A stretch of 64,000 bases of DNA, taken from assembly GCF_029023865.1 (NCBI RefSeq), contig NZ_CP118969.1, positions 2,418,001 through 2,482,000 of the forward strand, given 5' to 3'. Shown here piece by piece: positions 1 through 64,000 of this stretch. Made by a program: the position numbers and the translations under genes. How positions within the stretch are numbered: the first letter of the stretch is position 1; each line of letters starts with the position of its first letter. Source of the stretch: Lactococcus lactis (GTDB lineage Bacteria; Bacillota; Bacilli; Lactobacillales; Streptococcaceae). The notes beneath the pieces are model-generated. The model was not told the DNA's origin, searched no databases, and saw only the letters and a list, made by a program, of their open reading frames with translations.

Positions 1-409
1 TCAACAGAACAAAACCAGCTTTTTCTAGAAACTCTTCAACAAACCTTGACGATTTTTCATCATCAAAATCATGATTACCAAGTATCGCAAATTTCCCAAG
101 AGGAGCTTTAAGTTCTGACAATATCGTCAGTAAATCAGTCCAATCTCGATTTTTTGCCCAAGCAACCTTGTCAAATAAATCTCCAGAAAAAATAATTAAA
201 TCTGGCTGTTCATTAGCAATATTTCGAGCAAATTTTTTAAAACGACGACTAGTCGTGTGCCAAGCAAAGTGGGTATCGGTAAAATGAGCAATTTTTAAAT
301 TTTGTTTTTGAGCGATTTTTACATGTCTCACTTTCATCAAATGAGGCTCTATAAAAATTCCATAAATTAACAAACTTAAGAGCACTGCTCCTATTATCAA
401 TTCAATCAT
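1..409 (-). CDS. Metallophosphoesterase, membrane-anchored (C-terminus outside window)
   Basis: The first 136 codons of a calcineurin-like phosphoesterase are visible; the rest lies off the left edge. The order is a short hydrophobic N-terminal segment (residues 1-19), then TDTH at about 41-44, GDLFD at about 74-78 and GNHDFD at about 105-110. These are the metal-binding motifs of the two-metal phosphoesterase fold. The family includes YkuE-like proteins that act on phospholipid or nucleotide substrates at the membrane; the substrate here cannot be told. The ATG at 409 is the first in-frame start before the hydrophobic segment. Confidence 0.85.
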   Translation of the reverse strand, partial: MIELIIGAVLLSLLIYGIFIEPHLMKVRHVKIAQKQNLKIAHFTDTHFAWHTTSRRFKKFARNIANEQPDLIIFSGDLFDKVAWAKNRDWTDLLTILSELKAPLGKFAILGNHDFDDEKSSRFVEEFLEKAGFVLL

Positions 410-575
410 TTGTCCATTTTATCATAAATTCACTGACAAAAACATAGTATTAATCAAAAATACTTGATGAAGTTATCAATCTATTCTCTTTTTCTGACAA
501 ATTTCTGGTCAGTAAATTCGGACGGAACCGAGCTTTCTGTCAGTAAATATCAACTCTAATTATCAAATTTTTATA

Positions 576-600
576 CAAAAAAAGACCACCGAAGCAGCCT
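576..600 (-). terminator. Rho-independent terminator after rpsR
   Basis: A stem with a TTCG tetraloop followed on the minus strand by a run of T lies 9 bases past the rpsR stop. It closes the rpsF-ssb-rpsR operon. Confidence 0.75.
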
Positions 601-608
601 TTCATTTA

Positions 609-854
609 TTAGTTTTGGTCTTCAGCTACGAATGGAAGCAAAGCCATTATGCGCGCGCGTTTGATTGCGTTAACCACTTTACGTTGGTTTTTAGCAGATG
701 TACCAGTCACGCGACGTGGCAAGATTTTACCACGTTCTGAGATGAAACGTTTCAAAAGTTCAGTGTCTTTGTAGTCAACGACTTCGATTTTGTTTGCAGC
801 GATGAAGTCAACTTTTTTACGGCGTTTGAAGCCGCCACGACGTTGTTGTGCCAT
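609..854 (-). CDS. rpsR: 30S ribosomal protein S18
   Basis: An 81-residue S18 of normal length. A basic N-terminus ([12 protein letters not shown]) is followed by the conserved core with the typical TGTSAKNQR segment and the basic helix [12 protein letters not shown]18 forms a heterodimer with S6 on the 30S platform. It is the third gene of rpsF-ssb-rpsR, the standard Firmicute order. An unusually long 173-bp gap with three hairpins separates it from ssb, so its expression may be tuned separately. A good Shine-Dalgarno (AAGGAG) precedes the ATG at 854. Confidence 0.97.
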
Positions 855-912
855 TTTATTTCTCCTTATATTATTTTTAGATGTCTGTTTAAAGCTTTCT
901 TAGGATTACGAC

Positions 913-1022
913 GTTATTATGAAAAGCCGATTCTGCTTTTCATAATAACTAGTAAGAGGGTTAGGAAATCCGCCATAGCGGTTTCCGTGAAATAATTAGG
1001 CGCTTTAGCGTCAATTATTTCA
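913..1022. repeat. Three consecutive hairpins between ssb and rpsR
   Basis: Hairpin 1 has two 15-bp arms (913-927 and 935-949). Hairpin 2 pairs GGAAA/CCGC with GCGG/TTTCC around CATA (964-986). Hairpin 3 pairs TGAAATAATT (988-997) with AATTATTTCA (1013-1022) and has CGCTTTAGCG at its tip. None has a T-run, so they look like processing or stability elements within the operon mRNA, or an inserted palindromic repeat, rather than terminators. Confidence 0.7.
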
Positions 1023-1027
1023 CCCTA

Positions 1028-1528
1028 TTAGAATGGAAGGTCATCATCCGAAATTTCCATCGGTGAGCTACCAAACGGATCAGCATCACGACCGAAATTC
1101 GGTGTTGCATTATTGTTATTCGTTTGTGGACGTGGAGTATTATTTGTAGATTGGCTAGGTGCAGAATATGAACCAGCAGAAGTTCCGCCTCCCATACCTT
1201 CACGAGCAGATCTACTTTCCAACATTTGGAAACTGTCAGCCACAACCTCAGTCACATAAACGCGTTGACCTTGTTGATTTTCATAGTTACGTGTTTGAAT
1301 TCGACCAGTTACCCCAATCAAAGCTCCTTTTTTAGCCCAATTCGCCAAATTCTCAGCTTGTTGGCGCCAAATAACGCAGTTAATGAAATCAGCCTCACGT
1401 TCGCCATTCGCATTTTTAAATTGACGGTTTACAGCCAATGAAAATGTTGCGACAGCTTGATTTTGAGGGGTGTATCGAAGTTCAGGATCGCGAGTAATGC
1501 GTCCTACTAATACAACATTGTTAATCAT
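1028..1528 (-). CDS. ssb: Single-stranded DNA-binding protein SSB
   Basis: A 166-residue SSB. The OB-fold covers about residues 1-110 (start [37 protein letters not shown]). A flexible Gly/Ser/Asn/Gln linker follows, and the acidic tip ends DDDLPF, which recruits repair and replication proteins. It binds single-stranded DNA as a tetramer. It lies between rpsF (29-bp gap) and rpsR in the conserved operon. AAGGAG lies just upstream of the ATG. Confidence 0.97.
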
Positions 1529-1557
1529 GATGAACTTCTCCTTAGAAATGAAAGCTC

Positions 1558-1851
1558 TTAAGCTTCAACTTTAACGATCATATGACGAAGAATGTCAAGG
1601 TTGATCTTAGCAAGACGGTCAAATTCGCTCAAAGCTTCTGAAGTTGTTTCAGCTTCAAAAGTTGCGATGTGGTAGATACCTTCGCGGAAATCATTGATTT
1701 CGTAAGCAAGTTTACGTTTTTCCCAGTCTTTAGACTCAAGATTTGCAGCACCGTTGTCAGTCAAGATTCCATCGAAACGTTCAACGAGGGCAGCTTTTGC
1801 TTCTTCATCAATGTTTGGGCGAATAATATAAAGAATTTCGTATTTAGTCAT
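1558..1851 (-). CDS. rpsF: 30S ribosomal protein S6
   Basis: A 97-residue S6 starting [19 protein letters not shown]. The ferredoxin-like fold is evident, with [16 protein letters not shown] in the middle and [12 protein letters not shown] at the end. The frame stays open a further 28 codons upstream, but that stretch runs through the leader and promoter. The ATG at 1851 has a strong Shine-Dalgarno (AAAAGGAGG), so it is taken as the start. First gene of rpsF-ssb-rpsR; S6 pairs with S18 in the 30S subunit. Confidence 0.96.
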
Positions 1852-1925
1852 TGATTTTTCCTCCTTTTGGACTAATGACGCAGGTTGAGTCCTGCGTAAG
1901 TTGTGAGTTTTTCCCACAGAGTTAT

Positions 1926-1954
1926 ATTCTATCACTTTTTTCTATTTTTAGCAA
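1926..1954 (-). promoter_or_regulatory. Promoter of rpsF-ssb-rpsR, followed by a leader hairpin
   Basis: TTGCTA (1949-1954) and TAGAAT (1926-1931) are separated by exactly 17 bases on the minus strand. The transcribed leader holds a 7-bp hairpin (ACGCAGG/CCTGCGT) just before the Shine-Dalgarno. In other bacteria S6:S18 binds its own mRNA leader; this hairpin could be such a site, but the usual CCG element was not recognised. Confidence 0.65.
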
Positions 1955-1999
1955 GAATACATTTAAACTTTCCCTCAGCAAAGAGAACTATTTTAAAAT

Positions 2000-2026
2000 A
2001 AAAAATACCAACTAAAGAGAGTTGGC
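2000..2026 (-). terminator. Rho-independent terminator after uppP
   Basis: A CCAACT/AGTTGG stem (2009-2014 with 2021-2026) is followed by a T-rich tract on the minus strand, 17 bases beyond the uppP stop. Confidence 0.75.
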
Positions 2027-2042
2027 ATAATTTATCTCATTC

Positions 2043-2897
2043 TTAGCCCAAAAAGGCTTTAAACATTGCATAAATAAGAAGGATAATCCCTAACACAATC
2101 CGATATTTCCCAAAGAAAGTAAAATCATGTTTTTTCACATAATCGGTCAAGAACTTGATGGCAACCATTGATACCCCAAAGGCAACTATACAAGCTACTA
2201 ACAAGACCCCAAATTGTTCAAAACTTAAAGAATTCCCATTTTTGAAAAAGTGAAGTATTTTGATGAAACTAGCCCCAAACATAACTGGAATACCCAAGAA
2301 AAAGGTAAATTCTGCGGCAACTTCACGACTTACACCAATTAATAAAGCACCGACAATTGTCGCACCTGAACGCGATGTCCCTGGAAGTAAAGACAGCACT
2401 TGGAATAATCCAATATAAAGAGCGGCACGATAAGGCAAACGGTCAATATTCATTACGGAAAATTCATGGTTTGGTACCCACCGACGCTCAATGACAATAA
2501 ATGCTACCCCATAAATAATTAACATGAAGGCAACAGGAACAAAATGGTAAAAATGTTTGTCCAACCAGTCATTAAGTGGTAAACCAATAATCGCTGCTGG
2601 TAAAGCCGCAATCAAAACTTTCAACCACAAACGCCAAGTTAATTGAATTTCACGTGGGGTTTTTTGTTTGTCAGCTGGATTTAACTTATTAAATGGATTC
2701 AGTTTATGAAAATAAAGAACAACAACTGACAAAATTGCTCCTAGCTGAATCACAACATCAAACATTTCTTTAAAAGCTGCTGATTGATTAAGACGAATAA
2801 ATTCATCAGCAATAATCAAATGTCCTGTTGAGGAAATAGGTAACCACTCAGTGATTCCTTCAATAATACCTAAAATAATGGCACGAATAAAATCCAT
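2043..2897 (-). CDS. uppP: Undecaprenyl-diphosphatase (BacA/UppP)
   Basis: 284 residues, very hydrophobic, with the two family signatures: [14 protein letters not shown] near the N-terminus (about 13-26) and [12 protein letters not shown] in the middle. These carry the catalytic Glu, Ser, His and Arg of the membrane enzyme that recycles undecaprenyl pyrophosphate to the monophosphate carrier for peptidoglycan and wall polymers. Its level affects bacitracin resistance. It is monocistronic, between its own terminator and the divergent lysP unit. The ATG at 2897 matches the family N-terminus. Confidence 0.95.
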
Positions 2898-3041
2898 ATT
2901 TTGCTCCTAGAAAATTTCAGTAAAAAGACTGATTTTTATTGACTGACATAGCAGTCCTATCCTCATAAGTATATCATAAATGACAAATGAATAAACTTAC
3001 AAAGAAAGTGATTATTTGTAATTAATTTTACATTCTCTTCC

Positions 3042-3070
3042 TTGACATCATCTTAAAATTGCGCTAGAAT
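3042..3070 (+). promoter_or_regulatory. Promoter of the lysP riboswitch transcript
   Basis: TTGACA (3042-3047), a 17-base spacer and TAGAAT (3065-3070), directly upstream of the lysine riboswitch. Confidence 0.8.
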
Positions 3071-3084
3071 TACAAATAACACAT

Positions 3085-3330
3085 CGATAGAGGTCGCAAC
3101 TGATATGAATCTACGCCGAGTTGGAGCACAACAAAGACGCGTATATAGAGGAGGAGAGGTTGCCGAAAGAATTTTGTTGCTCAGCAAAGTTCTTGGGCTA
3201 GTGAGAAAAACTCACTAGACTGTCGCAAATGGTTAATAACCATGCGGAGGGCTATTCGTTCAAGAAAATTTTTAAAATTTTGTCGGACCTTTAGCAATCT
3301 ATTCTATCCTAGTAGGATTGCTTTTTTTGT
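3085..3330 (+). ncRNA. Lysine riboswitch (L-box) with terminator
   Basis: The leader carries the L-box elements in order: AGAGGTCGCAACT at about 3089, the CGCCGAGTTGG segment, AGGAGGAGAGGTTGCCGAAAG, GACTGTCGCA and, closing the aptamer, GCGGAGGGCTATTC near 3244-3257. It is followed by a terminator hairpin (AGCAATC at 3293-3299 with GATTGCT at 3316-3322) and a T-run. The aptamer binds lysine; when lysine is plentiful the terminator should form and stop transcription of the downstream lysine permease. Gene context agrees with the sequence call. Confidence 0.92.
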
Positions 3331-3420
3331 TTTTCTCAGACTTTTCTAAACTAAACAGGAGTAAGGTTGAGTCTGAGTCAAACAAGTCGGTGTAGAATAA
3401 ATTTTATTAGGGAGAGAATT

Positions 3421-4887
3421 TTGGAAAATTCTTCAAACTCAACTACTGAGACGCAAGTAAAACGCGGCTTAAAATCACGCCATGTTTCCATGATTGCCCT
3501 TGGCGGAACAATCGGAACTGGATTGTTTCTGACTTCAGGCGATGTCATTCACACGGCAGGACCATTTGGTGCACTGACTGCCTATGTTCTTATCGGAGCA
3601 ATGGTTTACTTCCTCATGACATCACTTGGTGAAATGGCCACTTATTTACCCACTTCTGGTTCTTTTTCAGACTATGGAACACGTTATGTTGACCCAGCTT
3701 TTGGTTTTGCTCTAGGTTGGAATTATTGGTTGAACTGGGCAATTACCGTAGCGGTTGATTTAACAGCCGTTGCCCTTTGTATCAAATTCTGGTTACCAGA
3801 TGTTCCAAGTTGGATTTTTTCACTGATTGCCTTAATTATTGTCTTTGCAATCAATGCCTTATCAGTTAAAACTTTTGGCGAAACTGAATATTGGTTGTCA
3901 GCCATTAAAATTACTGTTGTTGTTTTATTCTTGATTATTGGTTTCTTATCTATTTTTGGAATTATGGGCGGTCATATTGACGTCGCTAAAAATCTTTCAG
4001 TTGGTAATCATGGTTTTGTCGGAGGACTTGGTAGTTTCACTACCGGCGGAGGGATTCTCGGCGTACTCTTAGTCGCTGGTTTCTCTTTCCAAGGAACAGA
4101 ATTGCTCGGAATTACAGCTGGTGAAGCTGAAAATCCTGAAAAATCAATTCCTAAAGCTATGAACTCTATCTTCTGGCGTATTCTTGTCTTTTATATCTTA
4201 TCTATCTTCGTGATGGCGGCTATCATTCCATTTACCGACCCCCACTTAGTTGGAGGAGATTCAGCTGCTCAAAGCCCTTTCACAATTGTATTTGAACGTG
4301 TTGGTCTCTCTATTGCAGCTTCTATCATGAACGCCGTTGTTTTAACTTCTGTCGTTTCAGCAGCAAACTCTGGAATGTATGCCTCTACTCGGATGCTTTA
4401 TTCACTAGCTAAAGATGGTGGCGCACCAAAGATTTTCTCAAAAACTTCAAAAAACGGGATTCCTTTCATTGCTTTATTAGCTACAACTGCTGTTGCTTTA
4501 CTCACATTCTTGACATCAATTTACGGAGTTAGCTTCTTTACATTCCTCGTCTCAGCCTCTGGTTTAACAGGATTTATTGCTTGGATTGGGATTGCAATTA
4601 GCCACTTCCGCTTCCGCCGCGCCTATGTCGCTCAAGGAAAAGATGTTAAAAAATTACCTTATCATGCAAAACTATTCCCATTTGGTCCAATCTTAGCCTT
4701 AATTATGACCGTTTTAGTCACACTCGGCCAAGACCCAATGCTTCTTTTTGGTAAAACTTGGGTGCAAGGTGTCATCATGTATGCCGCAATTCCACTCTTC
4801 TTCATCCTTTACTTGGGTTATAAATTTAAAAACAAAACGAAACTTATCCCCCTTAAAGAGGTTGATTTAAGTCGTCATAAAGATTAA
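3421..4887 (+). CDS. lysP: Lysine-specific amino acid permease
   Basis: A 12-segment APC-family amino acid permease of about 488 residues. The N-terminus carries LKSRHVSMIALGGTIGTGLF, the first-helix signature of LysP-like permeases, and GFSFQGTELLGITAGEAENP follows in the middle. It imports lysine with protons across the membrane. The lysine riboswitch upstream fixes the substrate. Two TTG starts are possible. The TTG at 3421 follows AGGGAG and gives an N-terminal tail as long as that of E. coli LysP, so it is preferred; the TTG at 3367 follows AGGAG and would add 18 residues. Confidence 0.93.
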   Translation: MENSSNSTTETQVKRGLKSRHVSMIALGGTIGTGLFLTSGDVIHTAGPFGALTAYVLIGAMVYFLMTSLGEMATYLPTSGSFSDYGTRYVDPAFGFALGWNYWLNWAITVAVDLTAVALCIKFWLPDVPSWIFSLIALIIVFAINALSVKTFGETEYWLSAIKITVVVLFLIIGFLSIFGIMGGHIDVAKNLSVGNHGFVGGLGSFTTGGGILGVLLVAGFSFQGTELLGITAGEAENPEKSIPKAMNSIFWRILVFYILSIFVMAAIIPFTDPHLVGGDSAAQSPFTIVFERVGLSIAASIMNAVVLTSVVSAANSGMYASTRMLYSLAKDGGAPKIFSKTSKNGIPFIALLATTAVALLTFLTSIYGVSFFTFLVSASGLTGFIAWIGIAISHFRFRRAYVAQGKDVKKLPYHAKLFPFGPILALIMTVLVTLGQDPMLLFGKTWVQGVIMYAAIPLFFILYLGYKFKNKTKLIPLKEVDLSRHKD

Positions 4888-4919
4888 AAAAAGTCGCTCA
4901 ATGAGCGGCTTTTTTATTA
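4887..4919. terminator. Bidirectional terminator between lysP and dnaX
   Basis: A GTCGCTC/GAGCGGC stem with A-run and T-run on opposite sides sits between the converging lysP and dnaX stops and can serve both. Confidence 0.75.
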
Positions 4920-4921
4920 TT

Positions 4922-6580
4922 TTAATCATTAATTTCAACTACTTTTTCACCAAAGAGTTCTTTAGCTAAGTTTACCGTTTCATCCGGCTCTTTTTCATCT
5001 TCTTCATCTTCTTGAACATTTTCAGATTTTAAATTAGAAACATATTCTGCTCGAACTTCTTGCCAGTCTTGTTCAGCAAGAGAGATAATTTCTGGCGCAA
5101 ATCCAACAATTGAACTCAAGAGATTCCCACAAAAAAGTTGCAATTCTTCATTTTCACTGACTCTTTTAGCAAGATTCTCATGAGGAAAAGTCACCACAAG
5201 GAAATTTTCTGACGCAGCGACAGGGGCTGTATTATTAAGTAAAGCTCGGTCTGCCGGTTTAGTTACCGAAGCAACAAGTTCTGGCCACGCACTTAGAGCA
5301 GCTTTTCTAGCTTCATTTGTCGCCTCAGCCAAAGCTTTATAAATTAAATCTTTGTTAATTTGGCGTTTTTTAGATGCTATTGGTTTCGGACTGCCTTTAA
5401 CTTTTTCTGTCAGTAAATTATTTTGTGAATCTGAATTTACCTGAATTTGACCAGCTGAAATTTGAGCTTTCAATTGATTAATTTCGGTTTTTAAAGTAGC
5501 AATTTCGGCTGTCAGCTGATTTGGAATTTCTCCTTGCGAAGCTGTCAGTAAATTATTTTGTCCAATTTCAGCCAAACGCATGGTCATGACGTCTGCCGCA
5601 ATTTTTGTTTGAGTCGTTTCCTTTATCGTTTTCAAACTTTCAATTGCAACATCAATCCATGAAAAAATTTGACCCCGGTCATACTGAGAATTTTTATCCA
5701 AGAGTAAATCCCGAAGGTATGCTAATAAATCTTCCGTAAATCGAAGCATATTTTTTCCTTCAGCAAAAATCTTATCAAGTTCCGTCAGCGCTTTTGCTTC
5801 ATCATGCTCAAAAAGTGCTACAACATATGTTACTAAAGCATCTGCAGCAATCGACCCTGTGACAAGTAGTGCATCATTTTCTTCTAATTTTCCTGATGAA
5901 AACGATAAAGCTTGGTCTAATAAAGAGAGGGCATCACGCATTCCACCTTCAGCTGCTTTAGCAATAACATCGAGTGCTTTACCGTCGAATTCAAGTCCTT
6001 CATCAGCCATTATTTTTGCTAAATAAGTCCGAATGTCTCCTGTTGTGATTGATTTAAAAGCAAAACGTTGAACACGCGAGATAATGGTTGCTGGAATTTT
6101 TTGTAATTCAGTAGTAGCCAGGACGAAAACAACATTTTCTGTAGGTTCTTCTAGTGTTTTCAAAAGTGCATTAAAAGCCCCTGTTGAAAGCATATGCACT
6201 TCATCAATAATATAAACCTTGTAAGTGGCTTGACTAGCTGCGTAAGTTGATTTATCTCGAATTTCTCGAATTTCGTCAACCCCATTATTTGATGCCGCAT
6301 CAAGTTCAATGACATCATCTAAGCTTCCTTTGGTGATTGAGTCACAAATAAAGCAATTATTGCAGGGCTCTCCATCCACTTGATTAGGACAATTTATTGC
6401 CTTAGCAAAAATTTTAGCTGCTGAGGTTTTCCCTGTCCCTCTTGGACCAGAAAAAAGATAAGCATGTGAAATTTGATGATTGACAATCGCATTTTTTAAT
6501 GTTGTTGCTACAACTTCTTGCCCCACCATTTCATCAAATCTTTGACTTCGATATTTTCTATATAATGCTTGATATGCCAT
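4922..6580 (-). CDS. dnaX: DNA polymerase III subunit gamma/tau
   Basis: 552 residues. Clamp-loader AAA+ domain: Walker A GPRGTGKT (about 45-52), zinc cysteines at about 64, 73, 76 and 79, Walker B IIDEVHML (about 124-131), sensor 1 VLATTE, and SRVQRF where most members have SRCQRF. The C-terminal third is the tau-specific part, with a coiled-coil-like stretch (IATLKTEINQLKAQI) and an acidic tail. It loads the beta clamp in the replisome. The visible gene is one continuous tau-length frame. Confidence 0.96.
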   Translation of the reverse strand: MAYQALYRKYRSQRFDEMVGQEVVATTLKNAIVNHQISHAYLFSGPRGTGKTSAAKIFAKAINCPNQVDGEPCNNCFICDSITKGSLDDVIELDAASNNGVDEIREIRDKSTYAASQATYKVYIIDEVHMLSTGAFNALLKTLEEPTENVVFVLATTELQKIPATIISRVQRFAFKSITTGDIRTYLAKIMADEGLEFDGKALDVIAKAAEGGMRDALSLLDQALSFSSGKLEENDALLVTGSIAADALVTYVVALFEHDEAKALTELDKIFAEGKNMLRFTEDLLAYLRDLLLDKNSQYDRGQIFSWIDVAIESLKTIKETTQTKIAADVMTMRLAEIGQNNLLTASQGEIPNQLTAEIATLKTEINQLKAQISAGQIQVNSDSQNNLLTEKVKGSPKPIASKKRQINKDLIYKALAEATNEARKAALSAWPELVASVTKPADRALLNNTAPVAASENFLVVTFPHENLAKRVSENEELQLFCGNLLSSIVGFAPEIISLAEQDWQEVRAEYVSNLKSENVQEDEEDEKEPDETVNLAKELFGEKVVEIND

Positions 6581-6628
6581 TTTTCTCTTCCAATTTTTTA
6601 CTTAGTATTCTTTTCATATCCGCTTGTT

Positions 6629-7270
6629 TCAATAGAAATCTTGCCCAAGACTATAGTTTAAGTCTTTTAAAATTTCAGTTGAAGCATCACGTGATTGAAT
6701 CAATTCATCAATATCTTGTGATTGATAATTTCTGAGGGCCTGTCTGAGGGCGAACATTCTTGCTCGATTAATCGTTGCCTCATCTGCTTCGGTTGCCGCA
6801 AAAAATATTTTACGTGCTTTTTCATCAAAAATCGTCCAAGCAATTGCTAAATCAAAAGCTGGATCACCAATAACAGCTTTGTCAGTAATTTTGACGTTAA
6901 CTAACTTTCCGTCAGTAACTTTTAAATTTTGCGTAAGCAATTGTCCCAAAACCCAAACAGGTTTCTTGGACCATTTTGTTTTTGCTGCAAAATCAAATTT
7001 TTCTTGCAAAAGGTCAGCAGGAACAACTTTTTGATAGACTTTCAAAAGTTCTATCATCTCAGCTTCAAAGAAAATCAAATCAGAGCCAGCAAAAGCATTT
7101 TCAAAACTAGGTGACTTTGCATCTGTTGTTGGTAGCCGATGTAATTGATAGAGAAAACTTCCTAATTCTTGCGCAAATTCACGAACATCTCCAATATTAC
7201 CTGGATTTACAGATATTCCTTCTTTTTCCCCAAAACGGTCAGCAATAAATTTTTTTACTATTTCACTCAT
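6629..7270 (-). CDS. Degenerate aminoglycoside-phosphotransferase-like protein
   Basis: 213 residues that resemble the C-lobe of APH/choline-kinase proteins: LGSFLYQLHRLP, an FFEAEMIELLKVYQ helix, then KKPVWVLGQLLTQNLKVTDG and GDPAFDLAIAW. In active members the middle block reads roughly HGDLHPGNVL and is followed by a DFG-like metal site. Here His and Asp of the catalytic loop are replaced (VLGQLLTQN), and the second metal site reads ITDKAVI. The N-lobe with the ATP-binding loop is also missing (usual length near 300). It is probably an inactive pseudo-kinase or a decayed gene, although the frame is intact. It lies 48 bp upstream of dnaX on the same strand. Confidence 0.6.
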   Translation of the reverse strand: MSEIVKKFIADRFGEKEGISVNPGNIGDVREFAQELGSFLYQLHRLPTTDAKSPSFENAFAGSDLIFFEAEMIELLKVYQKVVPADLLQEKFDFAAKTKWSKKPVWVLGQLLTQNLKVTDGKLVNVKITDKAVIGDPAFDLAIAWTIFDEKARKIFFAATEADEATINRARMFALRQALRNYQSQDIDELIQSRDASTEILKDLNYSLGQDFY

Positions 7271-7301
7271 TTTTTTCTCCGATACCCTTTAAAATTTTGA
7301 T

Positions 7302-7790
7302 TTAACCTACTTCAAAAAATTTAAAATCAGTCATTTCACATAAAATGTTAGCAAATTCTTCAAGATATTTTTGGTCGATTTCATCGTAAAAACCAATTTC
7401 TGAACTATCTAAGTCAAGAACCCCAACTAATTTACCGTCTTTAACCATCGGAACAACAATTTCAGACATTGCTCGACCGTCACAAGAAATATAATTTTTG
7501 TGTTTCTTTACATTTTCAACAATAATGGTTTGGCGATTTTGAGCTGATTCCCCACAAACCCCTTTGCCCATTATAATTTCAACGCAAGACACAGACCCTT
7601 GAAATGGCCCTAAAATTAATTTTTCACCATTGTAGAGGTAGAAACCTGTATAAACTTGCTCAGGCAAAAAGCTCCAAAGTAAACTACTTGCATTGGCTAA
7701 GTTTGAAAGTGTATAATTTTGTTCACTAAGAAGCGCTTTTAGTTGCAAATTAAGCAACTCATAACCTTCGATTTTTTCTTCTTTATTCAT
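7302..7790 (-). CDS. GAF-domain free methionine-(R)-sulfoxide reductase
   Basis: 162 residues forming one GAF domain. Typical fRMsr features are GFYLYNGEKLILGPFQG, VSCVEI, the GKGVCGESA cysteine and the ISCDGRAMSEIVVP cysteine. The cysteines reduce free methionine-R-sulfoxide and thus protect against oxidation. The ATG at 7790 has GAGGAG seven bases upstream; a longer TTG reading starts inside that Shine-Dalgarno and is rejected. It sits 31 bp upstream of the phosphotransferase-like gene on the same strand and may be cotranscribed with it. Confidence 0.88.
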   Translation of the reverse strand: MNKEEKIEGYELLNLQLKALLSEQNYTLSNLANASSLLWSFLPEQVYTGFYLYNGEKLILGPFQGSVSCVEIIMGKGVCGESAQNRQTIIVENVKKHKNYISCDGRAMSEIVVPMVKDGKLVGVLDLDSSEIGFYDEIDQKYLEEFANILCEMTDFKFFEVG

Positions 7791-7859
7791 CTTGTTGCTC
7801 CTCAAAAATAATATAATCCATTATATCATTTTTTAAAGGCAAATTTTAGATTAGTTTTG

Positions 7860-8285
7860 ATATAAGCATTCTTGCTTCTACTACGCTGTCCGTTTTGACT
7901 AGCTGCTCAAGCAACTGCCAAAAAGGCAACACGCTAAAGCGTGAACGCGCAGACGAAAAGGTGAAAAGCTATACTTTTCTAATCTGCACCCTGAAAGCTC
8001 CCTTTTCAGTCGCTTCCAGCTATGGCGTCCTTCCTGCCTTTTCACCTTGCTGGCTTAGATCGAGCCCTTTTGTCCGTTGCTTTAGCAATGCTGACAAAAT
8101 GGACACCTGTGGTATGGACAACGTAGTGAAACAAAGTAGATACCTTATTACTTCTCTACGCTACGTTGCTAAAGCAACAAGTCGAGCCGCACTCACTCGG
8201 CGGAAAATTATCGTCCCGCTGAGTTCGGTCATAATGAGAGAAAGAAGTCAGCAACATGAAACGTTGTTTCGTGTTACTGGCTATG
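7860..8285. other. Hairpin-dense 420-bp non-coding block
   Basis: The stretch between the fRMsr gene and the AroQ gene is richer in G and C than its flanks and full of inverted repeats. Examples are CACGCTAAAGCGTG; AAGGTGAAAAG near 7961 with CTTTTCACCTT near 8036; TTTTGTC...GACAAAA around TTGCTTTAGCAA; CAACGTAG...CTACGTTG; and GTTGCTAAAGCAAC. A frame stays open through it into the AroQ gene, but the composition looks structural rather than coding. It could be a compound palindromic repeat or a structured RNA. The only promoter-like hint is TATAAT close before the AroQ start. Confidence 0.5.
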
Positions 8286-8299
8286 ATATAATAAAAACC

Positions 8300-8572
8300 A
8301 TGAATAAACTAGAAGAACTTCGGAACAACATTGACCACGTGGACCAAGAAATCGTTCAGCTTCTTGAGAAACGTATGACAATTGTTCAAGAAATTAGCCA
8401 AGAAAAACAAGCACAAAAAATTACTATTTTAGATAACTCTCGCGAACAAGCCGTATTAGATTTGGCTCGCCAAAATATTAAAAATTCTGCTTATCAAGAA
8501 ACAATCATTAATACTTTTAAAGATATTATGAAAAATTCTCGCCTTTATCAAAGAGAAAACCGTGAACAATAA
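8300..8572 (+). CDS. Chorismate mutase, AroQ type
   Basis: 90 residues, all helical, matching the stand-alone AroQ fold: LEELRNNIDHVDQEIVQLLEKR at the N-terminus, a Lys in QEKQAQK, DNSREQAVLDLARQN, and IMKNSRLYQ at the end. The enzyme turns chorismate into prephenate for phenylalanine and tyrosine synthesis. The ATG at 8300 agrees with the family start. The in-frame extension up to 7895 covers the hairpin block and has no family similarity. No clear Shine-Dalgarno precedes the ATG (TATGATATAATAAAAACC), so the message may be nearly leaderless. Confidence 0.85.
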   Translation: MNKLEELRNNIDHVDQEIVQLLEKRMTIVQEISQEKQAQKITILDNSREQAVLDLARQNIKNSAYQETIINTFKDIMKNSRLYQRENREQ

Positions 8573-8575
8573 GAA

Positions 8576-8660
8576 AAAGTTACTGACAAAAATTCTATCA
8601 CTCCTATCTGCTTGCTTACGCAACTTACAGACTGAGCGATAATTTTGTCAGTAACTTTTT
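8576..8660. terminator. Long inverted repeat terminator between converging genes
   Basis: AAAAGTTACTGACAAAA at the left is mirrored by TTTTGTCAGTAACTTTT at the right around a large loop, with T-runs on both strands. It can end both the AroQ gene and the converging gene at 8661. The arms carry the ACTGACA word seen all over this window. Confidence 0.65.
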
Positions 8661-9107
8661 TTATAATTTAAATTGTCCAGCTAAACTGTCTCGCAACATC
8701 ATGTATTCTAATTGCGGCAAATCAAGCAGAACCAATTTACTATTTTCTAAAAGATTATTTTCTTTCAAGCTGTTAAGAAAACCTTTAATTTCTGTTGTTC
8801 CCAAATAGAGACACTCAACAAGAATAATATGTTTTTCCTTGGTCATCTGACCGATAAATCGCGAAAAATCTTCTGGAGTCAGTGCCTGATCAATATCTGA
8901 ACGACCAACTACCACTAAATCCTCGTTTTCATCTTTAACTGTAGCAGCAAGCTCTTTAAAGATTCCAGAATTTATCTTTTGATCTTTACTTTCCGCTTCA
9001 ATAGACTCTTCAATTTCAGCATATGCGCCTCGGTCAATCATCGCGACAGTTGCAATTTCACCATATTTTAAAGCAGTCAGTGAATCTTTCAAATCATTGA
9101 GTTCCAT
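8661..9107 (-). CDS. Hypothetical protein, 148 residues
   Basis: Not recognised. The protein alternates helix-like and strand-like stretches (DLVVVGRSDIDQALTPEDFSR, KHIILVECLYLG, SKLVLLDLPQLEYMML), which suggests a small soluble alpha/beta fold. There is no signal peptide or membrane segment. It is monocistronic, sharing a terminator with the converging AroQ gene. The ATG at 9107 has only a weak Shine-Dalgarno. Confidence 0.7.
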   Translation of the reverse strand: MELNDLKDSLTALKYGEIATVAMIDRGAYAEIEESIEAESKDQKINSGIFKELAATVKDENEDLVVVGRSDIDQALTPEDFSRFIGQMTKEKHIILVECLYLGTTEIKGFLNSLKENNLLENSKLVLLDLPQLEYMMLRDSLAGQFKL

Positions 9108-9284
9108 ATTTTCCTATGCAAATCTACTTTTAGTAAAAAGTATTAAGATTCGCTTCCTTTCTCGCATTAAATTCATAAAACCTATCTCAAGTTTACACTG
9201 ACTTTGTGAATTTTTCAAAAAATATGGCTCTTTTTGTGATTTCAACTTTGATTTAAAGTTTTATCAGTAAAAAATAAGTGCCAT

Positions 9285-9525
9285 TTGCTATAATAAAACT
9301 ATAACAAAGAAAGGACTTTTTATTATGAAATTTAAATTTAAAGGAATCAATTATTACGAGGACTCAGAAAACAATTATGTCGGTGCCACAAACACTTGCT
9401 CAATCGTCAAAGAATTCGCTGATTTCCAAGCAGCTATTGACTATGTTGCTGAACACAAAGGATTCTTGATTGCCGAAGACGGAAAAACTGCCTTCAACGT
9501 TTTGACAATTACTGAAAACAACTAA
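9285..9525 (+). CDS. Small conserved protein with a paralogue at 42191 (CDS 9325-9525)
   Basis: 66 residues from the ATG at 9325, preceded by AAAGGA and by an extended -10 (TGCTATAAT) near 9290 that is included in the interval. It starts MKFKFKGINYYEDSENNYVG and aligns along its length with the 67-residue product at 42191-42394: both share MKF.FKG, the Y-E-(D/E) block, NYVG-T, a central acidic helix and the (H)HGF...EDGK.AF core. The function is unknown; the shared fold and short length suggest a small regulatory or stress protein. It stands alone with its own terminator. Confidence 0.78.
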
Positions 9526-9541
9526 AATATTTAAATGGTCC

Positions 9542-9577
9542 AAAAAATCACTGACAGGCTTTGTCAGTGATTTTTTA
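9542..9577. terminator. Bidirectional terminator (small protein / glnA)
   Basis: AAATCACTGACA pairs with TGTCAGTGATTT around GGCTT, with A-run and T-run outside. It sits between the small gene ending at 9525 and the converging glnA stop at 9584. Confidence 0.8.
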
Positions 9578-9583
9578 TATCAA

Positions 9584-10924
9584 TTAATAAAGTTCTAAAT
9601 AGTTATCAATTTCCCATTGCGATACGAATTGTGCATAGCTTGCCCATTCAATGCGTTTTGCTTCAACAAAGTTAACCAAAACATGTTCTCCAAGCGCTTC
9701 AGTCACAATTGTATCTTCACGCAATGCTTTAACGGCATTGTGCAAAGTAGATGGCAAATCTGTAATACCATGTGCTTTACGTTCTTCTTCTGTCATTACG
9801 TAAATATTTGATTCGATTGCTTCTGGCGCTTCCAATTTATGTTCAACACCGTCAAGACCAGCTGCCAATAGAACAGCCAATGCAAGATATGGATTTGCTG
9901 TTGGGTCAACCGCACGAAGTTCAACACGAGTTGACAAACCACGTGAAGCAGGTACGCGAATCAAAGGTGATCTGTTACGTCCAGCCCAAGCGACATAAAC
10001 GGGTGCTTCATAACCAGGAACCAAACGTTTATATGAGTTAACAGTTGGGTTTGTAATTGCTGTAAAGTTATAAGCATGTTTCAAAAGTCCAGCAATAAAG
10101 CTATGTGCAACATCTGAAAGTCCCATATCTCCTGTTGGATCAGCAAAGGCATTGGCACCATCTTCTGTAAATAAAGACATGTTACAATGCATCCCAGAAC
10201 CGTTGATTCCGTGAACTGGTTTTGCCATAAACGTTGCATGTAAACCATGTTTACGCGCAATTGTTTTAACAACAAGCTTAAAGATTTGAATATTATCACA
10301 AGCTTTCAAAGCATTGGCATATTTAAAGTCAATTTCGTGTTGACCGATTGCTACTTCGTGGTGAGAAGCTTCAACTTCAAAACCAAGGTCTGTCAATACA
10401 TTTACGATTTCACGTCTTGTGTTTCCAGCGAGGTCAGTTGGTGCAAGGTCAAAATAACCACCTTTATCATTCACTTCAAGTGTTGGTTCATCATTTTCAT
10501 TAAGTTTGAAAAGGAAGAACTCTGGTTCAGGTCCAAGGTTAAAGCTCTTGAAGCCCAATTTTTCCATTGATTTAAGGTTACGTTTCAAGACACCGCGTGG
10601 GTCTCCAGCGAAAGGTTCACCTTCTGGAGTGTAAACATCACAAATTACACCTGCCACTTTACCATACTCATCTCCCCAAGGAAAAACAATCCAAGTGTCA
10701 AGGTCTGGATAAAGATACATGTCTGATTCATTGATACGAACGAATCCTTCGATTGATGAACCGTCAAACATCATTTTGTTTTCAAACAATTTGTCCAATT
10801 GTTCATCTGTAGCTGGAACTTCAACGTTTTTAAGTGTTCCAAGAATGTCTGTAAACATCAAACGCAAGAATTTAATATCCTTTTCTTTGACGTCGCGACG
10901 AATGTCTGCTGCTGTGATTGTCAT
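9584..10924 (-). CDS. glnA: Glutamine synthetase type I
   Basis: 446 residues, the usual length of Gram-positive GSI-alpha. Visible signatures are the N-terminal [10 protein letters not shown] block, GPEPEFFLF, the [12 protein letters not shown] metal region, [13 protein letters not shown] (ATP/metal) and [10 protein letters not shown]. It makes glutamine from glutamate, ammonia and ATP and in Firmicutes signals nitrogen status to GlnR. It lies 61 bp downstream of glnR on the same strand, the classic glnRA operon. SD AGGAG precedes the ATG. Confidence 0.97.
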
Positions 10925-10985
10925 GCTTTACTCTCCTAGTTAAATTTTCGCTGTAAACTTAGTTGACAAATAAAGTAAACTAAAC

Positions 10986-11354
10986 TTACATCCGCGGTTG
11001 GGTAAAATGAGTGGGATCAGGAGTTCCGAATCTACCTTGTTGGGCAAATTCGCGTTCAAGTGCATGGTGGACTTCTCCGATAGATAAAGTTTGAGCCTTC
11101 TTAGCATCCCTTTTGGCATAAATTTCTTTGATATCTGCAATATTATTACCTTCTTGCAATAAGTCAGCAATATCAAATAGAGCATCTATGTCATTGAGCG
11201 AATACATGCGACGATTACCGTCACTTCGCTCCGGGAAAATAAGCTCTTGCTCTTCGTAATAACGAATCTGCCTTGCGCTTAGGTCAGTGAGTTTCATGAC
11301 AGTTCCTATTGGAAGTACCGCCATAGAGCGTCTTAATTCACGTTCTTTCACCAA
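10986..11354 (-). CDS. glnR: MerR-family nitrogen repressor GlnR
   Basis: 122 residues. The MerR-type winged helix is clear (MAVLPIGTVMKLTDLSARQIRYYEEQELIFPERSDG, split here by positions 11-45), followed by NRRMYSLNDIDAL and a short C-terminal tail that senses feedback-inhibited glutamine synthetase. It represses glnRA when glutamine is plentiful. The start is a GTG at 11354 behind GGAGG. A perfect GlnR box lies just upstream of its promoter, so it should regulate itself. Confidence 0.95.
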   Translation of the reverse strand: MVKERELRRSMAVLPIGTVMKLTDLSARQIRYYEEQELIFPERSDGNRRMYSLNDIDALFDIADLLQEGNNIADIKEIYAKRDAKKAQTLSIGEVHHALEREFAQQGRFGTPDPTHFTQPRM

Positions 11355-11374
11355 ATCTCGCCTCCATGCCTTTC

Positions 11375-11427
11375 ATTATAGACCTTGTTATTAGCAAAGT
11401 CAAGTTTTAATGTGAGATTTTCTCACA
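11375..11427 (-). promoter_or_regulatory. glnR promoter with GlnR operator
   Basis: TTGACT (11398-11403) and TATAAT (11375-11380) are 17 bases apart. Eight bases upstream of the -35 lies TGTGAGATTTTCTCACA (11411-11427), a perfect inverted repeat matching the known GlnR/TnrA box TGTNA-N7-TNACA. Confidence 0.85.
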
Positions 11428-11451
11428 TCGGTTTATTTTATTTGAAATATT

Positions 11452-11889
11452 TTATACAATTTCATCCAATAATCTTTGACAACCCGTCTTAACAAGTTGA
11501 TAAGTTTCTTGGAAATCGCCCGTAAACCATGGATCTGGAACACCTTGTTCTAAAAGCATCGCGATTTTTTGACTCGTTCCTTCTGGTGCCATTTTTCTAA
11601 GATTTTCTAAATTGGATTCATCCATTGCGATAATTTTATCAAATTCATAAAAATCTTCACTACTGATTTTTTGACTTCCTTTTTGAAGGTCAAAAGCAAT
11701 CTTTTGTTCTTTTAGTTTTGTTTGGGTTCCAGAATGAATTGGATTTCCATGCTCCCAAGAAGAAGTTGCTCGACTTTCAATCAAAAAATTTGATTCATTT
11801 CCTGCCTTTTCAACTAAATCTTTCATGACAAATTCTGCCATTGGGCTACGACAAATATTTCCTAAACAGACAAAAACAATCTTTTCCAT
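11452..11889 (-). CDS. Low-molecular-weight protein-tyrosine phosphatase
   Basis: 145 residues. The P-loop CLGNICRS (Cys8, Arg14 of the CX5R motif) opens the protein, and the general-acid motif reads VPDPWF near residue 117. These define the LMW-PTP family, which removes phosphate from tyrosine in regulatory proteins, often in capsule or exopolysaccharide control; no such genes are nearby. It is monocistronic, 62 bp past a separate short promoter region. AAGGAAG precedes the ATG. Confidence 0.93.
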   Translation of the reverse strand: MEKIVFVCLGNICRSPMAEFVMKDLVEKAGNESNFLIESRATSSWEHGNPIHSGTQTKLKEQKIAFDLQKGSQKISSEDFYEFDKIIAMDESNLENLRKMAPEGTSQKIAMLLEQGVPDPWFTGDFQETYQLVKTGCQRLLDEIV

Positions 11890-12032
11890 GACTTCCTTAC
11901 TTTATATCATTTATAAATTAACTAATTTTGAGCATTTATTCTATTATACCCTATTTCACAAGATATTACTGACAGAATTCTAAAATGAAAAAGTCTGCCA
12001 AAATTTGACAAACTTTTTTACTGACAGACGAA

Positions 12033-12197
12033 CTAATCTTTCTGCTTAATTTTTTTCTTTTTTTCCTTCAATTTTTTATAAATTTTATTGTTATCTACCA
12101 AAACTTTACTTTCATTATTTTTAAAAGAATTTTGGAGTTGTTCAACCTCCCGAAAAATATCACTTTTAGGTTGAGGGGCAGGTGTAATTACTGACAT
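12033..12197 (-). CDS. Small lysine-rich hypothetical protein, 54 residues
   Basis: An ORF of 54 codons starting MSVITPAPQPKSDIF, with AAGGAGA just before the ATG at 12197. The N-terminus is proline-rich. The C-terminal half is a strongly basic helix (IYKKLKEKKKKIKQKD), which would favour nucleic-acid or membrane contact. No family recognised. It lies between the phosphatase and the ABC locus on the same strand and ends close to a repeat with ACTGACAGA arms. Confidence 0.5.
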   Translation of the reverse strand: MSVITPAPQPKSDIFREVEQLQNSFKNNESKVLVDNNKIYKKLKEKKKKIKQKD

Positions 12198-12373
12198 AAG
12201 TTCTCCTTATCTTTCATTCGACTTATCTCTTAATCGGAAACAATTATTAGAAAATATATAAACCAAATAATGTAGTATTATTTCGCATTAATTCCCTTTC
12301 ACTAAAAAAATACATCCATATAACCGATTTCTTTTGCCGCTTCATCAAAATTTGTCACCAAAGTCAGTCCTTT

Positions 12374-12919
12374 TTAGGACAATAGATAAGCTTGGTCACA
12401 GAAATGTTCAATTTCCTTGAGATTGTGTGAGGTTAATAAAACAATTTTTTCTTGAGCGATTTTTTTCACTTCTTCATAAACTAGGGCTTTTTTGGAAACG
12501 TCAAGCCCACTGAATAGCTCGTCAATGATTAAAATATCACAGTCGATAGAAAATGATAAAATTGTCGCAAAAAGCTCTTTCATTCCTAAAGAAAATTGGC
12601 CAATTCTCTTTTTCGCAAATTTATCTGCACCAAAAGTAAGACTTAACTCTCTTGCTCTATCCTGTTCACTATTTTTCAAAATTTTAAAATAATCATGCAT
12701 TTTTAAACTTTCTTCAAAAGATTCTACATCGGGAAGATAAGCGACACGCCCATTTTCTATTTCTCCTTGAGAAAATCCAATTTCTCCTGAAAGAATGCCG
12801 AAAAGTGTACTTTTCCCAATCCCATTTCGTCCAATCAGACCGTACAAACCATTTTCAGAAATCTCAAAATTAAGCGGAGCAATGTCTGGTATCTTTAAAT
12901 TTTTTATTTTTAATATCAT
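12374..12919 (-). CDS. ABC transporter ATP-binding protein, C-terminally truncated
   Basis: 181 residues with a full set of ATPase motifs: Walker A GRNGIGKST (about 30-38), signature FSLGMKE (about 114), Walker B CDILIIDEL (about 134) and the switch histidine in TSHNLKE. It powers the permease encoded just upstream, whose stop overlaps its ATG by 4 bases. The reading frame continues after the TAA for 23 more plausible codons (KGLTLVTNFDEAAKEIGY and onward to a TAG at 12302), so a single AAA-to-TAA change may have shortened it. All catalytic motifs are kept, so it may still work. Confidence 0.85.
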   Translation of the reverse strand: MILKIKNLKIPDIAPLNFEISENGLYGLIGRNGIGKSTLFGILSGEIGFSQGEIENGRVAYLPDVESFEESLKMHDYFKILKNSEQDRARELSLTFGADKFAKKRIGQFSLGMKELFATILSFSIDCDILIIDELFSGLDVSKKALVYEEVKKIAQEKIVLLTSHNLKEIEHFCDQAYLLS

Positions 12920-14100
12920 GAGATTCTCCTTGTTTTTTGATTTTTAATAATGAAGACAGAGATGAGCAAAAATAATACACTTAAAGAAAGTAGATAGCCA
13001 GCCCCGATTAATATAGAATATTTTCCAAAAAGAGCACTAGGATTTCCAAAAAGTTTTAGAGGTTCAAGATAAGAAAGTGGCACAAAACGTCTAATTGAAA
13101 TTATCCAAGAAACATTTCCTATCATCGAATATCCCATGACAAATAGAGCTATAACCCCAACAACAACCATACTCCGTTTTACAAAAACAGAAATCAAGGC
13201 ACCTAATGAAGCCAAGAAAAAGATGACAAAAAACAGATAGAGGATACTTCCTAAATCCAAAATTCCATTTGGAATTGTGAGATTAGTCAAAGTAAATCCT
13301 GTTTTCAAATCCGAATCACCAAGATAGGCGGGATAATTCCATGCTCCAAAACCATTCACCACCCCAATTACCAGAAAATAAATGATACTAGAAATAATAA
13401 TCCAAGCAAAGGTCGCTAAAGTTCCAGATAAAACTTTTATAATTAAATTTTTCTGCAAATCAATTCCCGCAAATCGATAAAATCTGTTTTCTTTTGATTC
13501 ATAACTAGTGGCGACAAGGATTGAAACCATGGAAGCAAATAAGACAATGAATAGACTACTCGTTAAAATTGGAATGAACTGCTGATGAAAATTTCCAAAA
13601 GCATGAGATTGCATGGTAGGCATTGCTTCAAAATCTAACTTTCTCTCTTGAACTGTCTTGATATACTTAATTTCTGCTTTCAGGAATTTATCTTGACCAG
13701 ATGATGATTGGTTACCATTTTGTTTAAAATACAACTGGTCAATTTCTTTTTGTAAATGATAATATTCATTAATGTCATTGACGCCTATAGCTGCGATTTG
13801 TTTTTGATAGATGTTATCTTTTTGCTTTAAGTCACTCAATGTATTATTTAGATTATCATCTTCTGCCTTCACTTTTGTGGTTTTTAGGCTTTCTTCAGTA
13901 GTTTCAATGTTATCCTGAACTGATTTTTCATTAGTCTGTACCTCTTGAACAAGGCTAGTGATGTTATTTTTAAAAATATTAGTAAAAGAAATTGTATTAT
14001 ATACACTATAAACTATGATTAAGGAAGAAATCAAAGCTAATAAGTATCTGTTTCTTTTGTTTAGAATAAACTTTTTTAATTCAAATTTGAAGTATTTCAT
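12916..14100 (-). CDS. ABC-2 type permease with large extracellular coiled-coil loop
   Basis: 394 residues. One membrane segment at about 19-37 is followed by a polar, coiled-coil-rich extracellular part (about 45-170, with QTNEKSVQDNIETTEESLKT) and then five further membrane segments between about 175 and 390. This layout fits bacteriocin or peptide export and immunity permeases. It forms an operon with the ATPase gene (4-bp overlap) and follows the secreted-peptide gene after a hairpin. The substrate is inferred, not shown, to be the neighbouring peptide. Confidence 0.8.
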   Translation of the reverse strand: MKYFKFELKKFILNKRNRYLLALISSLIIVYSVYNTISFTNIFKNNITSLVQEVQTNEKSVQDNIETTEESLKTTKVKAEDDNLNNTLSDLKQKDNIYQKQIAAIGVNDINEYYHLQKEIDQLYFKQNGNQSSSGQDKFLKAEIKYIKTVQERKLDFEAMPTMQSHAFGNFHQQFIPILTSSLFIVLFASMVSILVATSYESKENRFYRFAGIDLQKNLIIKVLSGTLATFAWIIISSIIYFLVIGVVNGFGAWNYPAYLGDSDLKTGFTLTNLTIPNGILDLGSILYLFFVIFFLASLGALISVFVKRSMVVVGVIALFVMGYSMIGNVSWIISIRRFVPLSYLEPLKLFGNPSALFGKYSILIGAGYLLSLSVLFLLISVFIIKNQKTRRIS

Positions 14101-14131
14101 TTAATCACCTCTCAATCAAAAATAATCATTA

Positions 14132-14163
14132 AATAGGAGTAAGTGAGGTAGCTTACTCCTATT
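14132..14163 (-). terminator. Hairpin between peptide gene and ABC genes (attenuator)
   Basis: A 12-bp stem (AATAGGAGTAAG with CTTACTCCTATT) starts 4 bases after the peptide stop. On the minus strand it is followed by a mixed T-rich tract rather than a clean T-run, so partial read-through into the ABC genes is likely. It would keep the peptide in excess over the transporter. Confidence 0.55.
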
Positions 14164-14166
14164 CCA

Positions 14167-14457
14167 TCAATAATGATAATAAGTAGTTACTTGTTTTGCC
14201 GGTTGACTTTGTCCGACAGAATTTACTACCGTGTAGTAAATTGTACTTGTGGTGGTTGTATAAGAACCTCCATGAAGGATATTCACATAATCATAATAAT
14301 CCGTTGTTCCTGTAGAAACATTATTTAGATAGTAAGTAACTGAACTTGTTTTTACATAGGTGACTTGAGTCGCAGATACAGAAGTTACCCCTATCGCACC
14401 TGTCGTAACAAGTAAAGTTGATAAGACAAAGATTTGTTTTTTCAAATTCATTTTCAT
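14167..14457 (-). CDS. Secreted Tyr/Thr-rich peptide, candidate bacteriocin (lactococcin 972-like)
   Basis: 96 residues. A Sec signal peptide covers residues 1-29 (two Lys, hydrophobic core FVLSTLLVTTGAIGV, cleavage after SVSA). The mature 67-residue peptide has no Cys or Trp and is very rich in Tyr, Thr, Ser and Val, ending KQVTTYYHY. Size, Sec leader, a central His-Gly-Gly-Ser patch, an aromatic C-terminus and a partner ABC system loosely recall lactococcin 972-family peptides, but sequence similarity is weak. AGAGG precedes the ATG. It lies between an Rgg-type regulator and ABC genes. Other options are a wall-associated adhesin fragment or a signalling precursor. Confidence 0.65.
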   Translation of the reverse strand: MKMNLKKQIFVLSTLLVTTGAIGVTSVSATQVTYVKTSSVTYYLNNVSTGTTDYYDYVNILHGGSYTTTTSTIYYTVVNSVGQSQPAKQVTTYYHY

Positions 14458-14479
14458 AATTTACCTCTTTCTGCCCAAA

Positions 14480-14668
14480 TTCAGAAAGAAATTATCTTTT
14501 CTGAATCAAGCTGATGATATTTTTCTCATGTTGAGAGCTTCCTTTCATTTTTTACTTTGTTTTCTTGGCTGCGCTCAGTAGCTTGCGAATTTGTCCATTG
14601 GTTTTTCCTCGTTTGTTTTTATTTTTGTCTCCTTAACTTTATTGTAGCACCGATTTCGAAAGCACAAA
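14480..14668 (-). promoter_or_regulatory. Promoter and structured leader of the secreted-peptide gene
   Basis: An extended -10 (TGCTACAAT, core at 14641-14646) follows a small palindrome TTTCGAAA that could be a regulator site. The roughly 180-base leader carries AAGGAGAC and GAGGAAAAACC before tiny frames (one is MDKFASY), and a hairpin of TTCAGAAA with TTTCTGAA close to the real Shine-Dalgarno. The long leader suggests control after initiation. A terminator formed by 11-bp arms at 14671-14694 overlaps the stop of the upstream rgg gene and isolates this promoter. Confidence 0.45.
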
Positions 14669-14676
14669 AAAAAGAT

Positions 14677-15561
14677 TCAAATTGAATCTTTTCCTAGAAT
14701 ATCACTTAACCATTGAGGAAAATTATAGTTTTTCACATATTTATCATAGAGTTTTTGGTAGGTTTTTGCTAAATTTATACTTCCTTCCCAATCAAAAATT
14801 TCGATGACCTTTTTCATGCTATCAATTCCCAGAAGTCGTTCTTCGCCTTGACCATAAAAAATACAATAATAACCTTTAGTAAAGCGATAAATCAATCTAG
14901 AATATGCGTCTTTTTCATGACAATATGCTTTGACCAGAGCCAGACATTCTTGCGCTTCCTTTTCTTTCCCTTCTTGGATACAAGTCACTGCTCCGCGACA
15001 GGCGATTTGACAAATAATTTTGCGATAACGTGTACGATTGGCTAACCTTTGATGATGATGGCTCAAATCTTGAATAATTGCTTTTATCATTTCTGACGAA
15101 AATTGCTCAATGGTATCTGACAAAATGAGAAGTTCATAAAAACTAAATATTTCAATTCCAAAAATAAAAGAACTTAACTCAACCACTTCGTTTTCTGGCA
15201 ACTTTTCTAAGCGTGCTTTGGCACAAAGAGCAATCAAATGTTCGCCAATTTGCTCACATTGCCAGGCAATGTCTTTTAGTTCTTCAATATTATTATTCGT
15301 TGCCGCTTGGTCGATTTTACTAAATAATTCTTCGTAAAAACTATGTTTAAAATTATTGAGATAATAATCATATTCAGAAAGTTCCAAGTGAAGAAATTCA
15401 AGCAAAGCATCAATTTGATCAAGATTTAAATAACCTTCTCCACTAAAAAAACGAGAGAGACTACTTTTAGGAATTCCTGTTTTTTTGATAATTTCATTTT
15501 TCGTGATTTCTTTAGCTTCACAGAGTTCTTGAAGTTTTAAACCATAGTATTGATTAACCAT
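14677..15561 (-). CDS. Rgg/MutR-family transcriptional regulator
   Basis: 294 residues. N-terminal helix-turn-helix (LQELCEAKEITKNEIIKKTG, then IPKSSLSRFFSGEGYLNLDQ). The remaining residues are all helical, in TPR-like pairs, typical of Rgg proteins that bind short peptide pheromones. Rgg regulators usually control an adjacent secreted peptide or bacteriocin operon, and here one lies directly downstream on the same strand. No obvious SHP-type pheromone gene was seen next to it. A TATAAT precedes the gene and GGAGAG precedes the ATG. Its terminator overlaps its stop codon. Confidence 0.85.
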   Translation of the reverse strand: MVNQYYGLKLQELCEAKEITKNEIIKKTGIPKSSLSRFFSGEGYLNLDQIDALLEFLHLELSEYDYYLNNFKHSFYEELFSKIDQAATNNNIEELKDIAWQCEQIGEHLIALCAKARLEKLPENEVVELSSFIFGIEIFSFYELLILSDTIEQFSSEMIKAIIQDLSHHHQRLANRTRYRKIICQIACRGAVTCIQEGKEKEAQECLALVKAYCHEKDAYSRLIYRFTKGYYCIFYGQGEERLLGIDSMKKVIEIFDWEGSINLAKTYQKLYDKYVKNYNFPQWLSDILGKDSI

Positions 15562-15697
15562 TTGTCTTGTCTCTCCAGTCGTAACTTTATGGTCATATTA
15601 TATACTTTTTTCATTATTGTTACAACGGCAGGAATTTATGTAATATAAAAAAGCCCGTCAAGCTTTGACAAACCTTTTTACTGACAGATACTAACTG

Positions 15698-16699
15698 TCA
15701 ATCTTCTTCATTGTAAACATAACCTAGGTGTTCATAGGCTCTTTGGGTCACCTTACGTCCCTGTTTAGTTCTCATCAAAAATCCTTTTTGAATCAAATAA
15801 GGTTCATACATATCCTCGACCGTTTCACGGTCTTCGGCAATGTTTACCGCCAAAGTTCCAATCCCAACAGGACCACCGTGGTACATTTCAATCATTGTGC
15901 GGAGAATTTTTTGGTCAATATAGTCCAAACCAGCGGCATCAACATCAAGAATAGACAAGGCCTTATCGGTAATTGCTTTATCCACTCGGCCATCCCCCAT
16001 TATTTGAGCAAAATCACGCACTCGTTTAAGTAAACGATTGGCAATCCGCGGAGTCCCTCGACTACGTAAAGCAATCTCTAAAGCGGCATTATCAATAACT
16101 TCGACTTCAAAAATATCAGCTGTTCTTTTAACAATTTCTTCCAAATCACGCTCTTGATAATACTCCATATGACTTGAAATTCCAAAACGGGCACGCAATG
16201 GATTCGAAAGCATTCCAGCTCTTGTTGTTGCCCCAACTAGAGTAAATGGCGGCAAATCTAAATGAACCGAGCGTGAACCATCACCAGAACCAAGCATAAT
16301 ATCAATGTAGAAATCTTCCATAGCGCTATAAAGAACTTCTTCAACTTGCATTGGCATCCGATGAATTTCATCAATAAATAGCACATCGCCAGGTTCCAAT
16401 TCATTCAAAATCGCAACTAAATCTCCTGGCTTTTCAATGGCAGGACCCGCTGTTTGTTTAATATTAACCCCCAACTCATTGGCAATGACAAATGCCATTG
16501 TTGTCTTACCAAGTCCCGGAGGGCCAAAAAGTAACACGTGGTCCAAAACTTCTTCACGCATTTTTGCTGCTTTAATAAAGATTTCTAATTGTTCTTTGAC
16601 TTTATCTTGACCAATATATTGATTAAAAAATTGCGGACGTAGAGATTTTTCAATACCGTAATCTTCTTCCATTGGCTCTTTGTTTAATATATCGTTCAT
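15698..16699 (-). CDS. ruvB: Holliday junction branch-migration helicase RuvB
   Basis: 333 residues. AAA+ motifs: Walker A GPPGLGKT (about 59-66), Walker [10 protein letters not shown] (about 107-115), sensor 1 LVGATTRAG, arginine finger region RARFGI, and the C-terminal winged helix ([26 protein letters not shown], split at about 270-296). RuvB hexamers drive branch migration with RuvA. It lies 126 bp downstream of ruvA on the same strand, with TTTACTGACAGA repeats in the gap. Confidence 0.97.
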
Positions 16700-16825
16700 C
16701 TTATCTTGTAATTCTCCTTTTAGAGATGATTTTTGATAACTTATGAGAAGCTGTCAGTAAATTTTACTGACAGAAAGACTTTAATGACTATTTTTGATGT
16801 CTGTCAGTTCTTTCTTCAAACTTTT

Positions 16826-17419
16826 TTATTTCATCATAAGTTTTAAGGCTGATTTGATATATTCTTCGCTGGTCAGACCTGTTTCTTGAGCTAATTTTTT
16901 CTCAATTTTCTTCAATTCTGTTGCTTTATAACCCAAAGCTTGCAGCGCTTCAATCGCTTCTTCCAAAGCAAGATTGCCAGCAGGTCCAGCATCAAGAAGA
17001 GAAATACCTACAGTTCCTGTCGCATCAAATTTCCCAGCCAAATCAAGCACCATCTGCATGGCTGTTTTTTTACCAACTCCTGGAAATTTAGTTAAATACT
17101 TGATATCACTATTGTCAATAGCAGTGATTAAACCTTCGTTATCAGCCGCCGCAATGATGGCCAGAGCTGATTTTGGCCCAATCCCAGAAACGCTGATCAG
17201 ACGTAAGAATAAAGCTTTTTCGGCCTCGTTAACAAAACCATAGAGGCTGTGGGCATCTTCGCGAATGACTTGATGAACATAAATTTTTACTTCTGTGTTC
17301 ATCAAAGCAGACCAAGCGTAAGGGTTAGCTACACTGATAAGATAACCAATTCCTGCTACATCAATTACAATATTTGTTGGGGAAATTTTTACTAATTTTC
17401 CATTAAGATATTCAAACAT
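16826..17419 (-). CDS. ruvA: Holliday junction branch-migration protein RuvA
   Basis: 197 residues, the usual length. N-terminal OB domain ([20 protein letters not shown]), two helix-hairpin-helix motifs ([13 protein letters not shown] and [13 protein letters not shown]), and domain III that contacts RuvB ([20 protein letters not shown]). RuvA holds the four-way junction flat for RuvB. It lies between mutL and ruvB, a repair cluster conserved in streptococci and lactococci. Confidence 0.97.
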
Positions 17420-17531
17420 TTTTTTACTTTTCTAATTTTTTTGATTGACAAACTCCCTTATTCAAGTCTGTCAGTAGTTTTTATCTATTTTTTTACTGAC
17501 CAACTTCATCATTAATCTGTTTAGTCACTTT

Positions 17532-19502
17532 TTACTCAAAATCTTTCCACGAAGCTGCTTTTGAACGATGCGTTTCTTGGATTCTCCGGAACATTTTTTG
17601 AATGTCATCCCCTGAAAAATGAACAATCGTTGGCCGTCCATGCGCACAACTATAAGGATTTTTACAAGTTGCTAATTCTGCGAGTAAAGCTCTAGCTGAC
17701 TCGGCGTCAAGGGGATGATTAGCTTTAATTGAACTTTTACAAGCAACCATTGCAGCTAAATCATGACGATATTTTTTGAGTGAAAATTCTTTTGATGAGA
17801 GAATAATATCAATCATTTCATTAATTGATTTCTCTATCTCGGTTTCTTTTAACCAGATTGGATGTTCTCTTAAAATGAATTGATTTTCTCCGTATTCTTC
17901 TAAGAAAACACCGGCTTCATGCAACAAATCTTTCTTCTCGGCTAAAACAATAAAATCATTTTTGGCTAAAATGAACAAATATGGTGCAAGTAAAATTTGT
18001 TGCTCCATACTGACCTCACCAATTTTATCTTTCCAATACTCATATTTGATTCGCTCTTGAGCCGCATGTTGGTCAACCAAGTAAAGTCCTTCTTTGGACT
18101 GACAAAGTAAATAAGTCGCATGCAATTGTGCCAAGTATTCAAGCTGCGGAAAAGTTGATGACTGACTTATCTTTGCTTCATTATCAAAATCAATTTCAAA
18201 GTTGCTGACAGTATTTTCTAGACTGTTGTCAGTAATTTCAGTAGTACTTTCCACAGTTCTGTCAGTCATTTTTTCACTGACAGCATCTGTATTAAGTTGA
18301 TTTTCTGTAAAATTATCAAAAGTTTGTTCAGACGAATCATTTGAAGCTTGATTTTTATTGATTTTAAAAGTTGCCTCTTCTCTGACATAAAAATCTTGGC
18401 GAACATTATCATAATATAAAGGATTATTTTGCAAAGGAAGTTCCGTTTGAACAGAAAGAGTTTCCTTTTCTTTAGCTCTTCCTTGCAAATTTTCCAAAGC
18501 TTCTGGAATCAAAACACCTTCTGATAAAGCCTCATCAATTGCTTTAGAAATTAAAGCCATCAATTCACGCTCTTTAGACAAACGCACCTCTTGTTTTGTC
18601 GGATGAACATTAACATCAGCAAGTGTTGGGTCAATTTTAATCGATAAAATAGCAAAAGGGAACCGTCCCACCATCAATCGATTGCCATATCCTTCTAAAA
18701 TTGCCCGATTCAATAAAAAGTTTTTGATAAATCGACCATTTATTAAAATCGTAATATAATTACGATTAGCCCTTGTCAGCTCTGGTATGCTGACATAACC
18801 TGTTAGTTCAAAATCTAAGTCTGAGCCCTTGATTTGACGCATTTTTTTCGCTGTCCCTATGCCATAAATTGCAGCAATAACCTGGCGTAAATCACCATTT
18901 CCAGCCGTTTTCAAAAATTCTTTACCCTCATTAACTAAAGTAAAGGAAATCTCTGGATGAGCCAGACTCAATCGGTTGATGATGTCTGTGATATGAGAAA
19001 GTTCAGCCTGCAAGGACTTGATATACTTGAGTCTTGCTGGTGTATTATAAAAAAGATTAGCAACAGAAATTTTCGTCCCCACTCGCTTAGCAAGTGGTTC
19101 TAAAGTTTCGATATTTCCACCTTTAGCAACTAGTTTTGTTCCTGATTCTTCCTCAGCCGTACTTGTTTCAATGGTCATCTGGCTGACAGAAGCGATTGAT
19201 GGCAGAGCCTCCCCCCGAAAACCAAGTGTTCTAATCCGAAACAAATCTGCCGAATCCTTGATTTTACTTGTTGCATGACGACGTAAAGCCAAAGCCACAT
19301 CTTCTTTTTCCAAACCCAAACCATCATCAATGACTTCAATTAACCGCAAACCAGCTTCTTCAACATTGATAATAATTTTACTGCTTCCAGCATCAATTGA
19401 GTTTTCGACTAATTCTTTGACAACACTAGCAGGCCGCTCAACCACCTCTCCAGCAGCAATTTGATTGGCGAGCGCTTCATTTAGTTCAATAATTTTTCCC
19501 AC
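17532..19502 (-). CDS. mutL: DNA mismatch repair protein MutL
   Basis: 656 residues. GHKL ATPase: [44 protein letters not shown]. The C-terminal half carries the endonuclease motif DQHA-X2-E-X4-E ([12 protein letters not shown]), plus [10 protein letters not shown] and CAHGRPT, so this MutL should nick DNA as in other Firmicutes lacking MutH. The start is GTG at 19502 (family N-terminus GKIIELNE); the frame is open 39 codons further up but covers the promoter (extended -10 TGTTATAAT near 19540). The linker contains several ACTGACAGA-type words in coding sequence. Confidence 0.96.
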
Positions 19503-19585
19503 AATAATCTCGCTCTCTTGTTTTTTTAAATTAATTCTAATTATAACACAAAAAGCAAGGGCTCGCTTTTCATTTTTTACTGACA

Positions 19586-19624
19586 AAAAATGATAGACAA
19601 GATGAAAATTGTCTATCATTTTTA
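19586..19624 (-). terminator. Terminator after the acidic membrane-protein gene
   Basis: A 13-bp stem (AAAATGATAGACA with TGTCTATCATTTT) and a T-run on the minus strand lie just past the stop at 19631 and separate that gene from mutL. Confidence 0.75.
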
Positions 19625-19630
19625 CATTAA

Positions 19631-20326
19631 TTAGTAGTTTCCAAAATCGCGGTAACCATTATCAAAATTATTATAGCTGTTAAAAGCAAAGACTAATACG
19701 AAAATAAGAATCAAAATTGCAATCACAAATAATACAATTCCAATGATGAATGCAACGAAACCTGCTCGATTCCAACCGTCCATGACCTTACGGAACTCTT
19801 CCTCATCACGATATTTATTATCTCGATTTTCAAGTGCCCATTTTTCGCCATTAAAACCAAAAACGATCATCCATACAATCCCAAAAATCCAACCTACCCA
19901 CGGTACCAAAGTAAGTAGAATCAAAAGTCCCAAATAAGCGCGATTGGCAATCCCAAACCACATAGTTAAAGCAAAAGCGCCCCAGTTCCATTTAGTTTTA
20001 ATTTCATCTTGATTTTCTAGTGAACGATTCTGAGGAATATCTGCATAAGCTGATTGTTCGCTCGTTTTCTCTTCGACTTTTGAATCAAGTGGTTCACTAG
20101 CAGCAATTACTGGTTCTGCAATCACTGGTTCACTTACAAAACCTTCTGAAACTTCAGCCTTGGCAACTACTGGCTCATCAAGTACAGGCTCTGAGGCATC
20201 CCATTCACTAATATCACTCTTAGTTGTTTCTTCTTGAGAAGCAAGATTCTCAGAATTTAATTCTTCAGTTGGCTCCACTTGAGTCTCTGGAATTTCTTGC
20301 CCTTTAAGTTCTTTTTCATTTCCCAT
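19631..20326 (-). CDS. Membrane protein with acidic repeat-rich N-terminus
   Basis: 231 residues, family not recognised. Residues 1-105 are acidic and low-complexity with repeated EPV(I/L)(A/D)EP-like units. [18 protein letters not shown] motif opens the membrane part, followed by hydrophobic segments at about 122-150 and 180-215 with a cytoplasmic charged loop ([20 protein letters not shown]). The tail is rich in Asn, Tyr and Phe. The WNWGAF/FG-NR arrangement recalls DUF2628-type proteins. It lies between mutS and mutL but has its own terminator, so a repair role is not implied. Confidence 0.7.
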
Positions 20327-20440
20327 GTTTAGCTCCTTTTTATGTTAGCTTCTACTCAATTCATCTTTCAATGAATCTCTTTTTAAGTAATTATAGCCTT
20401 TTTTCTTAGCTTATTTACAGAATAAGCCTCGCTACCAAGT

Positions 20441-22963
20441 TCAAAGTGAATCTTTAAGTTCCCACAAGAAATTCAAAGCCTCTCTTGCAGTCATATTATC
20501 AACATTTTGCCTTTTTATCTTTTCAATAATTTCTGAAGAATTTTCGGTAAAATCAAATAAACTAAGTTGTTCTTGTTCATCAGCAACTTTTTTAGCAGGC
20601 AAAGGTTTATTTTCTAACTTCTGCAAAATCAAATCTGCTCGCTCTAACAAAGGCTGTGGTAAACCTGCAATTTTCGCCACATGAATCCCATAGGATTTAT
20701 CAGCTGGTCCCTCTGTTATTTTATGCAAAAAAGTCACATTCCCATTTTGCTCCAAGGTAGCAACATGGACATTATCAAGATGATCGAGCGCTTCATCTAA
20801 GTCTGTCAATTCATGATAATGCGTAGCAAACAAGGTCTTTGCCCCAATATGGTCATGAACATATTCAATAATTGCTTGAGCTAGAGCCATCCCATCATAA
20901 GTTGCCGTTCCTCGCCCTAATTCATCAAAAATAATCAGGCTGCGACTGCTTGCCTTTTGAATGGCATGATTGGCCTCAGACATTTCAACCATAAAGGTCG
21001 ATTCCCCTGAAATCAAGTTATCACTGGCACCAATCCGTGTAAAGATGGCATCAAAAATTGGTAAATTGGCTGTTTCGGCTGGAACAAAAGATCCAATTTG
21101 AGCCATAATCACCGTCAAAGCAAATTGACGCATGTAGGTTGATTTACCTGACATATTCGGTCCTGTGATGAGTTGAATATCTGTTTGTTCAGGCAGTTCA
21201 ATATCATTTGGCACATATTCTTGAGCACCCATGACCGCTTCAACGACCGCATGACGACCGCCTTTAATTTCAACAATTCTTGAGCCATCTGTAAGCGTCG
21301 GACGGATATATCCTTGTTTTTCGGCAACGACAGATAGACTTTGTAAACAGTCAATTTCAGCAATTGTTTTGGCTAGAGCTTGTAGTCTGCCAATATATTG
21401 CTCCGTTTCAGTCCGAAGGCCCATGAATAAATCATATTCTAGAGATGATGATTTTTCACGCGCTTCCAACATAATTTCTTCAATTTCAGTTAATTCCTGA
21501 GAACCAAAACGCTCAGAATTTTTCAAAGTTGCCTTCCGATAAAAATGTTCAGGAACACTATTCAACTGACTTTGAGTAATATGAAAATAATAACCATCCT
21601 TACGATTATAATCAATTCGTAGTGTGGAAATTCCTGTCTTGGCTTTTTCATCTGCTTCCAATTTAGCAATCCAAGAAGTCCCATTTTCAAGCGCCTCCCG
21701 ATATTTATCTAATTGAGCATTGTAGCCTTTTTTAATAATGCCCCCTTCAGTAATCGTTCTTGAGGCATTCTCACTAATAGCTGAATTAATTAAACCAGAT
21801 AATTCTGGAATTTCGTCTAATTGGCTTTTTAACTCTTCTAATGGAGCTTCATTAAGCATTCCCAAAATATTTTTGATAGCAGGAACATTTGATAAAGAAT
21901 TAGCCAGCTGCAAAAAATCAACCGGAACAGCCTTACCAAAAGAAACACGTGAAGCCAAACGTTCTAAATCATAGACCCCTTTTAAGGCTTCTATCAAATC
22001 GGAACGCTCAAAGAAATGGTCTAAGAAAATTTGAACAATTTCCATTCGTTTTTGAATGGCTGAATTTGAAACCAAAGGACGGTCAATCCACGACCGTAAC
22101 ATTCTGGTTCCCATCGCTGTTTTCGTCTCATCAAGCAACCAATAAAGTGTGCCATGTTTTTTATTTTCTCTTTTATTTGCCGTCAGCTCTAAAGATGATT
22201 TTGTCGCAAAGTCCATTTGCAAAAAGTCTTTAATTTCATAATGTTCAACTTCTTGTAAGTGACTCAAATCACGCATTTGTGTTTCTTTTACGTAAGCCAA
22301 CAATTTTGAAGCGACTTGATTTTCTAGGGCGGTCAATCCTGACAAATCTATCAGTAAATTTTCAGAAATTTCAATTTGTTCTGAAATCAAAAGATTCATT
22401 TGTCTTTCAAAAACTTTTAATTGACTTTCATCTAAAGTAAAACCAGCTACAATTTCCCGCGCCTTGAGTGAAGCAATTTCTCCCACCACCGCTGAAAATT
22501 CGCTGAGCTCTGTCACCTTGAATTCCCCAGTTGATAAGTCTATATAGGAAAGAGCATAATGTTTATCTTTGAAGTCAATTGCCACCAAGAAATTATTATC
22601 AACCGAATTTGCAGTGTCAATCGTTGTCCCTGGGGTAATCACCTGTGTTACTGCCCGTTTAACAATTCCGACCGCTTTTTTCGGGTCTTCCATTTGTTCA
22701 GCAACAGCCACTTTGTAGCCTAAATCAACCAATTTATCAATGTATTCAGCTGCTGCATGGTGAGGAACACCAGCCATTGGAATTGGATTTTCTGAATTTT
22801 TATTTCTTGAAGTCAGGGTTAATTCTAATATTTGGGCAGCATTCACTGCATCATCATAGAAAAGCTCATAAAAATCACCCATCCGAAAGAGCAAGAAAGC
22901 ATCGGGATAATCTTGTTTGATGTCTAAATATTGTTGCATTCCTGGTGAAATTTTTTCAGCCAT
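20441..22963 (-). CDS. mutS: DNA mismatch repair protein MutS
   Basis: 840 residues. Mismatch-recognition motif GDFYELF (the Phe-X-Glu wedge) near residue 29, [14 protein letters not shown], then the C-terminal ATPase: Walker [33 protein letters not shown]. The C-terminal tail contains LFDF, resembling a clamp-binding motif (EQLSLFDF). It binds mismatches and recruits MutL, encoded two genes downstream. ATG at 22963. Confidence 0.97.
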
Positions 22964-23156
22964 TTTTTCTTCCTATCCCATCTAAATTTTACTGACGAAA
23001 TTCTTAGCATATCCGTAAGAAAATTTAACACTAAATATCCTAAAACAGAAATTCTGTCAGTATTTTTTTATTATATTTTTACTGACAAAAATTCTAGCAT
23101 CTCCATAAGCAAGCTTTCATGGCCTATCCTATGCCAGAATTTCTTGTCAGTACTTT

Positions 23157-23504
23157 TTATTCACCAGTTTCCAACAAAAGATTTACTTTCTCTTCTAATT
23201 CACCAGTGATATATTGAACTAAATCATTGACATCCTCTAATTTTGTAGCATAATCTTCTACCAAAGGATGATGCTTAATCCGTTTTTCAATGACTTGAGC
23301 CGACTGTGAAGTCTTTTTGTAAGCTTGTATTTTATCAATTTTTTGATATAAAACAGCCTCTTTTTGTAGAGCTTTCATTTCTTCTTGAGCTTTAAAAAGT
23401 TCTTGATTAGCCATTAGTGCTGTTTCAGCTTGTTGAAAATCTTTAACATAATCAAGACTTTTTATTTTTTCAACAAGCAAATCAACTAAGTCATCATAGT
23501 GCAT
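23157..23504 (-). CDS. YlbF/YmcA-family protein
   Basis: 115 residues, wholly helical. The pattern LDLLVEKIKSLDYVKDFQQAE, then NQELFKAQEEMKALQKEAVLYQ and KRIKHHPLVEDY, matches the YlbF/YmcA family. In Bacillus these proteins, with YaaT, act with RNase Y and in competence and biofilm control; in cocci the role is less clear. It lies upstream of mutS on the same strand, separated by about 190 bp that hold two ACTGACA...TGTCAGT inverted repeats. Confidence 0.8.
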   Translation of the reverse strand: MHYDDLVDLLVEKIKSLDYVKDFQQAETALMANQELFKAQEEMKALQKEAVLYQKIDKIQAYKKTSQSAQVIEKRIKHHPLVEDYATKLEDVNDLVQYITGELEEKVNLLLETGE

Positions 23505-23681
23505 CTCAAGCCTCCTTAAAATTTCATTAATTACTAATTATTTCTTTCATTAAAACTCTTAGACTTTATAAAATAATTATAACATATTTGGTAAAGTGAC
23601 GATACTTCGCTTTATAAATTAGGGTGAAATCTATAAAATATATTTAGTTTTTCAATCACTTCAACTTTTTTATCTATAAAA

Positions 23682-23704
23682 ACAGCCTGAAATGTTCAGG
23701 CTGT
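23682..23704 (-). terminator. Terminator after the 3-hydroxyisobutyrate-dehydrogenase-like gene
   Basis: ACAGCCTGA/TCAGGCTGT, a 9-bp stem with a 5-base loop, followed by a T-run on the minus strand just past the stop at 23720. Confidence 0.85.
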
Positions 23705-23719
23705 TTTGCGCTATTTCTC

Positions 23720-24601
23720 TTATTCTGGACGATGTCCATTTGGCCACCAAAGTTTAATCAAAGCTTGAGTCCCATCATTTTCAAAGCCTTTATCAGCTAA
23801 TTGCTCATAGAGTTCTTTTGCCCCTTTAGTTGCAGGAAGCTCAAGATTCATTTTTTCTGCCTCAGAAAGTGCAATCCCTAAGTCTTTGATGAAATGCTTA
23901 ACAAAAAATCCTGCACTATAATCTTCACGGAGAATCCGAGGCCCGTAATTAGCCAAAGACCAAGTAGCACCAGAACCTCCCCCAACAGTATTTAAAACTT
24001 TATCCAAATCCAAACAAGCCTTTTGGGCATAAGCTAAAAGCTCTGTCATTCCAGTCATTGTACCCGCAATACAAATTTGGTTAGCCATTTTAGTGTGTTG
24101 TCCACTTCCAGCTGCCCCTTGATGAGTAATAGTTTTTCCCATTTTTTCAAATAAAGGCAGAGTTTTCTCATAAGTTTCTGAATCACCACCAACCATAATG
24201 GTTAGTGTTGCATTTTTTGCACCCAAATCTCCTCCAGAAACAGGGGCATCAAGTGCGAATGCTCCAACTTTTTTGGCTTCTTGATAAATTTCTTGTGCTA
24301 AAGTTGGCTCAGTCGTCGTCATATCAATAAGAACTTTTCCTGAACAATCATTTTTGAAAATTCCTTCTGCACCAAAATAAACTTCGCGGACGTCCTTAGG
24401 ATAACCAACAATTGTAATCACAAACTCAGCTTGAGCCGCAGCCTTTTGTGGATTTTCAGCATAAGTTGCACCACGTGCCACAAGACCGTCCGTTTTTGAT
24501 TTTGTCCGATTATAAACAATTAAATCATGACCAGCGTCCATAAGATGACCAGCCATTGCGGCTCCCATCACACCCGTACCAATAAATGCTATTTTTGACA
24601 T
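23720..24601 (-). CDS. NAD(P)-binding beta-hydroxyacid dehydrogenase (HIBADH family)
   Basis: 293 residues. N-terminal Rossmann motif IAFIGTGVMGAAMAGHL, the substrate motif DAPVSGGDLGAKNATLTIMVGG (read at about 118-139), the helix with catalytic Lys (GSGQHTKMANQI) and a C-terminal helical domain (KDLGIALSEAEKMNLELPAT). The family reduces or oxidises small beta-hydroxyacids such as 3-hydroxyisobutyrate, tartronate semialdehyde or succinic semialdehyde. The exact substrate cannot be read from the sequence. Monocistronic. Confidence 0.88.
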   Translation of the reverse strand: MSKIAFIGTGVMGAAMAGHLMDAGHDLIVYNRTKSKTDGLVARGATYAENPQKAAAQAEFVITIVGYPKDVREVYFGAEGIFKNDCSGKVLIDMTTTEPTLAQEIYQEAKKVGAFALDAPVSGGDLGAKNATLTIMVGGDSETYEKTLPLFEKMGKTITHQGAAGSGQHTKMANQICIAGTMTGMTELLAYAQKACLDLDKVLNTVGGGSGATWSLANYGPRILREDYSAGFFVKHFIKDLGIALSEAEKMNLELPATKGAKELYEQLADKGFENDGTQALIKLWWPNGHRPE

Positions 24602-24642
24602 TTCTTCTCCTTTATTTAGCAGATTTATAAAATCTGTTTCGT

Positions 24643-24849
24643 CTAATTTTGGTAATCACGACGTTTACGGGCTTTATCTCCCCGCAACCGTTTGATTTTT
24701 CGGTTACGATATTCATCCAATTGATAAGTTTTCAACCATTTTTCAATAGCCACTCGTGAATTTCCTGTTTCTTCGCCAATGCTTGATAAAGAGCGTAAAG
24801 GATTTTCATCAATGATTTTCTCTAGTTCTTCTCTTGTTAATCTAGTCAT
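24643..24849 (-). CDS. Small helix-turn-helix protein
   Basis: 68 residues from the ATG at 24849 (preceded by GGAGAAAT). The sequence SLSSIGEETGNSRVAIEKWLKTY reads as a helix-turn-helix, followed by a very basic tail (NRKIKRLRGDKARKRRDYQN). The function is unknown; a DNA-binding role is inferred. It lies downstream of tRNA-Leu on the same strand with the tRNA terminator between. The in-frame extension up to 24963 overlaps the tRNA and is rejected. Confidence 0.65.
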   Translation of the reverse strand: MTRLTREELEKIIDENPLRSLSSIGEETGNSRVAIEKWLKTYQLDEYRNRKIKRLRGDKARKRRDYQN

Positions 24850-24881
24850 ATTTCTCCATCTCTTAAAAAGCTCAAAAGAGC

Positions 24882-24910
24882 AAAAAACGGCCAGCTTCCA
24901 GCCAACCGTC
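24882..24910 (-). terminator. Terminator of tRNA-Leu
   Basis: ACGGTTGGC and GCTGGCCGT form a stem with G-T pairs around TGGAA, followed by TTTTTT on the minus strand, 11 bases past the tRNA. Confidence 0.75.
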
Positions 24911-24920
24911 CACTTAATCA

Positions 24921-25003
24921 TGGGGAAGAAGGGATTTGAACCCTCACGCGATTTCTCGCACATGCACCTGAAGCATGCGTGTCTGCCATTCCACCACTTC
25001 CCC
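24921..25003 (-). tRNA. tRNA-Leu (CAG anticodon)
   Basis: Acceptor stem GGGGAAG/CTTCCCC, anticodon stem CATGC/GCATG with loop TTCAGGT giving anticodon CAG, a long class-II variable arm (TGCGAGAAATCGCGT) and the T-arm GGGTTCAAATCCC. The variable arm fixes leucine identity. CCA is not encoded; the discriminator A at 24921 is followed by TGATT. It is a single tRNA with its own promoter and terminator. Confidence 0.93.
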
Positions 25004-25080
25004 TACGGATCATAACCTTGTCCTTTTACGTAAGTCGCTAAAGCGACTACTACAAAGGCACTTCCCCTACGGGTCATAAC
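24995..25080 (-). repeat. 22-bp direct repeat duplicating the 5' end of tRNA-Leu
   Basis: CACTTCCCCTACGG(A/G)TCATAAC occurs at 24995-25016 (covering the tRNA 5' end) and again at 25059-25080 with one mismatch. Between them lies a perfect hairpin GTCGCTAAAGCGAC (25034-25047). Both copies lie inside the presumed tRNA precursor. Confidence 0.8.
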
Positions 25081-25088
25081 ACTTTTCT

Positions 25089-25117
25089 ATAATATCAGTT
25101 TAATAGAAAAAATGCAA
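25089..25117 (-). promoter_or_regulatory. Promoter of tRNA-Leu
   Basis: TTGCAT (25112-25117), 17 bases, TATTAT (25089-25094). Transcription would start near 25082, at the edge of the outer repeat copy. Confidence 0.6.
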
Positions 25118-25143
25118 GTTGAAAATCCGCTATGACGCCCTAT

Positions 25144-25521
25144 TTAAGCACCTCCGTGCCCTACAAACATTGCAACAATTAATATAATCAAAACTAAAGT
25201 TGTAATTGCCACATAGAGTTTATCTCCTTCTTTTGCAAAAGCCACAATTGAAGCAACTACTCGCAAAACAGGAGTCAAAATTAAGAGGAATAATCCAGTC
25301 ATCAACCAAGCCAATGCTTTAAATTCAACTAAACCACTTAAAATTTCATTAAATTTATCTGGCCAAACCCCTTCAGCATAACCAGAATGGCCGCTTAGGA
25401 GAAACATCAAAATTCCAATAATAATGACTGTAGTACTAACAAATACACCAATCCGAAGAATCTTTCCGATATTTCGCTCTATTTTGAGTAACTCTTCTTT
25501 TGTTAATTCTTTATTTACCAT
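25144..25521 (-). CDS. DUF1634-type small membrane protein
   Basis: 125 residues with three membrane segments (about 26-46, 70-92 and 103-122). The N-terminus KELTKEELLKIERNIGKILRIGV is amphipathic. The gene overlaps the stop of the TauE-type exporter by one base and is surely co-translated with it. Such pairs (TauE/SafE plus DUF1634) recur in Firmicutes, which suggests an accessory subunit of the anion exporter. Confidence 0.75.
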   Translation of the reverse strand: MVNKELTKEELLKIERNIGKILRIGVFVSTTVIIIGILMFLLSGHSGYAEGVWPDKFNEILSGLVEFKALAWLMTGLFLLILTPVLRVVASIVAFAKEGDKLYVAITTLVLIILIVAMFVGHGGA

Positions 25522-26372
25522 TAGAGCGATACCCCCAATCCTTTAAGCAACATTTGTAATGCCATAATTAAAATAACTGGAATGAAAATCAATCGAATTG
25601 TTTTCGCTGGTAACTTAGGCATAATTTTTGAGCCCAAAGCTGCACCGGCAACAATCCCAATAGCAAGCGGACCTGCTAAACTTGGATTAACATAGCCATT
25701 GAAAAAATAAACCGTTGCAGAAGCCGCTGCTGTTACCCCAATCATCAAATTTGAAGTCGCTGTTGAAGCTTTTAAAGGCATTTTCATCATTGAATCCATT
25801 GCCATGACCTTAAAGACCCCAGAACCAATTCCCAAAAGACCTGACGCAACACCAGCACCAAGCATTACAGCAGCACCACCTGGAACCTTTTCTACTTGAT
25901 AAGGAATTTCTTTGCCAAGCTGTTTATCATAATAGCTTGAGTTTAATTTTAATTTCTCAGCAATCTTGTCTGACTCCACCTTTTGAACAACTTCCTCACC
26001 TTTATGCATTTTCCGCCACATATTGTAGCCTTGGAAAATCAAAAGACAACCAAATAAAATATTTAAAATCGTAGCATCAAAAAATCCTGCTAAAATTGCA
26101 CCAACTAAACCACCAATTGTGGTAAATATTTCCAAAAACATAGCGGTACGAACATTAATCATATCATCTTTCAGATAAGAAATGGCCGCACCAGAACTTG
26201 TTGCAATAACGGCAACAATACTTGCCCCAATGGCATATTTAATATCAACACCAAAAAATGTCGTAATAATAGGCGTGATAATAATTCCACCCCCAAGACC
26301 CAAAATTGAGCCAAATACCCCTGCGACGAAACCAAGAAGTAACATCAACAGAGTAAATACTAATAAAGACAT
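25521..26372 (-). CDS. TauE/SafE-family sulfite/anion exporter
   Basis: 283 residues, eight or so membrane segments in two repeats. The N-terminus AGVFGSILGLGGGIIITP and the second-half match SGLLGIGSGVFKVMAMD are the paired TauE/SafE signatures. Members export sulfite, sulfoacetate or related anions. The ATG at 26372 has GGAG six bases upstream; a TTG at 26384 lies within that Shine-Dalgarno. Forms a two-gene operon with the DUF1634 gene. Confidence 0.87.
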   Translation of the reverse strand: MSLLVFTLLMLLLGFVAGVFGSILGLGGGIIITPIITTFFGVDIKYAIGASIVAVIATSSGAAISYLKDDMINVRTAMFLEIFTTIGGLVGAILAGFFDATILNILFGCLLIFQGYNMWRKMHKGEEVVQKVESDKIAEKLKLNSSYYDKQLGKEIPYQVEKVPGGAAVMLGAGVASGLLGIGSGVFKVMAMDSMMKMPLKASTATSNLMIGVTAAASATVYFFNGYVNPSLAGPLAIGIVAGAALGSKIMPKLPAKTIRLIFIPVILIMALQMLLKGLGVSL

Positions 26373-26557
26373 GTGTTTCTCCAATCTAATAACCCTATTT
26401 TACCAAAAACTTTTTAAAGCTGCTTGTTCCTTTGATTAAGATACTTTATCAAGAACATTTAAATCCTATTCTATTTTTTACAACCCCAATTTATGATATA
26501 ATTCTTATAAGATTAATGCTTCACAAGAGTTTTTGAGGCAACTTATTGGAGGTTAAA

Positions 26558-26737
26558 ATGAATAGACAAGAACTTGAGACACGACTTCGTCAAGAGCTAG
26601 CAATTCCCTTTTATAATGCTAAAATAGCCGAGCGCGATTATAGCGAGTCCGAATTTCAAGAAATGAAAGCTGAACTCAAAGCCGATATTGAACAGTACGC
26701 TCATGATTACGTCAATGAAACTAATACAAATGGTTAA
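26558..26737 (+). CDS. Small hypothetical protein, 59 residues
   Basis: Starts MNRQELETRLRQELAIPFYN behind a strong GGAGG (ATG at 26558). Charged and helical, with an acidic C-terminal half (EMKAELKADIEQYAHDY). A TATAAT near 26499 gives it its own promoter. Family not recognised. It lies directly upstream of zwf, separated by an inverted repeat of TTTACTGACAGAA-type arms. Confidence 0.6.
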   Translation: MNRQELETRLRQELAIPFYNAKIAERDYSESEFQEMKAELKADIEQYAHDYVNETNTNG

Positions 26738-26807
26738 ATTTTACTGACAGAAATTCTAAATCAGTCTGTCAGTAAATTAATTATTGTTTTTTAAAAAAGG
26801 AAAAAAT

Positions 26808-28319
26808 ATGACCGAACAAAAACAAGCACTTTTCACCATCTTCGGAGCAACTGGTGACCTCGCTAAAAGAAAGCTCTACCCTTCACTCTTTCGCCTCTTC
26901 AAAAAAGGTGAACTAGCTGATAATTTTGCAGTCATCGGTACCGCTCGCCGTCCATGGACAAACGAGTATTATCGTGAAGTTGTTTTAGAGTCTATCAAAG
27001 ATTTAATGAACTCAAAAACGGAAGCCGAAAATTTCGCCAGCCATTTTTATTATCAAAGTCACGATGTTAGCGACAGCTCACATTACGTTAACTTAAAAGA
27101 TTTGGGTGAAAAATTGCGTAAACAGTATAAAACTGCGGGCAATCAAGTCTTCTTTTTAGCAATGGCTCCTCAATTTTTTGGCACTATCGCTGAACACCTT
27201 AAATCAGAAAATATTTTGACAGGTGAGGGTTTTGAGAGAATCGTCATTGAAAAACCATTTGGAACAAGCTACGATACGGCAAAATCACTTAATGACAGCC
27301 TCGCAAAAGTATTTAGTGAAGAACAAATTTTCCGAATCGACCACTACCTTGGAAAAGAAATGATCCAGGCCGTTTCTGCCGTTCGTTTTGCCAATCCAAT
27401 CTTTGAATCGCTTTGGAATAATCAACACATTGATAACGTTCAGATTACTTTTGCCGAATTTATCGGTGTTGAAGACCGTGGCGGTTACTACGAAACTTCT
27501 GGTGCTTTAAAAGATATGATTCAAAACCATGTCTTACAGGTACTCAGCCTCATTGCCATGGAAAAACCTGAAAAATTTGATGAATCTTATATTGTAAAAG
27601 AAAAAGTTAAAGCCCTTAATGCAATCCGTCAATATTCTTCTGAGGAAGCTTTAGAAAACTTCGTTCGTGGTCAATATATCGCAGGACGTTTTGACGGTGA
27701 AGATTACCTAGGCTATCGCGAAGAAGATTCTGTTGCAACAGACAGTCGAACTGAAACTTTCGCTGCTGGAAAATTTGTCATTGATAATGAGCGTTGGTCA
27801 GGCGTCCCTTTCTATGTTCGCTCAGGAAAACGTATGACTGAAAAAGGAACTCGTATTAATATCGTTTTCAAAAAAGATAAAGACAATCTCTTTGCAGAAA
27901 ATTGCGATGACCAATCCGTTCAAAATGTTTTGACCATTTATATTCAACCAACTGAAGGGTTTTCACTTTCAGTAAATGGAAAAGCGGCTGGTCAAGGCTT
28001 CCATTTAGAGCCTTTGCGCTTAAATTTCCGACACGATAGTGAATTTCTTGGAAATTCTCCTGAAGCATATGAAAAACTTTTCCTAGATGTCCTTAATGGA
28101 GATGGAACAAATTTCTCACATTGGGAAGAAGCGGCTCGCGACTGGGAACTTATTGATGTTATTCGAGAAGCTTGGGATAAAGAAACTTCTGAGCTTCCAA
28201 CTTATGCGGCTCGCACAATGGGACCTAAGGCTGCATTTGACTTACTAGAAAAAAATGGTCACGAATGGGCTTGGCAACCTGATTTATGGTATCAAGAACG
28301 TGGTTACTACAATAAATAA
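26808..28319 (+). CDS. zwf: Glucose-6-phosphate 1-dehydrogenase
   Basis: 503 residues. N-terminal nucleotide motif FGATGDLAKRKLYPSLF, active-site RIDHYLGKEMIQ with the catalytic His and Lys, and the C-terminal GPKAAFDLL. It oxidises glucose-6-phosphate to 6-phosphogluconolactone, making NADPH in the oxidative pentose phosphate route. AAAGGA precedes the ATG at 26808; eight extra in-frame codons upstream are rejected. A terminator follows directly. Confidence 0.97.
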   Translation: MTEQKQALFTIFGATGDLAKRKLYPSLFRLFKKGELADNFAVIGTARRPWTNEYYREVVLESIKDLMNSKTEAENFASHFYYQSHDVSDSSHYVNLKDLGEKLRKQYKTAGNQVFFLAMAPQFFGTIAEHLKSENILTGEGFERIVIEKPFGTSYDTAKSLNDSLAKVFSEEQIFRIDHYLGKEMIQAVSAVRFANPIFESLWNNQHIDNVQITFAEFIGVEDRGGYYETSGALKDMIQNHVLQVLSLIAMEKPEKFDESYIVKEKVKALNAIRQYSSEEALENFVRGQYIAGRFDGEDYLGYREEDSVATDSRTETFAAGKFVIDNERWSGVPFYVRSGKRMTEKGTRINIVFKKDKDNLFAENCDDQSVQNVLTIYIQPTEGFSLSVNGKAAGQGFHLEPLRLNFRHDSEFLGNSPEAYEKLFLDVLNGDGTNFSHWEEAARDWELIDVIREAWDKETSELPTYAARTMGPKAAFDLLEKNGHEWAWQPDLWYQERGYYNK

Positions 28320-28321
28320 AG

Positions 28322-28352
28322 AAAAAAACCTGTCTTAACGATAGGTTTTTTA
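28322..28352 (+). terminator. Terminator after zwf
   Basis: AAAACCTGTC/GATAGGTTTT with TTAAC in the loop and a T-run, starting 3 bases past the stop. Confidence 0.8.
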
Positions 28353-28354
28353 TC

Positions 28355-28531
28355 TTTTCCACAAACTTTTACACAGTTTTCCACATATTTGTGGAAAGAC
28401 TTCACAATTCTGTGGAAAACTTTCTGTTTTTATCCGTAAAATAAGATAAAAAAAGGATTTTACTTGTGAATTTATTTTTCCACAGGTAAAATTCTTTTTT
28501 GAAATCTATTTTTATAAACTTGTTTTCCACA
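28355..28531. other. Cluster of DnaA-box-like sites
   Basis: TTTTCCACA or CTTTCCACA occurs at 28355-28363 (+), 28377-28385 (+), 28390-28398 (-), 28411-28419 (-), 28476-28484 (+) and 28523-28531 (+); a further copy is at 28795-28803. The DnaA consensus is TTATCCACA, so each differs by one or two bases. The 150-bp gap between zwf and yqeG holds no gene. The stretch between 28420 and 28475 is AT-rich. Confidence 0.6.
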
Positions 28532-29039
28532 CAGGCTCACCATCTCGAGCAATCAATTTTTTCCAAACGCGTCGTTCACGCCAACGATTCACTTGCGTAC
28601 TCCAAGAGTCTGATGCAACTAAAGGTTTGACTAAAATACTTCTGACGCCGGCACGATGAGCAGCTCTAATATCCGTCATCAATTGATCACCAACCATAAT
28701 CACATTTTCAGGACGCTCATCAAGCAATCTCAAGGCTTTTTTTATCCCCCAAGCAAAAGGTTTCATTGCCCGCCAAATATATTGAACACCAAACTTTTCC
28801 ACAGCACGAGCAACTCTTGCTTGTTTATTATTTGATACAACCACCACTTTTAAACCATTTTCTCGCATATCCAAAAGCCAAGCCAAAAGCTCTGGAGTTC
28901 CGTCAGGATTATCCCAGGCAATTAAAGTATTGTCCAAATCCACCATTACGGCACGAACATTCAAGGCTTGCAGACGTTTAGGGTCTAGTTGATAGACAGC
29001 TTCCACTAAATAATCAGGCTTATAATTATCAATTTTCAT
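28512..29039 (-). CDS. YqeG-family HAD phosphatase
   Basis: 175 residues. HAD motifs: I VMVDLDNTLIAWD, II VVVVSNNK, III/IV with Lys in MKPFAWGIKKAL, and VIMVGDQLMTDI. YqeG-type proteins are phosphatidylglycerophosphate-phosphatase-like HADs; in Firmicutes they usually head a yqeG-yqeH-aroE cluster, absent here. The start ATG lies at 29039. A DnaA-box-like word sits inside the 3' end and another at 28795. Confidence 0.88.
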   Translation of the reverse strand: MKIDNYKPDYLVEAVYQLDPKRLQALNVRAVMVDLDNTLIAWDNPDGTPELLAWLLDMRENGLKVVVVSNNKQARVARAVEKFGVQYIWRAMKPFAWGIKKALRLLDERPENVIMVGDQLMTDIRAAHRAGVRSILVKPLVASDSWSTQVNRWRERRVWKKLIARDGEPVWKTSL

Positions 29040-29134
29040 GCCCCTATTATATCAAAAACTTACAGAAATTCCTGTTTTCTTCCCTAAAAATACTGACAAA
29101 CTCGTCAACAAAAAAATAGAGAACAAAATTACTG

Positions 29135-29163
29135 ACAGAACAAAAAAAGCCGCCAAAAGCGAC
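29135..29163 (-). terminator. Terminator after dnaJ
   Basis: AGTCGC/GGCGGCT stem with a TTTTG-type loop and a T-run on the minus strand, 15 bases past the dnaJ stop. Confidence 0.7.
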
Positions 29164-29177
29164 TTTTACTTTTATTT

Positions 29178-30317
29178 TTATTTAAACTTATCAAAGAAAC
29201 CTTTTTTACCTGAACCAGAGACTTCAACACCACTTGCTTTAGCAAAAGCTTGGAGCGCTTCTTTTTGAGCTTGATTCAAATTCTTAGGAGTGACAATATT
29301 GATAATAACATATTGGTCACCATTACCAGAACCACGAAGTTTTGGCGCACCTTTACCTTTTAGACGGAAATTAGCCCCTGTTTGTGTTCCAGCAGGAATT
29401 TTCAACTTCACATTTCCATGAACAGTCGGAACTTCAATTTCATCACCTAAAGCAGCTTGAACAAAGTCCATTGGCATCTTGTAGTAAATTTCTGCACCAT
29501 CACGCTCAAATTTGTCTGAAGCTTCCACTTGGAAAACAACATACAAATCACCATAAGGTCCACCATTTACACCAGCATCACCTTGTCCTTGCAAACGCAT
29601 TTTTTGTCCAGTTTCAACACCAGCAGGTACAGTAACCTTAACAGTATGTGCCACTTTTTCATGACCTGAACCATGACAAGTTTCACATTTCTCTTTGATT
29701 TCTTTACCTGTTCCGTTACAAACATCACATGTTACTTGTGTTTGCATCCGTCCAAGTGGTGTATCACGAACAACATTAATTTGTCCACGACCACCACATT
29801 TATGACAAGTTTCTGGATGTGTGCCAGCTTTCGCTCCAGAACCTCCACAAGTGTGACAGAGTTCTTCACGATTATATTTGACTTGTTTTTCCACGCCAAA
29901 AATAGCTTCTTCAAATTTTAAGTTTATCCGATACTGTAAGTCATCTCCTTGACGGGGTGCATTAGGGTTAACTTGTGCACCACCTCCTCCAAAGAAACTT
30001 GAGAATATATCTTCAAAACCACCAAAGCCACCTGAGCCACCGCCGAAACCAGAGAAACCAGAAGCTCCGCCGAATCCACCGCCACCAAAGCCGCCATTGG
30101 CTCCAGCTTCACCATATTGGTCATAAGCAGCACGCTTTTGTTCATCCGAAAGCGTTTCGTATGCTTCTTGAACTTCTTTATATTTTTCTTCAGCACCCTC
30201 TTCTTTATTTAAATCGGGGTGATATTTTTTGGACATTTTACGATAAGCTTTTTTTATTTCATCTTGACTGGCATTTTTATCGACACCTAGTCGTTCATAA
30301 TATTCAGTATTATTCAT
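29178..30317 (-). CDS. dnaJ: Chaperone protein DnaJ
   Basis: 379 residues from the ATG at 30317. J domain with YHPDLN (HPD at about 33-35), a Gly/Phe-rich region (about 75-125) and four CXXCXGXG zinc repeats ([32 protein letters not shown]), then the substrate-binding domain. It stimulates DnaK. The nearest Shine-Dalgarno (AAAGGAAG) lies about 14 bases from the ATG; a GTG at 30332 is closer to it than usual spacing allows, so the start is slightly uncertain. A CIRCE element upstream places it under HrcA. Confidence 0.96.
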
Positions 30318-30368
30318 TTCTAAATTACTCACTTCCTTTACTAAATCAATTTTTCAATAGCACTATTT

Positions 30369-30425
30369 TACCACGTTTTTTCATTTTTGGCAAAAAAATT
30401 AGCACTCTTTTTATAAGAGTGCTAA
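30369..30425 (-). promoter_or_regulatory. CIRCE operator (30399-30425) and dnaJ promoter
   Basis: TTAGCACTC-N9-GAGTGCTAA at 30399-30425 is a perfect CIRCE, the HrcA operator. On the minus strand it is followed by seven T, then TTGCCA, 17 bases and TAAAAT, a promoter reading into dnaJ. The hairpin plus T-run can also end transcription from the upstream C39-like gene, whose stop is 6 bases away. Confidence 0.9.
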
Positions 30426-30430
30426 TTACA

Positions 30431-31174
30431 CTATAAAAATTCTATCGCAAATTGATTTGTTCCACTATAAACCGAATCAACTGTAGATTCAGCCAACCAA
30501 TATTTTCCTTTTATTGGATCAGTAACATGAAACTCATTTTTCTTTTCGTTATACCCATCTAAAATAACAGCATGCGTATTAGCTACAACCTTATAACCGT
30601 AATAATCATCGTAAGTGATATTAGGTTCATCAAAATCAATCGTCACCCACATTTCAACTAAATGTTCTGATAAAACAGCATCTTTAATCTCGCTAATACT
30701 TTTTCCAGATAAGTCAGCAACTTGGATATTATTTTCTTGAGCAAAACTCATCAAAGCTGTGGGCCAAATCGTTGGAAAACCACCATCCGGGATGTCTTCA
30801 TCAGACGTCCAAGGATTCCCAGCATAACCACTTCCTGGATCACCTCCCCAACCCACATACGGCAAAGATTCAATCCAATCAGTGACCGTCCTACCCTGAG
30901 TTTTATCCAAATAGACCAATGCATTGTAAAAAGAAACAATTTCACATCCCTGGTAGGCTCCGATTGTCATTTGATTAACATCACCAGTTTTCATCAAAAC
31001 ATAATCGTACTTACCCTTACGATCAGTTTGGACAAAAGTTTTTGATGCAGATGTTAATTTTTTATCTTCTTGATTCTTAGGATTTACAATAAAAGTAAAA
31101 ATAAGTAGACAGGCCACAAGAACAAATAAAATTACGATTCTTTTTTTAAAAAGTTTTTTCTTTTTAATAGTCAT
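30431..31174 (-). CDS. Membrane-anchored C39-like cysteine peptidase family protein
   Basis: 247 residues. A basic start and one membrane segment (about 12-30) put the rest outside the cell. The extracellular domain has the papain-like motifs of the C39_2 family: GAYQGCEIVSFYNAL with the candidate Cys, WVTIDFDEP, NTHAVILDGYNE with the His, and VTDPIKG. Its start overlaps the end of racD by 11 bases, so it is the last gene of asnH-aslA-racD. A wall-related role, for example processing a surface protein, is inferred from the operon only. Confidence 0.8.
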   Translation of the reverse strand: MTIKKKKLFKKRIVILFVLVACLLIFTFIVNPKNQEDKKLTSASKTFVQTDRKGKYDYVLMKTGDVNQMTIGAYQGCEIVSFYNALVYLDKTQGRTVTDWIESLPYVGWGGDPGSGYAGNPWTSDEDIPDGGFPTIWPTALMSFAQENNIQVADLSGKSISEIKDAVLSEHLVEMWVTIDFDEPNITYDDYYGYKVVANTHAVILDGYNEKKNEFHVTDPIKGKYWLAESTVDSVYSGTNQFAIEFL

Positions 31175-31886
31175 CTAATAAATCTTTTTTTCCCATCATA
31201 GATATTGTTCGATGTACAGTTTCAGCTTGTGCATCTATTATATTGTACTCTTTTGTCAAATCATAGGCTTCATATAAGACTGACAATTCTGTACAACCTA
31301 AAATGGTTACTTCACAATTCATTTCTGACGCGACATCAGACAAAATTTCCTTATAAAGCTCAAAATTAAGATTTCTATTTTCCTTAACTTCTTGATAAAT
31401 CAAGCGATTTACCTTTTCTTGCAATTGATCATCTGGAATTACCGCTTCATATCCTTGTTCTTCCAAGGCCTTACGATAAACTCCTGTCAAAATTGTTCCT
31501 TCAGTCGCTAGCACGGCCACCCTCTTAGCTTTTGGAAAGTGATGGCTAATACTATCAACGGCAATGCGTGGCATATGTAGAATCGGAATTTCTGTTGCTT
31601 TTTGCATCTCATCAAAATAATAATGAGCCGTGTTACAAGGAACAACGAAAAATTTTGGTGAAAGTTGACTGTGAATCTTAATATCATCAATCAATTTTTC
31701 TTCTGGATTTTCCAATGAAGGATTCTTGATATAATCTGTTCGGTCAGGAATTGTCGCATGATTAACTACGATATAATTCAAATAATCTTGGTCACGATAA
31801 GCCTCTGTTCGTTCATTCAGCGTATGAATAAAACTTTCAGTCGCAAGAGTACCCATTCCCCCCAAGATTGTAAAGAAGTTTTCCAT
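31164..31886 (-). CDS. racD: Aspartate racemase
   Basis: 240 residues of the Asp/Glu racemase family. The two catalytic cysteines are in VPCNTAHYY and ILGCTELSV, and the N-terminus reads FTILGGMGTLATESF. It converts L- to D-aspartate, the precursor of the D-Asp cross-bridge. It follows aslA by 31 bp; GGGGGA precedes the ATG. Its place in the operon supports the gene name. Confidence 0.93.
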   Translation of the reverse strand: MENFFTILGGMGTLATESFIHTLNERTEAYRDQDYLNYIVVNHATIPDRTDYIKNPSLENPEEKLIDDIKIHSQLSPKFFVVPCNTAHYYFDEMQKATEIPILHMPRIAVDSISHHFPKAKRVAVLATEGTILTGVYRKALEEQGYEAVIPDDQLQEKVNRLIYQEVKENRNLNFELYKEILSDVASEMNCEVTILGCTELSVLYEAYDLTKEYNIIDAQAETVHRTISMMGKKDLLDDY

Positions 31887-31917
31887 TATATCCCCCTGTC
31901 CTTCTTATTCTTAATTT

Positions 31918-33144
31918 TTATTTGTGAAAGTACGTTTTAAATGCCCCAATATAGCGATGGAATGCATATTTCATCAAAAGATAACGTTTTGGTGAGTTAT
32001 CCTTAGAATAAAATAGAGTTGTCCCATAGTTTCCTGAATTAATAAAACGACGAATTTCTTCTTTAAAACTAGGATTTACATATTTGAGCAATACTTTTTT
32101 AGGAACCCCTAACCAAAGTTTTGAACCTTTTCCATAAATTGTCTCAGTAAAAGGTTCATTGTTAATACGGTCAGCAACTAAATAACGTGTCAAATTGTAA
32201 CCATTTAAAGTAACATAAAAGGAGCTACGTCCTTGACGTAAGTTAATTTCAAAAAGTTTATAAGAGCCATCACGTGGGTCATATTTCATATCAAAATTAG
32301 CAAAGCCTGTATATTCAATTTTTTCAAGAAAATCCTGAATTTGTTGATAAACTTGTTGATTATAATCAGGCAAAATCGCCACATAATTCCCAATCGCTTT
32401 TGGACTTGGATCCTCAAGTAAGGGATGACCCAAACACATCATGCGAACTTTATGATTTTTATCTACATAAGCGTTAAGAACACGCATATTTTCATCCCCT
32501 CCAGGAATGAAATCTTGAATAATCATCTCATCAGGATAACCAGCTTCATAACAACGATGAAGCATCAACTTCATTTCTTCGTTAGATGCAATCGTGAACG
32601 CTTTTTTCTGTCCTTCAAAGTGCACATCTAAATAAGAAATCGAATTCCCTGGTTTTAAAATCATTGGATAAGGGAAAGTTAACTCATCTACTAAAGTATC
32701 TATTTCTGATTTTGGATTAACTAATACCGTTTTTGGATAAGGTAAATTATATTGTTCACAGATATTATAAAAATTAGGTTTATTTTCTAATTGACGATAA
32801 AGCGCGTAGTCAATATAAGGCACTTCAAAAAATTCCGAAAGTTCCTCACGATATTTTGAAGCAAGCAGGGCATAACCGTCCCCACAAGCTACTAAAAGAT
32901 ATTTCTTCTTACTGTCTTTATGTTTACTTGCAAAATCACGAAGCACCTGAATAAAAGTTTCTTCATGGTCAAAATTTTCATGAGTTTGTACTTCAACAAT
33001 TTTTGAATACTTTGTTGGAGCTAATCCAGAAGCACTTAAAGCCAGAGAAGTAATTCCAAATTCTTCATGAAATGAACGAGCCATTCCATAGACGTTGATA
33101 TCAGAACCTAACAAGATAGGTTGAAATTCATTTGTTTGTGACAC
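31918..33144 (-). CDS. aslA: D-aspartate ligase (ATP-grasp) for the peptidoglycan cross-bridge
   Basis: 408 residues with an ATP-grasp core: nucleotide-binding MILKPGNSISYLDVHFEG, EMIIQDFIPGGDENMRV and the Mg-binding FEINLRQGRSSFY. Lactococcal AslA adds D-aspartate to the side chain of Lys-3 in UDP-MurNAc-pentapeptide. The gene stands between asnH (11-bp gap) and racD, matching the described cross-bridge operon. Cytoplasmic, no signal peptide. Confidence 0.93.
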   Translation of the reverse strand: MSQTNEFQPILLGSDINVYGMARSFHEEFGITSLALSASGLAPTKYSKIVEVQTHENFDHEETFIQVLRDFASKHKDSKKKYLLVACGDGYALLASKYREELSEFFEVPYIDYALYRQLENKPNFYNICEQYNLPYPKTVLVNPKSEIDTLVDELTFPYPMILKPGNSISYLDVHFEGQKKAFTIASNEEMKLMLHRCYEAGYPDEMIIQDFIPGGDENMRVLNAYVDKNHKVRMMCLGHPLLEDPSPKAIGNYVAILPDYNQQVYQQIQDFLEKIEYTGFANFDMKYDPRDGSYKLFEINLRQGRSSFYVTLNGYNLTRYLVADRINNEPFTETIYGKGSKLWLGVPKKVLLKYVNPSFKEEIRRFINSGNYGTTLFYSKDNSPKRYLLMKYAFHRYIGAFKTYFHK

Positions 33145-33155
33145 AAAAACCTCCC

Positions 33156-35033
33156 TTAAAAATTAACCACAGCAGGTTTTTCACCATTATTGATGAAGTA
33201 AACATCATACCAAGTCAAGAATGAATAAATTGTCCAGAGTTTACGACGTGCATCATTTTTATCTGCAAAGTTATCATCCAACATCTTCAAGAGTTTTTCT
33301 TGATCGAAGAATTCAGCAACAAAATCTTGTTCAAATAATTGACGAACAACTTTATAATATTTTTCTTCTCGCAACCAGTCTTTAATTGGCACTGGGAAGC
33401 CTAATTTTTTACGATTTGACCATTCTTCTGGTAAATGACGACGAGCTGCTTGGCGGAAAGCATACTTTGTATTATGCTCATTCAAAAGATATTTTGTAGG
33501 AATTTGTTCCGCTGTATGCATCAATTCAATATCAAGTAGTGGAACACGCAATTCAAGTGAGTGTGCCATTGCCATTTTATCAGCTTTAAGTAGGATATCT
33601 CCTGGCATCCATTGGTGCATATCAAGATATTGCATTTTACGAAGTTCAGAACCTTCTGGGGCCTTTTTGTAAGTTTTTCCAACAATATCTTTAACAGTTG
33701 GAGCTGCTTTAAATTCTTCTTTCAAAAGCTCTACTGATTCAGACTCATCAAATACTTTCGCTTGACCGATAAAGAAATCTTCAGCAGGCGCAAGTGATTC
33801 ATAAAGATGTTTTTGACCTTTGAAATGTTTATTTTCAATACCACGAGCAATTGAGAAACGTAAAGATTTTGGTAATTTCTTCAAACCTTCTGCGAAAACA
33901 CGAACCGCACGAGAATTTGTACTAAATCCATAAGACTCATAACCAGCAAAAAGCTCATCGGCACCTTCACCGCTCATTACAACACGTACATCACGTGCTG
34001 CTAATTCTGCGAGGAAAAAGAGTGGCACACAAGAAGGATTTGAATCTGGTTCATCCAAATAATATTGAATTTGTGGGAAATACTTGAACGCTTCATCTCC
34101 ATGGATTTCACGAGAAGTATTGTTCAAACCAATCATATCAGTCAATTGTTTGGCTTGTTTAGATTCATTGAAAGTTCCTTGACCAAAACCAATAGAATAA
34201 GTATGTTCCGGACGAAGCGTTGAAGCAACATAACTAGAATCGACACCACTTGATACAAAAGCTCCAACTTCTACGTCAGCAAATTTATGAGCGTCAACAG
34301 AACCCAAAACAGTCTTATCAATCAAATCAATTGATTCTTCCAAACTCATATCTTTTTCATCAACTTTCATATCCCAATAAGGTTTGATATCCAAGACCCC
34401 ATCTTTGTAAGTAAAGTAATGACCTTCTTTGATACGAAAAACATTTTTAAAGAAAGTTTCATCAAGAGCAGAGTATTGGAAAGTCATGTAAGGTTTTAAA
34501 GCTTCTTTATTTAATTCTTTTTTGAAGTTTGGATGTTTCAAAAAACTTTTAATTTCTGAACCATACATGAAAGTTCCACCCATTTGAGTATAGTAAAGTG
34601 GTTTGATACCAAAATGATCCCGAGCACCAAACAATTCTTGTTTTTCTCTATCCCAAATAACAAAAGCGAACATTCCACGAAGCTTTTGAAGAAGTTCTAC
34701 ACCATATTCTTCATAACCATGCAAAAGAACTTCTGTATCAGCATGAGTTGTAAAATCATGACCTTTAGAAATAAGGTCCTCACGTAATTCGCGGAAGTTA
34801 TAAATTTCACCATTAAAAGTAATCAATTTAGTTTTATCTTCATTGAAAATAGGTTGGTCTCCACCTTCAAGGTCAATAATACTCAAACGACGAAAGCCAA
34901 TTGCGGCACCTTCATCAATAAATTCACCTGAACTACTTGGACCACGGTGAACAATAGTATTCATCATTTCTTCTAAAGTTTTTGATTTATCATTTTGATT
35001 CATCCGGTCAATAAAGCCGACAATTCCACACAT
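33156..35033 (-). CDS. asnH: Asparagine synthase-like amidotransferase AsnH (D-Asp cross-bridge amidation)
   Basis: 625 residues. N-terminal glutaminase domain starts MCGIVGFI with the nucleophile Cys2, then RGPSSSGEF, FNGEIYNFRELR. The synthetase domain carries SSGVDSSYVAS (PP-loop) and GEGADELFAGY. In lactococci AsnH amidates the side-chain D-Asp of peptidoglycan to D-Asn rather than making free asparagine, which affects lysozyme and autolysis sensitivity. First gene of asnH-aslA-racD-C39. The assignment to cross-bridge amidation rests on this neighbourhood. Confidence 0.92.
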   Translation of the reverse strand: MCGIVGFIDRMNQNDKSKTLEEMMNTIVHRGPSSSGEFIDEGAAIGFRRLSIIDLEGGDQPIFNEDKTKLITFNGEIYNFRELREDLISKGHDFTTHADTEVLLHGYEEYGVELLQKLRGMFAFVIWDREKQELFGARDHFGIKPLYYTQMGGTFMYGSEIKSFLKHPNFKKELNKEALKPYMTFQYSALDETFFKNVFRIKEGHYFTYKDGVLDIKPYWDMKVDEKDMSLEESIDLIDKTVLGSVDAHKFADVEVGAFVSSGVDSSYVASTLRPEHTYSIGFGQGTFNESKQAKQLTDMIGLNNTSREIHGDEAFKYFPQIQYYLDEPDSNPSCVPLFFLAELAARDVRVVMSGEGADELFAGYESYGFSTNSRAVRVFAEGLKKLPKSLRFSIARGIENKHFKGQKHLYESLAPAEDFFIGQAKVFDESESVELLKEEFKAAPTVKDIVGKTYKKAPEGSELRKMQYLDMHQWMPGDILLKADKMAMAHSLELRVPLLDIELMHTAEQIPTKYLLNEHNTKYAFRQAARRHLPEEWSNRKKLGFPVPIKDWLREEKYYKVVRQLFEQDFVAEFFDQEKLLKMLDDNFADKNDARRKLWTIYSFLTWYDVYFINNGEKPAVVNF

Positions 35034-35153
35034 TTGTATCTATCCCCTTATCATTTTTCCTTATTATTATACCACAATAATAAAAAATGATTTGACAGAA
35101 GGAAAATTATTCCCCACTATCAAATCACTATTTATATCTTTAAAATTTTTGAA

Positions 35154-36566
35154 TTAGTTTGGCATTAAGAATGTTACACCAGCTGCACTTACGTGTGAGC
35201 GTGTATGACCCCATCCAAAGCCAATTCCACCTTCAACAACGTCAATTGTACCATCGGAATTTACCGCTGTTACAATAGCAACGTGACCATAAGGTGATCC
35301 TGCATATCCAACAAAGTCAGTTGAGAATCCAGACGCGATAACACCAGGAGCCGCACCTACTACATGGAGAACACCTTGTGCAGGGCCATTAGATGCCCAT
35401 TGACCACCATTACCTGGCATGATATTTCTGATGTAGATTCCTTGTGCAGCAAAATGTTGCCATACGTAGTCAGTACATCCACCACCAGCATAAGGATTAC
35501 CGATTGGTGTGCTATTAATACCTGATGAACTTGAACCACCTGTATTACCAGTATTTGTACTTTCACCACCATTTGAGCTACTTGAATTTGATGAGCTATT
35601 AGAGCTTGATGAATTGCTACTTGAATTTGATGAGCTATTAGAGCTTGATGAATTGCTACTTGAATTTGATGATGTATTATTGCTACTTGAGCTGCTTGAA
35701 TTTGATGATGTATTATTGCTACTTGTGTTTGAACTTGATGAACTTGATTGTGAAGTTTGACTAGATGAAACAGTTGAAGTTGCTTCTTCTACCGCTTTAG
35801 TTGTTGCTGCTGTAGAAGCTGCCTGAGCTTTAGCGGCCTCTTTTTGTTGTGCTTCATAAGCTGCTTGTTTTTTAGCTGCTTCTTGAGCTGCTTTTTCTGC
35901 GGCTGCTTTTTCATCTAATAAAGATTGTTTTTTATCTTGCGCAGTAGCAATTGTTGCTTGATAATTCAAAGTAGCAACTTTAAGTTCAGCTTGTTGTGAA
36001 GTCAACTCTTGAGCTTGAGAATCTAAACTTTGTGAAAGAGAAACGAACTGGTTATAGTTCTTTTTAACAGTTTCTGATTTTTGACTAAGTTCTTTTTGCT
36101 CTTTTTCTTGTTGTTCCAACATTTGTTTGTTGGCACTAGAAACTGTAGCAATTGCTGTTACTTTTTGAATAACATCTGTCAAAGATTTTGAATTAACAAC
36201 AGCATCCATATAGTTTGTTGCTGAGCTGTTAACTTGAGCACTACGTGCTTGAGCTTCCAATGTCTTTGTACGTTCTGCGATACTTTCATTCAATGTTGCA
36301 ATTTGTGCATTAAGCGCTTTTGCTTCACTTTCGATTTTAGCAATTTGAGCTTTTGTGCTTGCTTGTTTTTGTTGTAAGCTATCAACTTTTGATTGTAAGC
36401 TATCAACTTGTGCTTGGGCTTGAGCCTTTGCAGACTGCGCACTTGAAATTGTCGCATCTTGTTTAGCAATATCTGAATTTGTGTCAGCGTAGACCCCTGA
36501 CAACGGTGCTGCAGCAGAGAGTACCACTGTAGACATTAAAATAGCTGAGATAATCTTTTTTTTCAT
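35154..36566 (-). CDS. usp45: Secreted protein Usp45 (coiled coil, Ser/Asn linker, CHAP domain)
   Basis: 470 residues. Signal peptide MKKKIISAILMSTVVLSAAA... with cleavage after VYA (about 27). Residues 30-235 form a long coiled coil with heptads. A Ser/Asn/Thr linker (about 262-345) follows, then a C-terminal CHAP domain with CTDYVWQHFAAQG and GHVAIVTAV, giving the Cys and His expected for a peptidoglycan amidase or endopeptidase. It is the major Sec-secreted protein of lactococci, and lies downstream of mreCD as usual. The leader is odd: GGGAGG lies about 21 bases before the ATG. The linker is encoded by tandem repeats and is slightly longer than I recall for other Usp45 proteins. Confidence 0.95.
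   Translation of the reverse strand: MKKKIISAILMSTVVLSAAAPLSGVYADTNSDIAKQDATISSAQSAKAQAQAQVDSLQSKVDSLQQKQASTKAQIAKIESEAKALNAQIATLNESIAERTKTLEAQARSAQVNSSATNYMDAVVNSKSLTDVIQKVTAIATVSSANKQMLEQQEKEQKELSQKSETVKKNYNQFVSLSQSLDSQAQELTSQQAELKVATLNYQATIATAQDKKQSLLDEKAAAEKAAQEAAKKQAAYEAQQKEAAKAQAASTAATTKAVEEATSTVSSSQTSQSSSSSSNTSSNNTSSNSSSSSSNNTSSNSSSNSSSSNSSSNSSSNSSSSNSSSNSSSSNGGESTNTGNTGGSSSSGINSTPIGNPYAGGGCTDYVWQHFAAQGIYIRNIMPGNGGQWASNGPAQGVLHVVGAAPGVIASGFSTDFVGYAGSPYGHVAIVTAVNSDGTIDVVEGGIGFGWGHTRSHVSAAGVTFLMPN
35581..35658. repeat. Two tandem 39-bp repeats in the usp45 linker
   Basis: The 39-bp unit beginning CTTGAATTTGATGAGC at 35581 is repeated exactly at 35620 and continues as partial, diverged copies to about 35730. 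Each unit encodes 13 Ser/Asn residues, so copy-number change would keep the frame. Confidence 0.85.
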
Positions 36567-36616
36567 AACTGTAATTTTTTAATTTTTCCTCCCATTAAGT
36601 TCGGTTGAATAAACAT

Positions 36617-36622
36617 ATTATA
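36617..36622 (-). promoter_or_regulatory. -10 box of usp45
   Basis: TATAAT 51 bases upstream of the usp45 ATG; no good -35 is visible at 17 bases, so the promoter may be of the extended type or need an activator. Confidence 0.5.
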
Positions 36623-36669
36623 CTATTCCTACCCGCCCAAAATATTTCTTTATGATTACAAAACACTTT

Positions 36670-37197
36670 CTAATTGTATCTTCCGTGACTTTTCTTTAAT
36701 CTGTAAAAGATTTCTAAAGGAAATTGCAAGGCTACAGCCAAGATAATATTAAGCAAAAGTGTAGGCGCTAGCTGGTAAACAACAAAATTAATAAAGTTTA
36801 AATGTGCAAATCCAAAAGCTACCATAATGATTGCACTAAAAACTTCAAAAGCCGTCACAATAATAATTGTTGTAAATAACCGTGTCCAGCGATTAGTAAA
36901 TATGGTTATCTGTATATTATATATAAAAAGAGCAATAAGTGGGAACAATAAGGTCGCAATTCCATAAATCCCTAGATAATAACTATCATATATTGCCCCC
37001 AAAACTGCCGCTAAGATGATAATATAGCTTGGTCTGTGCTGAGTGACACTGTACATCAGAAATATCAAAAATAAATGACTCACTGGTACCCACGTCCCGC
37101 TGCTAACCCCCGTTAATATATGGGTAATTTGACCGTCCAAAATCATTAGTAAAAAAAGAATAATTGGACTAAAAAATTGAAATGTAAATCGACTCAC
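36670..37197 (-). CDS. mreD: Rod-shape/cell-wall protein MreD
   Basis: 175 residues, five or six membrane segments, starting MSRFTFQFFSPIILFLLMILDG. Length, hydrophobic profile and position right after mreC identify MreD, a membrane partner of MreC in lateral or septal wall synthesis. The 89-bp gap to mreC is AT-rich. In ovoid cocci such as Lactococcus, MreCD act in peripheral wall growth without MreB. Confidence 0.87.
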   Translation of the reverse strand: MSRFTFQFFSPIILFLLMILDGQITHILTGVSSGTWVPVSHLFLIFLMYSVTQHRPSYIIILAAVLGAIYDSYYLGIYGIATLLFPLIALFIYNIQITIFTNRWTRLFTTIIIVTAFEVFSAIIMVAFGFAHLNFINFVVYQLAPTLLLNIILAVALQFPLEIFYRLKKSHGRYN

Positions 37198-37286
37198 TAC
37201 TTAATTCCTTATATTCTAGTTGGTTTTAACAAATTAATGCTTTATTTCCATAAGCAAAATAATAATTAATACTTATCTAGCAAAAA

Positions 37287-38162
37287 CTACTGACCGTCAA
37301 TTTTGCTTTTGACCACAAAGACGAATCTAATATCATAGAGATTTGTTTCTGGTTTGATATAAACCATTTTACCAAGGCCATCACTATCTTGCTTTTCACC
37401 GATAACCTTTCCTATAAGTAAACCACTTGGTGTTCCACCTTGACTACCAGAATTCGTTCCAAGACCACTAGTAAAAACGGAATCTCCATTTTTAAATTTC
37501 CCTTGTGAGTCGATATTTTTAACTACATAAGCCTCTTGTTGGGAATCATAGCTGCTCAAAATGCCATAAATAGGTGAGCCGTCACTTTCAATTCTTACAG
37601 GAATTTTATTATCAATTCCTTTAGAAGAACTTAAAAGTGCAACTTTTGAACTATTTTTATTCACTTGAGTTACTCGACCAACAACGCCACCATTTGCCAT
37701 AACAATCATACCTGTTGTCAAGCCATCCTTACTACCGCTATCAATCACTAGTGTATCATTCCATGAAGAAGGCTCACGAGTAATCACATTTGCAGCAACC
37801 GTTTGATAATCAGTTAAAGTTTCTTGGAGTTTCAAAGCTTTTTTCAACTCTTTATTTTCTGACTCAAGGCCGCTTAATTTATTATCATCATCTTTTGACT
37901 TTGCCAATTGTGTTTTTAAACTTTGGTTTTGTTGGTAGGTATCCATCAGATTCGACAATTCATTAGCCTTGTCTTGAACAAAGTGGATAGGTGCCACAAG
38001 TACTCTGTCAACAAAACTTGTCCCATCATTAATGGTTTGAGTCATTGCTGATGGATTACGGTTAGACTTAAAATTTTTGGCAGAGATAAAAATTGCTGAC
38101 ATCGCTGCAATAATGATAATGAGTGCAATAATAATAAGCTTACTTAAGTTAATTTTTTTCAC
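37287..38162 (-). CDS. mreC: Cell-shape protein MreC
   Basis: 291 residues. One N-terminal membrane segment (about 9-27), a coiled coil (about 63-112, with LKTQLAKSKDDDNKLSGLES) and the beta-rich MreC core beginning VAANVITREPSSWNDTLVIDSGSK (read at about 121-144) with GLTTGMIVMANGGVVGRV. It scaffolds wall enzymes outside the membrane. Followed by mreD and usp45 on the same strand; about 290 bp of gene-free DNA lie upstream. Confidence 0.92.
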   Translation of the reverse strand: MKKINLSKLIIIALIIIIAAMSAIFISAKNFKSNRNPSAMTQTINDGTSFVDRVLVAPIHFVQDKANELSNLMDTYQQNQSLKTQLAKSKDDDNKLSGLESENKELKKALKLQETLTDYQTVAANVITREPSSWNDTLVIDSGSKDGLTTGMIVMANGGVVGRVTQVNKNSSKVALLSSSKGIDNKIPVRIESDGSPIYGILSSYDSQQEAYVVKNIDSQGKFKNGDSVFTSGLGTNSGSQGGTPSGLLIGKVIGEKQDSDGLGKMVYIKPETNLYDIRFVFVVKSKIDGQ

Positions 38163-38454
38163 TATTCTATGTTCCCTTCGGTAATATGTTTCAAACTCTC
38201 TAAATTAAATTTGAAAGCTCTGTGATTTCACATAGCCCTTTGCATAAGCAAAAGCAATTCTTATATCGTTTATCTCTTTGAACTAATCTTCACTTTCAAT
38301 CCGATAGTCGTATAAGTTCTTCTTACTCGTACCTTATTTTATCAAATTTGACAGAATTTTGATAGAATAGTAGTAATAAATTTCTGTAAGCGGTTTTTAA
38401 CTATTTTAAAATAGTTATGTTTATCATAATAATCAGTATTGGGGAGAATTTTTT

Positions 38455-38895
38455 ATGAATCATATTCCAGTTTTCGGTGAAAAAAATGAAGAGAAAAATT
38501 ATCAGGCAAGATATGGTGTCTATTCGATTGTCGCAAGAGAGAATAAAGAAATTTGTCTCGTTCAGGCACCCAATGGAGCTTATTTTCTTCCTGGGGGAGA
38601 AATTGAAGCGGGTGAAGATCAAGAAAAAGCACTTCATCGTGAACTCATGGAAGAGTTAGGAGCTACCGCTGAAATTGGAGAATTTTTAGGGCAAGCAGAT
38701 GAATATTTTTATAGTTCGCATCGTGATAAATATTTTTATAATCCCGCCTATATTTATAATACTAAGAATGTCCGCTTTGATTCCAAACCTCTCGAAGATT
38801 TTAACCATATTAGCTGGTTTGACCCAGAAACAGCTATTAGTAAACTCAAACGTGGCTCTCATAAATGGGGAGTTCAAGAGTGGTTAAAGAAATAA
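38455..38895 (+). CDS. Nudix hydrolase
   Basis: 146 residues. The Nudix box GX5EX7REUXEEXGU reads GGEIEAGEDQEKALHRELME followed by ELGA at about 43-66. Such enzymes hydrolyse nucleoside diphosphates linked to another group; substrate not predictable. TTGACA near 38350 and GGGGAG before the ATG support expression as a single gene, divergent from mreC. Confidence 0.87.
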   Translation: MNHIPVFGEKNEEKNYQARYGVYSIVARENKEICLVQAPNGAYFLPGGEIEAGEDQEKALHRELMEELGATAEIGEFLGQADEYFYSSHRDKYFYNPAYIYNTKNVRFDSKPLEDFNHISWFDPETAISKLKRGSHKWGVQEWLKK

Positions 38896-38921
38896 AAAAA
38901 TCGTCTGATTGACGATTTTTT
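38893..38921. terminator. Bidirectional terminator (Nudix gene / rpiA)
   Basis: AAAAAATCGTC/GACGATTTTTT around TGATT, between two converging stops. Confidence 0.85.
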
Positions 38922-38923
38922 AT

Positions 38924-39598
38924 TTACTTATTTATTATTCTTACGCCTTCGTTGCCAGCAACAATCACTTTTTTAACCATATTATTAAAGAGGCCGTGTT
39001 CAACAACTCCAACCATTAAATCAAGCTCTTCAGCAAGTTTTTCTGGTTCTTTAATTTGAGAGATATGAAGGTCAATAATAAAGTGATGCATATCCGTTAT
39101 CAATCTCTCGTTTTCCTCATTTAGACGCCAAGTTGGAGCATAGCCAGCCGCTTCGAATTTTTTAAAAACTTGTTGTGAGCCATAAGGAATAACTTCTACA
39201 GGAATTTTAAAGGATCCTAGATTTTCTGATAATTTACTTTCATCAACAATCCAAATATAGTCTTTTGAGTAGGTTGCAACAATTTTTTCCATTAGAAGTG
39301 CTGCTCCACCACCTTTAATACCATTTAGTGAAGAATCAATTTCATCTGCGCCATCAACTGTTAAATCAACATAATCTACTTCGTCAATAGAGGCTAAAGG
39401 AATTCCAAGAGCTCTGGCTTGGCTACTTGTTACATTGGACGTTGTTACACCCGTAATTTCCAATTGTTCTTCGGCAATTCTTCGACCCAATTCTTCGACA
39501 AAATAGGCTGCTGTTGACCCAGTTCCTAAACCAACGACCATTCCCGATTTAACAAATTCAGCAGCTTTTATGCCGACTTGTTTTTTTAAATTATCCAT
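38924..39598 (-). CDS. rpiA: Ribose-5-phosphate isomerase A
   Basis: 224 residues. Signatures [29 protein letters not shown] and [14 protein letters not shown] carry the phosphate-binding loop, the catalytic Asp/Glu region and the Lys. It interconverts ribose-5-phosphate and ribulose-5-phosphate in the non-oxidative pentose phosphate pathway. Monocistronic; AGGAGG before the ATG. Confidence 0.97.
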
Positions 39599-39642
39599 TT
39601 TACCTCCTTGAATACTTTGATATCATGCTGACCTAATTATAA

Positions 39643-39671
39643 CAAAAAAGCTACCTAAAGTAGCTTTTTTA
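39643..39671 (-). terminator. Terminator after the Crp/Fnr gene
   Basis: AAAAAAGCTAC/GTAGCTTTTTT, a perfect stem with TTTAG-type loop, just past the stop at 39682. Confidence 0.8.
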
Positions 39672-39681
39672 TCTGTTTATA

Positions 39682-40368
39682 TTAACTAATATATTCTTCC
39701 AAATATTGAGGATTATAAATCATGATCTTATTATCAATCACATCAATTACTTTCTCATCCTTTAAATCGTGGAGAATACGATTGACACTGTTTCTTGTAG
39801 AAATACCACAGAAGCCTGCAATATCCTCATTAGTAACTGTGAAATCAATCAAAATTCCATCTTTCTTACGAATGCCAAAATCATCAATTAAACTATGGAG
39901 ACAAGCACAAACTGCTCCTTTTTTACCATTAATTGTCATTTTTTGAAGAATTTCTAAATTAAGTGTCAATCTTCTTTTATAAAAATCATCAACAACTCTA
40001 AATAAATTTAAATCTTCGCGCACCCAATCCCAAAAATCGCTCCGCGAAATTTTATAAAAATTAGCCGTTGGAGATTCCACTCTGACATTAAATAATGCTG
40101 AGATTCCATCATTTTGTTTTTCTTCCAATAAAGAAACAAAATCTGGCTGCGCAACATACGCGATATTAAATTCACGACCATCTCTTAAAATATTGCTAAT
40201 CTTCGCTACACCATCTTTAAGGACATAGATATATTCTGACTCAATTCCTTGATACATAATATAGCTATGCTTTTTACGTGTTACGACACTGACTTTTTTT
40301 TGCTCTAGTGTATTGATTAGATATTCAATGTTTACGTTTGCCATTTCTTCCATCTTATTAAAACTCAT
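39682..40368 (-). CDS. Crp/Fnr-family transcriptional regulator
   Basis: 228 residues. A cyclic-nucleotide-binding-like beta barrel (about 35-125, with YQGIESEYIYVLKDGVAKIS), a dimer helix, and a C-terminal winged HTH (VTNEDIAGFCGISTRNSVNRIL). No N-terminal FNR-type cysteine cluster is present; Cys pairs occur only in VCACLHSL and near the HTH. It resembles the lactococcal Flp/RcfB-type regulators, but which one cannot be said. It is the last gene of the small protein-UspA-MFS unit. The start is uncertain among ATGs at 40368, 40353 and 40344, none with a strong Shine-Dalgarno. Confidence 0.85.
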   Translation of the reverse strand: MSFNKMEEMANVNIEYLINTLEQKKVSVVTRKKHSYIMYQGIESEYIYVLKDGVAKISNILRDGREFNIAYVAQPDFVSLLEEKQNDGISALFNVRVESPTANFYKISRSDFWDWVREDLNLFRVVDDFYKRRLTLNLEILQKMTINGKKGAVCACLHSLIDDFGIRKKDGILIDFTVTNEDIAGFCGISTRNSVNRILHDLKDEKVIDVIDNKIMIYNPQYLEEYIS

Positions 40369-40450
40369 CTACTCGCTAATTTGTTCATTTATTCGCCTAT
40401 ATAAGGCTGTAGCCATTTCATTATATCATTTTTTATGTAAATCATTAAAA

Positions 40451-41683
40451 TCAAACTTTAGAACTTGATTTTTGATGTTTACCATGAATGAGATAGTATA
40501 TAATCCAAACAATTACAACTGCGGGAGCACTGTAAAGATACAAATTTCTGAAACCAAGCATACCATTTCCAAGCATTGGAATAATTGCTCCAAGAACAAT
40601 AGGTCCTCCACCAACACCTAAATCTAAAAATCCAAAGAAGGTAGAAGTTGCAACACCGATACGATCTTTACTTGAATCACGAATAGCAATTGCTTGACCA
40701 AATGGAGCGACACCACCGTAACCAAGACCGAAGGCTCCACCAGCAATTAATAAGACAACAAAGCCAATAGCTGGGCTGAAGAAACCGGCTAAGCCAACAA
40801 GAAGCATTGCCACTGCAAAGAAAATAAATGTTGGATTGAAAATCCAGTTATCCCCTTTAGTATCGAATAAACGACCTGTGAATGGACGTGAAACAAAGAT
40901 TAACACGGCATACATCGTGAAGAATAATGATCCCGCAAGTGGAATTTTAAGATCCGTTGAAAATGAACCCATTCCTGTTAAAATAGCTGAGTCAATAAAT
41001 CCGGCTAAAAAGGCAATAATTGAAATAGGAAGAGCTGATTTTTCAATATATCGTTCAACACCTTTAGGTTCATGCGCCAGGGCATAGGCACGCTCTTCTG
41101 CAGAAAATTCTTTGACACGAACAAAGAAAATTAATATGAAGGTAATAACCAACAAACCAAGAGCAATTCCAAGTAAAGAACCAAAACCAAGTGAAGAGTA
41201 AATCATGATTGAAAGGGCTGGACCAACTGCAGCTGCCAAGGTAACAGATAAAGCGTAGTAGCCAATTCCTTCACCACGACGTGAAGCAGGGACAACGTGA
41301 CCTGCAATTGTTCCTGAGGCTGTTGCACCAATCCCAAAACCTGCGCCTTGAATCACTCGAATCAAAAAGAGTAAGGGAATATTAGTTGTCAAATAATAAC
41401 CAAAAGTTAAAACAAGAAAAATAAGTCCACCAATATAGAGCAATCGCTTCATTCCGATACGTGTGATATTAATACCTGTCCAAACCCGACCAATCAGGGC
41501 TCCAATAACAAAAACGCTTGATAAAGAAAGACTAACAACTGTTGATTGATGAAGTTGTTGAAGCGCATAAGTCCCTATTGAGGAGGTTAAGACGTAAAAA
41601 ACAATATAAAATAAAAAACTAATAAGCGTGTTAATAACGAAAGTAGGAGTAAAAATACTTTCTTTTTTCATGATTTTTTCCAT
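40451..41683 (-). CDS. Major facilitator superfamily transporter
   Basis: 410 residues with about 12 membrane segments. The loop between segments 2 and 3 reads GRVWTGINITRIGMKRLLYIGG, the MFS signature, and segment 5 has an antiporter-like glycine-rich stretch (VTLAAAVGPALSIMIYSSLG). It resembles drug/H+ or sugar-efflux MFS proteins. It lies between uspA and the Crp/Fnr gene on the same strand. The second ATG (41671, preceded by GGAAAAAATC) may be the true start. Confidence 0.85.
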   Translation of the reverse strand: MEKIMKKESIFTPTFVINTLISFLFYIVFYVLTSSIGTYALQQLHQSTVVSLSLSSVFVIGALIGRVWTGINITRIGMKRLLYIGGLIFLVLTFGYYLTTNIPLLFLIRVIQGAGFGIGATASGTIAGHVVPASRRGEGIGYYALSVTLAAAVGPALSIMIYSSLGFGSLLGIALGLLVITFILIFFVRVKEFSAEERAYALAHEPKGVERYIEKSALPISIIAFLAGFIDSAILTGMGSFSTDLKIPLAGSLFFTMYAVLIFVSRPFTGRLFDTKGDNWIFNPTFIFFAVAMLLVGLAGFFSPAIGFVVLLIAGGAFGLGYGGVAPFGQAIAIRDSSKDRIGVATSTFFGFLDLGVGGGPIVLGAIIPMLGNGMLGFRNLYLYSAPAVVIVWIIYYLIHGKHQKSSSKV

Positions 41684-41733
41684 TTCTAAGTAAAAGAGAC
41701 TCTGCTCTTTTTATGAGTGACTAAGTAAGACTA

Positions 41734-42171
41734 TTATTTTCTAACGATGAGTGTATTGCAAGTGGCATGATTAACAATATAAGATGCAACTGAACCAACA
41801 ACTACACGCTCTATATAACTAATCCCTGTTGCGCCAATTACAATCAAATCAACATTTTCTTGCTTAGGAATTTTTGTTGCCATTGCTACTTTAGGTGAAC
41901 CATATTCCAAAAGTGTTCTAACATTTGTTAGTCCTTCATCCAATGCTTCCTTAGCAAATTGTTGCAATAAAAGTTTTGTTCCATTTTCATGCTGTTCTTC
42001 GGCAATTGTGTCGTAAGTATTCACGGCAAGAAATGAACGTTTTTCAATAACGTTGGCTAAGATGAGCTCAGCGTCATTGCGTTTAGCAACTCTGACTGCT
42101 TCATCAAATGCTTTAAGTGATTCTGCTGAACCATCCATACCAACTAAAATTCTTGAATATTTTTGTTCCAT
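41734..42171 (-). CDS. Universal stress protein (UspA family)
   Basis: 145 residues. The ATP-binding signature G-2X-G-9X-G-S reads GATGISYIERVVVGSVAS at about 118-135; VGMDGSAESLKAFDEAV opens the protein. UspA proteins of this type bind ATP and help cells survive stress and starvation. It lies 19 bp after a small-protein gene and 50 bp before the MFS gene, pointing to one operon. Confidence 0.9.
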   Translation of the reverse strand: MEQKYSRILVGMDGSAESLKAFDEAVRVAKRNDAELILANVIEKRSFLAVNTYDTIAEEQHENGTKLLLQQFAKEALDEGLTNVRTLLEYGSPKVAMATKIPKQENVDLIVIGATGISYIERVVVGSVASYIVNHATCNTLIVRK

Positions 42172-42190
42172 GCTAACTGTCCTTATCTAA

Positions 42191-42394
42191 TTAACCGATA
42201 GCTGATATATTTCTTACTTCAAAAGCAAATTTCCCATCTTCAGTTTTTATAAAACCGTGGTGATTTGAAACAAATTCAATTGCTTCATCCATGTTAACGA
42301 AGTCTTGAATGACACTGCGTACTTTAGTATCGCCTACATAGTTTGGTGTTGAATTTTCTTCATATGAAGAAAGTCCTTTAAATTCAAATTTCAT
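42191..42394 (-). CDS. Small conserved protein, paralogue of the gene at 9325
   Basis: 67 residues, MKFEFKGLSSYEENSTPNYVG..., aligning throughout with the 66-residue product at 9325-9525. AAAGGAA precedes the ATG. It heads the unit that also encodes UspA, an MFS transporter and a Crp/Fnr regulator, which hints at a stress-linked role for the family. No known domain was recognised. Confidence 0.78.
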   Translation of the reverse strand: MKFEFKGLSSYEENSTPNYVGDTKVRSVIQDFVNMDEAIEFVSNHHGFIKTEDGKFAFEVRNISAIG

Positions 42395-42520
42395 TTCGAA
42401 ATTCCTTTCTTAAATAACAATAATTTCTATTTTTGAGAAACGGGAATCTTGTTGTTCTCAAATGTTTTTAAGTTACTCAATTATTTTAAACAAAAGCGAT
42501 ACGAAGCGCGACCACATTTT

Positions 42521-42577
42521 TTGATACCAAGCATTGATATCCAGTATTGATATTAAGCATTGATACCCATCATTGAT
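42521..42577. repeat. Four 13-bp iterons containing TTGAT, upstream of the UspA-MFS-Crp/Fnr operon
   Basis: Consecutive 13-bp units at 42526-42538, 42539-42551, 42552-42564 and 42565-42577 follow the pattern A(C/T)(C/T)(A/C)(A/T)(G/C)(C/T)ATTGAT, with a fifth TTGAT at 42521-42525. TTGAT is a classic FNR-type half-site. The array lies 130-185 bases upstream of the small-protein start. Closer in, TTGAGAA (42433-42439) and TTCTCAA (42455-42461) form a second inverted repeat. Confidence 0.75.
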
Positions 42578-42599
42578 AACATTTGTTACTCTTTATATA

Positions 42600-42629
42600 A
42601 AAAAATACTGACAGATTTGTCAGTATTTA
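42600..42629 (-). terminator. Terminator after the activase gene
   Basis: AATACTGACA pairs with TGTCAGTATT around GATT, followed by a T-run on the minus strand; 12 bases past the stop at 42641. Confidence 0.8.
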
Positions 42630-42640
42630 ATCTTTATTTT

Positions 42641-45280
42641 TTAATAAGCTTGAGCAGTTTCCATTTCTGACTCTCTTTCTGATTCTTCGACTGAATTGGA
42701 AGTAGTGTTCATTCTCTTTTTAGCCGTGGTCATCATTAAGCGGATCCTATTCAATTGATTGACCGCAGAAACTCCTGGGTCATAATCAATGGGAGCGAGA
42801 TTGGCTCCTGGGTACTGACGACGAAGTTCTTTCATCATTCCTTTACCAACGATATGGTTAGGAAGACAACCAAATGGTTGAAGACAAATGATATTGTGCA
42901 CCCCTTTTTGCAAGAGTTCAATCATTTCGCCAGTGAGGAACCAACCCTCACCTGTATGATTCCCAATTGAAATCACTTCTTCAGTTGATGCTGCAATATC
43001 ATAAATTGATTCAATAGAATCAAAGCGTTTTGAGGCTTTCAAGGCTTTATTCATTGGTTTTTCTAACATATTAATAATACCAATGAAAGTTTTAGCCATG
43101 AGTTTATTTTTCTTACTAAAGCCAATCTCATCTGCTTTCCAGATTTGATTGTACAAGCTATAGTTCATGAAGCCAATTAAATCAAGAACAACTGCTTCGC
43201 CGCCCTCTTCTTCAATTATTGACACAATATCATCATTTGCTGTTTTACTATATTTAACCAAAATTTCACCGACAACACCCACTCGTGGTTTTTGAATATC
43301 CAAAAGTTCAATTTGGTCAAATTCGGCAACAATTTTTTTCATGTTACGATTAAATTCAAAAATTGATCCAGATTCTACATTTTTCCGAGCTTTTTCTAAC
43401 CATTTCGCATGTAATTCATTGACAGAACCTTCAGTGGCTTCATACGGTCGAGTACGATAAACGACTCTTTCAAATAAATCTCCATAAAGAACTGCAATCA
43501 TAAAGCGTGTTAAAAGTGGAACTGTGAATTTAAATCCTTTTTCTGTTCCTTGATTCCCCATTGATAGGGAAACGACAGGTACTTGTGGGAAACCTGCATC
43601 AATTAGAGCTTTACGCAATAAAGGAATATAGTTTGTTGCGCGACATCCCCCACCTGTTTGAGTCATCATGACCGAAGTATTATCAAGGTCATACTCTCCT
43701 GACTGGAGAGCTTCAATGAGCTGACCTATTGTAATAATCGCTGGATAACATGAGTCATTATTAACAAATTTCAACCCATTATTGACAGAAGTATTGCTTT
43801 CTGGTAGAGAAACGACATTATATCCCGCAGCGGCAAAAGCTGTATCTAATAGCCCTTCTTGGTGAATTGGTGACAACATTGGTAAAAGAAGAGTGTGTTT
43901 TTTTGCCATTTCTTTTGTGAAAGCTGGTGTTTCTTGTACTAATTCGTGAACTTCGGTGCTTGCTTCAATATTATGACGCACGCGCTCTGAAACTGCTGCT
44001 TTCAGACTACGTAAACGGATCCGAACAGCTCCCATGTTTGATCCTTCGTCAATTTTCAAGACGGTATAAAGCTTATTGTGTCCACGCATGATTTCTTCTA
44101 CTTGGTCTGTCGTTACGGCATCAAGACCACAACCAAAGGAATTAAGTTGAACAAGTTCTAGATTTTTATTTTTACAAACAACATTTGCAGCTGCATAAAG
44201 GCGGCTATGGTAAACCCATTGATTGACCACACGCAGGCCAGAAACTTCGGCTAAATGACTAATAGAATCCTCAGTCAAAACGTGGAAACCTTCTTGAGTG
44301 ATGATGTCAGCAATTCCATGATTGATTTCTGGGTCCAAATGATAAGGACGTCCAGCGAGAACAATGGCTTTTTCATTATTTAAATTAATTTGCATGAGCA
44401 GCTCTTCTGCTTTAAGGCGCAAATCTTCTTTAAATTTATCCATTTCTTCAAAGCCATGTTGGACGGCAGCTTGTACTTCCGTAAGATTGACAGAAATCCC
44501 TTGGGCGGTTAAAGCCTTATGAACATTAACAGCTACTCCTTCCGGATTGGCTAGATTAATGAAAGGATGAAGATAATTAACTTGCCCTTCACGAATTTCA
44601 TCGATATTATTTTTAAGAACTTCAGGGTAAGATTGCACAATCGGACAGTTGAAATGGTTTTGAGCATTTTTTTGTTCTTCTTGTTCAAAAAGGACAGATG
44701 GATAGAAGATATTTGGAACGCCTTGTTTAATCAAAGCCATAATATGTCCGTGACTCATTTTTGCCGGATAGCATACCGTATCTGAAGGAATGGTTTCAAT
44801 TCCCTCTTCAAAGAGTTCTTTATCAGAGCGAGGGCTTAAAACAACACGGAATCCAAGGTCTGTCAGCATCGTGTGCCAAAGCGGATAGTTTTCATACATA
44901 TTGAGTACACGTGGTATCCCAATTTCTCCTCTGGTTTGTTTTTTCTTGCTTAAGCTATGGTAACAGAAAAGTTTTTTATACTTGTAATCAACTAAGTTAA
45001 CTTTTTTATCCTTTTTAGCGACTTTAACTTTTGTAGCTTTTTCGGCACCACGTTCGCAACGGTTCCCAGTTACAAACTTATTCCCATCATTGAAGACCGT
45101 TAGGGTCATTTTACAGTTATTTTCGCAAAGTCCACAGACCATAAATTCTTTATGAGTTGTGAATTTTTCTAATTCATCAGGTTTTAGAATTTCTGATTCT
45201 TTATTTGCTTCTTGGTTATCTAAGGAAATCAAAGCACAACCGTAAGCTCCCATTAATCCTGCGATACTTGGACGAACCAC
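42641..45280 (-). CDS. C-terminal part of split acyl-CoA dehydratase activase-type protein
   Basis: 879 codons from a GTG at 45280 without a Shine-Dalgarno. The frame is open 28 codons further up to an in-frame TAA at 45365-45367 and continues the frame of the upstream gene. It contains a cysteine cluster (VCGLCENNCKM, then NRCERG) and long segments like 2-hydroxyacyl-CoA dehydratase D-component and DUF2229 proteins (DTVCYPAKMSHGHI, AGRPYHLDPEINHGI, FGCGLDAVTTDQ, QTGGGCRATNY, LQPFGCLPNHIVGKGM). Together with 45365-46951 it forms one 1436-codon gene. Translation probably depends on read-through or poor internal initiation, so the product may be absent. Confidence 0.85.
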   Translation of the reverse strand: MVRPSIAGLMGAYGCALISLDNQEANKESEILKPDELEKFTTHKEFMVCGLCENNCKMTLTVFNDGNKFVTGNRCERGAEKATKVKVAKKDKKVNLVDYKYKKLFCYHSLSKKKQTRGEIGIPRVLNMYENYPLWHTMLTDLGFRVVLSPRSDKELFEEGIETIPSDTVCYPAKMSHGHIMALIKQGVPNIFYPSVLFEQEEQKNAQNHFNCPIVQSYPEVLKNNIDEIREGQVNYLHPFINLANPEGVAVNVHKALTAQGISVNLTEVQAAVQHGFEEMDKFKEDLRLKAEELLMQINLNNEKAIVLAGRPYHLDPEINHGIADIITQEGFHVLTEDSISHLAEVSGLRVVNQWVYHSRLYAAANVVCKNKNLELVQLNSFGCGLDAVTTDQVEEIMRGHNKLYTVLKIDEGSNMGAVRIRLRSLKAAVSERVRHNIEASTEVHELVQETPAFTKEMAKKHTLLLPMLSPIHQEGLLDTAFAAAGYNVVSLPESNTSVNNGLKFVNNDSCYPAIITIGQLIEALQSGEYDLDNTSVMMTQTGGGCRATNYIPLLRKALIDAGFPQVPVVSLSMGNQGTEKGFKFTVPLLTRFMIAVLYGDLFERVVYRTRPYEATEGSVNELHAKWLEKARKNVESGSIFEFNRNMKKIVAEFDQIELLDIQKPRVGVVGEILVKYSKTANDDIVSIIEEEGGEAVVLDLIGFMNYSLYNQIWKADEIGFSKKNKLMAKTFIGIINMLEKPMNKALKASKRFDSIESIYDIAASTEEVISIGNHTGEGWFLTGEMIELLQKGVHNIICLQPFGCLPNHIVGKGMMKELRRQYPGANLAPIDYDPGVSAVNQLNRIRLMMTTAKKRMNTTSNSVEESERESEMETAQAY

Positions 45281-45364
45281 TTCGCGCTCAGAAATTTTTT
45301 CAAAAGCACGTAGAACGGCTTCATTGTAAAAAGTTCCCCCTTGAACAACGATTTTCTTACCAAG

Positions 45365-46951
45365 TTATTCTGGACGTTTTACTTTTATAACTTTATATAG
45401 AGCATTTTTAATGACACTGTATGAAAGACCTGCGGAAATATCTCCAACAGTCGCTCCTTCTTTTTGAACTTGTTTTACTTTTGAGTTCATGAAGACGGTA
45501 CAACGAGAACCCAAGTTAACTGGATGCTCAGCCAAAAGTGCTTTTTGTGAAAATTCACGAACATCATGTTTTAGTGAATGGGCAAAGGTTTCAATGAATG
45601 AACCACAACCTGATGAACAAGCTTCATTAAGTTGAATACTTGATAGAGCACCATCACGAATCCGCATAGCTTTCATATCTTGTCCACCAATATCAAGAAT
45701 GAAATCTACTCCTGGATTGAAATAATCAGCGGCCTTATAATGAGCCATTGTTTCAACTTCACCATAATCAACATGAAGTCCTGCTTTAATCAGGTGTTCT
45801 CCATACCCCGTTACTGTTGATTTTGCAATATAGACGTCCGCTGGAAGTTTAGCATAGACATCTTTTAAAATATTAATGACAGATTCAAGCGGTTCTCCAT
45901 TGTTAGAACCATAATGGTCATAAAGAATATTTCCTTCATCATCAATAAGAACAACTTTTGTTGTGGTTGAGCCGGCATCAATTCCTAAGAAGGCAGCTCC
46001 ATGATGTTCAGACAGGTTCTTATAGTTAGCTGTTGCTTTGGCATGACGCGTCCGAAATTCATCAAGTTCTGCTTGATTTTCAAAAAGTTTATCCATTGTA
46101 TCTTGTGGAATTAAGCTGTCTGAATCATCATTTTCTAAACTATGAATTAAATCAGTTGCTGTTTTCTGACTTGTTTCTTCATAGAGCGCAGCTCCCATTG
46201 CCACAAAAAGTTGTGGATTTTCTGGGAAGATAATATTTTCTTCTTTTAAATCCAAGGTTTCGATGAAACGTTTGCGTAATTCACTCATAAAGAAAAGCGG
46301 ACCGCCTAGAAAGGCTACACTTCCTTTGATTTTTCGTCCACTTGCTAAACCAGCAATGGTTTGATTGACAACGGCTTGAAAAATACTAGCAGCAATATCT
46401 TCACGACGCACCCCTTCATTTAACAGCGGTTGAACGTCTGTCTTGGCAAAAACGCCACAGCGTGATGCTATCGGATAGAGTTTTTCGTAGTTTTTAGCTA
46501 ACTCATTGACACCATTGGCATCAACTTTCAAAAGGGCTGCCATTTGGTCAATGAAAGCACCTGTCCCACCGGCACATGTTCCGTTCATACGTAATTCTTG
46601 AGTTCCGTTATCAAAAAAGGTCATCTTGGCATCTTCACCACCAAGCTCAATCATCACGTCTGTTTGGGGAATGAATTTTTCAATGGTAATTGATGAAGCG
46701 ATAACTTCTTGAACAAAAGGAACATCAATGACTTCCGCAAGTCCCATTCCTCCTGAGCCGGTAATGGCTAGTTCTAGATTTAAATCTCCATGTTCTTCTA
46801 TAAAATCTTTGAATACTTTGATGGTTGCTGCTTTCACATCTGAAAAATGGCGCTCATAGCGTGAGAAAATGAGCTTAAAATTTTCGTCAAAAACGACGAG
46901 TTTTACTGTGGTTGATCCAACGTCAATCCCTGTTTTATAAATTTGTGTCAA
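45365..46951 (-). CDS. N-terminal part of split acyl-CoA dehydratase activase-type protein (BcrAD/BadFG ATPase)
   Basis: 528 residues from a TTG at 46951 behind AGGAG. Two ASKHA/BcrAD-BadFG ATPase modules are visible: [16 protein letters not shown] with [15 protein letters not shown] and [11 protein letters not shown], then [18 protein letters not shown] with [12 protein letters not shown] and [13 protein letters not shown] (the Cys of the 4Fe-4S site in HgdC-like activators). Activators of this class use ATP to drive electrons into dehydratases or related enzymes. It ends RPE-TAA where the frame continues as LGKKIVVQGGTFYNEAV, so a GAA-to-TAA change is the simplest explanation. A TetR regulator is divergent. 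Confidence 0.88.
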
Positions 46952-46980
46952 GATGGTCTCCTAGTTATGTGAGAAATATC

Positions 46981-47340
46981 ACTTGAACAAGTCCGCTAAG
47001 CTCTTAATATTTTTTTCGGCAAGTTAAATTTGAAATCTAACTTATCTTTTGGAGGCAGAATTTTGATAAAAAGTAATTTAGACGGTCTGTTGCTTATCTT
47101 ATTATATGTTCATTTTATCATTTGTTATAAGAAAAGCAACCAGCAAAAAGGGCGTGGTTGTCACATAAACGACAATTCAAAACAAGCTGTTGATTATGTT
47201 AAAAGACTTTGACATCGAATGACAAAATGTTTTGACTAAATTCTTTAATGACTTTAATCTATTTTTTGATTATAATGGAGTTAAATAGTACAATGTGAAA
47301 AATTAGACAAAACAGTCTATCGGACTGGGTCTTTTTAAAA
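46981..47340. promoter_or_regulatory. Divergent control region of activase and TetR genes
   Basis: The 407-bp gap holds a perfect 12-bp palindrome ACTTGAACAAGT (46981-46992) close to the activase start, a candidate TetR operator, and a TATAAT (47271-47276) with ATGACT 17 bases upstream for the TetR gene. A 60-codon frame at 47030-47212 lacks a Shine-Dalgarno and looks random. Nothing else was recognised. Confidence 0.45.
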
Positions 47341-47358
47341 CTGGAAAGATGGTTTTTT

Positions 47359-47973
47359 ATGGTTAAATCAGATGATTTACGTGTGAAACGAACGAGAAAA
47401 TTGATTAGTCAGGCTTTTTTTGGTTTGTTACGCAAGAAAAAATTTGAAAAGATTTCAATTCAAGAAATTGCCGATTCAGCCATGATTAATCGGGCAACTT
47501 TTTATGCTCATTATGCTGACAAACAAGATTTATATGATAGTTTGATTGACCAATTTTTAGCTAGCTTCACTGGCATTTTAGATGAACAAAATTTGGTTGA
47601 TGGTAACAATGTTCATGTCAAAGAAATTGAAACTGTCTTGAGTCGTTTCTATGAATTTGTTCGCGATAATCCTGAAATTGCACAAATGATTACTGACAGA
47701 GCGCATGATCAACGATTAAAAAATCGATTTCTGGAGATTTTATCTGAACGCTATACCGAGTTATTTGAAAAACTGGAAGTTAGAGAAAAAGATGTTGTGG
47801 TTCCCAATGATTTTGTAATTTCTTACATCAGCTCGATTTTGGTGGGAACTTTAGACTGGTGGGTCAGCACTTCTACACAAATGTCTGCCAAAGATTTTGC
47901 TCATTTGATTATCAAATTAATTTCTAATGGCCATTTGACCGTCCTTGGGGTCAATATTAATCGCGAAAATTAA
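47359..47973 (+). CDS. TetR-family transcriptional regulator
   Basis: 204 residues. N-terminal HTH: TRKLISQAFFGLLRKKKFEK then ISIQEIADSAMINRATFYAHY (about 30-50), and a C-terminal ligand/dimer domain with SSILVGTLDWWVSTS. The DhaS-like arrangement and divergent position suggest it controls the activase gene. The ATG at 47359 has a weak Shine-Dalgarno. Confidence 0.9.
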   Translation: MVKSDDLRVKRTRKLISQAFFGLLRKKKFEKISIQEIADSAMINRATFYAHYADKQDLYDSLIDQFLASFTGILDEQNLVDGNNVHVKEIETVLSRFYEFVRDNPEIAQMITDRAHDQRLKNRFLEILSERYTELFEKLEVREKDVVVPNDFVISYISSILVGTLDWWVSTSTQMSAKDFAHLIIKLISNGHLTVLGVNINREN

Positions 47974-48052
47974 AAAAGTTACTGATGAAACTTCTAGGAT
48001 AGCCGTTGTTTTTTAACTTACGGATACCTTCGAATTTTCATCAGTAACTTTT
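47973..48052. terminator. Long inverted repeat between TetR gene and rsuA
   Basis: AAAAAGTTACTGATGAAA is mirrored by TTTTCATCAGTAACTTTTT around a 40-base loop; T-runs on both sides serve both converging genes. Confidence 0.7.
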
Positions 48053-48780
48053 TATTTTTTCAAATTTTCTATTTCTTCGGTTGTTAAAGGACGATAGGCT
48101 CCTAGCGCTAAATCTGAATCCAATGCTAAATTGCCCATCCGAATGCGTTTGAGATAGAGAACGTACATTTCAACAGCTTCAAACATCCGTTTGACTTGAT
48201 GAAATTTTCCTTCATGAATAATCACACGAATTTCACTAATCCAGCCAGATTGACTCTCCCCTTTGTAAATATTTTCAATGAATAATTCTCCTGGTCGTGC
48301 TTTTTCTCCATTTTTTAGAGTCAAGCCCTCAGCAAATTTATTGACAATTTCGTCAGTAACTTTTCCATCAATTCGCGCAAAGTATTCTTTTTCAACATGC
48401 TTTTTGGGTTGAGTTAAATCATGTCCCAATGCTCCGTCATTCGTTAAAATTAAAAGTCCCTCAGTATTTTTATCTAAACGTCCGACTGGAAAAATATCCT
48501 CACGAAAATCTTTTTCCGATAATAATTGAACAACTGTCTTAAAAAGATTATCTTTTGTTGCAGAAACAAGACCTTGCGGTTTATTTAATAAGTAATAATA
48601 ATATTCTTGGTAATCTAAAATCTCACCATCAAAGGCGACTTGTCTAGAATTCTTGTCTACTTGAAACCTGCCGTCTCGCTGAACTTCCCCAGCAACTGTC
48701 ACGCGCCCTTTTTTCAATAGAATTTTGACTTCACTACGGCTTCCGAGGCCACTTTCTGCTAAAAATTTATCTAGTCTCAT
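48052..48780 (-). CDS. rsuA: 16S rRNA pseudouridine synthase (RsuA family)
   Basis: 242 residues. S4-like N-terminal domain (MRLDKFLAESGLGSRSEVKI), then the synthase with YYYLLNKPQGLVSA and the catalytic motif FPVGRLDKNTEGLLILTNDG (Asp in RLDKNTEG). RsuA/RluB/RluE members modify rRNA; the short S4 domain and length favour RsuA (Psi516 of 16S rRNA). The ATG at 48780 is the family start; the 31-codon extension runs over ACTGACAGA repeats. Confidence 0.9.
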   Translation of the reverse strand: MRLDKFLAESGLGSRSEVKILLKKGRVTVAGEVQRDGRFQVDKNSRQVAFDGEILDYQEYYYYLLNKPQGLVSATKDNLFKTVVQLLSEKDFREDIFPVGRLDKNTEGLLILTNDGALGHDLTQPKKHVEKEYFARIDGKVTDEIVNKFAEGLTLKNGEKARPGELFIENIYKGESQSGWISEIRVIIHEGKFHQVKRMFEAVEMYVLYLKRIRMGNLALDSDLALGAYRPLTTEEIENLKK

Positions 48781-48803
48781 GTCTTTTATTATATCAGATT
48801 TTG

Positions 48804-48872
48804 CTGACAGGTCTGTCAGTAAAATAATGGAAAAAAAGTTACTGACAGAATTTCTGTCAGTAATTTTTCTCA
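48804..48872. repeat. Inverted TTACTGACAGAA arms before the hypothetical gene
   Basis: GCTGACAGGTCTGTCAGTAA (48803-48822) and TTACTGACAGAA-TTTCTGTCAGTAA (48838-48864) form two hairpins; the second is followed by TTTTT on the plus strand and preceded by AAAAA, so it can end the minus-strand gene that stops at 48876. Confidence 0.65.
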
Positions 48873-48875
48873 TTC

Positions 48876-49511
48876 TTATTCTCCATAAATATCTGCATCT
48901 GTCAGCTTAAAAATAATCATTGTTTCTGGTGGATATGCTGCCAATTGATTGGCAAAACTGTCATCATCATCTTTTTTGACTTTTGCTTTGATATTAATGG
49001 TCACTTTTTGATGTTCTTCAACAAGTGCGTCATAAAGTGTTTTTAAATCGGCAATATCTTGGCTGCTGGCTTTGGGTAAAATCGTATATTTGGTGTAATC
49101 TTTATCAAACCAAGAACCTTCTTTTTCAAAATCAACTGATGAATTTTCACGAATTTGCAATTTAGCTGAGATATCATAATCATAATCTTGCTGTTCAATC
49201 ATTTTAGCAATTTTTACCATTGATTCATAATCACCACTTGCTTTTAATTTCAAAGTGGCTTTATAAGGAATCCCAGCAAGCTCTAAGCGACCCGCAATCA
49301 TAAATGGGTCTGGCTCAGTTCCCTTGTCATCAAGTTGAGGTGGAGCAAAATTGACTGAGATTGAATAACCTTTTGTCAGTAATTGCTCATATTGCGTGAT
49401 GACTTCTTCTAATTCGAGTCCATCAATAAACTCATTAAATGTACGCTCAGTGAGTTTGTTATTTTCAGCGGCTTCTTCTTTTGGATAGATAATTTTTACT
49501 TGATAGGTCAT
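48876..49511 (-). CDS. Hypothetical protein, 211 residues
   Basis: Starts MTYQVKIIYPKEEAAENNKL at 49511. Soluble, acidic, with beta-rich periodic stretches (YSISVNFAPPQLDDKG, YKATLKLKASGDYESMVKI, YDISAKLQIRENSSVDFEKE). No family recognised and no signal peptide. It is divergent from mnmE and ends next to ACTGACAGA hairpins. A 30-codon in-frame extension upstream is rejected because it spans AT-rich promoter-like sequence. Confidence 0.7.
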   Translation of the reverse strand: MTYQVKIIYPKEEAAENNKLTERTFNEFIDGLELEEVITQYEQLLTKGYSISVNFAPPQLDDKGTEPDPFMIAGRLELAGIPYKATLKLKASGDYESMVKIAKMIEQQDYDYDISAKLQIRENSSVDFEKEGSWFDKDYTKYTILPKASSQDIADLKTLYDALVEEHQKVTINIKAKVKKDDDDSFANQLAAYPPETMIIFKLTDADIYGE

Positions 49512-49721
49512 ATCTACTATTATATCAAGATGTGAGCATAAATTGGGAAAATGCGAAGAAAAAATAGAAAATTTTTTGTTTCTATTTTTAGTCAGCATCA
49601 AAATTTATTTTTTTATCACTTTTTATTGGTGCAAACTCAATTATTATAGATTTTTATTTTTTATAAAAAAATAAATTAAATAGGCTAGGAAATTCAGCCT
49701 TTTTGCGTTAAAATAGTCTTT

Positions 49722-51089
49722 ATGACATTAACACAAGAATTTGATACGATTGCGGCGATTTCGACACCGCTTGGTGAAGGAGCAATTGCCATTGTTCGTT
49801 TATCAGGGACAGATGCCCTAAAAATTGCTCAATCTGTCTATAAAGGAAAAAATTTAACTCAAGTTGCTAGCCATACGATTAATTATGGCCATATTTTTGA
49901 AGAAAAACGTCTCGTTGACGAAGTCATGGTTTCAGTCATGCGTGCGCCTAAAACATTTACACGCGAGGATATTGTTGAAATAAATACGCATGGTGGAATT
50001 GCAGTCACACAAGAAATTTTGCAATTACTTTTACGTAATGGCGCAAGACTCGCTGAACCTGGCGAATTTACCAAACGTGCCTTTTTAAATGGACGAATTG
50101 ACTTGGCTCAGGCTGAATCTGTCATGGATTTAATTCGAGCTAAAACTGACAAAGCTGCCAACATTGCCGTAAAACAACTTGACGGAAGTCTTTCAAAAAT
50201 GATTAATAACATTCGTCAAGAGATTCTCGAAAGTTTGGCACAAGTCGAGGTCAATATTGACTATCCAGAGTATGATGATGTGGAAACAATGACTTCACAA
50301 ATGCTCCTTGAAAAAACGGCTCATTTTGAACAGCTTTTGGAAAATCTTTTATCAACAGCTAAACGCGGAAAAATTTTAAGAGAAGGTTTAAAAACGGCGA
50401 TTATTGGTCGGCCAAACGTTGGAAAATCAAGTTTACTTAATCAATTGCTTCGTGAAGAAAAAGCCATTGTCACTGATATTGCTGGAACAACGCGCGATGT
50501 CATTACTGAATTTGCCAATATTGGCGGTGTTCCTCTTGAACTAGTGGATACTGCTGGTATTCGTGAAACAGATGATTTAGTCGAAGCGATTGGGGTTGAA
50601 CGTTCTAAAAAAGCTTTGGCTGAAGCTGATTTAGTTTTACTCGTTTTAGATGCCTCAAATGAATTGACTGACAAAGATTTAGAGCTCTTAGAACTGTCTA
50701 AAAATTCAAATCGCATTGTTCTACTCAACAAAACCGACCTGCCAGAAAAAATTGATAGCACTCAAATTTCTGGTGATTTTATCCGAATTTCAGCTCTTAA
50801 AAATGAAAACTTAAATGCTGTTGAAGAAAAAATCAATCAAATTTTCTTTGCCGGTGAAATTGAATCCAAAGATGCAACGGTATTATCTAATGCCCGCCAC
50901 ATTTCAATTGTTGAAGAAGCTTTGAAGGCTCTTAAAGAAGCAAACTCTGGGCTTGCTCTGGGCTTACCTGTTGATTTAATTCAAGTGGATGTCACACGTT
51001 GTTGGCAATTACTTGGAGAAATCACAGGGGAAGCTGCCCCAGATGAATTGATTACACAACTTTTTTCACAATTTTGTTTGGGAAAATAA
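49722..51089 (+). CDS. mnmE: tRNA modification GTPase MnmE
   Basis: 455 residues. N-terminal tetrahydrofolate-binding domain (starts [23 protein letters not shown]), helical domain, and an inserted G domain: GRPNVGKSS (about 229-237), [17 protein letters not shown]. The C-terminus is CLGK, the conserved C(I/L/V)GK motif. With MnmG it makes the (carboxymethyl)aminomethyl modification of U34 in tRNAs. A TAAAAT lies only 8 bases before the ATG and no Shine-Dalgarno is visible, so the message may be leaderless. Confidence 0.96.
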
Positions 51090-51118
51090 AAAAGAGTTCA
51101 AATGAACTCTTTTTTTTA
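51089..51118 (+). terminator. Terminator after mnmE
   Basis: AGAGTTCA/TGAACTCT around AA with flanking A-run and T-run. Confidence 0.85.
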
Positions 51119-51139
51119 CTGACAGAAATTGGTCAATCA

Positions 51140-51889
51140 TCAAATCATCCCTTTAATTTCTGTCAGACATTTTCTAACAAACTGGTCAGTCATTCCACCG
51201 AAATAAGTTCCTTGAAAGTTTCGACCGTTAATCACGATTAATTTTTTATCGACACGATAAGCTCGAACGTATTTGGCAGCTTTTCCTACTTCTTCTTTAT
51301 CAAATATTTCTTCGATTTCAGTTCCAGCATTTTTAAGTAAAATTTTTAAATTACTTACTGACAGACTTGTCAGTAAAATATCTGGTTCTAAAAGTTGCAA
51401 AAGTTGCGGAAATTTCATCTTGAATTGTTCTTGTTGGCTCTTAGCTAAACCTGGCCAAACTGGATGTGTCGCAATTGGGGTAAACAAATCAATGTGTAAG
51501 GCTCGATTAATTTGATTTTCAGATTCTTTATAAGCTGAATCAAAAACAGGTAAAAATTTTGCTAACTGATTGAACCAAGGACTAGGATTGTATTCAAAAT
51601 ACCGATTGAGATTTGACTTGTAAGTTTCCAAATTTACTGACGAAAATTCTGTCAGTAATTTTTCATAACGTTGATTTTCACCAAATTCTGCATAAGAAGC
51701 ATTTTTACTGACCGTCAGTATTTTTAAGTCTGATTTTTCATATTTGGCTAAGTCACCAAACCACAAAAGTGGCATACTATTTGGAATCAAAACTTCTGAC
51801 AGCTCAGCTTTATTTTTTAAGTCGATAAAATCTGTCCACGTTTCTAAAATCAAGTGGTCTAATTTTTCATTATCCATTTTACTCATCAA
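51140..51889 (-). CDS. Hypothetical protein, possibly uracil-DNA-glycosylase-like
   Basis: 249 residues. The sequence runs like a nucleotide-processing alpha/beta fold: DLKILTVSKNASYAEFG, NRYFEYNPSPWFNQLAKFLP, THPVWPGLAKSQQ and LEPDILLTSLSVSNLKILLK. The W-F-N..L and P-(D)-hydrophobic strand pattern recalls the UDG superfamily, but catalytic motifs were not clear. Its ATG overlaps the recG stop by 4 bases, so the two are co-translated and a DNA-repair link is reasonable. The 5' part contains several TTACTGACAGA-type words within the coding sequence. Confidence 0.6.
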   Translation of the reverse strand: MMSKMDNEKLDHLILETWTDFIDLKNKAELSEVLIPNSMPLLWFGDLAKYEKSDLKILTVSKNASYAEFGENQRYEKLLTEFSSVNLETYKSNLNRYFEYNPSPWFNQLAKFLPVFDSAYKESENQINRALHIDLFTPIATHPVWPGLAKSQQEQFKMKFPQLLQLLEPDILLTSLSVSNLKILLKNAGTEIEEIFDKEEVGKAAKYVRAYRVDKKLIVINGRNFQGTYFGGMTDQFVRKCLTEIKGMI

Positions 51890-53886
51890 TCAAAGCCCCC
51901 GTCAACATTAACTTGAGCAATCAAATCAGGAAACTCATCTGCATTTTTAAAAATTTCAACTGCTTCTTTTCTAGCCACTTCTAAAATATTATAATCATTG
52001 ACTAAATCAGCCGCAATAAATTCTGGAAGTCCTGACTGACGAAGTCCAAAAATCTCTCCAGAACCACGCATTTTCAAATCTTCTTCGGCTAAAATAAAAC
52101 CATTTTGTGTTTCTGTCATAATTTTCATCCGTTGTTTTCCTGAATCGGACTTAGGATTTGCTACTAAAATGGCATAAGATTTTTTTGTTCCCCGACCAAC
52201 ACGACCACGCAATTGGTGAAGCTGCGAAAGTCCAAAGCGGTCAGCATCCATAATCACCATAATGGTAGCATTAGGAACGTCAACTCCCACTTCAATCACT
52301 GTTGTTGAAACCAAAATATCTAATTTTTTAGCCTTAAATTCTTGCATGATTTGGTCTTTTTCATCATTTTTCATTTTTCCATGTAAAAGACCAATTTTGG
52401 CAAATAATCCAAAGTATTCATTTAATTCCGCAAAAAGAGCTTCTGCGTTTTTCAGGTCCAACGTTTCACTTTCCTCAATTAAAGGTGAAATAAAATAAAC
52501 CTGTGAATCTTTAGCAACCTCTGCTTTTATCCAACTTAAAACTTCGGAAAATTGTTCATGTTTGACCCACCTTGTAGTAATGGGTTGACGTCCCTTGGGT
52601 AGTTCATCAATAATTGAAACATCCATATCCCCAAAAGCCGTAATCGCAAGCGTTCTTGGAATGGGTGTAGCTGTCATCATTAGAACATCTGGATTTTGCC
52701 CTTTTTCTCGTAAAATTTTTCGCTGATTAACTCCGAAACGGTGTTGTTCATCTGTAATCACAAGACCCAAATTATAAAAATCGACCCCTTCTTGAATTAG
52801 TGCATGAGTTCCAACTACCATATGTGTATGACCACTAACTAAATCAGCCAAAATCTCGCGGCGCTCTGCCACTTTCAAACCCGAAACCAAAAGTGAAATT
52901 TGCAATTCTGGAAAAAGAGCTTTCAAGTTTGCAAAATGCTGACGGGCAAGGATTTCCGTTGGTACCATAATTGCTGCTTGAAAATTCGCCAAACAAGCCG
53001 CGTACATGGCAAGGGAAGCAACAACTGTTTTACCAGAACCCACATCACCTTGCAAAAGTCGATTCATGTGATAAGGAGATTTCATATCCGTCAGAATCTC
53101 TGACAAAGCGCTTAATTGAGCATCTGTCAGTTCAAAAGGTAATTCAGAAATCTTCTGATCAATTTCTCCTTGCTCAAAAACAACTTCTAATCCTGCTCGG
53201 CCCGACTTTTCTTTATTTTTTAACGCCTGTAATTTCAACTGAAACATGAATAATTCTTCAAATTTTACACGACGTAAAGCCTGCTTATGAGCTTCCGTAT
53301 CTTCAGGAAAATGCATAGCCAAAACGGCTTCTTGCCGGTTCATCAGACGATATTTTTTAATCAAAAATTCTGGTAAGTTCTCAGGTAATTCTGATAGAAG
53401 GTCTGATTCAAAAACCTGATGAATTACTTTGACCAATTGACTTTGTTTCATACCAGCTGTCAAATGATAAACAGGTTCTAAGCCATCGTCCACCTGAGCC
53501 ACAACTTTCATCCCCATCAGTTGTTGCTTTGCCTGCTCCCATTTTCCGTAAACTGCAATTTCCTTACCAACTTCCACTTTGTCAGCCAAATAAGGTTGAT
53601 TAAAAAAGCTGACAGCAACCACGGCCTCACCTTCTTTAATTTTAAATGAAAGTCGATTACGTTTAAATCCGTAATACTGGACATTAGCTGGTGTCACTAC
53701 CGTTCCAATAATTGTTGCTTTTTCTCCGTCAACAAGTTCAAAAACCGAACGACTTGCGAAATCTTCATAACGAAAAGGGAAATAAAGCAATAAATCTTGA
53801 ACCGTGAAAATTCCTAACTTATGGAAATTTTCCACAGATTTCGGTCCCACACCTTTTAAAAATTGCACTGAATCTGTTAATTTCAT
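51886..53886 (-). CDS. recG: ATP-dependent DNA helicase RecG
   Basis: 666 residues from the ATG at 53886 (MKLTDSVQFLKGVGPKSV). Wedge OB domain (about 55-150), helicase motifs GDVGSGKTVVA (I), TDEQHRFGV (II, DEQH), TATPIPRT (III), and QLRGRVGRG (VI). It regresses stalled forks and branch-migrates junctions. The next gene overlaps its stop. Fifteen in-frame codons before the ATG lack a Shine-Dalgarno. Confidence 0.96.
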   Translation of the reverse strand: MKLTDSVQFLKGVGPKSVENFHKLGIFTVQDLLLYFPFRYEDFASRSVFELVDGEKATIIGTVVTPANVQYYGFKRNRLSFKIKEGEAVVAVSFFNQPYLADKVEVGKEIAVYGKWEQAKQQLMGMKVVAQVDDGLEPVYHLTAGMKQSQLVKVIHQVFESDLLSELPENLPEFLIKKYRLMNRQEAVLAMHFPEDTEAHKQALRRVKFEELFMFQLKLQALKNKEKSGRAGLEVVFEQGEIDQKISELPFELTDAQLSALSEILTDMKSPYHMNRLLQGDVGSGKTVVASLAMYAACLANFQAAIMVPTEILARQHFANLKALFPELQISLLVSGLKVAERREILADLVSGHTHMVVGTHALIQEGVDFYNLGLVITDEQHRFGVNQRKILREKGQNPDVLMMTATPIPRTLAITAFGDMDVSIIDELPKGRQPITTRWVKHEQFSEVLSWIKAEVAKDSQVYFISPLIEESETLDLKNAEALFAELNEYFGLFAKIGLLHGKMKNDEKDQIMQEFKAKKLDILVSTTVIEVGVDVPNATIMVIMDADRFGLSQLHQLRGRVGRGTKKSYAILVANPKSDSGKQRMKIMTETQNGFILAEEDLKMRGSGEIFGLRQSGLPEFIAADLVNDYNILEVARKEAVEIFKNADEFPDLIAQVNVDGGFD

Positions 53887-53994
53887 ACTTTTATTATACC
53901 AATATATAAGGTTAAATGCTTCAAAAATCAAATATAATTTGCTGACAGAGAATTTATCAGCAAAATTTACTGACAGAAAGCTCTGTCAGTAAAA

Positions 53995-54022
53995 AAATAA
54001 TCAGAAATTACTCTGATTATTT
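53995..54022 (-). terminator. Terminator of the phnA remnant
   Basis: AATAATCAGA/TCTGATTATT stem around AATTAC with a T-run on the minus strand, directly after the phnA-like stop. Confidence 0.8.
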
Positions 54023-54023
54023 T

Positions 54024-54344
54024 TTATGCTTTCTTAACAACTGAACCCTTCAAAGCAATTGCTCCAAAGCCCGGAATTTTTGAATCAATAAAATGTTCAT
54101 TTTTCCCTTCTGGATTAATGCGAATGTTTTTCACTTTTGTTCCCTGCTTAATTGGTTTTGGCATTCCCTTAACTGGCAAATCTTGTACAATAACAAGGTC
54201 ATTCCCAGTTTCTAACTCATTTCCTAAACTATCAAGGACAATAAATTTTCCAGCTGCCTCAATTTCCTCAAGAGTAAATTCATTTCCACATTCAGAACAG
54301 CCAAAGCTCGTATCTGATAATTCATAAGTATATTCACTTGAACA
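54024..54344 (-). pseudogene. phnA: phnA-like zinc-ribbon protein, 5' end removed by prophage integration
   Basis: 106 codons remain. They begin CSSEYTYELSDTSFGCSECG, the usual PhnA zinc ribbon minus the first CXXC cysteine, and continue FTLEEIEAAGKFIVLDSLGN to the typical GAIALKGSVVKKA end. Upstream there is no in-frame start codon, and a TGA lies 21 bases above; from there the DNA belongs to the integrated element. The missing start (about 8-10 codons) is expected at the other end of the element. PhnA-family proteins have no agreed function, although the name refers to phosphonate use. Confidence 0.8.
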
Positions 54345-54438
54345 ATGAATATATAAAGAGCTTCAACCCTTGATATATAAGCACCCCACAGAAAACAACG
54401 CTATTTTTTATCGCTTTTTACTACGTTCGTCCAAAAAA

Positions 54439-55617
54439 TCATAATGCTTTTAAGATGTCGCCGAACTTTTCAGCGGTCTCTTTTTCTTTACTTTTGGATA
54501 AGTGGCTGTATGTGTTCATTGTGATAGCATAGTCGGCATGTCCAAGCCGTCTTTGTATCTCTTTAGGGTTTACGTCATTATTCATTAAAAGGCTGGCATG
54601 AGTATGACGAAAGCCGTGGAAGCCAATATTAGGAACGTTGGCACGCGCAAAATGTTTTTTTAGTTGAGTTACTTCATTTATATAAGTGTATGTCTTCCCA
54701 TTGTACGAGAATATCGGCAAATCTATAAGCCTAACAGTATTATTATTTTGGCACTTCTTCCACTCTTTCAGCATTTTAATAGTGTCATTGTCCAAAGCGA
54801 TCGCCCTGTTACTCTCTTTCGTTTTGGGCATGTTTTGCACTCCCTGCGCTTGTATCATTGTTTTGCTCACAGATACAGACTTATCAATAAAATCAACATC
54901 AGACCATGACAGCGCCAAAGCCTCCCCAATACGTAAACCAGTAGCAAGTAAAAAGCGGTATAAAGTTATACGCCTTTTATTTGTTGGCGTTGTTTCCAAA
55001 GTGTCTAAGTATGTTAGAAATTGTTTAAGTTCTTCATTATCAAAGTATTTTATTTTTGAAACTTCTCTAATTTTGAGTTTTGGCGGAAAAACTTTAGTAG
55101 CTGGATTTTCTTCAATAGCCCCTAACTGTATACCATAGTCAAGAATACGTTTAATGATATTGACCATAACTTTATAATCTTTACACTTACCGCGTTCGCG
55201 CTTGCCGTTTACTATTTTGGCCGTGTTCGCATTCTTTGCCCATTTATTAACGATTGTTTGTAATAACACGGGATTAATTCTATCAACTCTATACGCGCCA
55301 AGTTCGGGCAATATATAAACTTTTAAGTTATTGTTTACTATCCTTATGCTGTTGGCTTTAACAGTCAGCTTATAACTTTCAAACCAGCTTAAAGCCAAAG
55401 ACTCAAAGTTATCAAAAGAAACTTTTTTTCTTGCAATTGTTTGACCGTTATTGATAAAATCGTTTATAACTTGATGTGCTTTAGTTTCACACATCTTTTT
55501 ACTTTTTGCGGTTACGCTTGTTCGCACTTGCTTACCAGTCAGGACGTCCACACCTATATAGACGTTAGCGCGGTACACCTTTGTACCGTCTTTTTTTATA
55601 TATTCTTTAATATTCAT
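54439..55617 (-). CDS. int: Tyrosine-type site-specific integrase
   Basis: 392 residues from the ATG at 55617 (GGAAG before it). N-terminal AP2-like arm-binding part (KKDGTKVYRANVYIGVDVLTG), a SAM-like core-binding part (about 65-165) and the catalytic domain with Arg229 (TGLRIGE), His334-X2-Arg337 (HGFRH), His360 (LGHADY) and Tyr370 (NTYSH). All catalytic residues are present. It lies 95 bp from the truncated phnA-like gene. The gap contains two similar words (TGAATATATAA and TGATATATAAG) that could be arm sites. Confidence 0.94.
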   Translation of the reverse strand: MNIKEYIKKDGTKVYRANVYIGVDVLTGKQVRTSVTAKSKKMCETKAHQVINDFINNGQTIARKKVSFDNFESLALSWFESYKLTVKANSIRIVNNNLKVYILPELGAYRVDRINPVLLQTIVNKWAKNANTAKIVNGKRERGKCKDYKVMVNIIKRILDYGIQLGAIEENPATKVFPPKLKIREVSKIKYFDNEELKQFLTYLDTLETTPTNKRRITLYRFLLATGLRIGEALALSWSDVDFIDKSVSVSKTMIQAQGVQNMPKTKESNRAIALDNDTIKMLKEWKKCQNNNTVRLIDLPIFSYNGKTYTYINEVTQLKKHFARANVPNIGFHGFRHTHASLLMNNDVNPKEIQRRLGHADYAITMNTYSHLSKSKEKETAEKFGDILKAL

Positions 55618-55769
55618 ATTATTTCTTCCTTTCCATTTTGTACTAATGTCAGGCAAGGCATGTACGAGGATTGAGAAATATTGTTATTAGAGCTTATACG
55701 ATTAATTAGTTAACTGGTTTATTAGTTTATAGAGTTATTAAATTCTAAACTGATATAGTATATTTTACG

Positions 55770-55869
55770 GTATCAACGGTAACAAAGTATTATAAAGCTA
55801 TATAAATAAAGGGTTTATAGTGATACCTTTCTCTAAAATAAGAGTAACAGTAAAGTATCAACGGTAACA
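55770..55869. repeat. 15-bp direct repeat upstream of the integrase gene
   Basis: GTATCAACGGTAACA occurs exactly at 55770-55784 and 55855-55869, 85 bases apart, in AT-rich DNA with no gene. Likely binding sites for a regulator of int or for an excision factor. Confidence 0.65.
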
Positions 55870-55892
55870 GATTATAAGAAACAGACTGATAG

Positions 55893-55991
55893 TTATTTAG
55901 AAGTGAAAGAACGCCAAGCAAAACTAAATAATTTTTTAATAGCCCAAAATATAATAAAACTTTTAATTGTTTCTTTGATTGCTTTAAACAT
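55893..55991 (-). CDS. 32-residue cationic amphipathic peptide
   Basis: MFKAIKETIKSFIIFWAIKK is followed by LFSFAWRSFTSK. A perfect GGAGG lies 7 bases before the ATG at 55991. The peptide has one hydrophobic stretch with positive charges on both sides, as in small membrane toxins or phage membrane peptides. No antitoxin-like gene is adjacent on either strand. Too short for a firm family call. Confidence 0.5.
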   Translation of the reverse strand: MFKAIKETIKSFIIFWAIKKLFSFAWRSFTSK

Positions 55992-56116
55992 TTATATTTC
56001 CTCCTATCAGCTTTTAACGTGGTTCAGGTTTGCACGTATTGGGGTTAAGTAAAAAAAGATTCAATAATTTACTTATGGAATTGGTGGAAAAAGGGGGAAT
56101 TTGTTATAAACGACTA

Positions 56117-56332
56117 TTATTTCAATGATTCCGCAAGCGTTAGAGCTTTTCTATCAACTACGCTTATATCTTCATTTTCTAGGCGTACAATATAGCAATT
56201 ATTCAAACTCGTTGATTCATCGCCAGTAACAATTATGGTTGTCTGTCCGTCTGATAGTTTGATAACGTCGTCTTTTTTTATGGTGTAAATTCTTTCTAAG
56301 TTTATAGTGGATATAAACCACTTTGATTATAT
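56117..56332 (-). pseudogene. Open frame without a start codon (gene remnant)
   Basis: About 70 codons read well as protein (STINLERIYTIKKDDVIKL, then SDGQTTIIVTGDEST and VVDRKALTLAESLK) and end in TAA at 56117. No ATG, GTG or TTG precedes the good part; a TAA closes the frame at about 56333. It may be a decayed prophage gene. Family not recognised. Plus-strand DNA from 56340 to 56680 shows nothing clear. Confidence 0.4.
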
Positions 56333-56687
56333 TGGGGAGTTTGAAATACTCCTACGCGGATGATATGAACTTTCTCTTTTTTCCGAAAGTTGAGAACCGA
56401 AAAGTGGGGGCTCCTCATATTTAGAGAGCGCAAGTTTGCGCTGAGTGATTATTTAAGTTAATCAACAATGGATATGGTGTAGTTTGAGGTACACCATATC
56501 ATTACAGGCTTTCTTCTGTTAATTTAGATACAAAACCTAAGATAGTTAATGAGACGAATTTTCGGCTGATTGCTAAAGTCGTAAAATACGACCTCAGGTA
56601 GTTTAATAAAAAATGTAATTAGAATGTTGTTATTTTCTAATTTGAAAACCAATACAAAAAGGTGTAAGATGAAAGTATAATGATTTT

Positions 56688-56737
56688 GAGATGTCATTAC
56701 TTTCAAGTATAAAGTTACTCTTTGGAGTGGCTTTTTA
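56688..56737 (+). ncRNA. Candidate small RNA A (tandem array)
   Basis: TATAAT at 56676-56681 (no good -35) is followed within 55 bases by a terminator: AGTTACTC (56713-56720), loop TTTG, GAGTGGCT (56725-56732), T-run. Confidence 0.35.
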
Positions 56738-56772
56738 TTGTAAAAATTATAGAATATGTTGTATAATAAATT

Positions 56773-56841
56773 TATTCCAAAAAATATACTTTTTCATAAA
56801 GTTTATTCTAAGCGTCCCTCTCCTAACTGGGGCGTTTTTTT
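56773..56841 (+). ncRNA. Candidate small RNA B (tandem array)
   Basis: TTGTAA (56738-56743), 18 bases, TATAAT (56762-56767). Terminator CGTCCC (56813-56818) with GGGGCG (56829-56834) and seven T. The segment before the terminator reads TTCTAAGCG, nearly the same as in unit C. Confidence 0.45.
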
Positions 56842-56877
56842 CTTGACAAAAAATAATGGTAGCGATATAATAAATTA

Positions 56878-56965
56878 TCCTATATAAATCTTTGAGGATT
56901 TTAATCCATGAAATTCTCATTGCATAATTTCCTAAGCGCCTCACTCTCGTGGGGCGCTTTTTTTT
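56878..56965 (+). ncRNA. Candidate small RNA C (tandem array)
   Basis: A consensus promoter TTGACA (56843-56848), 17 bases, TATAAT (56866-56871) drives about 88 bases ending in a strong terminator: AGCGCCTCA (56935-56943) with TGGGGCGCT (56950-56958) and eight T. An internal GGATT/AATCC hairpin lies in the 5' half. A 23-codon frame starting MKFSLHNFLSAS overlaps the terminator and could instead be a tiny peptide. Confidence 0.55.
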
Positions 56966-56981
56966 GTGCTATAATATAGTC

Positions 56982-57043
56982 GGGATGTTTGTGAGACTTC
57001 ATCCTATTCCTAGAGTCAAGCCATTCTTCGGGGTGGCTTTTTT
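56982..57043 (+). ncRNA. Candidate small RNA D (tandem array)
   Basis: Extended -10 TGCTATAAT (core 56970-56975) follows directly on terminator C. About 62 bases later stands AAGCCATTC (57018-57026), loop TTCG, GGGTGGCTT (57031-57039) and a T-run. A GGATG/CATCC hairpin occupies the 5' part. Confidence 0.45.
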
Positions 57044-57544
57044 GTTTTACATTATTGCTGACCTCAACAATAGTTGGTATTATGCGGTTTGTGAGTTTGC
57101 TTTCGACATTTTTTTCGGTATCAAATTATGTTATTTCAGAGTGAACCTATAGAGATTTGTACAAAAATGTTCATATCCTATTATTGGTTTCAGAAAAAAG
57201 TGAAACCAAAAACATATAAATAAAATGAGATTATGGCTAGATAAAACTAACAAGGTTTAGACAAGGTTAATCACAAAATTGTGAGAAAGTATCTTTCATT
57301 ATCTGAGACCCTAAAAAAAGGGGTAACTATCCGTTCCTCCCTAGCAAGTCGCGAATCACGACCCCCTTAATAACAACAACGAAATTTTCGTTTTTGCCAC
57401 TTGTGGCAGAAAGCTATACCGACATCACGCAGGGTATGAACAACATACAAAATTTACATACTGTCAGTATCATACTGAACAACCGTACCTGAAAGTACAC
57501 TTGCTAATTGTTGGCAAATGTAAGCATTAAATTGACTTGGTACG
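57044..57544. other. Gene-free stretch with many inverted repeats
   Basis: About 500 bases between the small-RNA array and the repressor gene. Visible elements are TTGGTTTCA/TGAAACCAA (57184-57209), GTCG...CGAC near 57348, GCCACTTGTGGC near 57400, GTATG/CATAC (57434-57448) and the perfect palindrome ATACTGTCAGTAT (57458-57470). No convincing gene was seen. The elements could be protein sites or a further structured RNA. Confidence 0.4.
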
Positions 57545-58333
57545 TCATTTTTTTATTTTGTTTACGTTAGTAGGGGGATTAAATATATTTTCATCTCTTT
57601 CACTTAGCATTTTGGCATATTCAACCACTTTCATAGTGGCTTCATAGTTCAAAACATATGGTATAACTTTCAGTTCTTCTGATATTTCTTTTTGAGATTT
57701 ACCATTTTTTTCAAAGTCAGGGTTTATTCTATCGCTTAACGAAAAAATACTTCCTTTTAACACGCCTTCAAGTAATCTAGTGTTGTTAGCGATGTCCTCT
57801 TGAATAAATCCTAGTTCAGAATGGTTTCTATAAAGTTCCTCAGCAAAGTCTTTTAAGTATGTTTCATAGGAGTCTATAAATTCATCTTTTTTATATTCTA
57901 CCGAACTATTGGCGAGCTTTATTCTTTCATACATACATAAGATTTTGTAAAGCGTTGTACCCTCTATGGTATTGAAAGGTTCCTTTAAAAATCGTTCATA
58001 CTCATCTTTTAAATCGTCATACAGTTTTTGGAGTTCTTGTATATCTTTTTTTAACTCCTCGGCTTTCAAGCTATCCTCAGCTATTTTTCCTTTCAATCTT
58101 TCGTCTGGAGTTTTTCGATAATCTGAGTAGCCTAATAAATAGCTTTCAGATACATCAAAAAAATCTGCAAGTTGTTTCCATGTATTTTCACTTCTGGGAG
58201 AACGTTCACCTTTCTCCCAATATCCTAGTTGACTATGAGTAGCCTTTATCCCTATTTTACTAAGTTCAGCGCTCAGCTCTTTTAATGTTAGTCCTCTCTC
58301 TTTTCGTAGTGCATTTAATCTATTAACGGTCAT
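57545..58333 (-). CDS. CI-like phage repressor (Cro/C1-type HTH)
   Basis: 262 residues. N-terminal XRE HTH (LNALRKERGLTLKELSAELS, then THSQLGYWEKGERSPRSENT and FFDVSESYLLGYSDY), then a long coiled coil (about 85-120) and an unfamiliar helical C-terminus. No LexA-type self-cleavage Ser/Lys pair was seen, so release from repression probably uses another route, for example the Rha antirepressor or a partner protein. Divergent from the cro-like gene across an operator region. Confidence 0.85.
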   Translation of the reverse strand: MTVNRLNALRKERGLTLKELSAELSKIGIKATHSQLGYWEKGERSPRSENTWKQLADFFDVSESYLLGYSDYRKTPDERLKGKIAEDSLKAEELKKDIQELQKLYDDLKDEYERFLKEPFNTIEGTTLYKILCMYERIKLANSSVEYKKDEFIDSYETYLKDFAEELYRNHSELGFIQEDIANNTRLLEGVLKGSIFSLSDRINPDFEKNGKSQKEISEELKVIPYVLNYEATMKVVEYAKMLSERDENIFNPPTNVNKIKK

Positions 58334-58390
58334 AATTGTACTCCTTTAACGTGATTATAAACCAAAAAGAAATAAAAAGCAATATAAATT

Positions 58391-58462
58391 TCTCAAATTG
58401 AGACATTTATGCTTGACATCCTCAATAAAAGAAATTATAATTAATATATCCTCAAGTTGAGG
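58391..58462. promoter_or_regulatory. Lysogeny switch: operators and early promoter
   Basis: Two perfect 13-bp palindromes, TCTCAAATTGAGA (58391-58403) and CCTCAAGTTGAGG (58450-58462), flank the rightward promoter TTGACA (58413-58418)-17-TATAAT (58436-58441). A half-site CCTCAA (58420-58425) lies in its spacer. Sharing the YCTCAA/TTGAGR arms, they are the likely CI/Cro operators. Confidence 0.85.
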
Positions 58463-58485
58463 AAATAATAAAAAAGAGGTTGAAG

Positions 58486-58680
58486 ATGTATTTAACAAAC
58501 GAAATTAAAACAGCTTTACGAAAAAAAAGAGGAGTTTTGAACTTAACCAAAAGTGAGGTAGCCGATCAGCTTGGAATTAACCGCCTTACTTACGGACGTC
58601 TTGAAAGTCCTACACGTAATGAGAAAGTACGTCAGAGTACATACGAACGCATTACTGAATGGCTCGCTAAAGACTATTAA
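58486..58680 (+). CDS. Cro-like HTH protein
   Basis: 64 residues from the ATG at 58486 (GAGG six bases before it). TKSEVADQLGINRLTYGRLE is a clear XRE helix-turn-helix. First gene of the rightward early operon; likely counterpart of the CI-like repressor at the operators just upstream. A TTG reading at 58480 lies inside the Shine-Dalgarno region. Confidence 0.82.
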   Translation: MYLTNEIKTALRKKRGVLNLTKSEVADQLGINRLTYGRLESPTRNEKVRQSTYERITEWLAKDY

Positions 58681-58856
58681 TAATCATCAAAGAGAACAAT
58701 TGTTGATAGTTGTAAGTAATTTCTATCTAACGAACGTACACAAGGTATTCACGTCCTTGTAAGTATCTTTCCTGATTCTCACAGCCTAAGCATGGCTCTA
58801 AACTACTGCCCTAACCATGACCGCGATGTCATAAAACTACGTAGAAACGAGGATAA

Positions 58857-59549
58857 ATGAAAGACTTAGCATTTTTAACCAGTCCTGACATGAGTAAAGC
58901 GGAAGTTGTAACTAACCATGTCGTTATTGCTGAATATGCAGGACTTAATAAAATTTCAGTTCGTAAACTGATTGATAACAATAAACAAGACCTTGAAGAG
59001 CTAGGGATATTGTCATTTGAAATGACAAAACCTATTAAAGGTTCAACTGGTGGACGTCCAACAAAAATTTATCAACTCAATCGTAACCAAGCTATGTTAC
59101 TTATTACATGGCTAGACAATACCGAACCAGTTCGAGCTTTTAAACTAGCTCTTGTAAAACGATTTAATGAAATGGAAAAAGAGCTTCAGGCACGAAAGAT
59201 TGCAAGAGCAGTCGAGAAACAAAAAGGTGTTAATCTTCATCAATCTATTTCAGAATGGGTACACTATCCACGTCATGGCAATACATGGCACACCATTATT
59301 AGAAGTTTGCTTGCTACTACTGCGACAGGACTAACCAAGAAGCAAATTCAAGCTAGAGATACTGACTGGAGAAAAGAAAAAACGCTCCTAGACCTCCTTG
59401 ATTCGGTGGAAATGGAACGTTACAAAATGCTTGAAAGTATCGCAATAGCAATGATTGAAGCTGGTTCCGATTACGAACCACTCAAAGTTGCTATTAAAGC
59501 TACAATGACAACAAAAAAAGTCCACACCGACCAAAGTAAAGACTTTTAA
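58857..59549 (+). CDS. Rha-family phage regulatory/antirepressor protein
   Basis: 230 residues. The Rha (pRha) domain covers about residues 15-105, with VVIAEYAGLNKISVRKLIDN, GRPTKIYQLNRNQAMLLITW and VRAFKLALVKRFNEMEKEL. The C-terminal part, starting at RHGNTWHTIIRSLLA, is helical. Rha proteins act as antirepressors or regulators in temperate phages. Preceded by GAGGATAA. About 170 bases to the cro-like gene hold no clear gene. Confidence 0.85.
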   Translation: MKDLAFLTSPDMSKAEVVTNHVVIAEYAGLNKISVRKLIDNNKQDLEELGILSFEMTKPIKGSTGGRPTKIYQLNRNQAMLLITWLDNTEPVRAFKLALVKRFNEMEKELQARKIARAVEKQKGVNLHQSISEWVHYPRHGNTWHTIIRSLLATTATGLTKKQIQARDTDWRKEKTLLDLLDSVEMERYKMLESIAIAMIEAGSDYEPLKVAIKATMTTKKVHTDQSKDF

Positions 59550-59689
59550 ACTATTGTAAGGCAAGCTCTTCATGAGTTTTGCTTTACTCCATTCTAACAA
59601 AAATTATCAGCAAAATCAAAGCTGATTGACCTTTGACAATTGAATAAGAGTGAACTTCTTGAAAAAATGATTTATCTAATAGTTAATTG

Positions 59690-59724
59690 TTGACAATTAT
59701 ATTTATCTATTATATAATAGATAA
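59690..59724 (+). promoter_or_regulatory. Promoter with a 22-bp perfect palindrome
   Basis: TTGACA (59690-59695), 17 bases, TATAAT (59713-59718). The arms TTATCTATTAT and ATAATAGATAA (59703-59724) form a perfect palindrome covering the -10, the likely operator of the ribbon-helix-helix protein encoded next. Confidence 0.75.
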
Positions 59725-59804
59725 TGTAAGTTAGTTAAGGGTTAAATCTATAAAGAAAAACGAGTACTAGCTGATTTACAATATTCTAAAGAAAGGCTTT
59801 ATAA

Positions 59805-59990
59805 GTGACTGAGGAAGAAAAAAAGAAACTAGGGCGACCGTTTTCGGAAAAACCCAAAACAAAAACTATGTCTTTTATGAGTGATGATGAAACTAATGAC
59901 ATCTTAGAGGAATACATTGCTAAGAAAAAAGTTAGTAAAAGCGTAGCAATACGCACAGGCATTCATAAATTGAAAGATGAATTAAAATAA
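59805..59990 (+). CDS. Ribbon-helix-helix (CopG/Arc-type) DNA-binding protein
   Basis: 61 residues from a GTG at 59805 (AAAGAAAGG upstream). KTKTMSFMSDDETNDILEEY forms the ribbon and first helix, and KKKVSKSVAIRTGIHKL the second. Similar small proteins autoregulate phage or plasmid copy-control genes. Followed by a hairpin terminator (GAGTTTCACT...AGTGAACTC, about 60050-60092). Confidence 0.78.
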   Translation: MTEEEKKKLGRPFSEKPKTKTMSFMSDDETNDILEEYIAKKKVSKSVAIRTGIHKLKDELK

Positions 59991-60176
59991 AAAAGTGATT
60001 AAAGGCTTAACTTTGGACGGTCAACCGATAATCACTTAGCACCGAGAGTTTCACTCGATAAATATATTATATCAAGAAGTGAACTCTTTTTCAACACGCA
60101 TTTTTTAAAGTGTGAGAAATAGAGTTTTTTTGTACCCTAAAATACAAATTAGCCCTAGAAATTCAAAGGTAAAATC

Positions 60177-60398
60177 ATGTTTGAAGAACTAGAAATTCAT
60201 ATCGAAGAAGTTGAGATGTATATACAAAACATCTACAAAGCTGTTAATGATTATGCAAGCGGAACTTATGAAAGTTTAGAGTTAGACGATAAAGGCACTC
60301 ACTTTATTACCAAAGGTAACGCACAGGACTTGTCAGATTATGTCAGTGATTCCCTTATGGCCATTGCTAACATTATCGGTGTATCAATAATTGAATAG
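60177..60398 (+). CDS. Hypothetical phage protein, 73 residues
   Basis: Acidic, helical (MFEELEIHIEEVEMYIQNIY), with a central FITKGNAQDLSDYVSDSL. AAAGG precedes the ATG. Family not recognised. Begins the compact run of small early genes. Confidence 0.65.
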   Translation: MFEELEIHIEEVEMYIQNIYKAVNDYASGTYESLELDDKGTHFITKGNAQDLSDYVSDSLMAIANIIGVSIIE

Positions 60399-60412
60399 AA
60401 TCGGAGCAAAAA

Positions 60413-60577
60413 ATGAATAACACAATAGAGGTAATCTACCCCACTCACGGCACACAATCAGGCGCACAAGTGCAGTTTGACCCAAGCACTCATACTTGGA
60501 CGGTTTGGAACAAACGAGGCTTAGAACGCACGTTTAGAAACGTAACTTCATACGCTAGATACATGACGAAAGGTTAA
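60413..60577 (+). CDS. Hypothetical phage protein, 54 residues
   Basis: MNNTIEVIYPTHGTQSGAQV, then a Thr/Trp/Arg-rich middle (THTWTVWNKRGLERTFRN) and SYARYMTKG end. CGGAG lies 8 bases before the ATG at 60413. It is 14 bp from the previous gene and 10 bp from the next, as expected for a real early gene. Family not recognised. Confidence 0.65.
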   Translation: MNNTIEVIYPTHGTQSGAQVQFDPSTHTWTVWNKRGLERTFRNVTSYARYMTKG

Positions 60578-60587
60578 GGGGTAAAGC

Positions 60588-61109
60588 ATGAAATTTAAAA
60601 CATTTGATTTAAGAGTATACCGTCATAATGATGAAACACTGCTTTCATTTGATATCAAAGGCGGACGGATACCATTAAGTAAGTTGTTACACATTCCAAA
60701 AGGCAAACCATTTAAGATGAAGCTCACTTCTGAAATTGTTGAAAAATACCGTATTAAACAAGAGATAAAGCAAACGCAAAAGAAAACAGACAGCCCTAAC
60801 GGGTTGTATCCATTAATTAAAGCCATTGAAAAAGATGTTTCTCAATTGTTAAATAAACAAGATAAGGACGATTGGGAGAAATGGGAACGCGTTTTTGCTT
60901 ATGAATGTCTGTATAACATAGCTTTTAATCGTGGCGTTCGTCAGGAAAGACAACGTAGAAAATCAAAAGAAACAGTTCTATCAGCGTTTGACATTATCGG
61001 TGCTGATGATGTTGCGGAACTTTCTCATGAGCTAGGAGTTAGTGAAGATAAACTCACTTATGCAGTTATGGAAGTTATCGCTAAACGTAAAAACGGAGGC
61101 AAGAAATGA
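60588..61109 (+). CDS. Hypothetical phage protein, 173 residues
   Basis: N-terminal beta-rich part (KFKTFDLRVYRHNDETLLSF), a basic middle (KQEIKQTQKKTD) and a helical C-terminus (NRGVRQERQRRKSKETVLSA, ELSHELGVSEDKLTYAVMEV). Probably nucleic-acid binding by charge; no family recognised. Overlaps the next gene by 4 bases. Confidence 0.7.
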   Translation: MKFKTFDLRVYRHNDETLLSFDIKGGRIPLSKLLHIPKGKPFKMKLTSEIVEKYRIKQEIKQTQKKTDSPNGLYPLIKAIEKDVSQLLNKQDKDDWEKWERVFAYECLYNIAFNRGVRQERQRRKSKETVLSAFDIIGADDVAELSHELGVSEDKLTYAVMEVIAKRKNGGKK

Positions 61110-61387
61110 ATGACGACACCTTAACGAACCTTGTTGCGCATGGCTTAGTGGATAAAGTCATTCATTTATTTAATAAATATCTTGGCACACAACTCAAAAT
61201 CAGAAATGAAAAGCGGGTATTACCTTATATTTCTAAAAAGCGTGTTATGGAAGACTTAGATATATCAGACGGCACACTTGATAATTGGGAAAAGCACGGA
61301 TTGAATCGCTATAAACCACGATACAAAACTTCACTTATTTACTATTTGATTGATGATATATGCAAGTTCATCATCATAGATACTTAG
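61106..61387 (+). CDS. Putative excisionase-like HTH protein
   Basis: 93 residues. ISKKRVMEDLDISDGTLDNW followed by EKHGLNRYKPRYKTSLIYY resembles a winged MerR/Xis-type helix-turn-helix with a DNA-contacting Arg/Lys turn. This would suit an excision or regulatory factor. Overlaps the previous gene (ATGA). Confidence 0.6.
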   Translation: MNDDTLTNLVAHGLVDKVIHLFNKYLGTQLKIRNEKRVLPYISKKRVMEDLDISDGTLDNWEKHGLNRYKPRYKTSLIYYLIDDICKFIIIDT

Positions 61388-61389
61388 CA

Positions 61390-61440
61390 ACTTGTCAGGC
61401 AGGGCAAATTTTATTAGAGGATTGAGAAAATGACAAATAT
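61390..61440 (+). repeat. Leader sequence repeated upstream of the integrase gene
   Basis: GTCAGGCAGGGCA (61394-61406) and GAGGATTGAGAAA, then TATTATTAGAGCTTG, are matched by GTCAGGCAAGGCA, GAGGATTGAGAAA and TTATTAGAGCTTA at about 55650-55698. The downstream copy holds the Shine-Dalgarno of the gene at 61430. Confidence 0.65.
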
Positions 61441-61669
61441 TATTAGAGCTTGTTCTTATGTGGTTGGTATTGATAGCGTAGGCATGCAAAACTTAAAAGC
61501 CTATCATACAGAACTTACAGACAAGCAGATTGAGAAATTAGACCCATTGAATGCCAATACAGGCACAGTTGATTATTCTTTTAAAGTTCGTAAATACAAG
61601 CACGGTGTCCGATTTGAGGGCGAAAAAGAGGGCGGAGAAATCAGCTTATTTGATGAGGTAGCGAAATGA
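61430..61669 (+). CDS. Hypothetical phage protein, 79 residues
   Basis: MTNIIRACSYVVGIDSVGMQ..., ending GGEISLFDEVAK. GAGGA seven bases before the ATG. The C-terminal DE-rich tip resembles a clamp-binding or partner motif only loosely. Overlaps the next gene by 4 bases. Family not recognised. Confidence 0.65.
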   Translation: MTNIIRACSYVVGIDSVGMQNLKAYHTELTDKQIEKLDPLNANTGTVDYSFKVRKYKHGVRFEGEKEGGEISLFDEVAK

Positions 61670-61920
61670 TTGAACATCACCAAGGCTATACGGCTTTAAA
61701 ACGGTACGGACGGAATAGTTTTAGACCAGCAGGCAAACACCCGTTTAAGATTATTCACAATGCACGAGCGGTCAAATATGACTTAATACAGCAGTTTGAG
61801 GAGAGTACAAGCATAATCTTACCCAGCGGAGTAAAAAGAAACTTATGCACCCAACCAGTACCATTTTTAGGTAAAGAGCTGGCTATTATAAAAATACAGA
61901 TAAAGGAAACTAAACCATGA
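61666..61920 (+). CDS. Hypothetical phage protein, 84 residues
   Basis: Basic protein MIEHHQGYTALKRYGRNSF..., single Cys, ends KIQIKETKP. Shares 4 bases with both neighbouring genes, so translation is coupled. Family not recognised. Confidence 0.65.
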   Translation: MIEHHQGYTALKRYGRNSFRPAGKHPFKIIHNARAVKYDLIQQFEESTSIILPSGVKRNLCTQPVPFLGKELAIIKIQIKETKP

Positions 61921-62111
61921 AAATTACGATTGATGTCCTTGAAAATGAAAGTAATAAGGACAATTTAGAATATCTTATCAGCGATACAAGCAACGAAGCT
62001 ATTACTGTTTTAATGTTTGCCTTGATTGGCGAAGCTAGACAGAGAGCAAGCTATGAGCAATTTTTAGAAACCATTACTAGAATTTGGGGGTATTTCAATG
62101 AAGATAACTGA
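61917..62111 (+). CDS. Hypothetical phage protein, 64 residues
   Basis: MKITIDVLENESNKDNLEYL, short acidic helical protein ending RIWGYFNEDN. Overlaps the previous gene by 4 bases and the next by 14. Family not recognised. Confidence 0.65.
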   Translation: MKITIDVLENESNKDNLEYLISDTSNEAITVLMFALIGEARQRASYEQFLETITRIWGYFNEDN

Positions 62112-62433
62112 CTTACAGAAATTAGACCAAAACATTATTAAATTTCTTGCTGAACATCGAGGAATTGACCGAGCTATCAAAGGTAGAAATTTAGCACAAA
62201 ACCTTAACATTGATTTTCGTACCTTACAAGGTCGCATTGAGTACCTCCATAAGCAAGGTTGCGCCATTGGTTCAATTGATAACGGCTATTTTATTCCAAC
62301 TAACGAAGACGAGCGCAGAGCTGGCATTATCAAGAAACAACGCACAGGCATAGCGATTAATAATGCAGTCAATGGCTATACGCTTGCAGAACTTGATTGG
62401 ATTGACCAACTCTTTGAGGAGGTTGACTATTGA
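62098..62433 (+). CDS. Winged-helix-like phage protein, 111 residues
   Basis: ITDLQKLDQNIIKFLAEHRG, then AIKGRNLAQNLNIDFRTLQG and IEYLHKQGCAIGSIDNGYFI, form a winged helix like those of phage early regulators or replication initiators. A GGGGG precedes the ATG. The next gene starts with TTG inside its stop codon region. Confidence 0.65.
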   Translation: MKITDLQKLDQNIIKFLAEHRGIDRAIKGRNLAQNLNIDFRTLQGRIEYLHKQGCAIGSIDNGYFIPTNEDERRAGIIKKQRTGIAINNAVNGYTLAELDWIDQLFEEVDY

Positions 62434-63223
62434 CACCAAAAGAACAAGCCCTAAACTGTATTAATCGCGGTTTTTCTGTTATCGCTGGTTATCCCGCTGG
62501 AAAAAGCGAAAGGGCAATTATAAAGGGGAGTTCTTCAGGAAGTTTGATGAAATCACAGTAAGCGAATGGTTTGATGAAATACCGAACCGTAACATCATGA
62601 TTAATCTTAGAAATAGCGGTTTGATTTGTATTGACTTAGACCAACACGAAAACGGACAGAATGGCAGAGCTGTATTCAGTCGCTTGTGGAATGAACATAG
62701 CGAGGGGGAAATATTAAGTACCTATGTCGAGAAGACACCAACAGGCAACGGCTTACACGTTTTCTTTAAAGTTCCCAAAGAGCTATTCAGTCAGCCGATT
62801 GTCAATGAACTAGCGGACGGCGTGGAGATAAAGACACACTTCACACCAATCTACCCAAGCAAACGCACAGACGGCGATTATATCCCTTTGAATGATACAG
62901 AAACTAACGAGCCTTTAACTTTCGATAGTCTTTGCGATTGTCCTGACTGGTTACTTGAAATGATACAGCGACCACAAAAAAGACACAAGCCAACGTTAGG
63001 CAGTCGGACTTATGGCGCTGAAATGTGGGAGTTATTCAACCAAGGCGCACGAAAAGGCAACCGAAACAATGACACGAACCGAATACTTCACTACTGGAGA
63101 AAAATCGGCATTGATAACAATCATTGCATGGACTTATTGCGAACCTTTAACAATCGAACCAGTCCGCCCTTACCTGATGACGAGCTGGCAACTATTTGGA
63201 AAAGTGTATTCAAGATGAAATAG
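62430..63223 (+). pseudogene. Bifunctional DNA primase/polymerase (prim-pol), frameshifted
   Basis: From a TTG at 62430 (GGAGG seven bases upstream) the frame reads LTPKEQALNCINRGFSVIAG and stops at a TAA near 62559. The rest continues in the -1 frame as YKGEFFRKFDEITVSEWFDE and on through the prim-pol core (ICIDLDQHENGQNG, TPTGNGLHVFFK, FTPIYPSKRTDGDYIPLND) to a helical primase C-terminal region. Adding one A to the A5 run at 62501-62505 restores one frame. The intact downstream part could start at an ATG at 62597 but would lack the N-terminus. Confidence 0.75.
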
Positions 63224-63233
63224 AAAGGAAGTT

Positions 63234-64000
63234 ATGGCTGACCAATTAGATAAACTTGTGGCAGAAACACCACAAAGCAATATAAGAAGCCCCAAGCCTA
63301 AAGTAGAGGACTTCACAGATTATGGCGAAGACGGCAAAAAAGTCGTCAATATCGCAGGTTATCAAGACAGTTTGACAGACTGGTTAGAACAAGAAAAAGA
63401 AATCATTAATCAGCCTGATTATGTCAAAGCAAACACTCAAACGCTTAGAGCGGTTAGAAAACTATTCTTTGAACACCGTAACTTATTTTTAAGCACACCT
63501 AAAGAGGACGGAAAGCCACCGAAATCATTAAGCCCTTTAGAAACAGCAAGAATCATCTATAAGACGCTAAAAGTCATCAAATTAGACCACCAAAGCGGAC
63601 TGTTAGGCGTTTATAATCCTGAATTAGGGATATATGAAACAAATGAGAACTTCTTTCATCGGCTCATTTATTGGCTAGAGCCGTCATACAGTCAGGCACG
63701 GTCTAAAGAGGTTCTCTTTAAACTTGAAACCTTAGCAGAGGTTAAGCAACAAACCGCAGAAGCTCATTTAATCCCAGTAGCGAACGGCATTTTCAATAAG
63801 AAAACACAGCAATTAGAGCCATTTAGTCCTAAGTACGTCTTTACCTCAACCATTGCGACCAAGTACAACGCTAAGGCTAAAGTACCCAATATTAACGGTT
63901 GGAACGTAGACGACTGGCTCAATGATTTAATGAGTGGAGATAAAGAACTTGCTAGCCTTTTATGGCAGATTATTTCCGCAAGTACCAACGGCAACTATTC
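63234..64000 (+). CDS. Phage replication helicase/primase, D5/P4 type (partial)
   Basis: The first 255 codons are in the window, from ATG 63234 with AAGGAAG. The sequence IPVANGIFNKKTQQLEPF, then YVFTSTIATKYN, W-N-VDDWLNDLMSGDKELASLLWQ, is typical of the D5 N-terminal domain of P4-alpha-like helicases; the Walker motifs lie beyond the edge. With the prim-pol gene it makes up the element's replication module. Confidence 0.82.
   Translation, partial: MADQLDKLVAETPQSNIRSPKPKVEDFTDYGEDGKKVVNIAGYQDSLTDWLEQEKEIINQPDYVKANTQTLRAVRKLFFEHRNLFLSTPKEDGKPPKSLSPLETARIIYKTLKVIKLDHQSGLLGVYNPELGIYETNENFFHRLIYWLEPSYSQARSKEVLFKLETLAEVKQQTAEAHLIPVANGIFNKKTQQLEPFSPKYVFTSTIATKYNAKAKVPNINGWNVDDWLNDLMSGDKELASLLWQIISASTNGNY

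Follow-up and report, generated by a model that had tools for sequence, protein, structure and literature searches.

A candidate Sec-exported bacteriocin with a putative cognate ABC pump in a Lactococcus lactis gene cassette

Results

We found that a compact group of genes in a 64,000-nucleotide stretch of Lactococcus lactis DNA (contig NZ_CP118969.1; hereafter, the window) probably encodes a Sec-exported candidate bacteriocin that is controlled by Rgg and paired with its own ABC pump for immunity; peptide and permease would be swapped together as a cartridge. The initial annotation had proposed a little-described bacteriocin/immunity or signalling locus, at best distantly related to lactococcin 972. 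The bacteriocin/immunity part stands as the best reading, and three of the genes are linked at 24 of 40 loci; the Rgg gene is not constant, and the tie to lactococcin 972 was left unsupported at the sequence level. More tentatively, the cassettes may represent an undescribed family of Sec-secreted bacteriocins that extends over Streptococcaceae and a small number of other Lactobacillales. A matched peptide–permease cartridge would be swapped between fixed regulatory and ATPase/small-protein modules, and in lactococci a leaderless heptapeptide (MxxFASY/C type) encoded by the regulatory module may serve as an Rgg pheromone or as a translation-coupling leader ORF.

Gene content of the locus

The four open reading frames first described (rgg, peptide, permease, and ATPase) were all found at the positions claimed, on the minus strand. 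The rgg gene (14677–15561) codes for a 294-aa regulator whose Rgg/MutR identity was confirmed by matches to RGG_Cterm (3.6e-64) and Rgg_C (1.9e-21). Together with HTH_26 and HTH_3, which also scored above their cut-offs, these matches define an N-terminal HTH and an Rgg C-terminal domain. The peptide gene (14167–14457) codes for a 96-aa precursor with a signal peptide at approximately residues 1–29 and a mature part of ~67 residues, which, as reported, contains no Cys or Trp and is abundant in Tyr and Thr. The Sec signal was assigned solely from hydropathy, which revealed a single N-terminal hydrophobic stretch at residues 9–28, and from a VSA-type cleavage motif recognized by eye.

The permease gene (12916–14100, minus strand) codes for a 394-aa ABC-2 type protein that matched ABC2_membrane_3 at 2.9e-8, with a score of 33.6 bits (cut-off, 31.6). 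The only other Pfam match at E values up to 1 was DUF6524 (0.12), and no PDB relatives of the permease profile were found at 0.01. Of the big extracellular coiled coil ascribed to this protein, hydropathy recovered a hydrophilic stretch of ~135 residues behind the first membrane helix, which would be oriented outward. Between the peptide and permease genes, a hairpin (14131–14164, minus strand) that may act as an attenuator or a terminator was borne out by folding: the 14095–14180 stretch reached −26.1 kcal/mol (z −6.1), which none of 200 shuffles equalled, and is terminator-like. Such hairpins are not universal. Seventeen peptide/permease intergenic stretches were taken, of which 16 were long enough to fold, and in six of these (the window, L053, L054, L066, L149, and L150) at most one of 200 shuffles was as stable.

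The ATPase gene (12374–12919, minus strand; ABC_tran, 6.7e-15) is present as claimed, but an in-frame TAA that had gone unnoticed shortens its product to 181 aa, while close relatives have 205 aa. The leftover tail frame (12302–12373, minus strand) is still open past the TAA. Since the last 24 residues are missing, the window copy may be weakened or decaying. It is possible, if doubtful, that the locus is a non-functional remnant in this genome, which would be compatible with the bacteriocin reading for the family; the stop codon speaks for such decay, while the Rgg, peptide, permease, and small-protein genes are intact and the stop, judged by eye on an alignment, falls behind the core ATPase motifs. 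The fifth gene (12033–12197, minus strand) codes for a small 54-aa protein (MSVITPAPQPKS...), and is the fourth conserved gene of lactococcal cassettes. It occurs in exactly five of 18 Lactococcus genomes, those with a close-type permease, and in none of the other 13. No family was found for its product in Pfam, NCBIfam (best match 0.041), PHROGs, or PADLOC; the PADLOC search with the five proteins of the window gave generic ATPase/HTH matches. This gene, the ATPase stop, the 7-codon leader ORF, and the flanking 48-nt repeat described below were absent from the initial annotation.

Distribution and genomic context

Permease relatives were present in 25 of 295 Streptococcaceae genomes, and the system was absent from 11 of 18 Lactococcus genomes. 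We read 40 loci, counting S. intermedius L054 and G272 once as the same locus. The adjacent Sec-type peptide gene was intact at 24 of them, broken at three (including Streptococcus sp. DD10, L055, whose start lies in another frame), not seen at 12, and located elsewhere at one. Loss of the gene set in other strains had been named in advance as grounds for discarding the proposal; the peptide–permease–ATPase linkage across species meets that challenge for these three genes, and a Sec-dependent bacteriocin with ABC immunity would call for just such a pairing, in more than one species, of the peptide with a pump of its own. The regulator is another matter: an Rgg gene was seen near at least nine of the 24 loci, with a flank of often only 1.5 kb.

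In G007 and Streptococcus sp. DD10 the peptide gene is broken and the permease and ATPase are full-length, and a full-length permease was found at 10 of the 12 loci where no peptide gene was seen. The permease is frame-broken at the other two (G013:C3 and L. piscium), and S. sinensis has a broken frame in the peptide and the permease alike; thus, part of this "orphan immunity" is simple decay. The opposite arrangement occurs in L. raffinolactis (G025), where an intact peptide gene lies on one contig and a permease with a stop on another.

The window cassette is flanked by an imperfect 48-nt direct repeat (83% identity between copies), of which copy 1, terminator-like, lies at 11981–12028 on the ptp side and copy 2 at 15641–15688 on the ruvB side. 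The local alignment score of the flanks was 59, compared with 33 for the best of 300 shuffles. The site is empty in the close relative G002, chromosomal sites vary, one copy of the cassette is on a plasmid, and two are in tandem elsewhere. Plasmids searched with the mature L148 peptide as the query gave no match. Phage origin was rejected: the permease had no match in phage records and the ATPase a single 23% match in viral contigs.

Covariation of peptide and permease

How similar two peptides are follows from neither the ATPase nor the Rgg but goes with the similarity of their permeases. In 15 related systems, chosen by us from the 24 intact loci and trimmed of a 30-residue signal set by hand, mature-peptide similarity correlated with permease similarity at r 0.85 and with ATPase similarity at 0.58. 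The partial correlation of peptide with permease given the ATPase was 0.81, and none of 2000 label permutations was as high. Among the eight lactococcal-type systems, the corresponding values were 0.72 (permease) and 0.17 (ATPase).

A mosaic pattern is seen when the window is aligned with G012. DNA identity was 80% in the leader (over 205 aligned bases), 71% in the ATPase, and 76% in the small gene, versus 58% in the mature peptide and 62% in the permease (shuffled, 60% in both cases). Protein identities were 66% for Rgg, 75% for the ATPase, and 38% for the permease, and the peptides aligned with z 0.0. Such a mosaic would be expected if peptide and permease were exchanged as a cartridge. The window peptide is similar to that of G015 copy 1 (47% mature identity, z 15.6), and z was 2.5 or less with six other lactococcal-type peptides tested. 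The alignment of window-type with streptococcal-type peptides by hhalign covers the signal peptide only, so the peptides of the whole family are at most putative homologues. S. loxodontisalivarius and S. saliviloxodontae share a 100% identical peptide, with permeases that are 96% identical, and there is thus no arms-race signature in that pair.

It is unlikely that the pump instead exports the peptide or loads it into the envelope, the peptide being a wall or surface component and no toxin. A peptide rich in Tyr and Thr and free of Cys, like that of the window, would suit such a component, and an exporter, too, would be expected to match its peptide type. However, the peptide bears a Sec-type signal of its own, full-length permeases persist at 10 peptide-less loci, and the system, unlike a core envelope part, is missing in 270 of the 295 Streptococcaceae genomes and in 11 of the 18 Lactococcus genomes.

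The regulatory region

An inverted repeat followed by a T run at the end of rgg (14666–14690, minus strand) is, as read from the sequence, a probable terminator. One of its base pairs is altered on both sides between the window and G012; the terminator scan did not call it. The promoter proposed for the peptide gene fared partly: a consensus scan of the minus strand over 14458–14676 found none, but a candidate extended −10 element (TGCTACAAT, 14641–14649, minus strand) was located by eye and is kept in G012, where the equivalent is TGCTATAAT. The long structured leader was not upheld in the window, where folding did not exceed chance (z −1.43, 19 of 200 shuffles; longer stretch, z −1.41, 18 of 200). 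Two points count in favour of the claim: the equivalent leaders in G012 (z −2.71) and in G015 copy 1 (z −4.00) did beat all 200 shuffles, while that of G015 copy 2 (z −1.15) did not, and the window leader shares 80% identity with the G012 leader.

A conserved block of the leader at 14568–14603 (minus strand; AACCAATG...GCAAGCTACTGAGCGCAGC) has 26 of 36 columns invariant across four leaders, compared with a maximum of 22 in 2000 column shuffles. Its core pattern occurred at four places in three of 335 Streptococcaceae genomes (G000, which is the genome of the window, G012, and twice in G015), and the reversed control at none. The block contains a 7-codon ORF, MDKFASY (14575–14598, minus strand), with GAGG upstream; its relatives are MENHASY in G012 and MKNFASC and MANFASC (the latter by eye) in G015. 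Base conservation extends beyond the stop codon of this ORF. Rfam gave four matches, none close to the gathering score.

Rgg proteins often read imported peptides. A signalling role for the 96-aa product, with a fragment cut outside the cell, re-imported, and read by the adjacent Rgg, would follow the example of leaderless communication peptide (LCP) systems, as described in the available text of PMC10518010, and fits the position of the peptide gene directly behind rgg. We consider it rather improbable. What weakens this role is that similar Rgg proteins do not go with similar peptides: the Rgg of G012 is 66% identical to that of the window and the peptide unrelated, while the Rgg of G015 is 31% identical and the peptide 47%. 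Moreover, a signal needs no dedicated pump, and many loci have no Rgg gene within the flank read.

Relation to known systems

Eighteen peptides of the cassette family matched no family in Pfam or NCBIfam, lactococcin 972 included. A match of the window peptide to V-set_2 (0.0067, under its cut-off), scattered profile matches of the 18 peptides (0.011 or weaker), and a PDB match to a 3384-residue protein (0.0051) were judged to be due to chance, and a peptide-profile match in G006 (3.4e-4) was dropped as such, lying inside a 576-aa frame. The PHROGs search used two family peptides as queries.

Lactococcin 972 has a beta-sandwich fold, and its loci encode a large bacteriocin-associated membrane protein of the DUF1430 type. 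The Sec signal peptide, another lactococcin 972 feature, is present in the window peptide (from hydropathy and the VSA motif seen by eye); a DUF1430-type protein was not found, the permease scoring above the Pfam cut-off for ABC2_membrane_3 only. The initial annotation had called for a profile search, and PF09683 gave no match to the window peptide at E values up to 1, no match to the 18 family peptides, and no candidate in G000, although the family is present in 46 of 147 Streptococcaceae genomes. Alignment with hhalign returned a probability of 1.6% and, in a second case, of 11%, the latter on the signal peptide. A PF09683-like frame just behind the permease in G074 (L150:1181–1354) has no signal peptide in frame, and we treat it as a possible relic rather than as a link to lactococcin 972. 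It is thus very unlikely that the cassette peptides branched off from lactococcin 972, as would be suggested by the shared gene plan (a Sec peptide with a membrane protein, an ATPase, and a regulator), the similar size, and the aromatic C terminus, and membership was rejected on the profile, hhalign, and permease results.

In architecture, there are parallels with lactococcin 972 and the streptococcins. According to the portions of the sources available (PMC6120550, PMC11796350, PMC4055356), in lcn972-orf2-orf3 and scbABC, too, a Sec-type peptide of similar size comes before a membrane protein and an ATPase, an Rgg/ComR-type regulator lies nearby, and there are partial clusters retaining immunity genes, hotspots, and switching. 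For streptococcins, the available text of PMC6120550 describes partial clusters that retain immunity/transporter genes, hotspots, and switching next to conserved Rgg/TprA; for scbABC, that of PMC11796350 describes a regulator of the ComR type and presents evidence of export by Sec. Unlike these systems, the cassette has a peptide with no sequence similarity found, an ABC2_membrane_3 type permease, an extra small protein (in lactococci), and a leader with a 7-codon ORF. The streptococcal members resemble the ComR-controlled scb locus (PMC11796350, available text) in having an Rgg gene, with a hydrophobic ORF of 32–33 aa between Rgg and peptide at three loci. In contrast to ComR control, two of these streptococcal regulators, at 29.8 and 30.7 bits, fall short of the 36.9 bits required for RGG_Cterm, and the hydrophobic ORF is at most a putative pheromone.

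Among ABC-2 pumps for other peptides, whether for immunity or for export, DrrAB, PmtABCD, and the lantibiotic protection systems have ATPases similar to that of the cassette. It matched drrA, PmtC, and gallidermin-type protection profiles at 3e-21 to 1e-16, but scored far below curated cut-offs in every case; the cassette also differs in its permease, which has a large loop and changes along with the peptide. A similarity to LCPs of RopB-type Rgg systems (PMC10518010, available text) lies in the very short leaderless ORF with a ribosome-binding site beside rgg, for which MDKFASY with its GAGG is a candidate. The LCPs of that text are aliphatic or aromatic in composition, whereas polar residues predominate in MDKFASY and in its three relatives; the cassette ORF also has seven residues, runs in the same direction as rgg, and is conserved past its stop codon. 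An ABC transporter is under the control of one of the published LCPs, that of L. reuteri, and the main text of that paper contains no occurrence of Lactococcus. Titles and abstract openings in a literature search gave no account of this cassette, and none of five sequence fragments occurred in the paper texts searched.

Discussion

The bacteriocin reading appears to be supported by the linkage of the three genes, the peptide–permease correlation, the mosaic between the window and G012, the retention of the pump without the peptide, the plasmid, tandem, and variable sites, and the streptococcin parallels. Against it count the window, with its damaged ATPase, and G025, where an intact peptide coexists with a damaged pump; this would be costly if the peptide were lethal. 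The decay of permeases at S. sinensis and two peptide-less loci, the pair of streptococci that lacks an arms-race signature, the hhalign alignments limited to the signal peptide, and the choice of related systems for the correlation, with its hand-set signal cut, count against it as well.

In the proposed mechanism, the 96-aa precursor would be exported by Sec to yield the ~67-residue Tyr/Thr-rich peptide, which may inhibit related bacteria. Permease and ATPase would form the cognate ABC-2 pump that clears the peptide from the membrane or wall of the producer; because the peptide already carries a Sec signal, the pump is taken to be an immunity system, not an exporter. The adjacent Rgg would control the operon via the conserved leader, and the attenuating hairpin could keep peptide mRNA in excess of pump mRNA. 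Peptide and permease would be exchanged together between the fixed Rgg/leader and the fixed ATPase/small-protein modules.

If right, this interpretation would add a bacteriocin family of lactococci and streptococci that, judged from 18 peptides, Pfam and NCBIfam do not model. It would also provide, in lactococci, a candidate Rgg leader system whose heptapeptide is defined. The matched peptide–permease pairs would form a natural set in which recognition of a peptide by an ABC immunity permease is directly testable.

Organization and genomic sites of the cassette

On the minus strand of the window, the genes run in the order mutL, ruvA, ruvB, rgg (14677-15561), a 96-aa exported peptide (14167-14457), an ABC-2 permease (12916-14100), an ABC ATPase (12374-12919), a 54-aa protein (12033-12197), ptp (our name for a low-molecular-weight phosphatase gene), glnR, and glnA; housekeeping genes were named by sequence recognition. 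The four ORFs from rgg to the ATPase and their coordinates, as proposed in the initial annotation, were correct, and the absence of Cys and Trp from the mature part of the peptide was confirmed. NCBIfam, PHROGs, and PADLOC searches placed the peptide in no family, and none of its Pfam matches exceeded a cut-off. An in-frame TAA, not noted previously, cuts the ATPase frame after residue 181, and the open tail past it aligns with the last part of 205-aa relatives. Also overlooked were the 54-aa gene, a 7-codon ORF (14575-14598) within a conserved leader block (14568-14603), and a 48-nt direct repeat (83% identity) on both sides of the cassette, whose flank alignment score was 59, compared with a maximum of 33 among 300 shuffles. 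Because just 144 nt separate the ruvB and ptp ORFs in a close relative (G002, RuvB 98%), the cassette represents either an insertion in the window genome or a loss in G002.

At the same ruvB-ptp site, L. hircilactis has only the pump and the small gene, while the cassettes of G012 and of G015, a Lactococcus MAG, occupy a ruvA-adjacent site. In streptococcal S784 and S. loxodontisalivarius, ruvA and tag precede a run of rgg, peptide, permease, and ATPase, and cinA and recA follow it (tag, cinA, and recA were identified by eye); the S. sanguinis and S. intermedius cassettes lie beside fusA and gap (also named by eye). The G012 cassette is between ruvA and ruvB; the ruvB frame (L018:4912-5817) is 301 aa, shorter than in relatives, and is followed by a nucleotide-kinase-like ORF (L018:4397-4786). 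On contig 31 of G013, a 222-aa Rgg-like ORF (L173:1042-1710), 54% identical to the G015 Rgg, adjoins glnA close to ruvB, which suggests a former cassette, now lost.

Distribution

Permease matches were found in 7 of 18 Lactococcus genomes. At 1e-20 the permease profile matched 25 of 295 Streptococcaceae genomes, and at 1e-15 it matched 8 of 295 Lactobacillales genomes, including the window's own. The ATPase profile matched at least 79 loci in the named collection. The best 19 (L048-L066, worst E 8e-35) were Lactococcus, Streptococcus, or Streptococcaceae by title, apart from two contigs of G015 (titled Bacillota), a third contig of which (L071, 8e-20) is an edge fragment. The remaining ATPase matches listed, at 5e-21 or worse, look like ordinary ABC ATPases, judging from title and identity. 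Peptide, ATPase, permease, and small gene are also borne on a plasmid of L. lactis KMGR2-43. Matches to the streptococcal peptide profile with E values of at most 2.7e-38 came from 11 of 295 genomes, all 11 with a permease match (1e-20); a twelfth listed match, in G006, was rejected as chance.

The 54-aa gene was present in exactly those 5 of 18 Lactococcus genomes with a close-type permease, and in none of the 13 others, although two of these (G007 and G008) contain a more distant permease (28-29%). A weak match (35%, 1.6e-4) lies on contig 18 of G013. On contig 47 of G006, a copy without adjoining ABC genes (L171:4741-4905) stands ahead of a dut-like gene; permease, ATPase, and small gene precede the same neighbor on contig 23 of G013.

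The ORFs around 40 permease loci were surveyed, tandem permeases with one common ATPase counting as one locus; the survey omits three of the 35 places of the Streptococcaceae search (G027:C95, G034:C21, and G024:C41). Peptide calls were made by eye from ORF lists, with flanks often of 1.5 kb. An intact Sec-type peptide gene adjoined the permease at 24 loci, at least nine of them with an Rgg close by. At three loci the peptide gene was broken: in G007 and Streptococcus sp. DD10 permease and ATPase are full-length, while in S. sinensis the permease is also frame-broken. No peptide gene was seen by eye within such flanks at 12 loci, with the permease frame-broken in two (G013:C3 and L. piscium). 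The last locus, in L. raffinolactis (G025), has a stop-containing permease and an intact peptide on separate contigs.

Several arrangements were unusual. Contig 156 of G015 (L003/L049) carries two tandem cassettes; each has a heptapeptide ORF of its own in the leader, and in the second cassette the ATPase precedes the permease. G027 (L028/L046) has two tandem family permease genes and one ATPase, no peptide gene seen, and a small-protein relative downstream on the opposite strand. In a Streptococcus genome, a frame that resembles lactococcin 972 but lacks a signal peptide (L150:1181-1354) immediately follows a family permease, and a different peptide type stands ahead of the ATPase.

Permease type follows peptide type

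Across 15 systems, mature-peptide similarity correlated with permease similarity at 0.85 and with ATPase similarity at 0.58; partial correlations were 0.81 and -0.42, respectively, and none of 2000 permutations reached the former partial value. These 15 were drawn from the 24 intact loci, leaving out S. saliviloxodontae and G228 (near duplicates), G179, G008, the G015 copy whose ATPase runs off the contig, and four loci from the order-level search (G528, G307, G338, and G074). The clearest case is the window and G012, in which Rgg is 66% and ATPase 75% identical, while permease is 38% and the peptide gives a z of 0.0. At the DNA level, identity is 80% for the leader, 69% for Rgg, 71% for the ATPase, and 76% for the small gene; the mature peptide gives 58% (shuffled 60%) and the permease 62% (shuffled 60%). 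The pattern is reversed between the window and G015 copy 1 (Rgg 31%, peptide 47%). Thus the permease, and neither Rgg nor the ATPase, behaves as the specificity partner. Lactococcal- and streptococcal-type peptides had no demonstrable homology to each other.

The leader

The 80% leader identity between the window and G012, in the stretch from rgg to the peptide gene, covers 205 aligned bases even though the two peptides show no relationship. A 36-column block common to four leaders (window, G012, and G015 twice) has 26 invariant columns, compared with 22 or fewer in 2000 column shuffles. The pattern CAATGN9GCAAGCTRCTGAG, with one mismatch permitted, occurred at four places in 3 of 335 family genomes, all mismatch-free and, by position, all preceding these peptide genes; its reversed control was absent among the matches listed. 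The block codes for MDKFASY, MENHASY, MKNFASC, and MANFASC, with GAGG or GGGG upstream. Since base conservation runs beyond the stop codon of the heptapeptide, a role as RNA would be as likely as one as a pheromone. Three streptococcal loci (S784, and S. loxodontisalivarius and S. saliviloxodontae, whose ORFs are identical) have a hydrophobic 32-33-residue ORF between rgg and the peptide gene, a placement that resembles SHP or XIP precursors.

Possible function

A peptide that itself carries a Sec signal would need no ABC exporter, and the pump could instead provide immunity to the producer. Immunity fits because permease type tracks peptide type and the pump outlives the peptide in several genomes. 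Streptococcin clusters behave alike (PMC6120550): partial clusters retain immunity or transporter genes, hotspots occur, and switching takes place next to a conserved Rgg/TprA. Against this reading, the window pump is truncated, the L. raffinolactis peptide lacks an intact pump beside it, and some orphan pumps are decaying too. An intact peptide together with a damaged pump would mean that the producer is not killed by the peptide, that the genes are not expressed, or that the ATPase remains active in its shortened form. The cassette is real and conserved, and the family libraries tested contain no model of it; we hold with moderate confidence that it most likely encodes a previously undescribed Sec-dependent bacteriocin variant, with a cognate ABC immunity system, under Rgg control.
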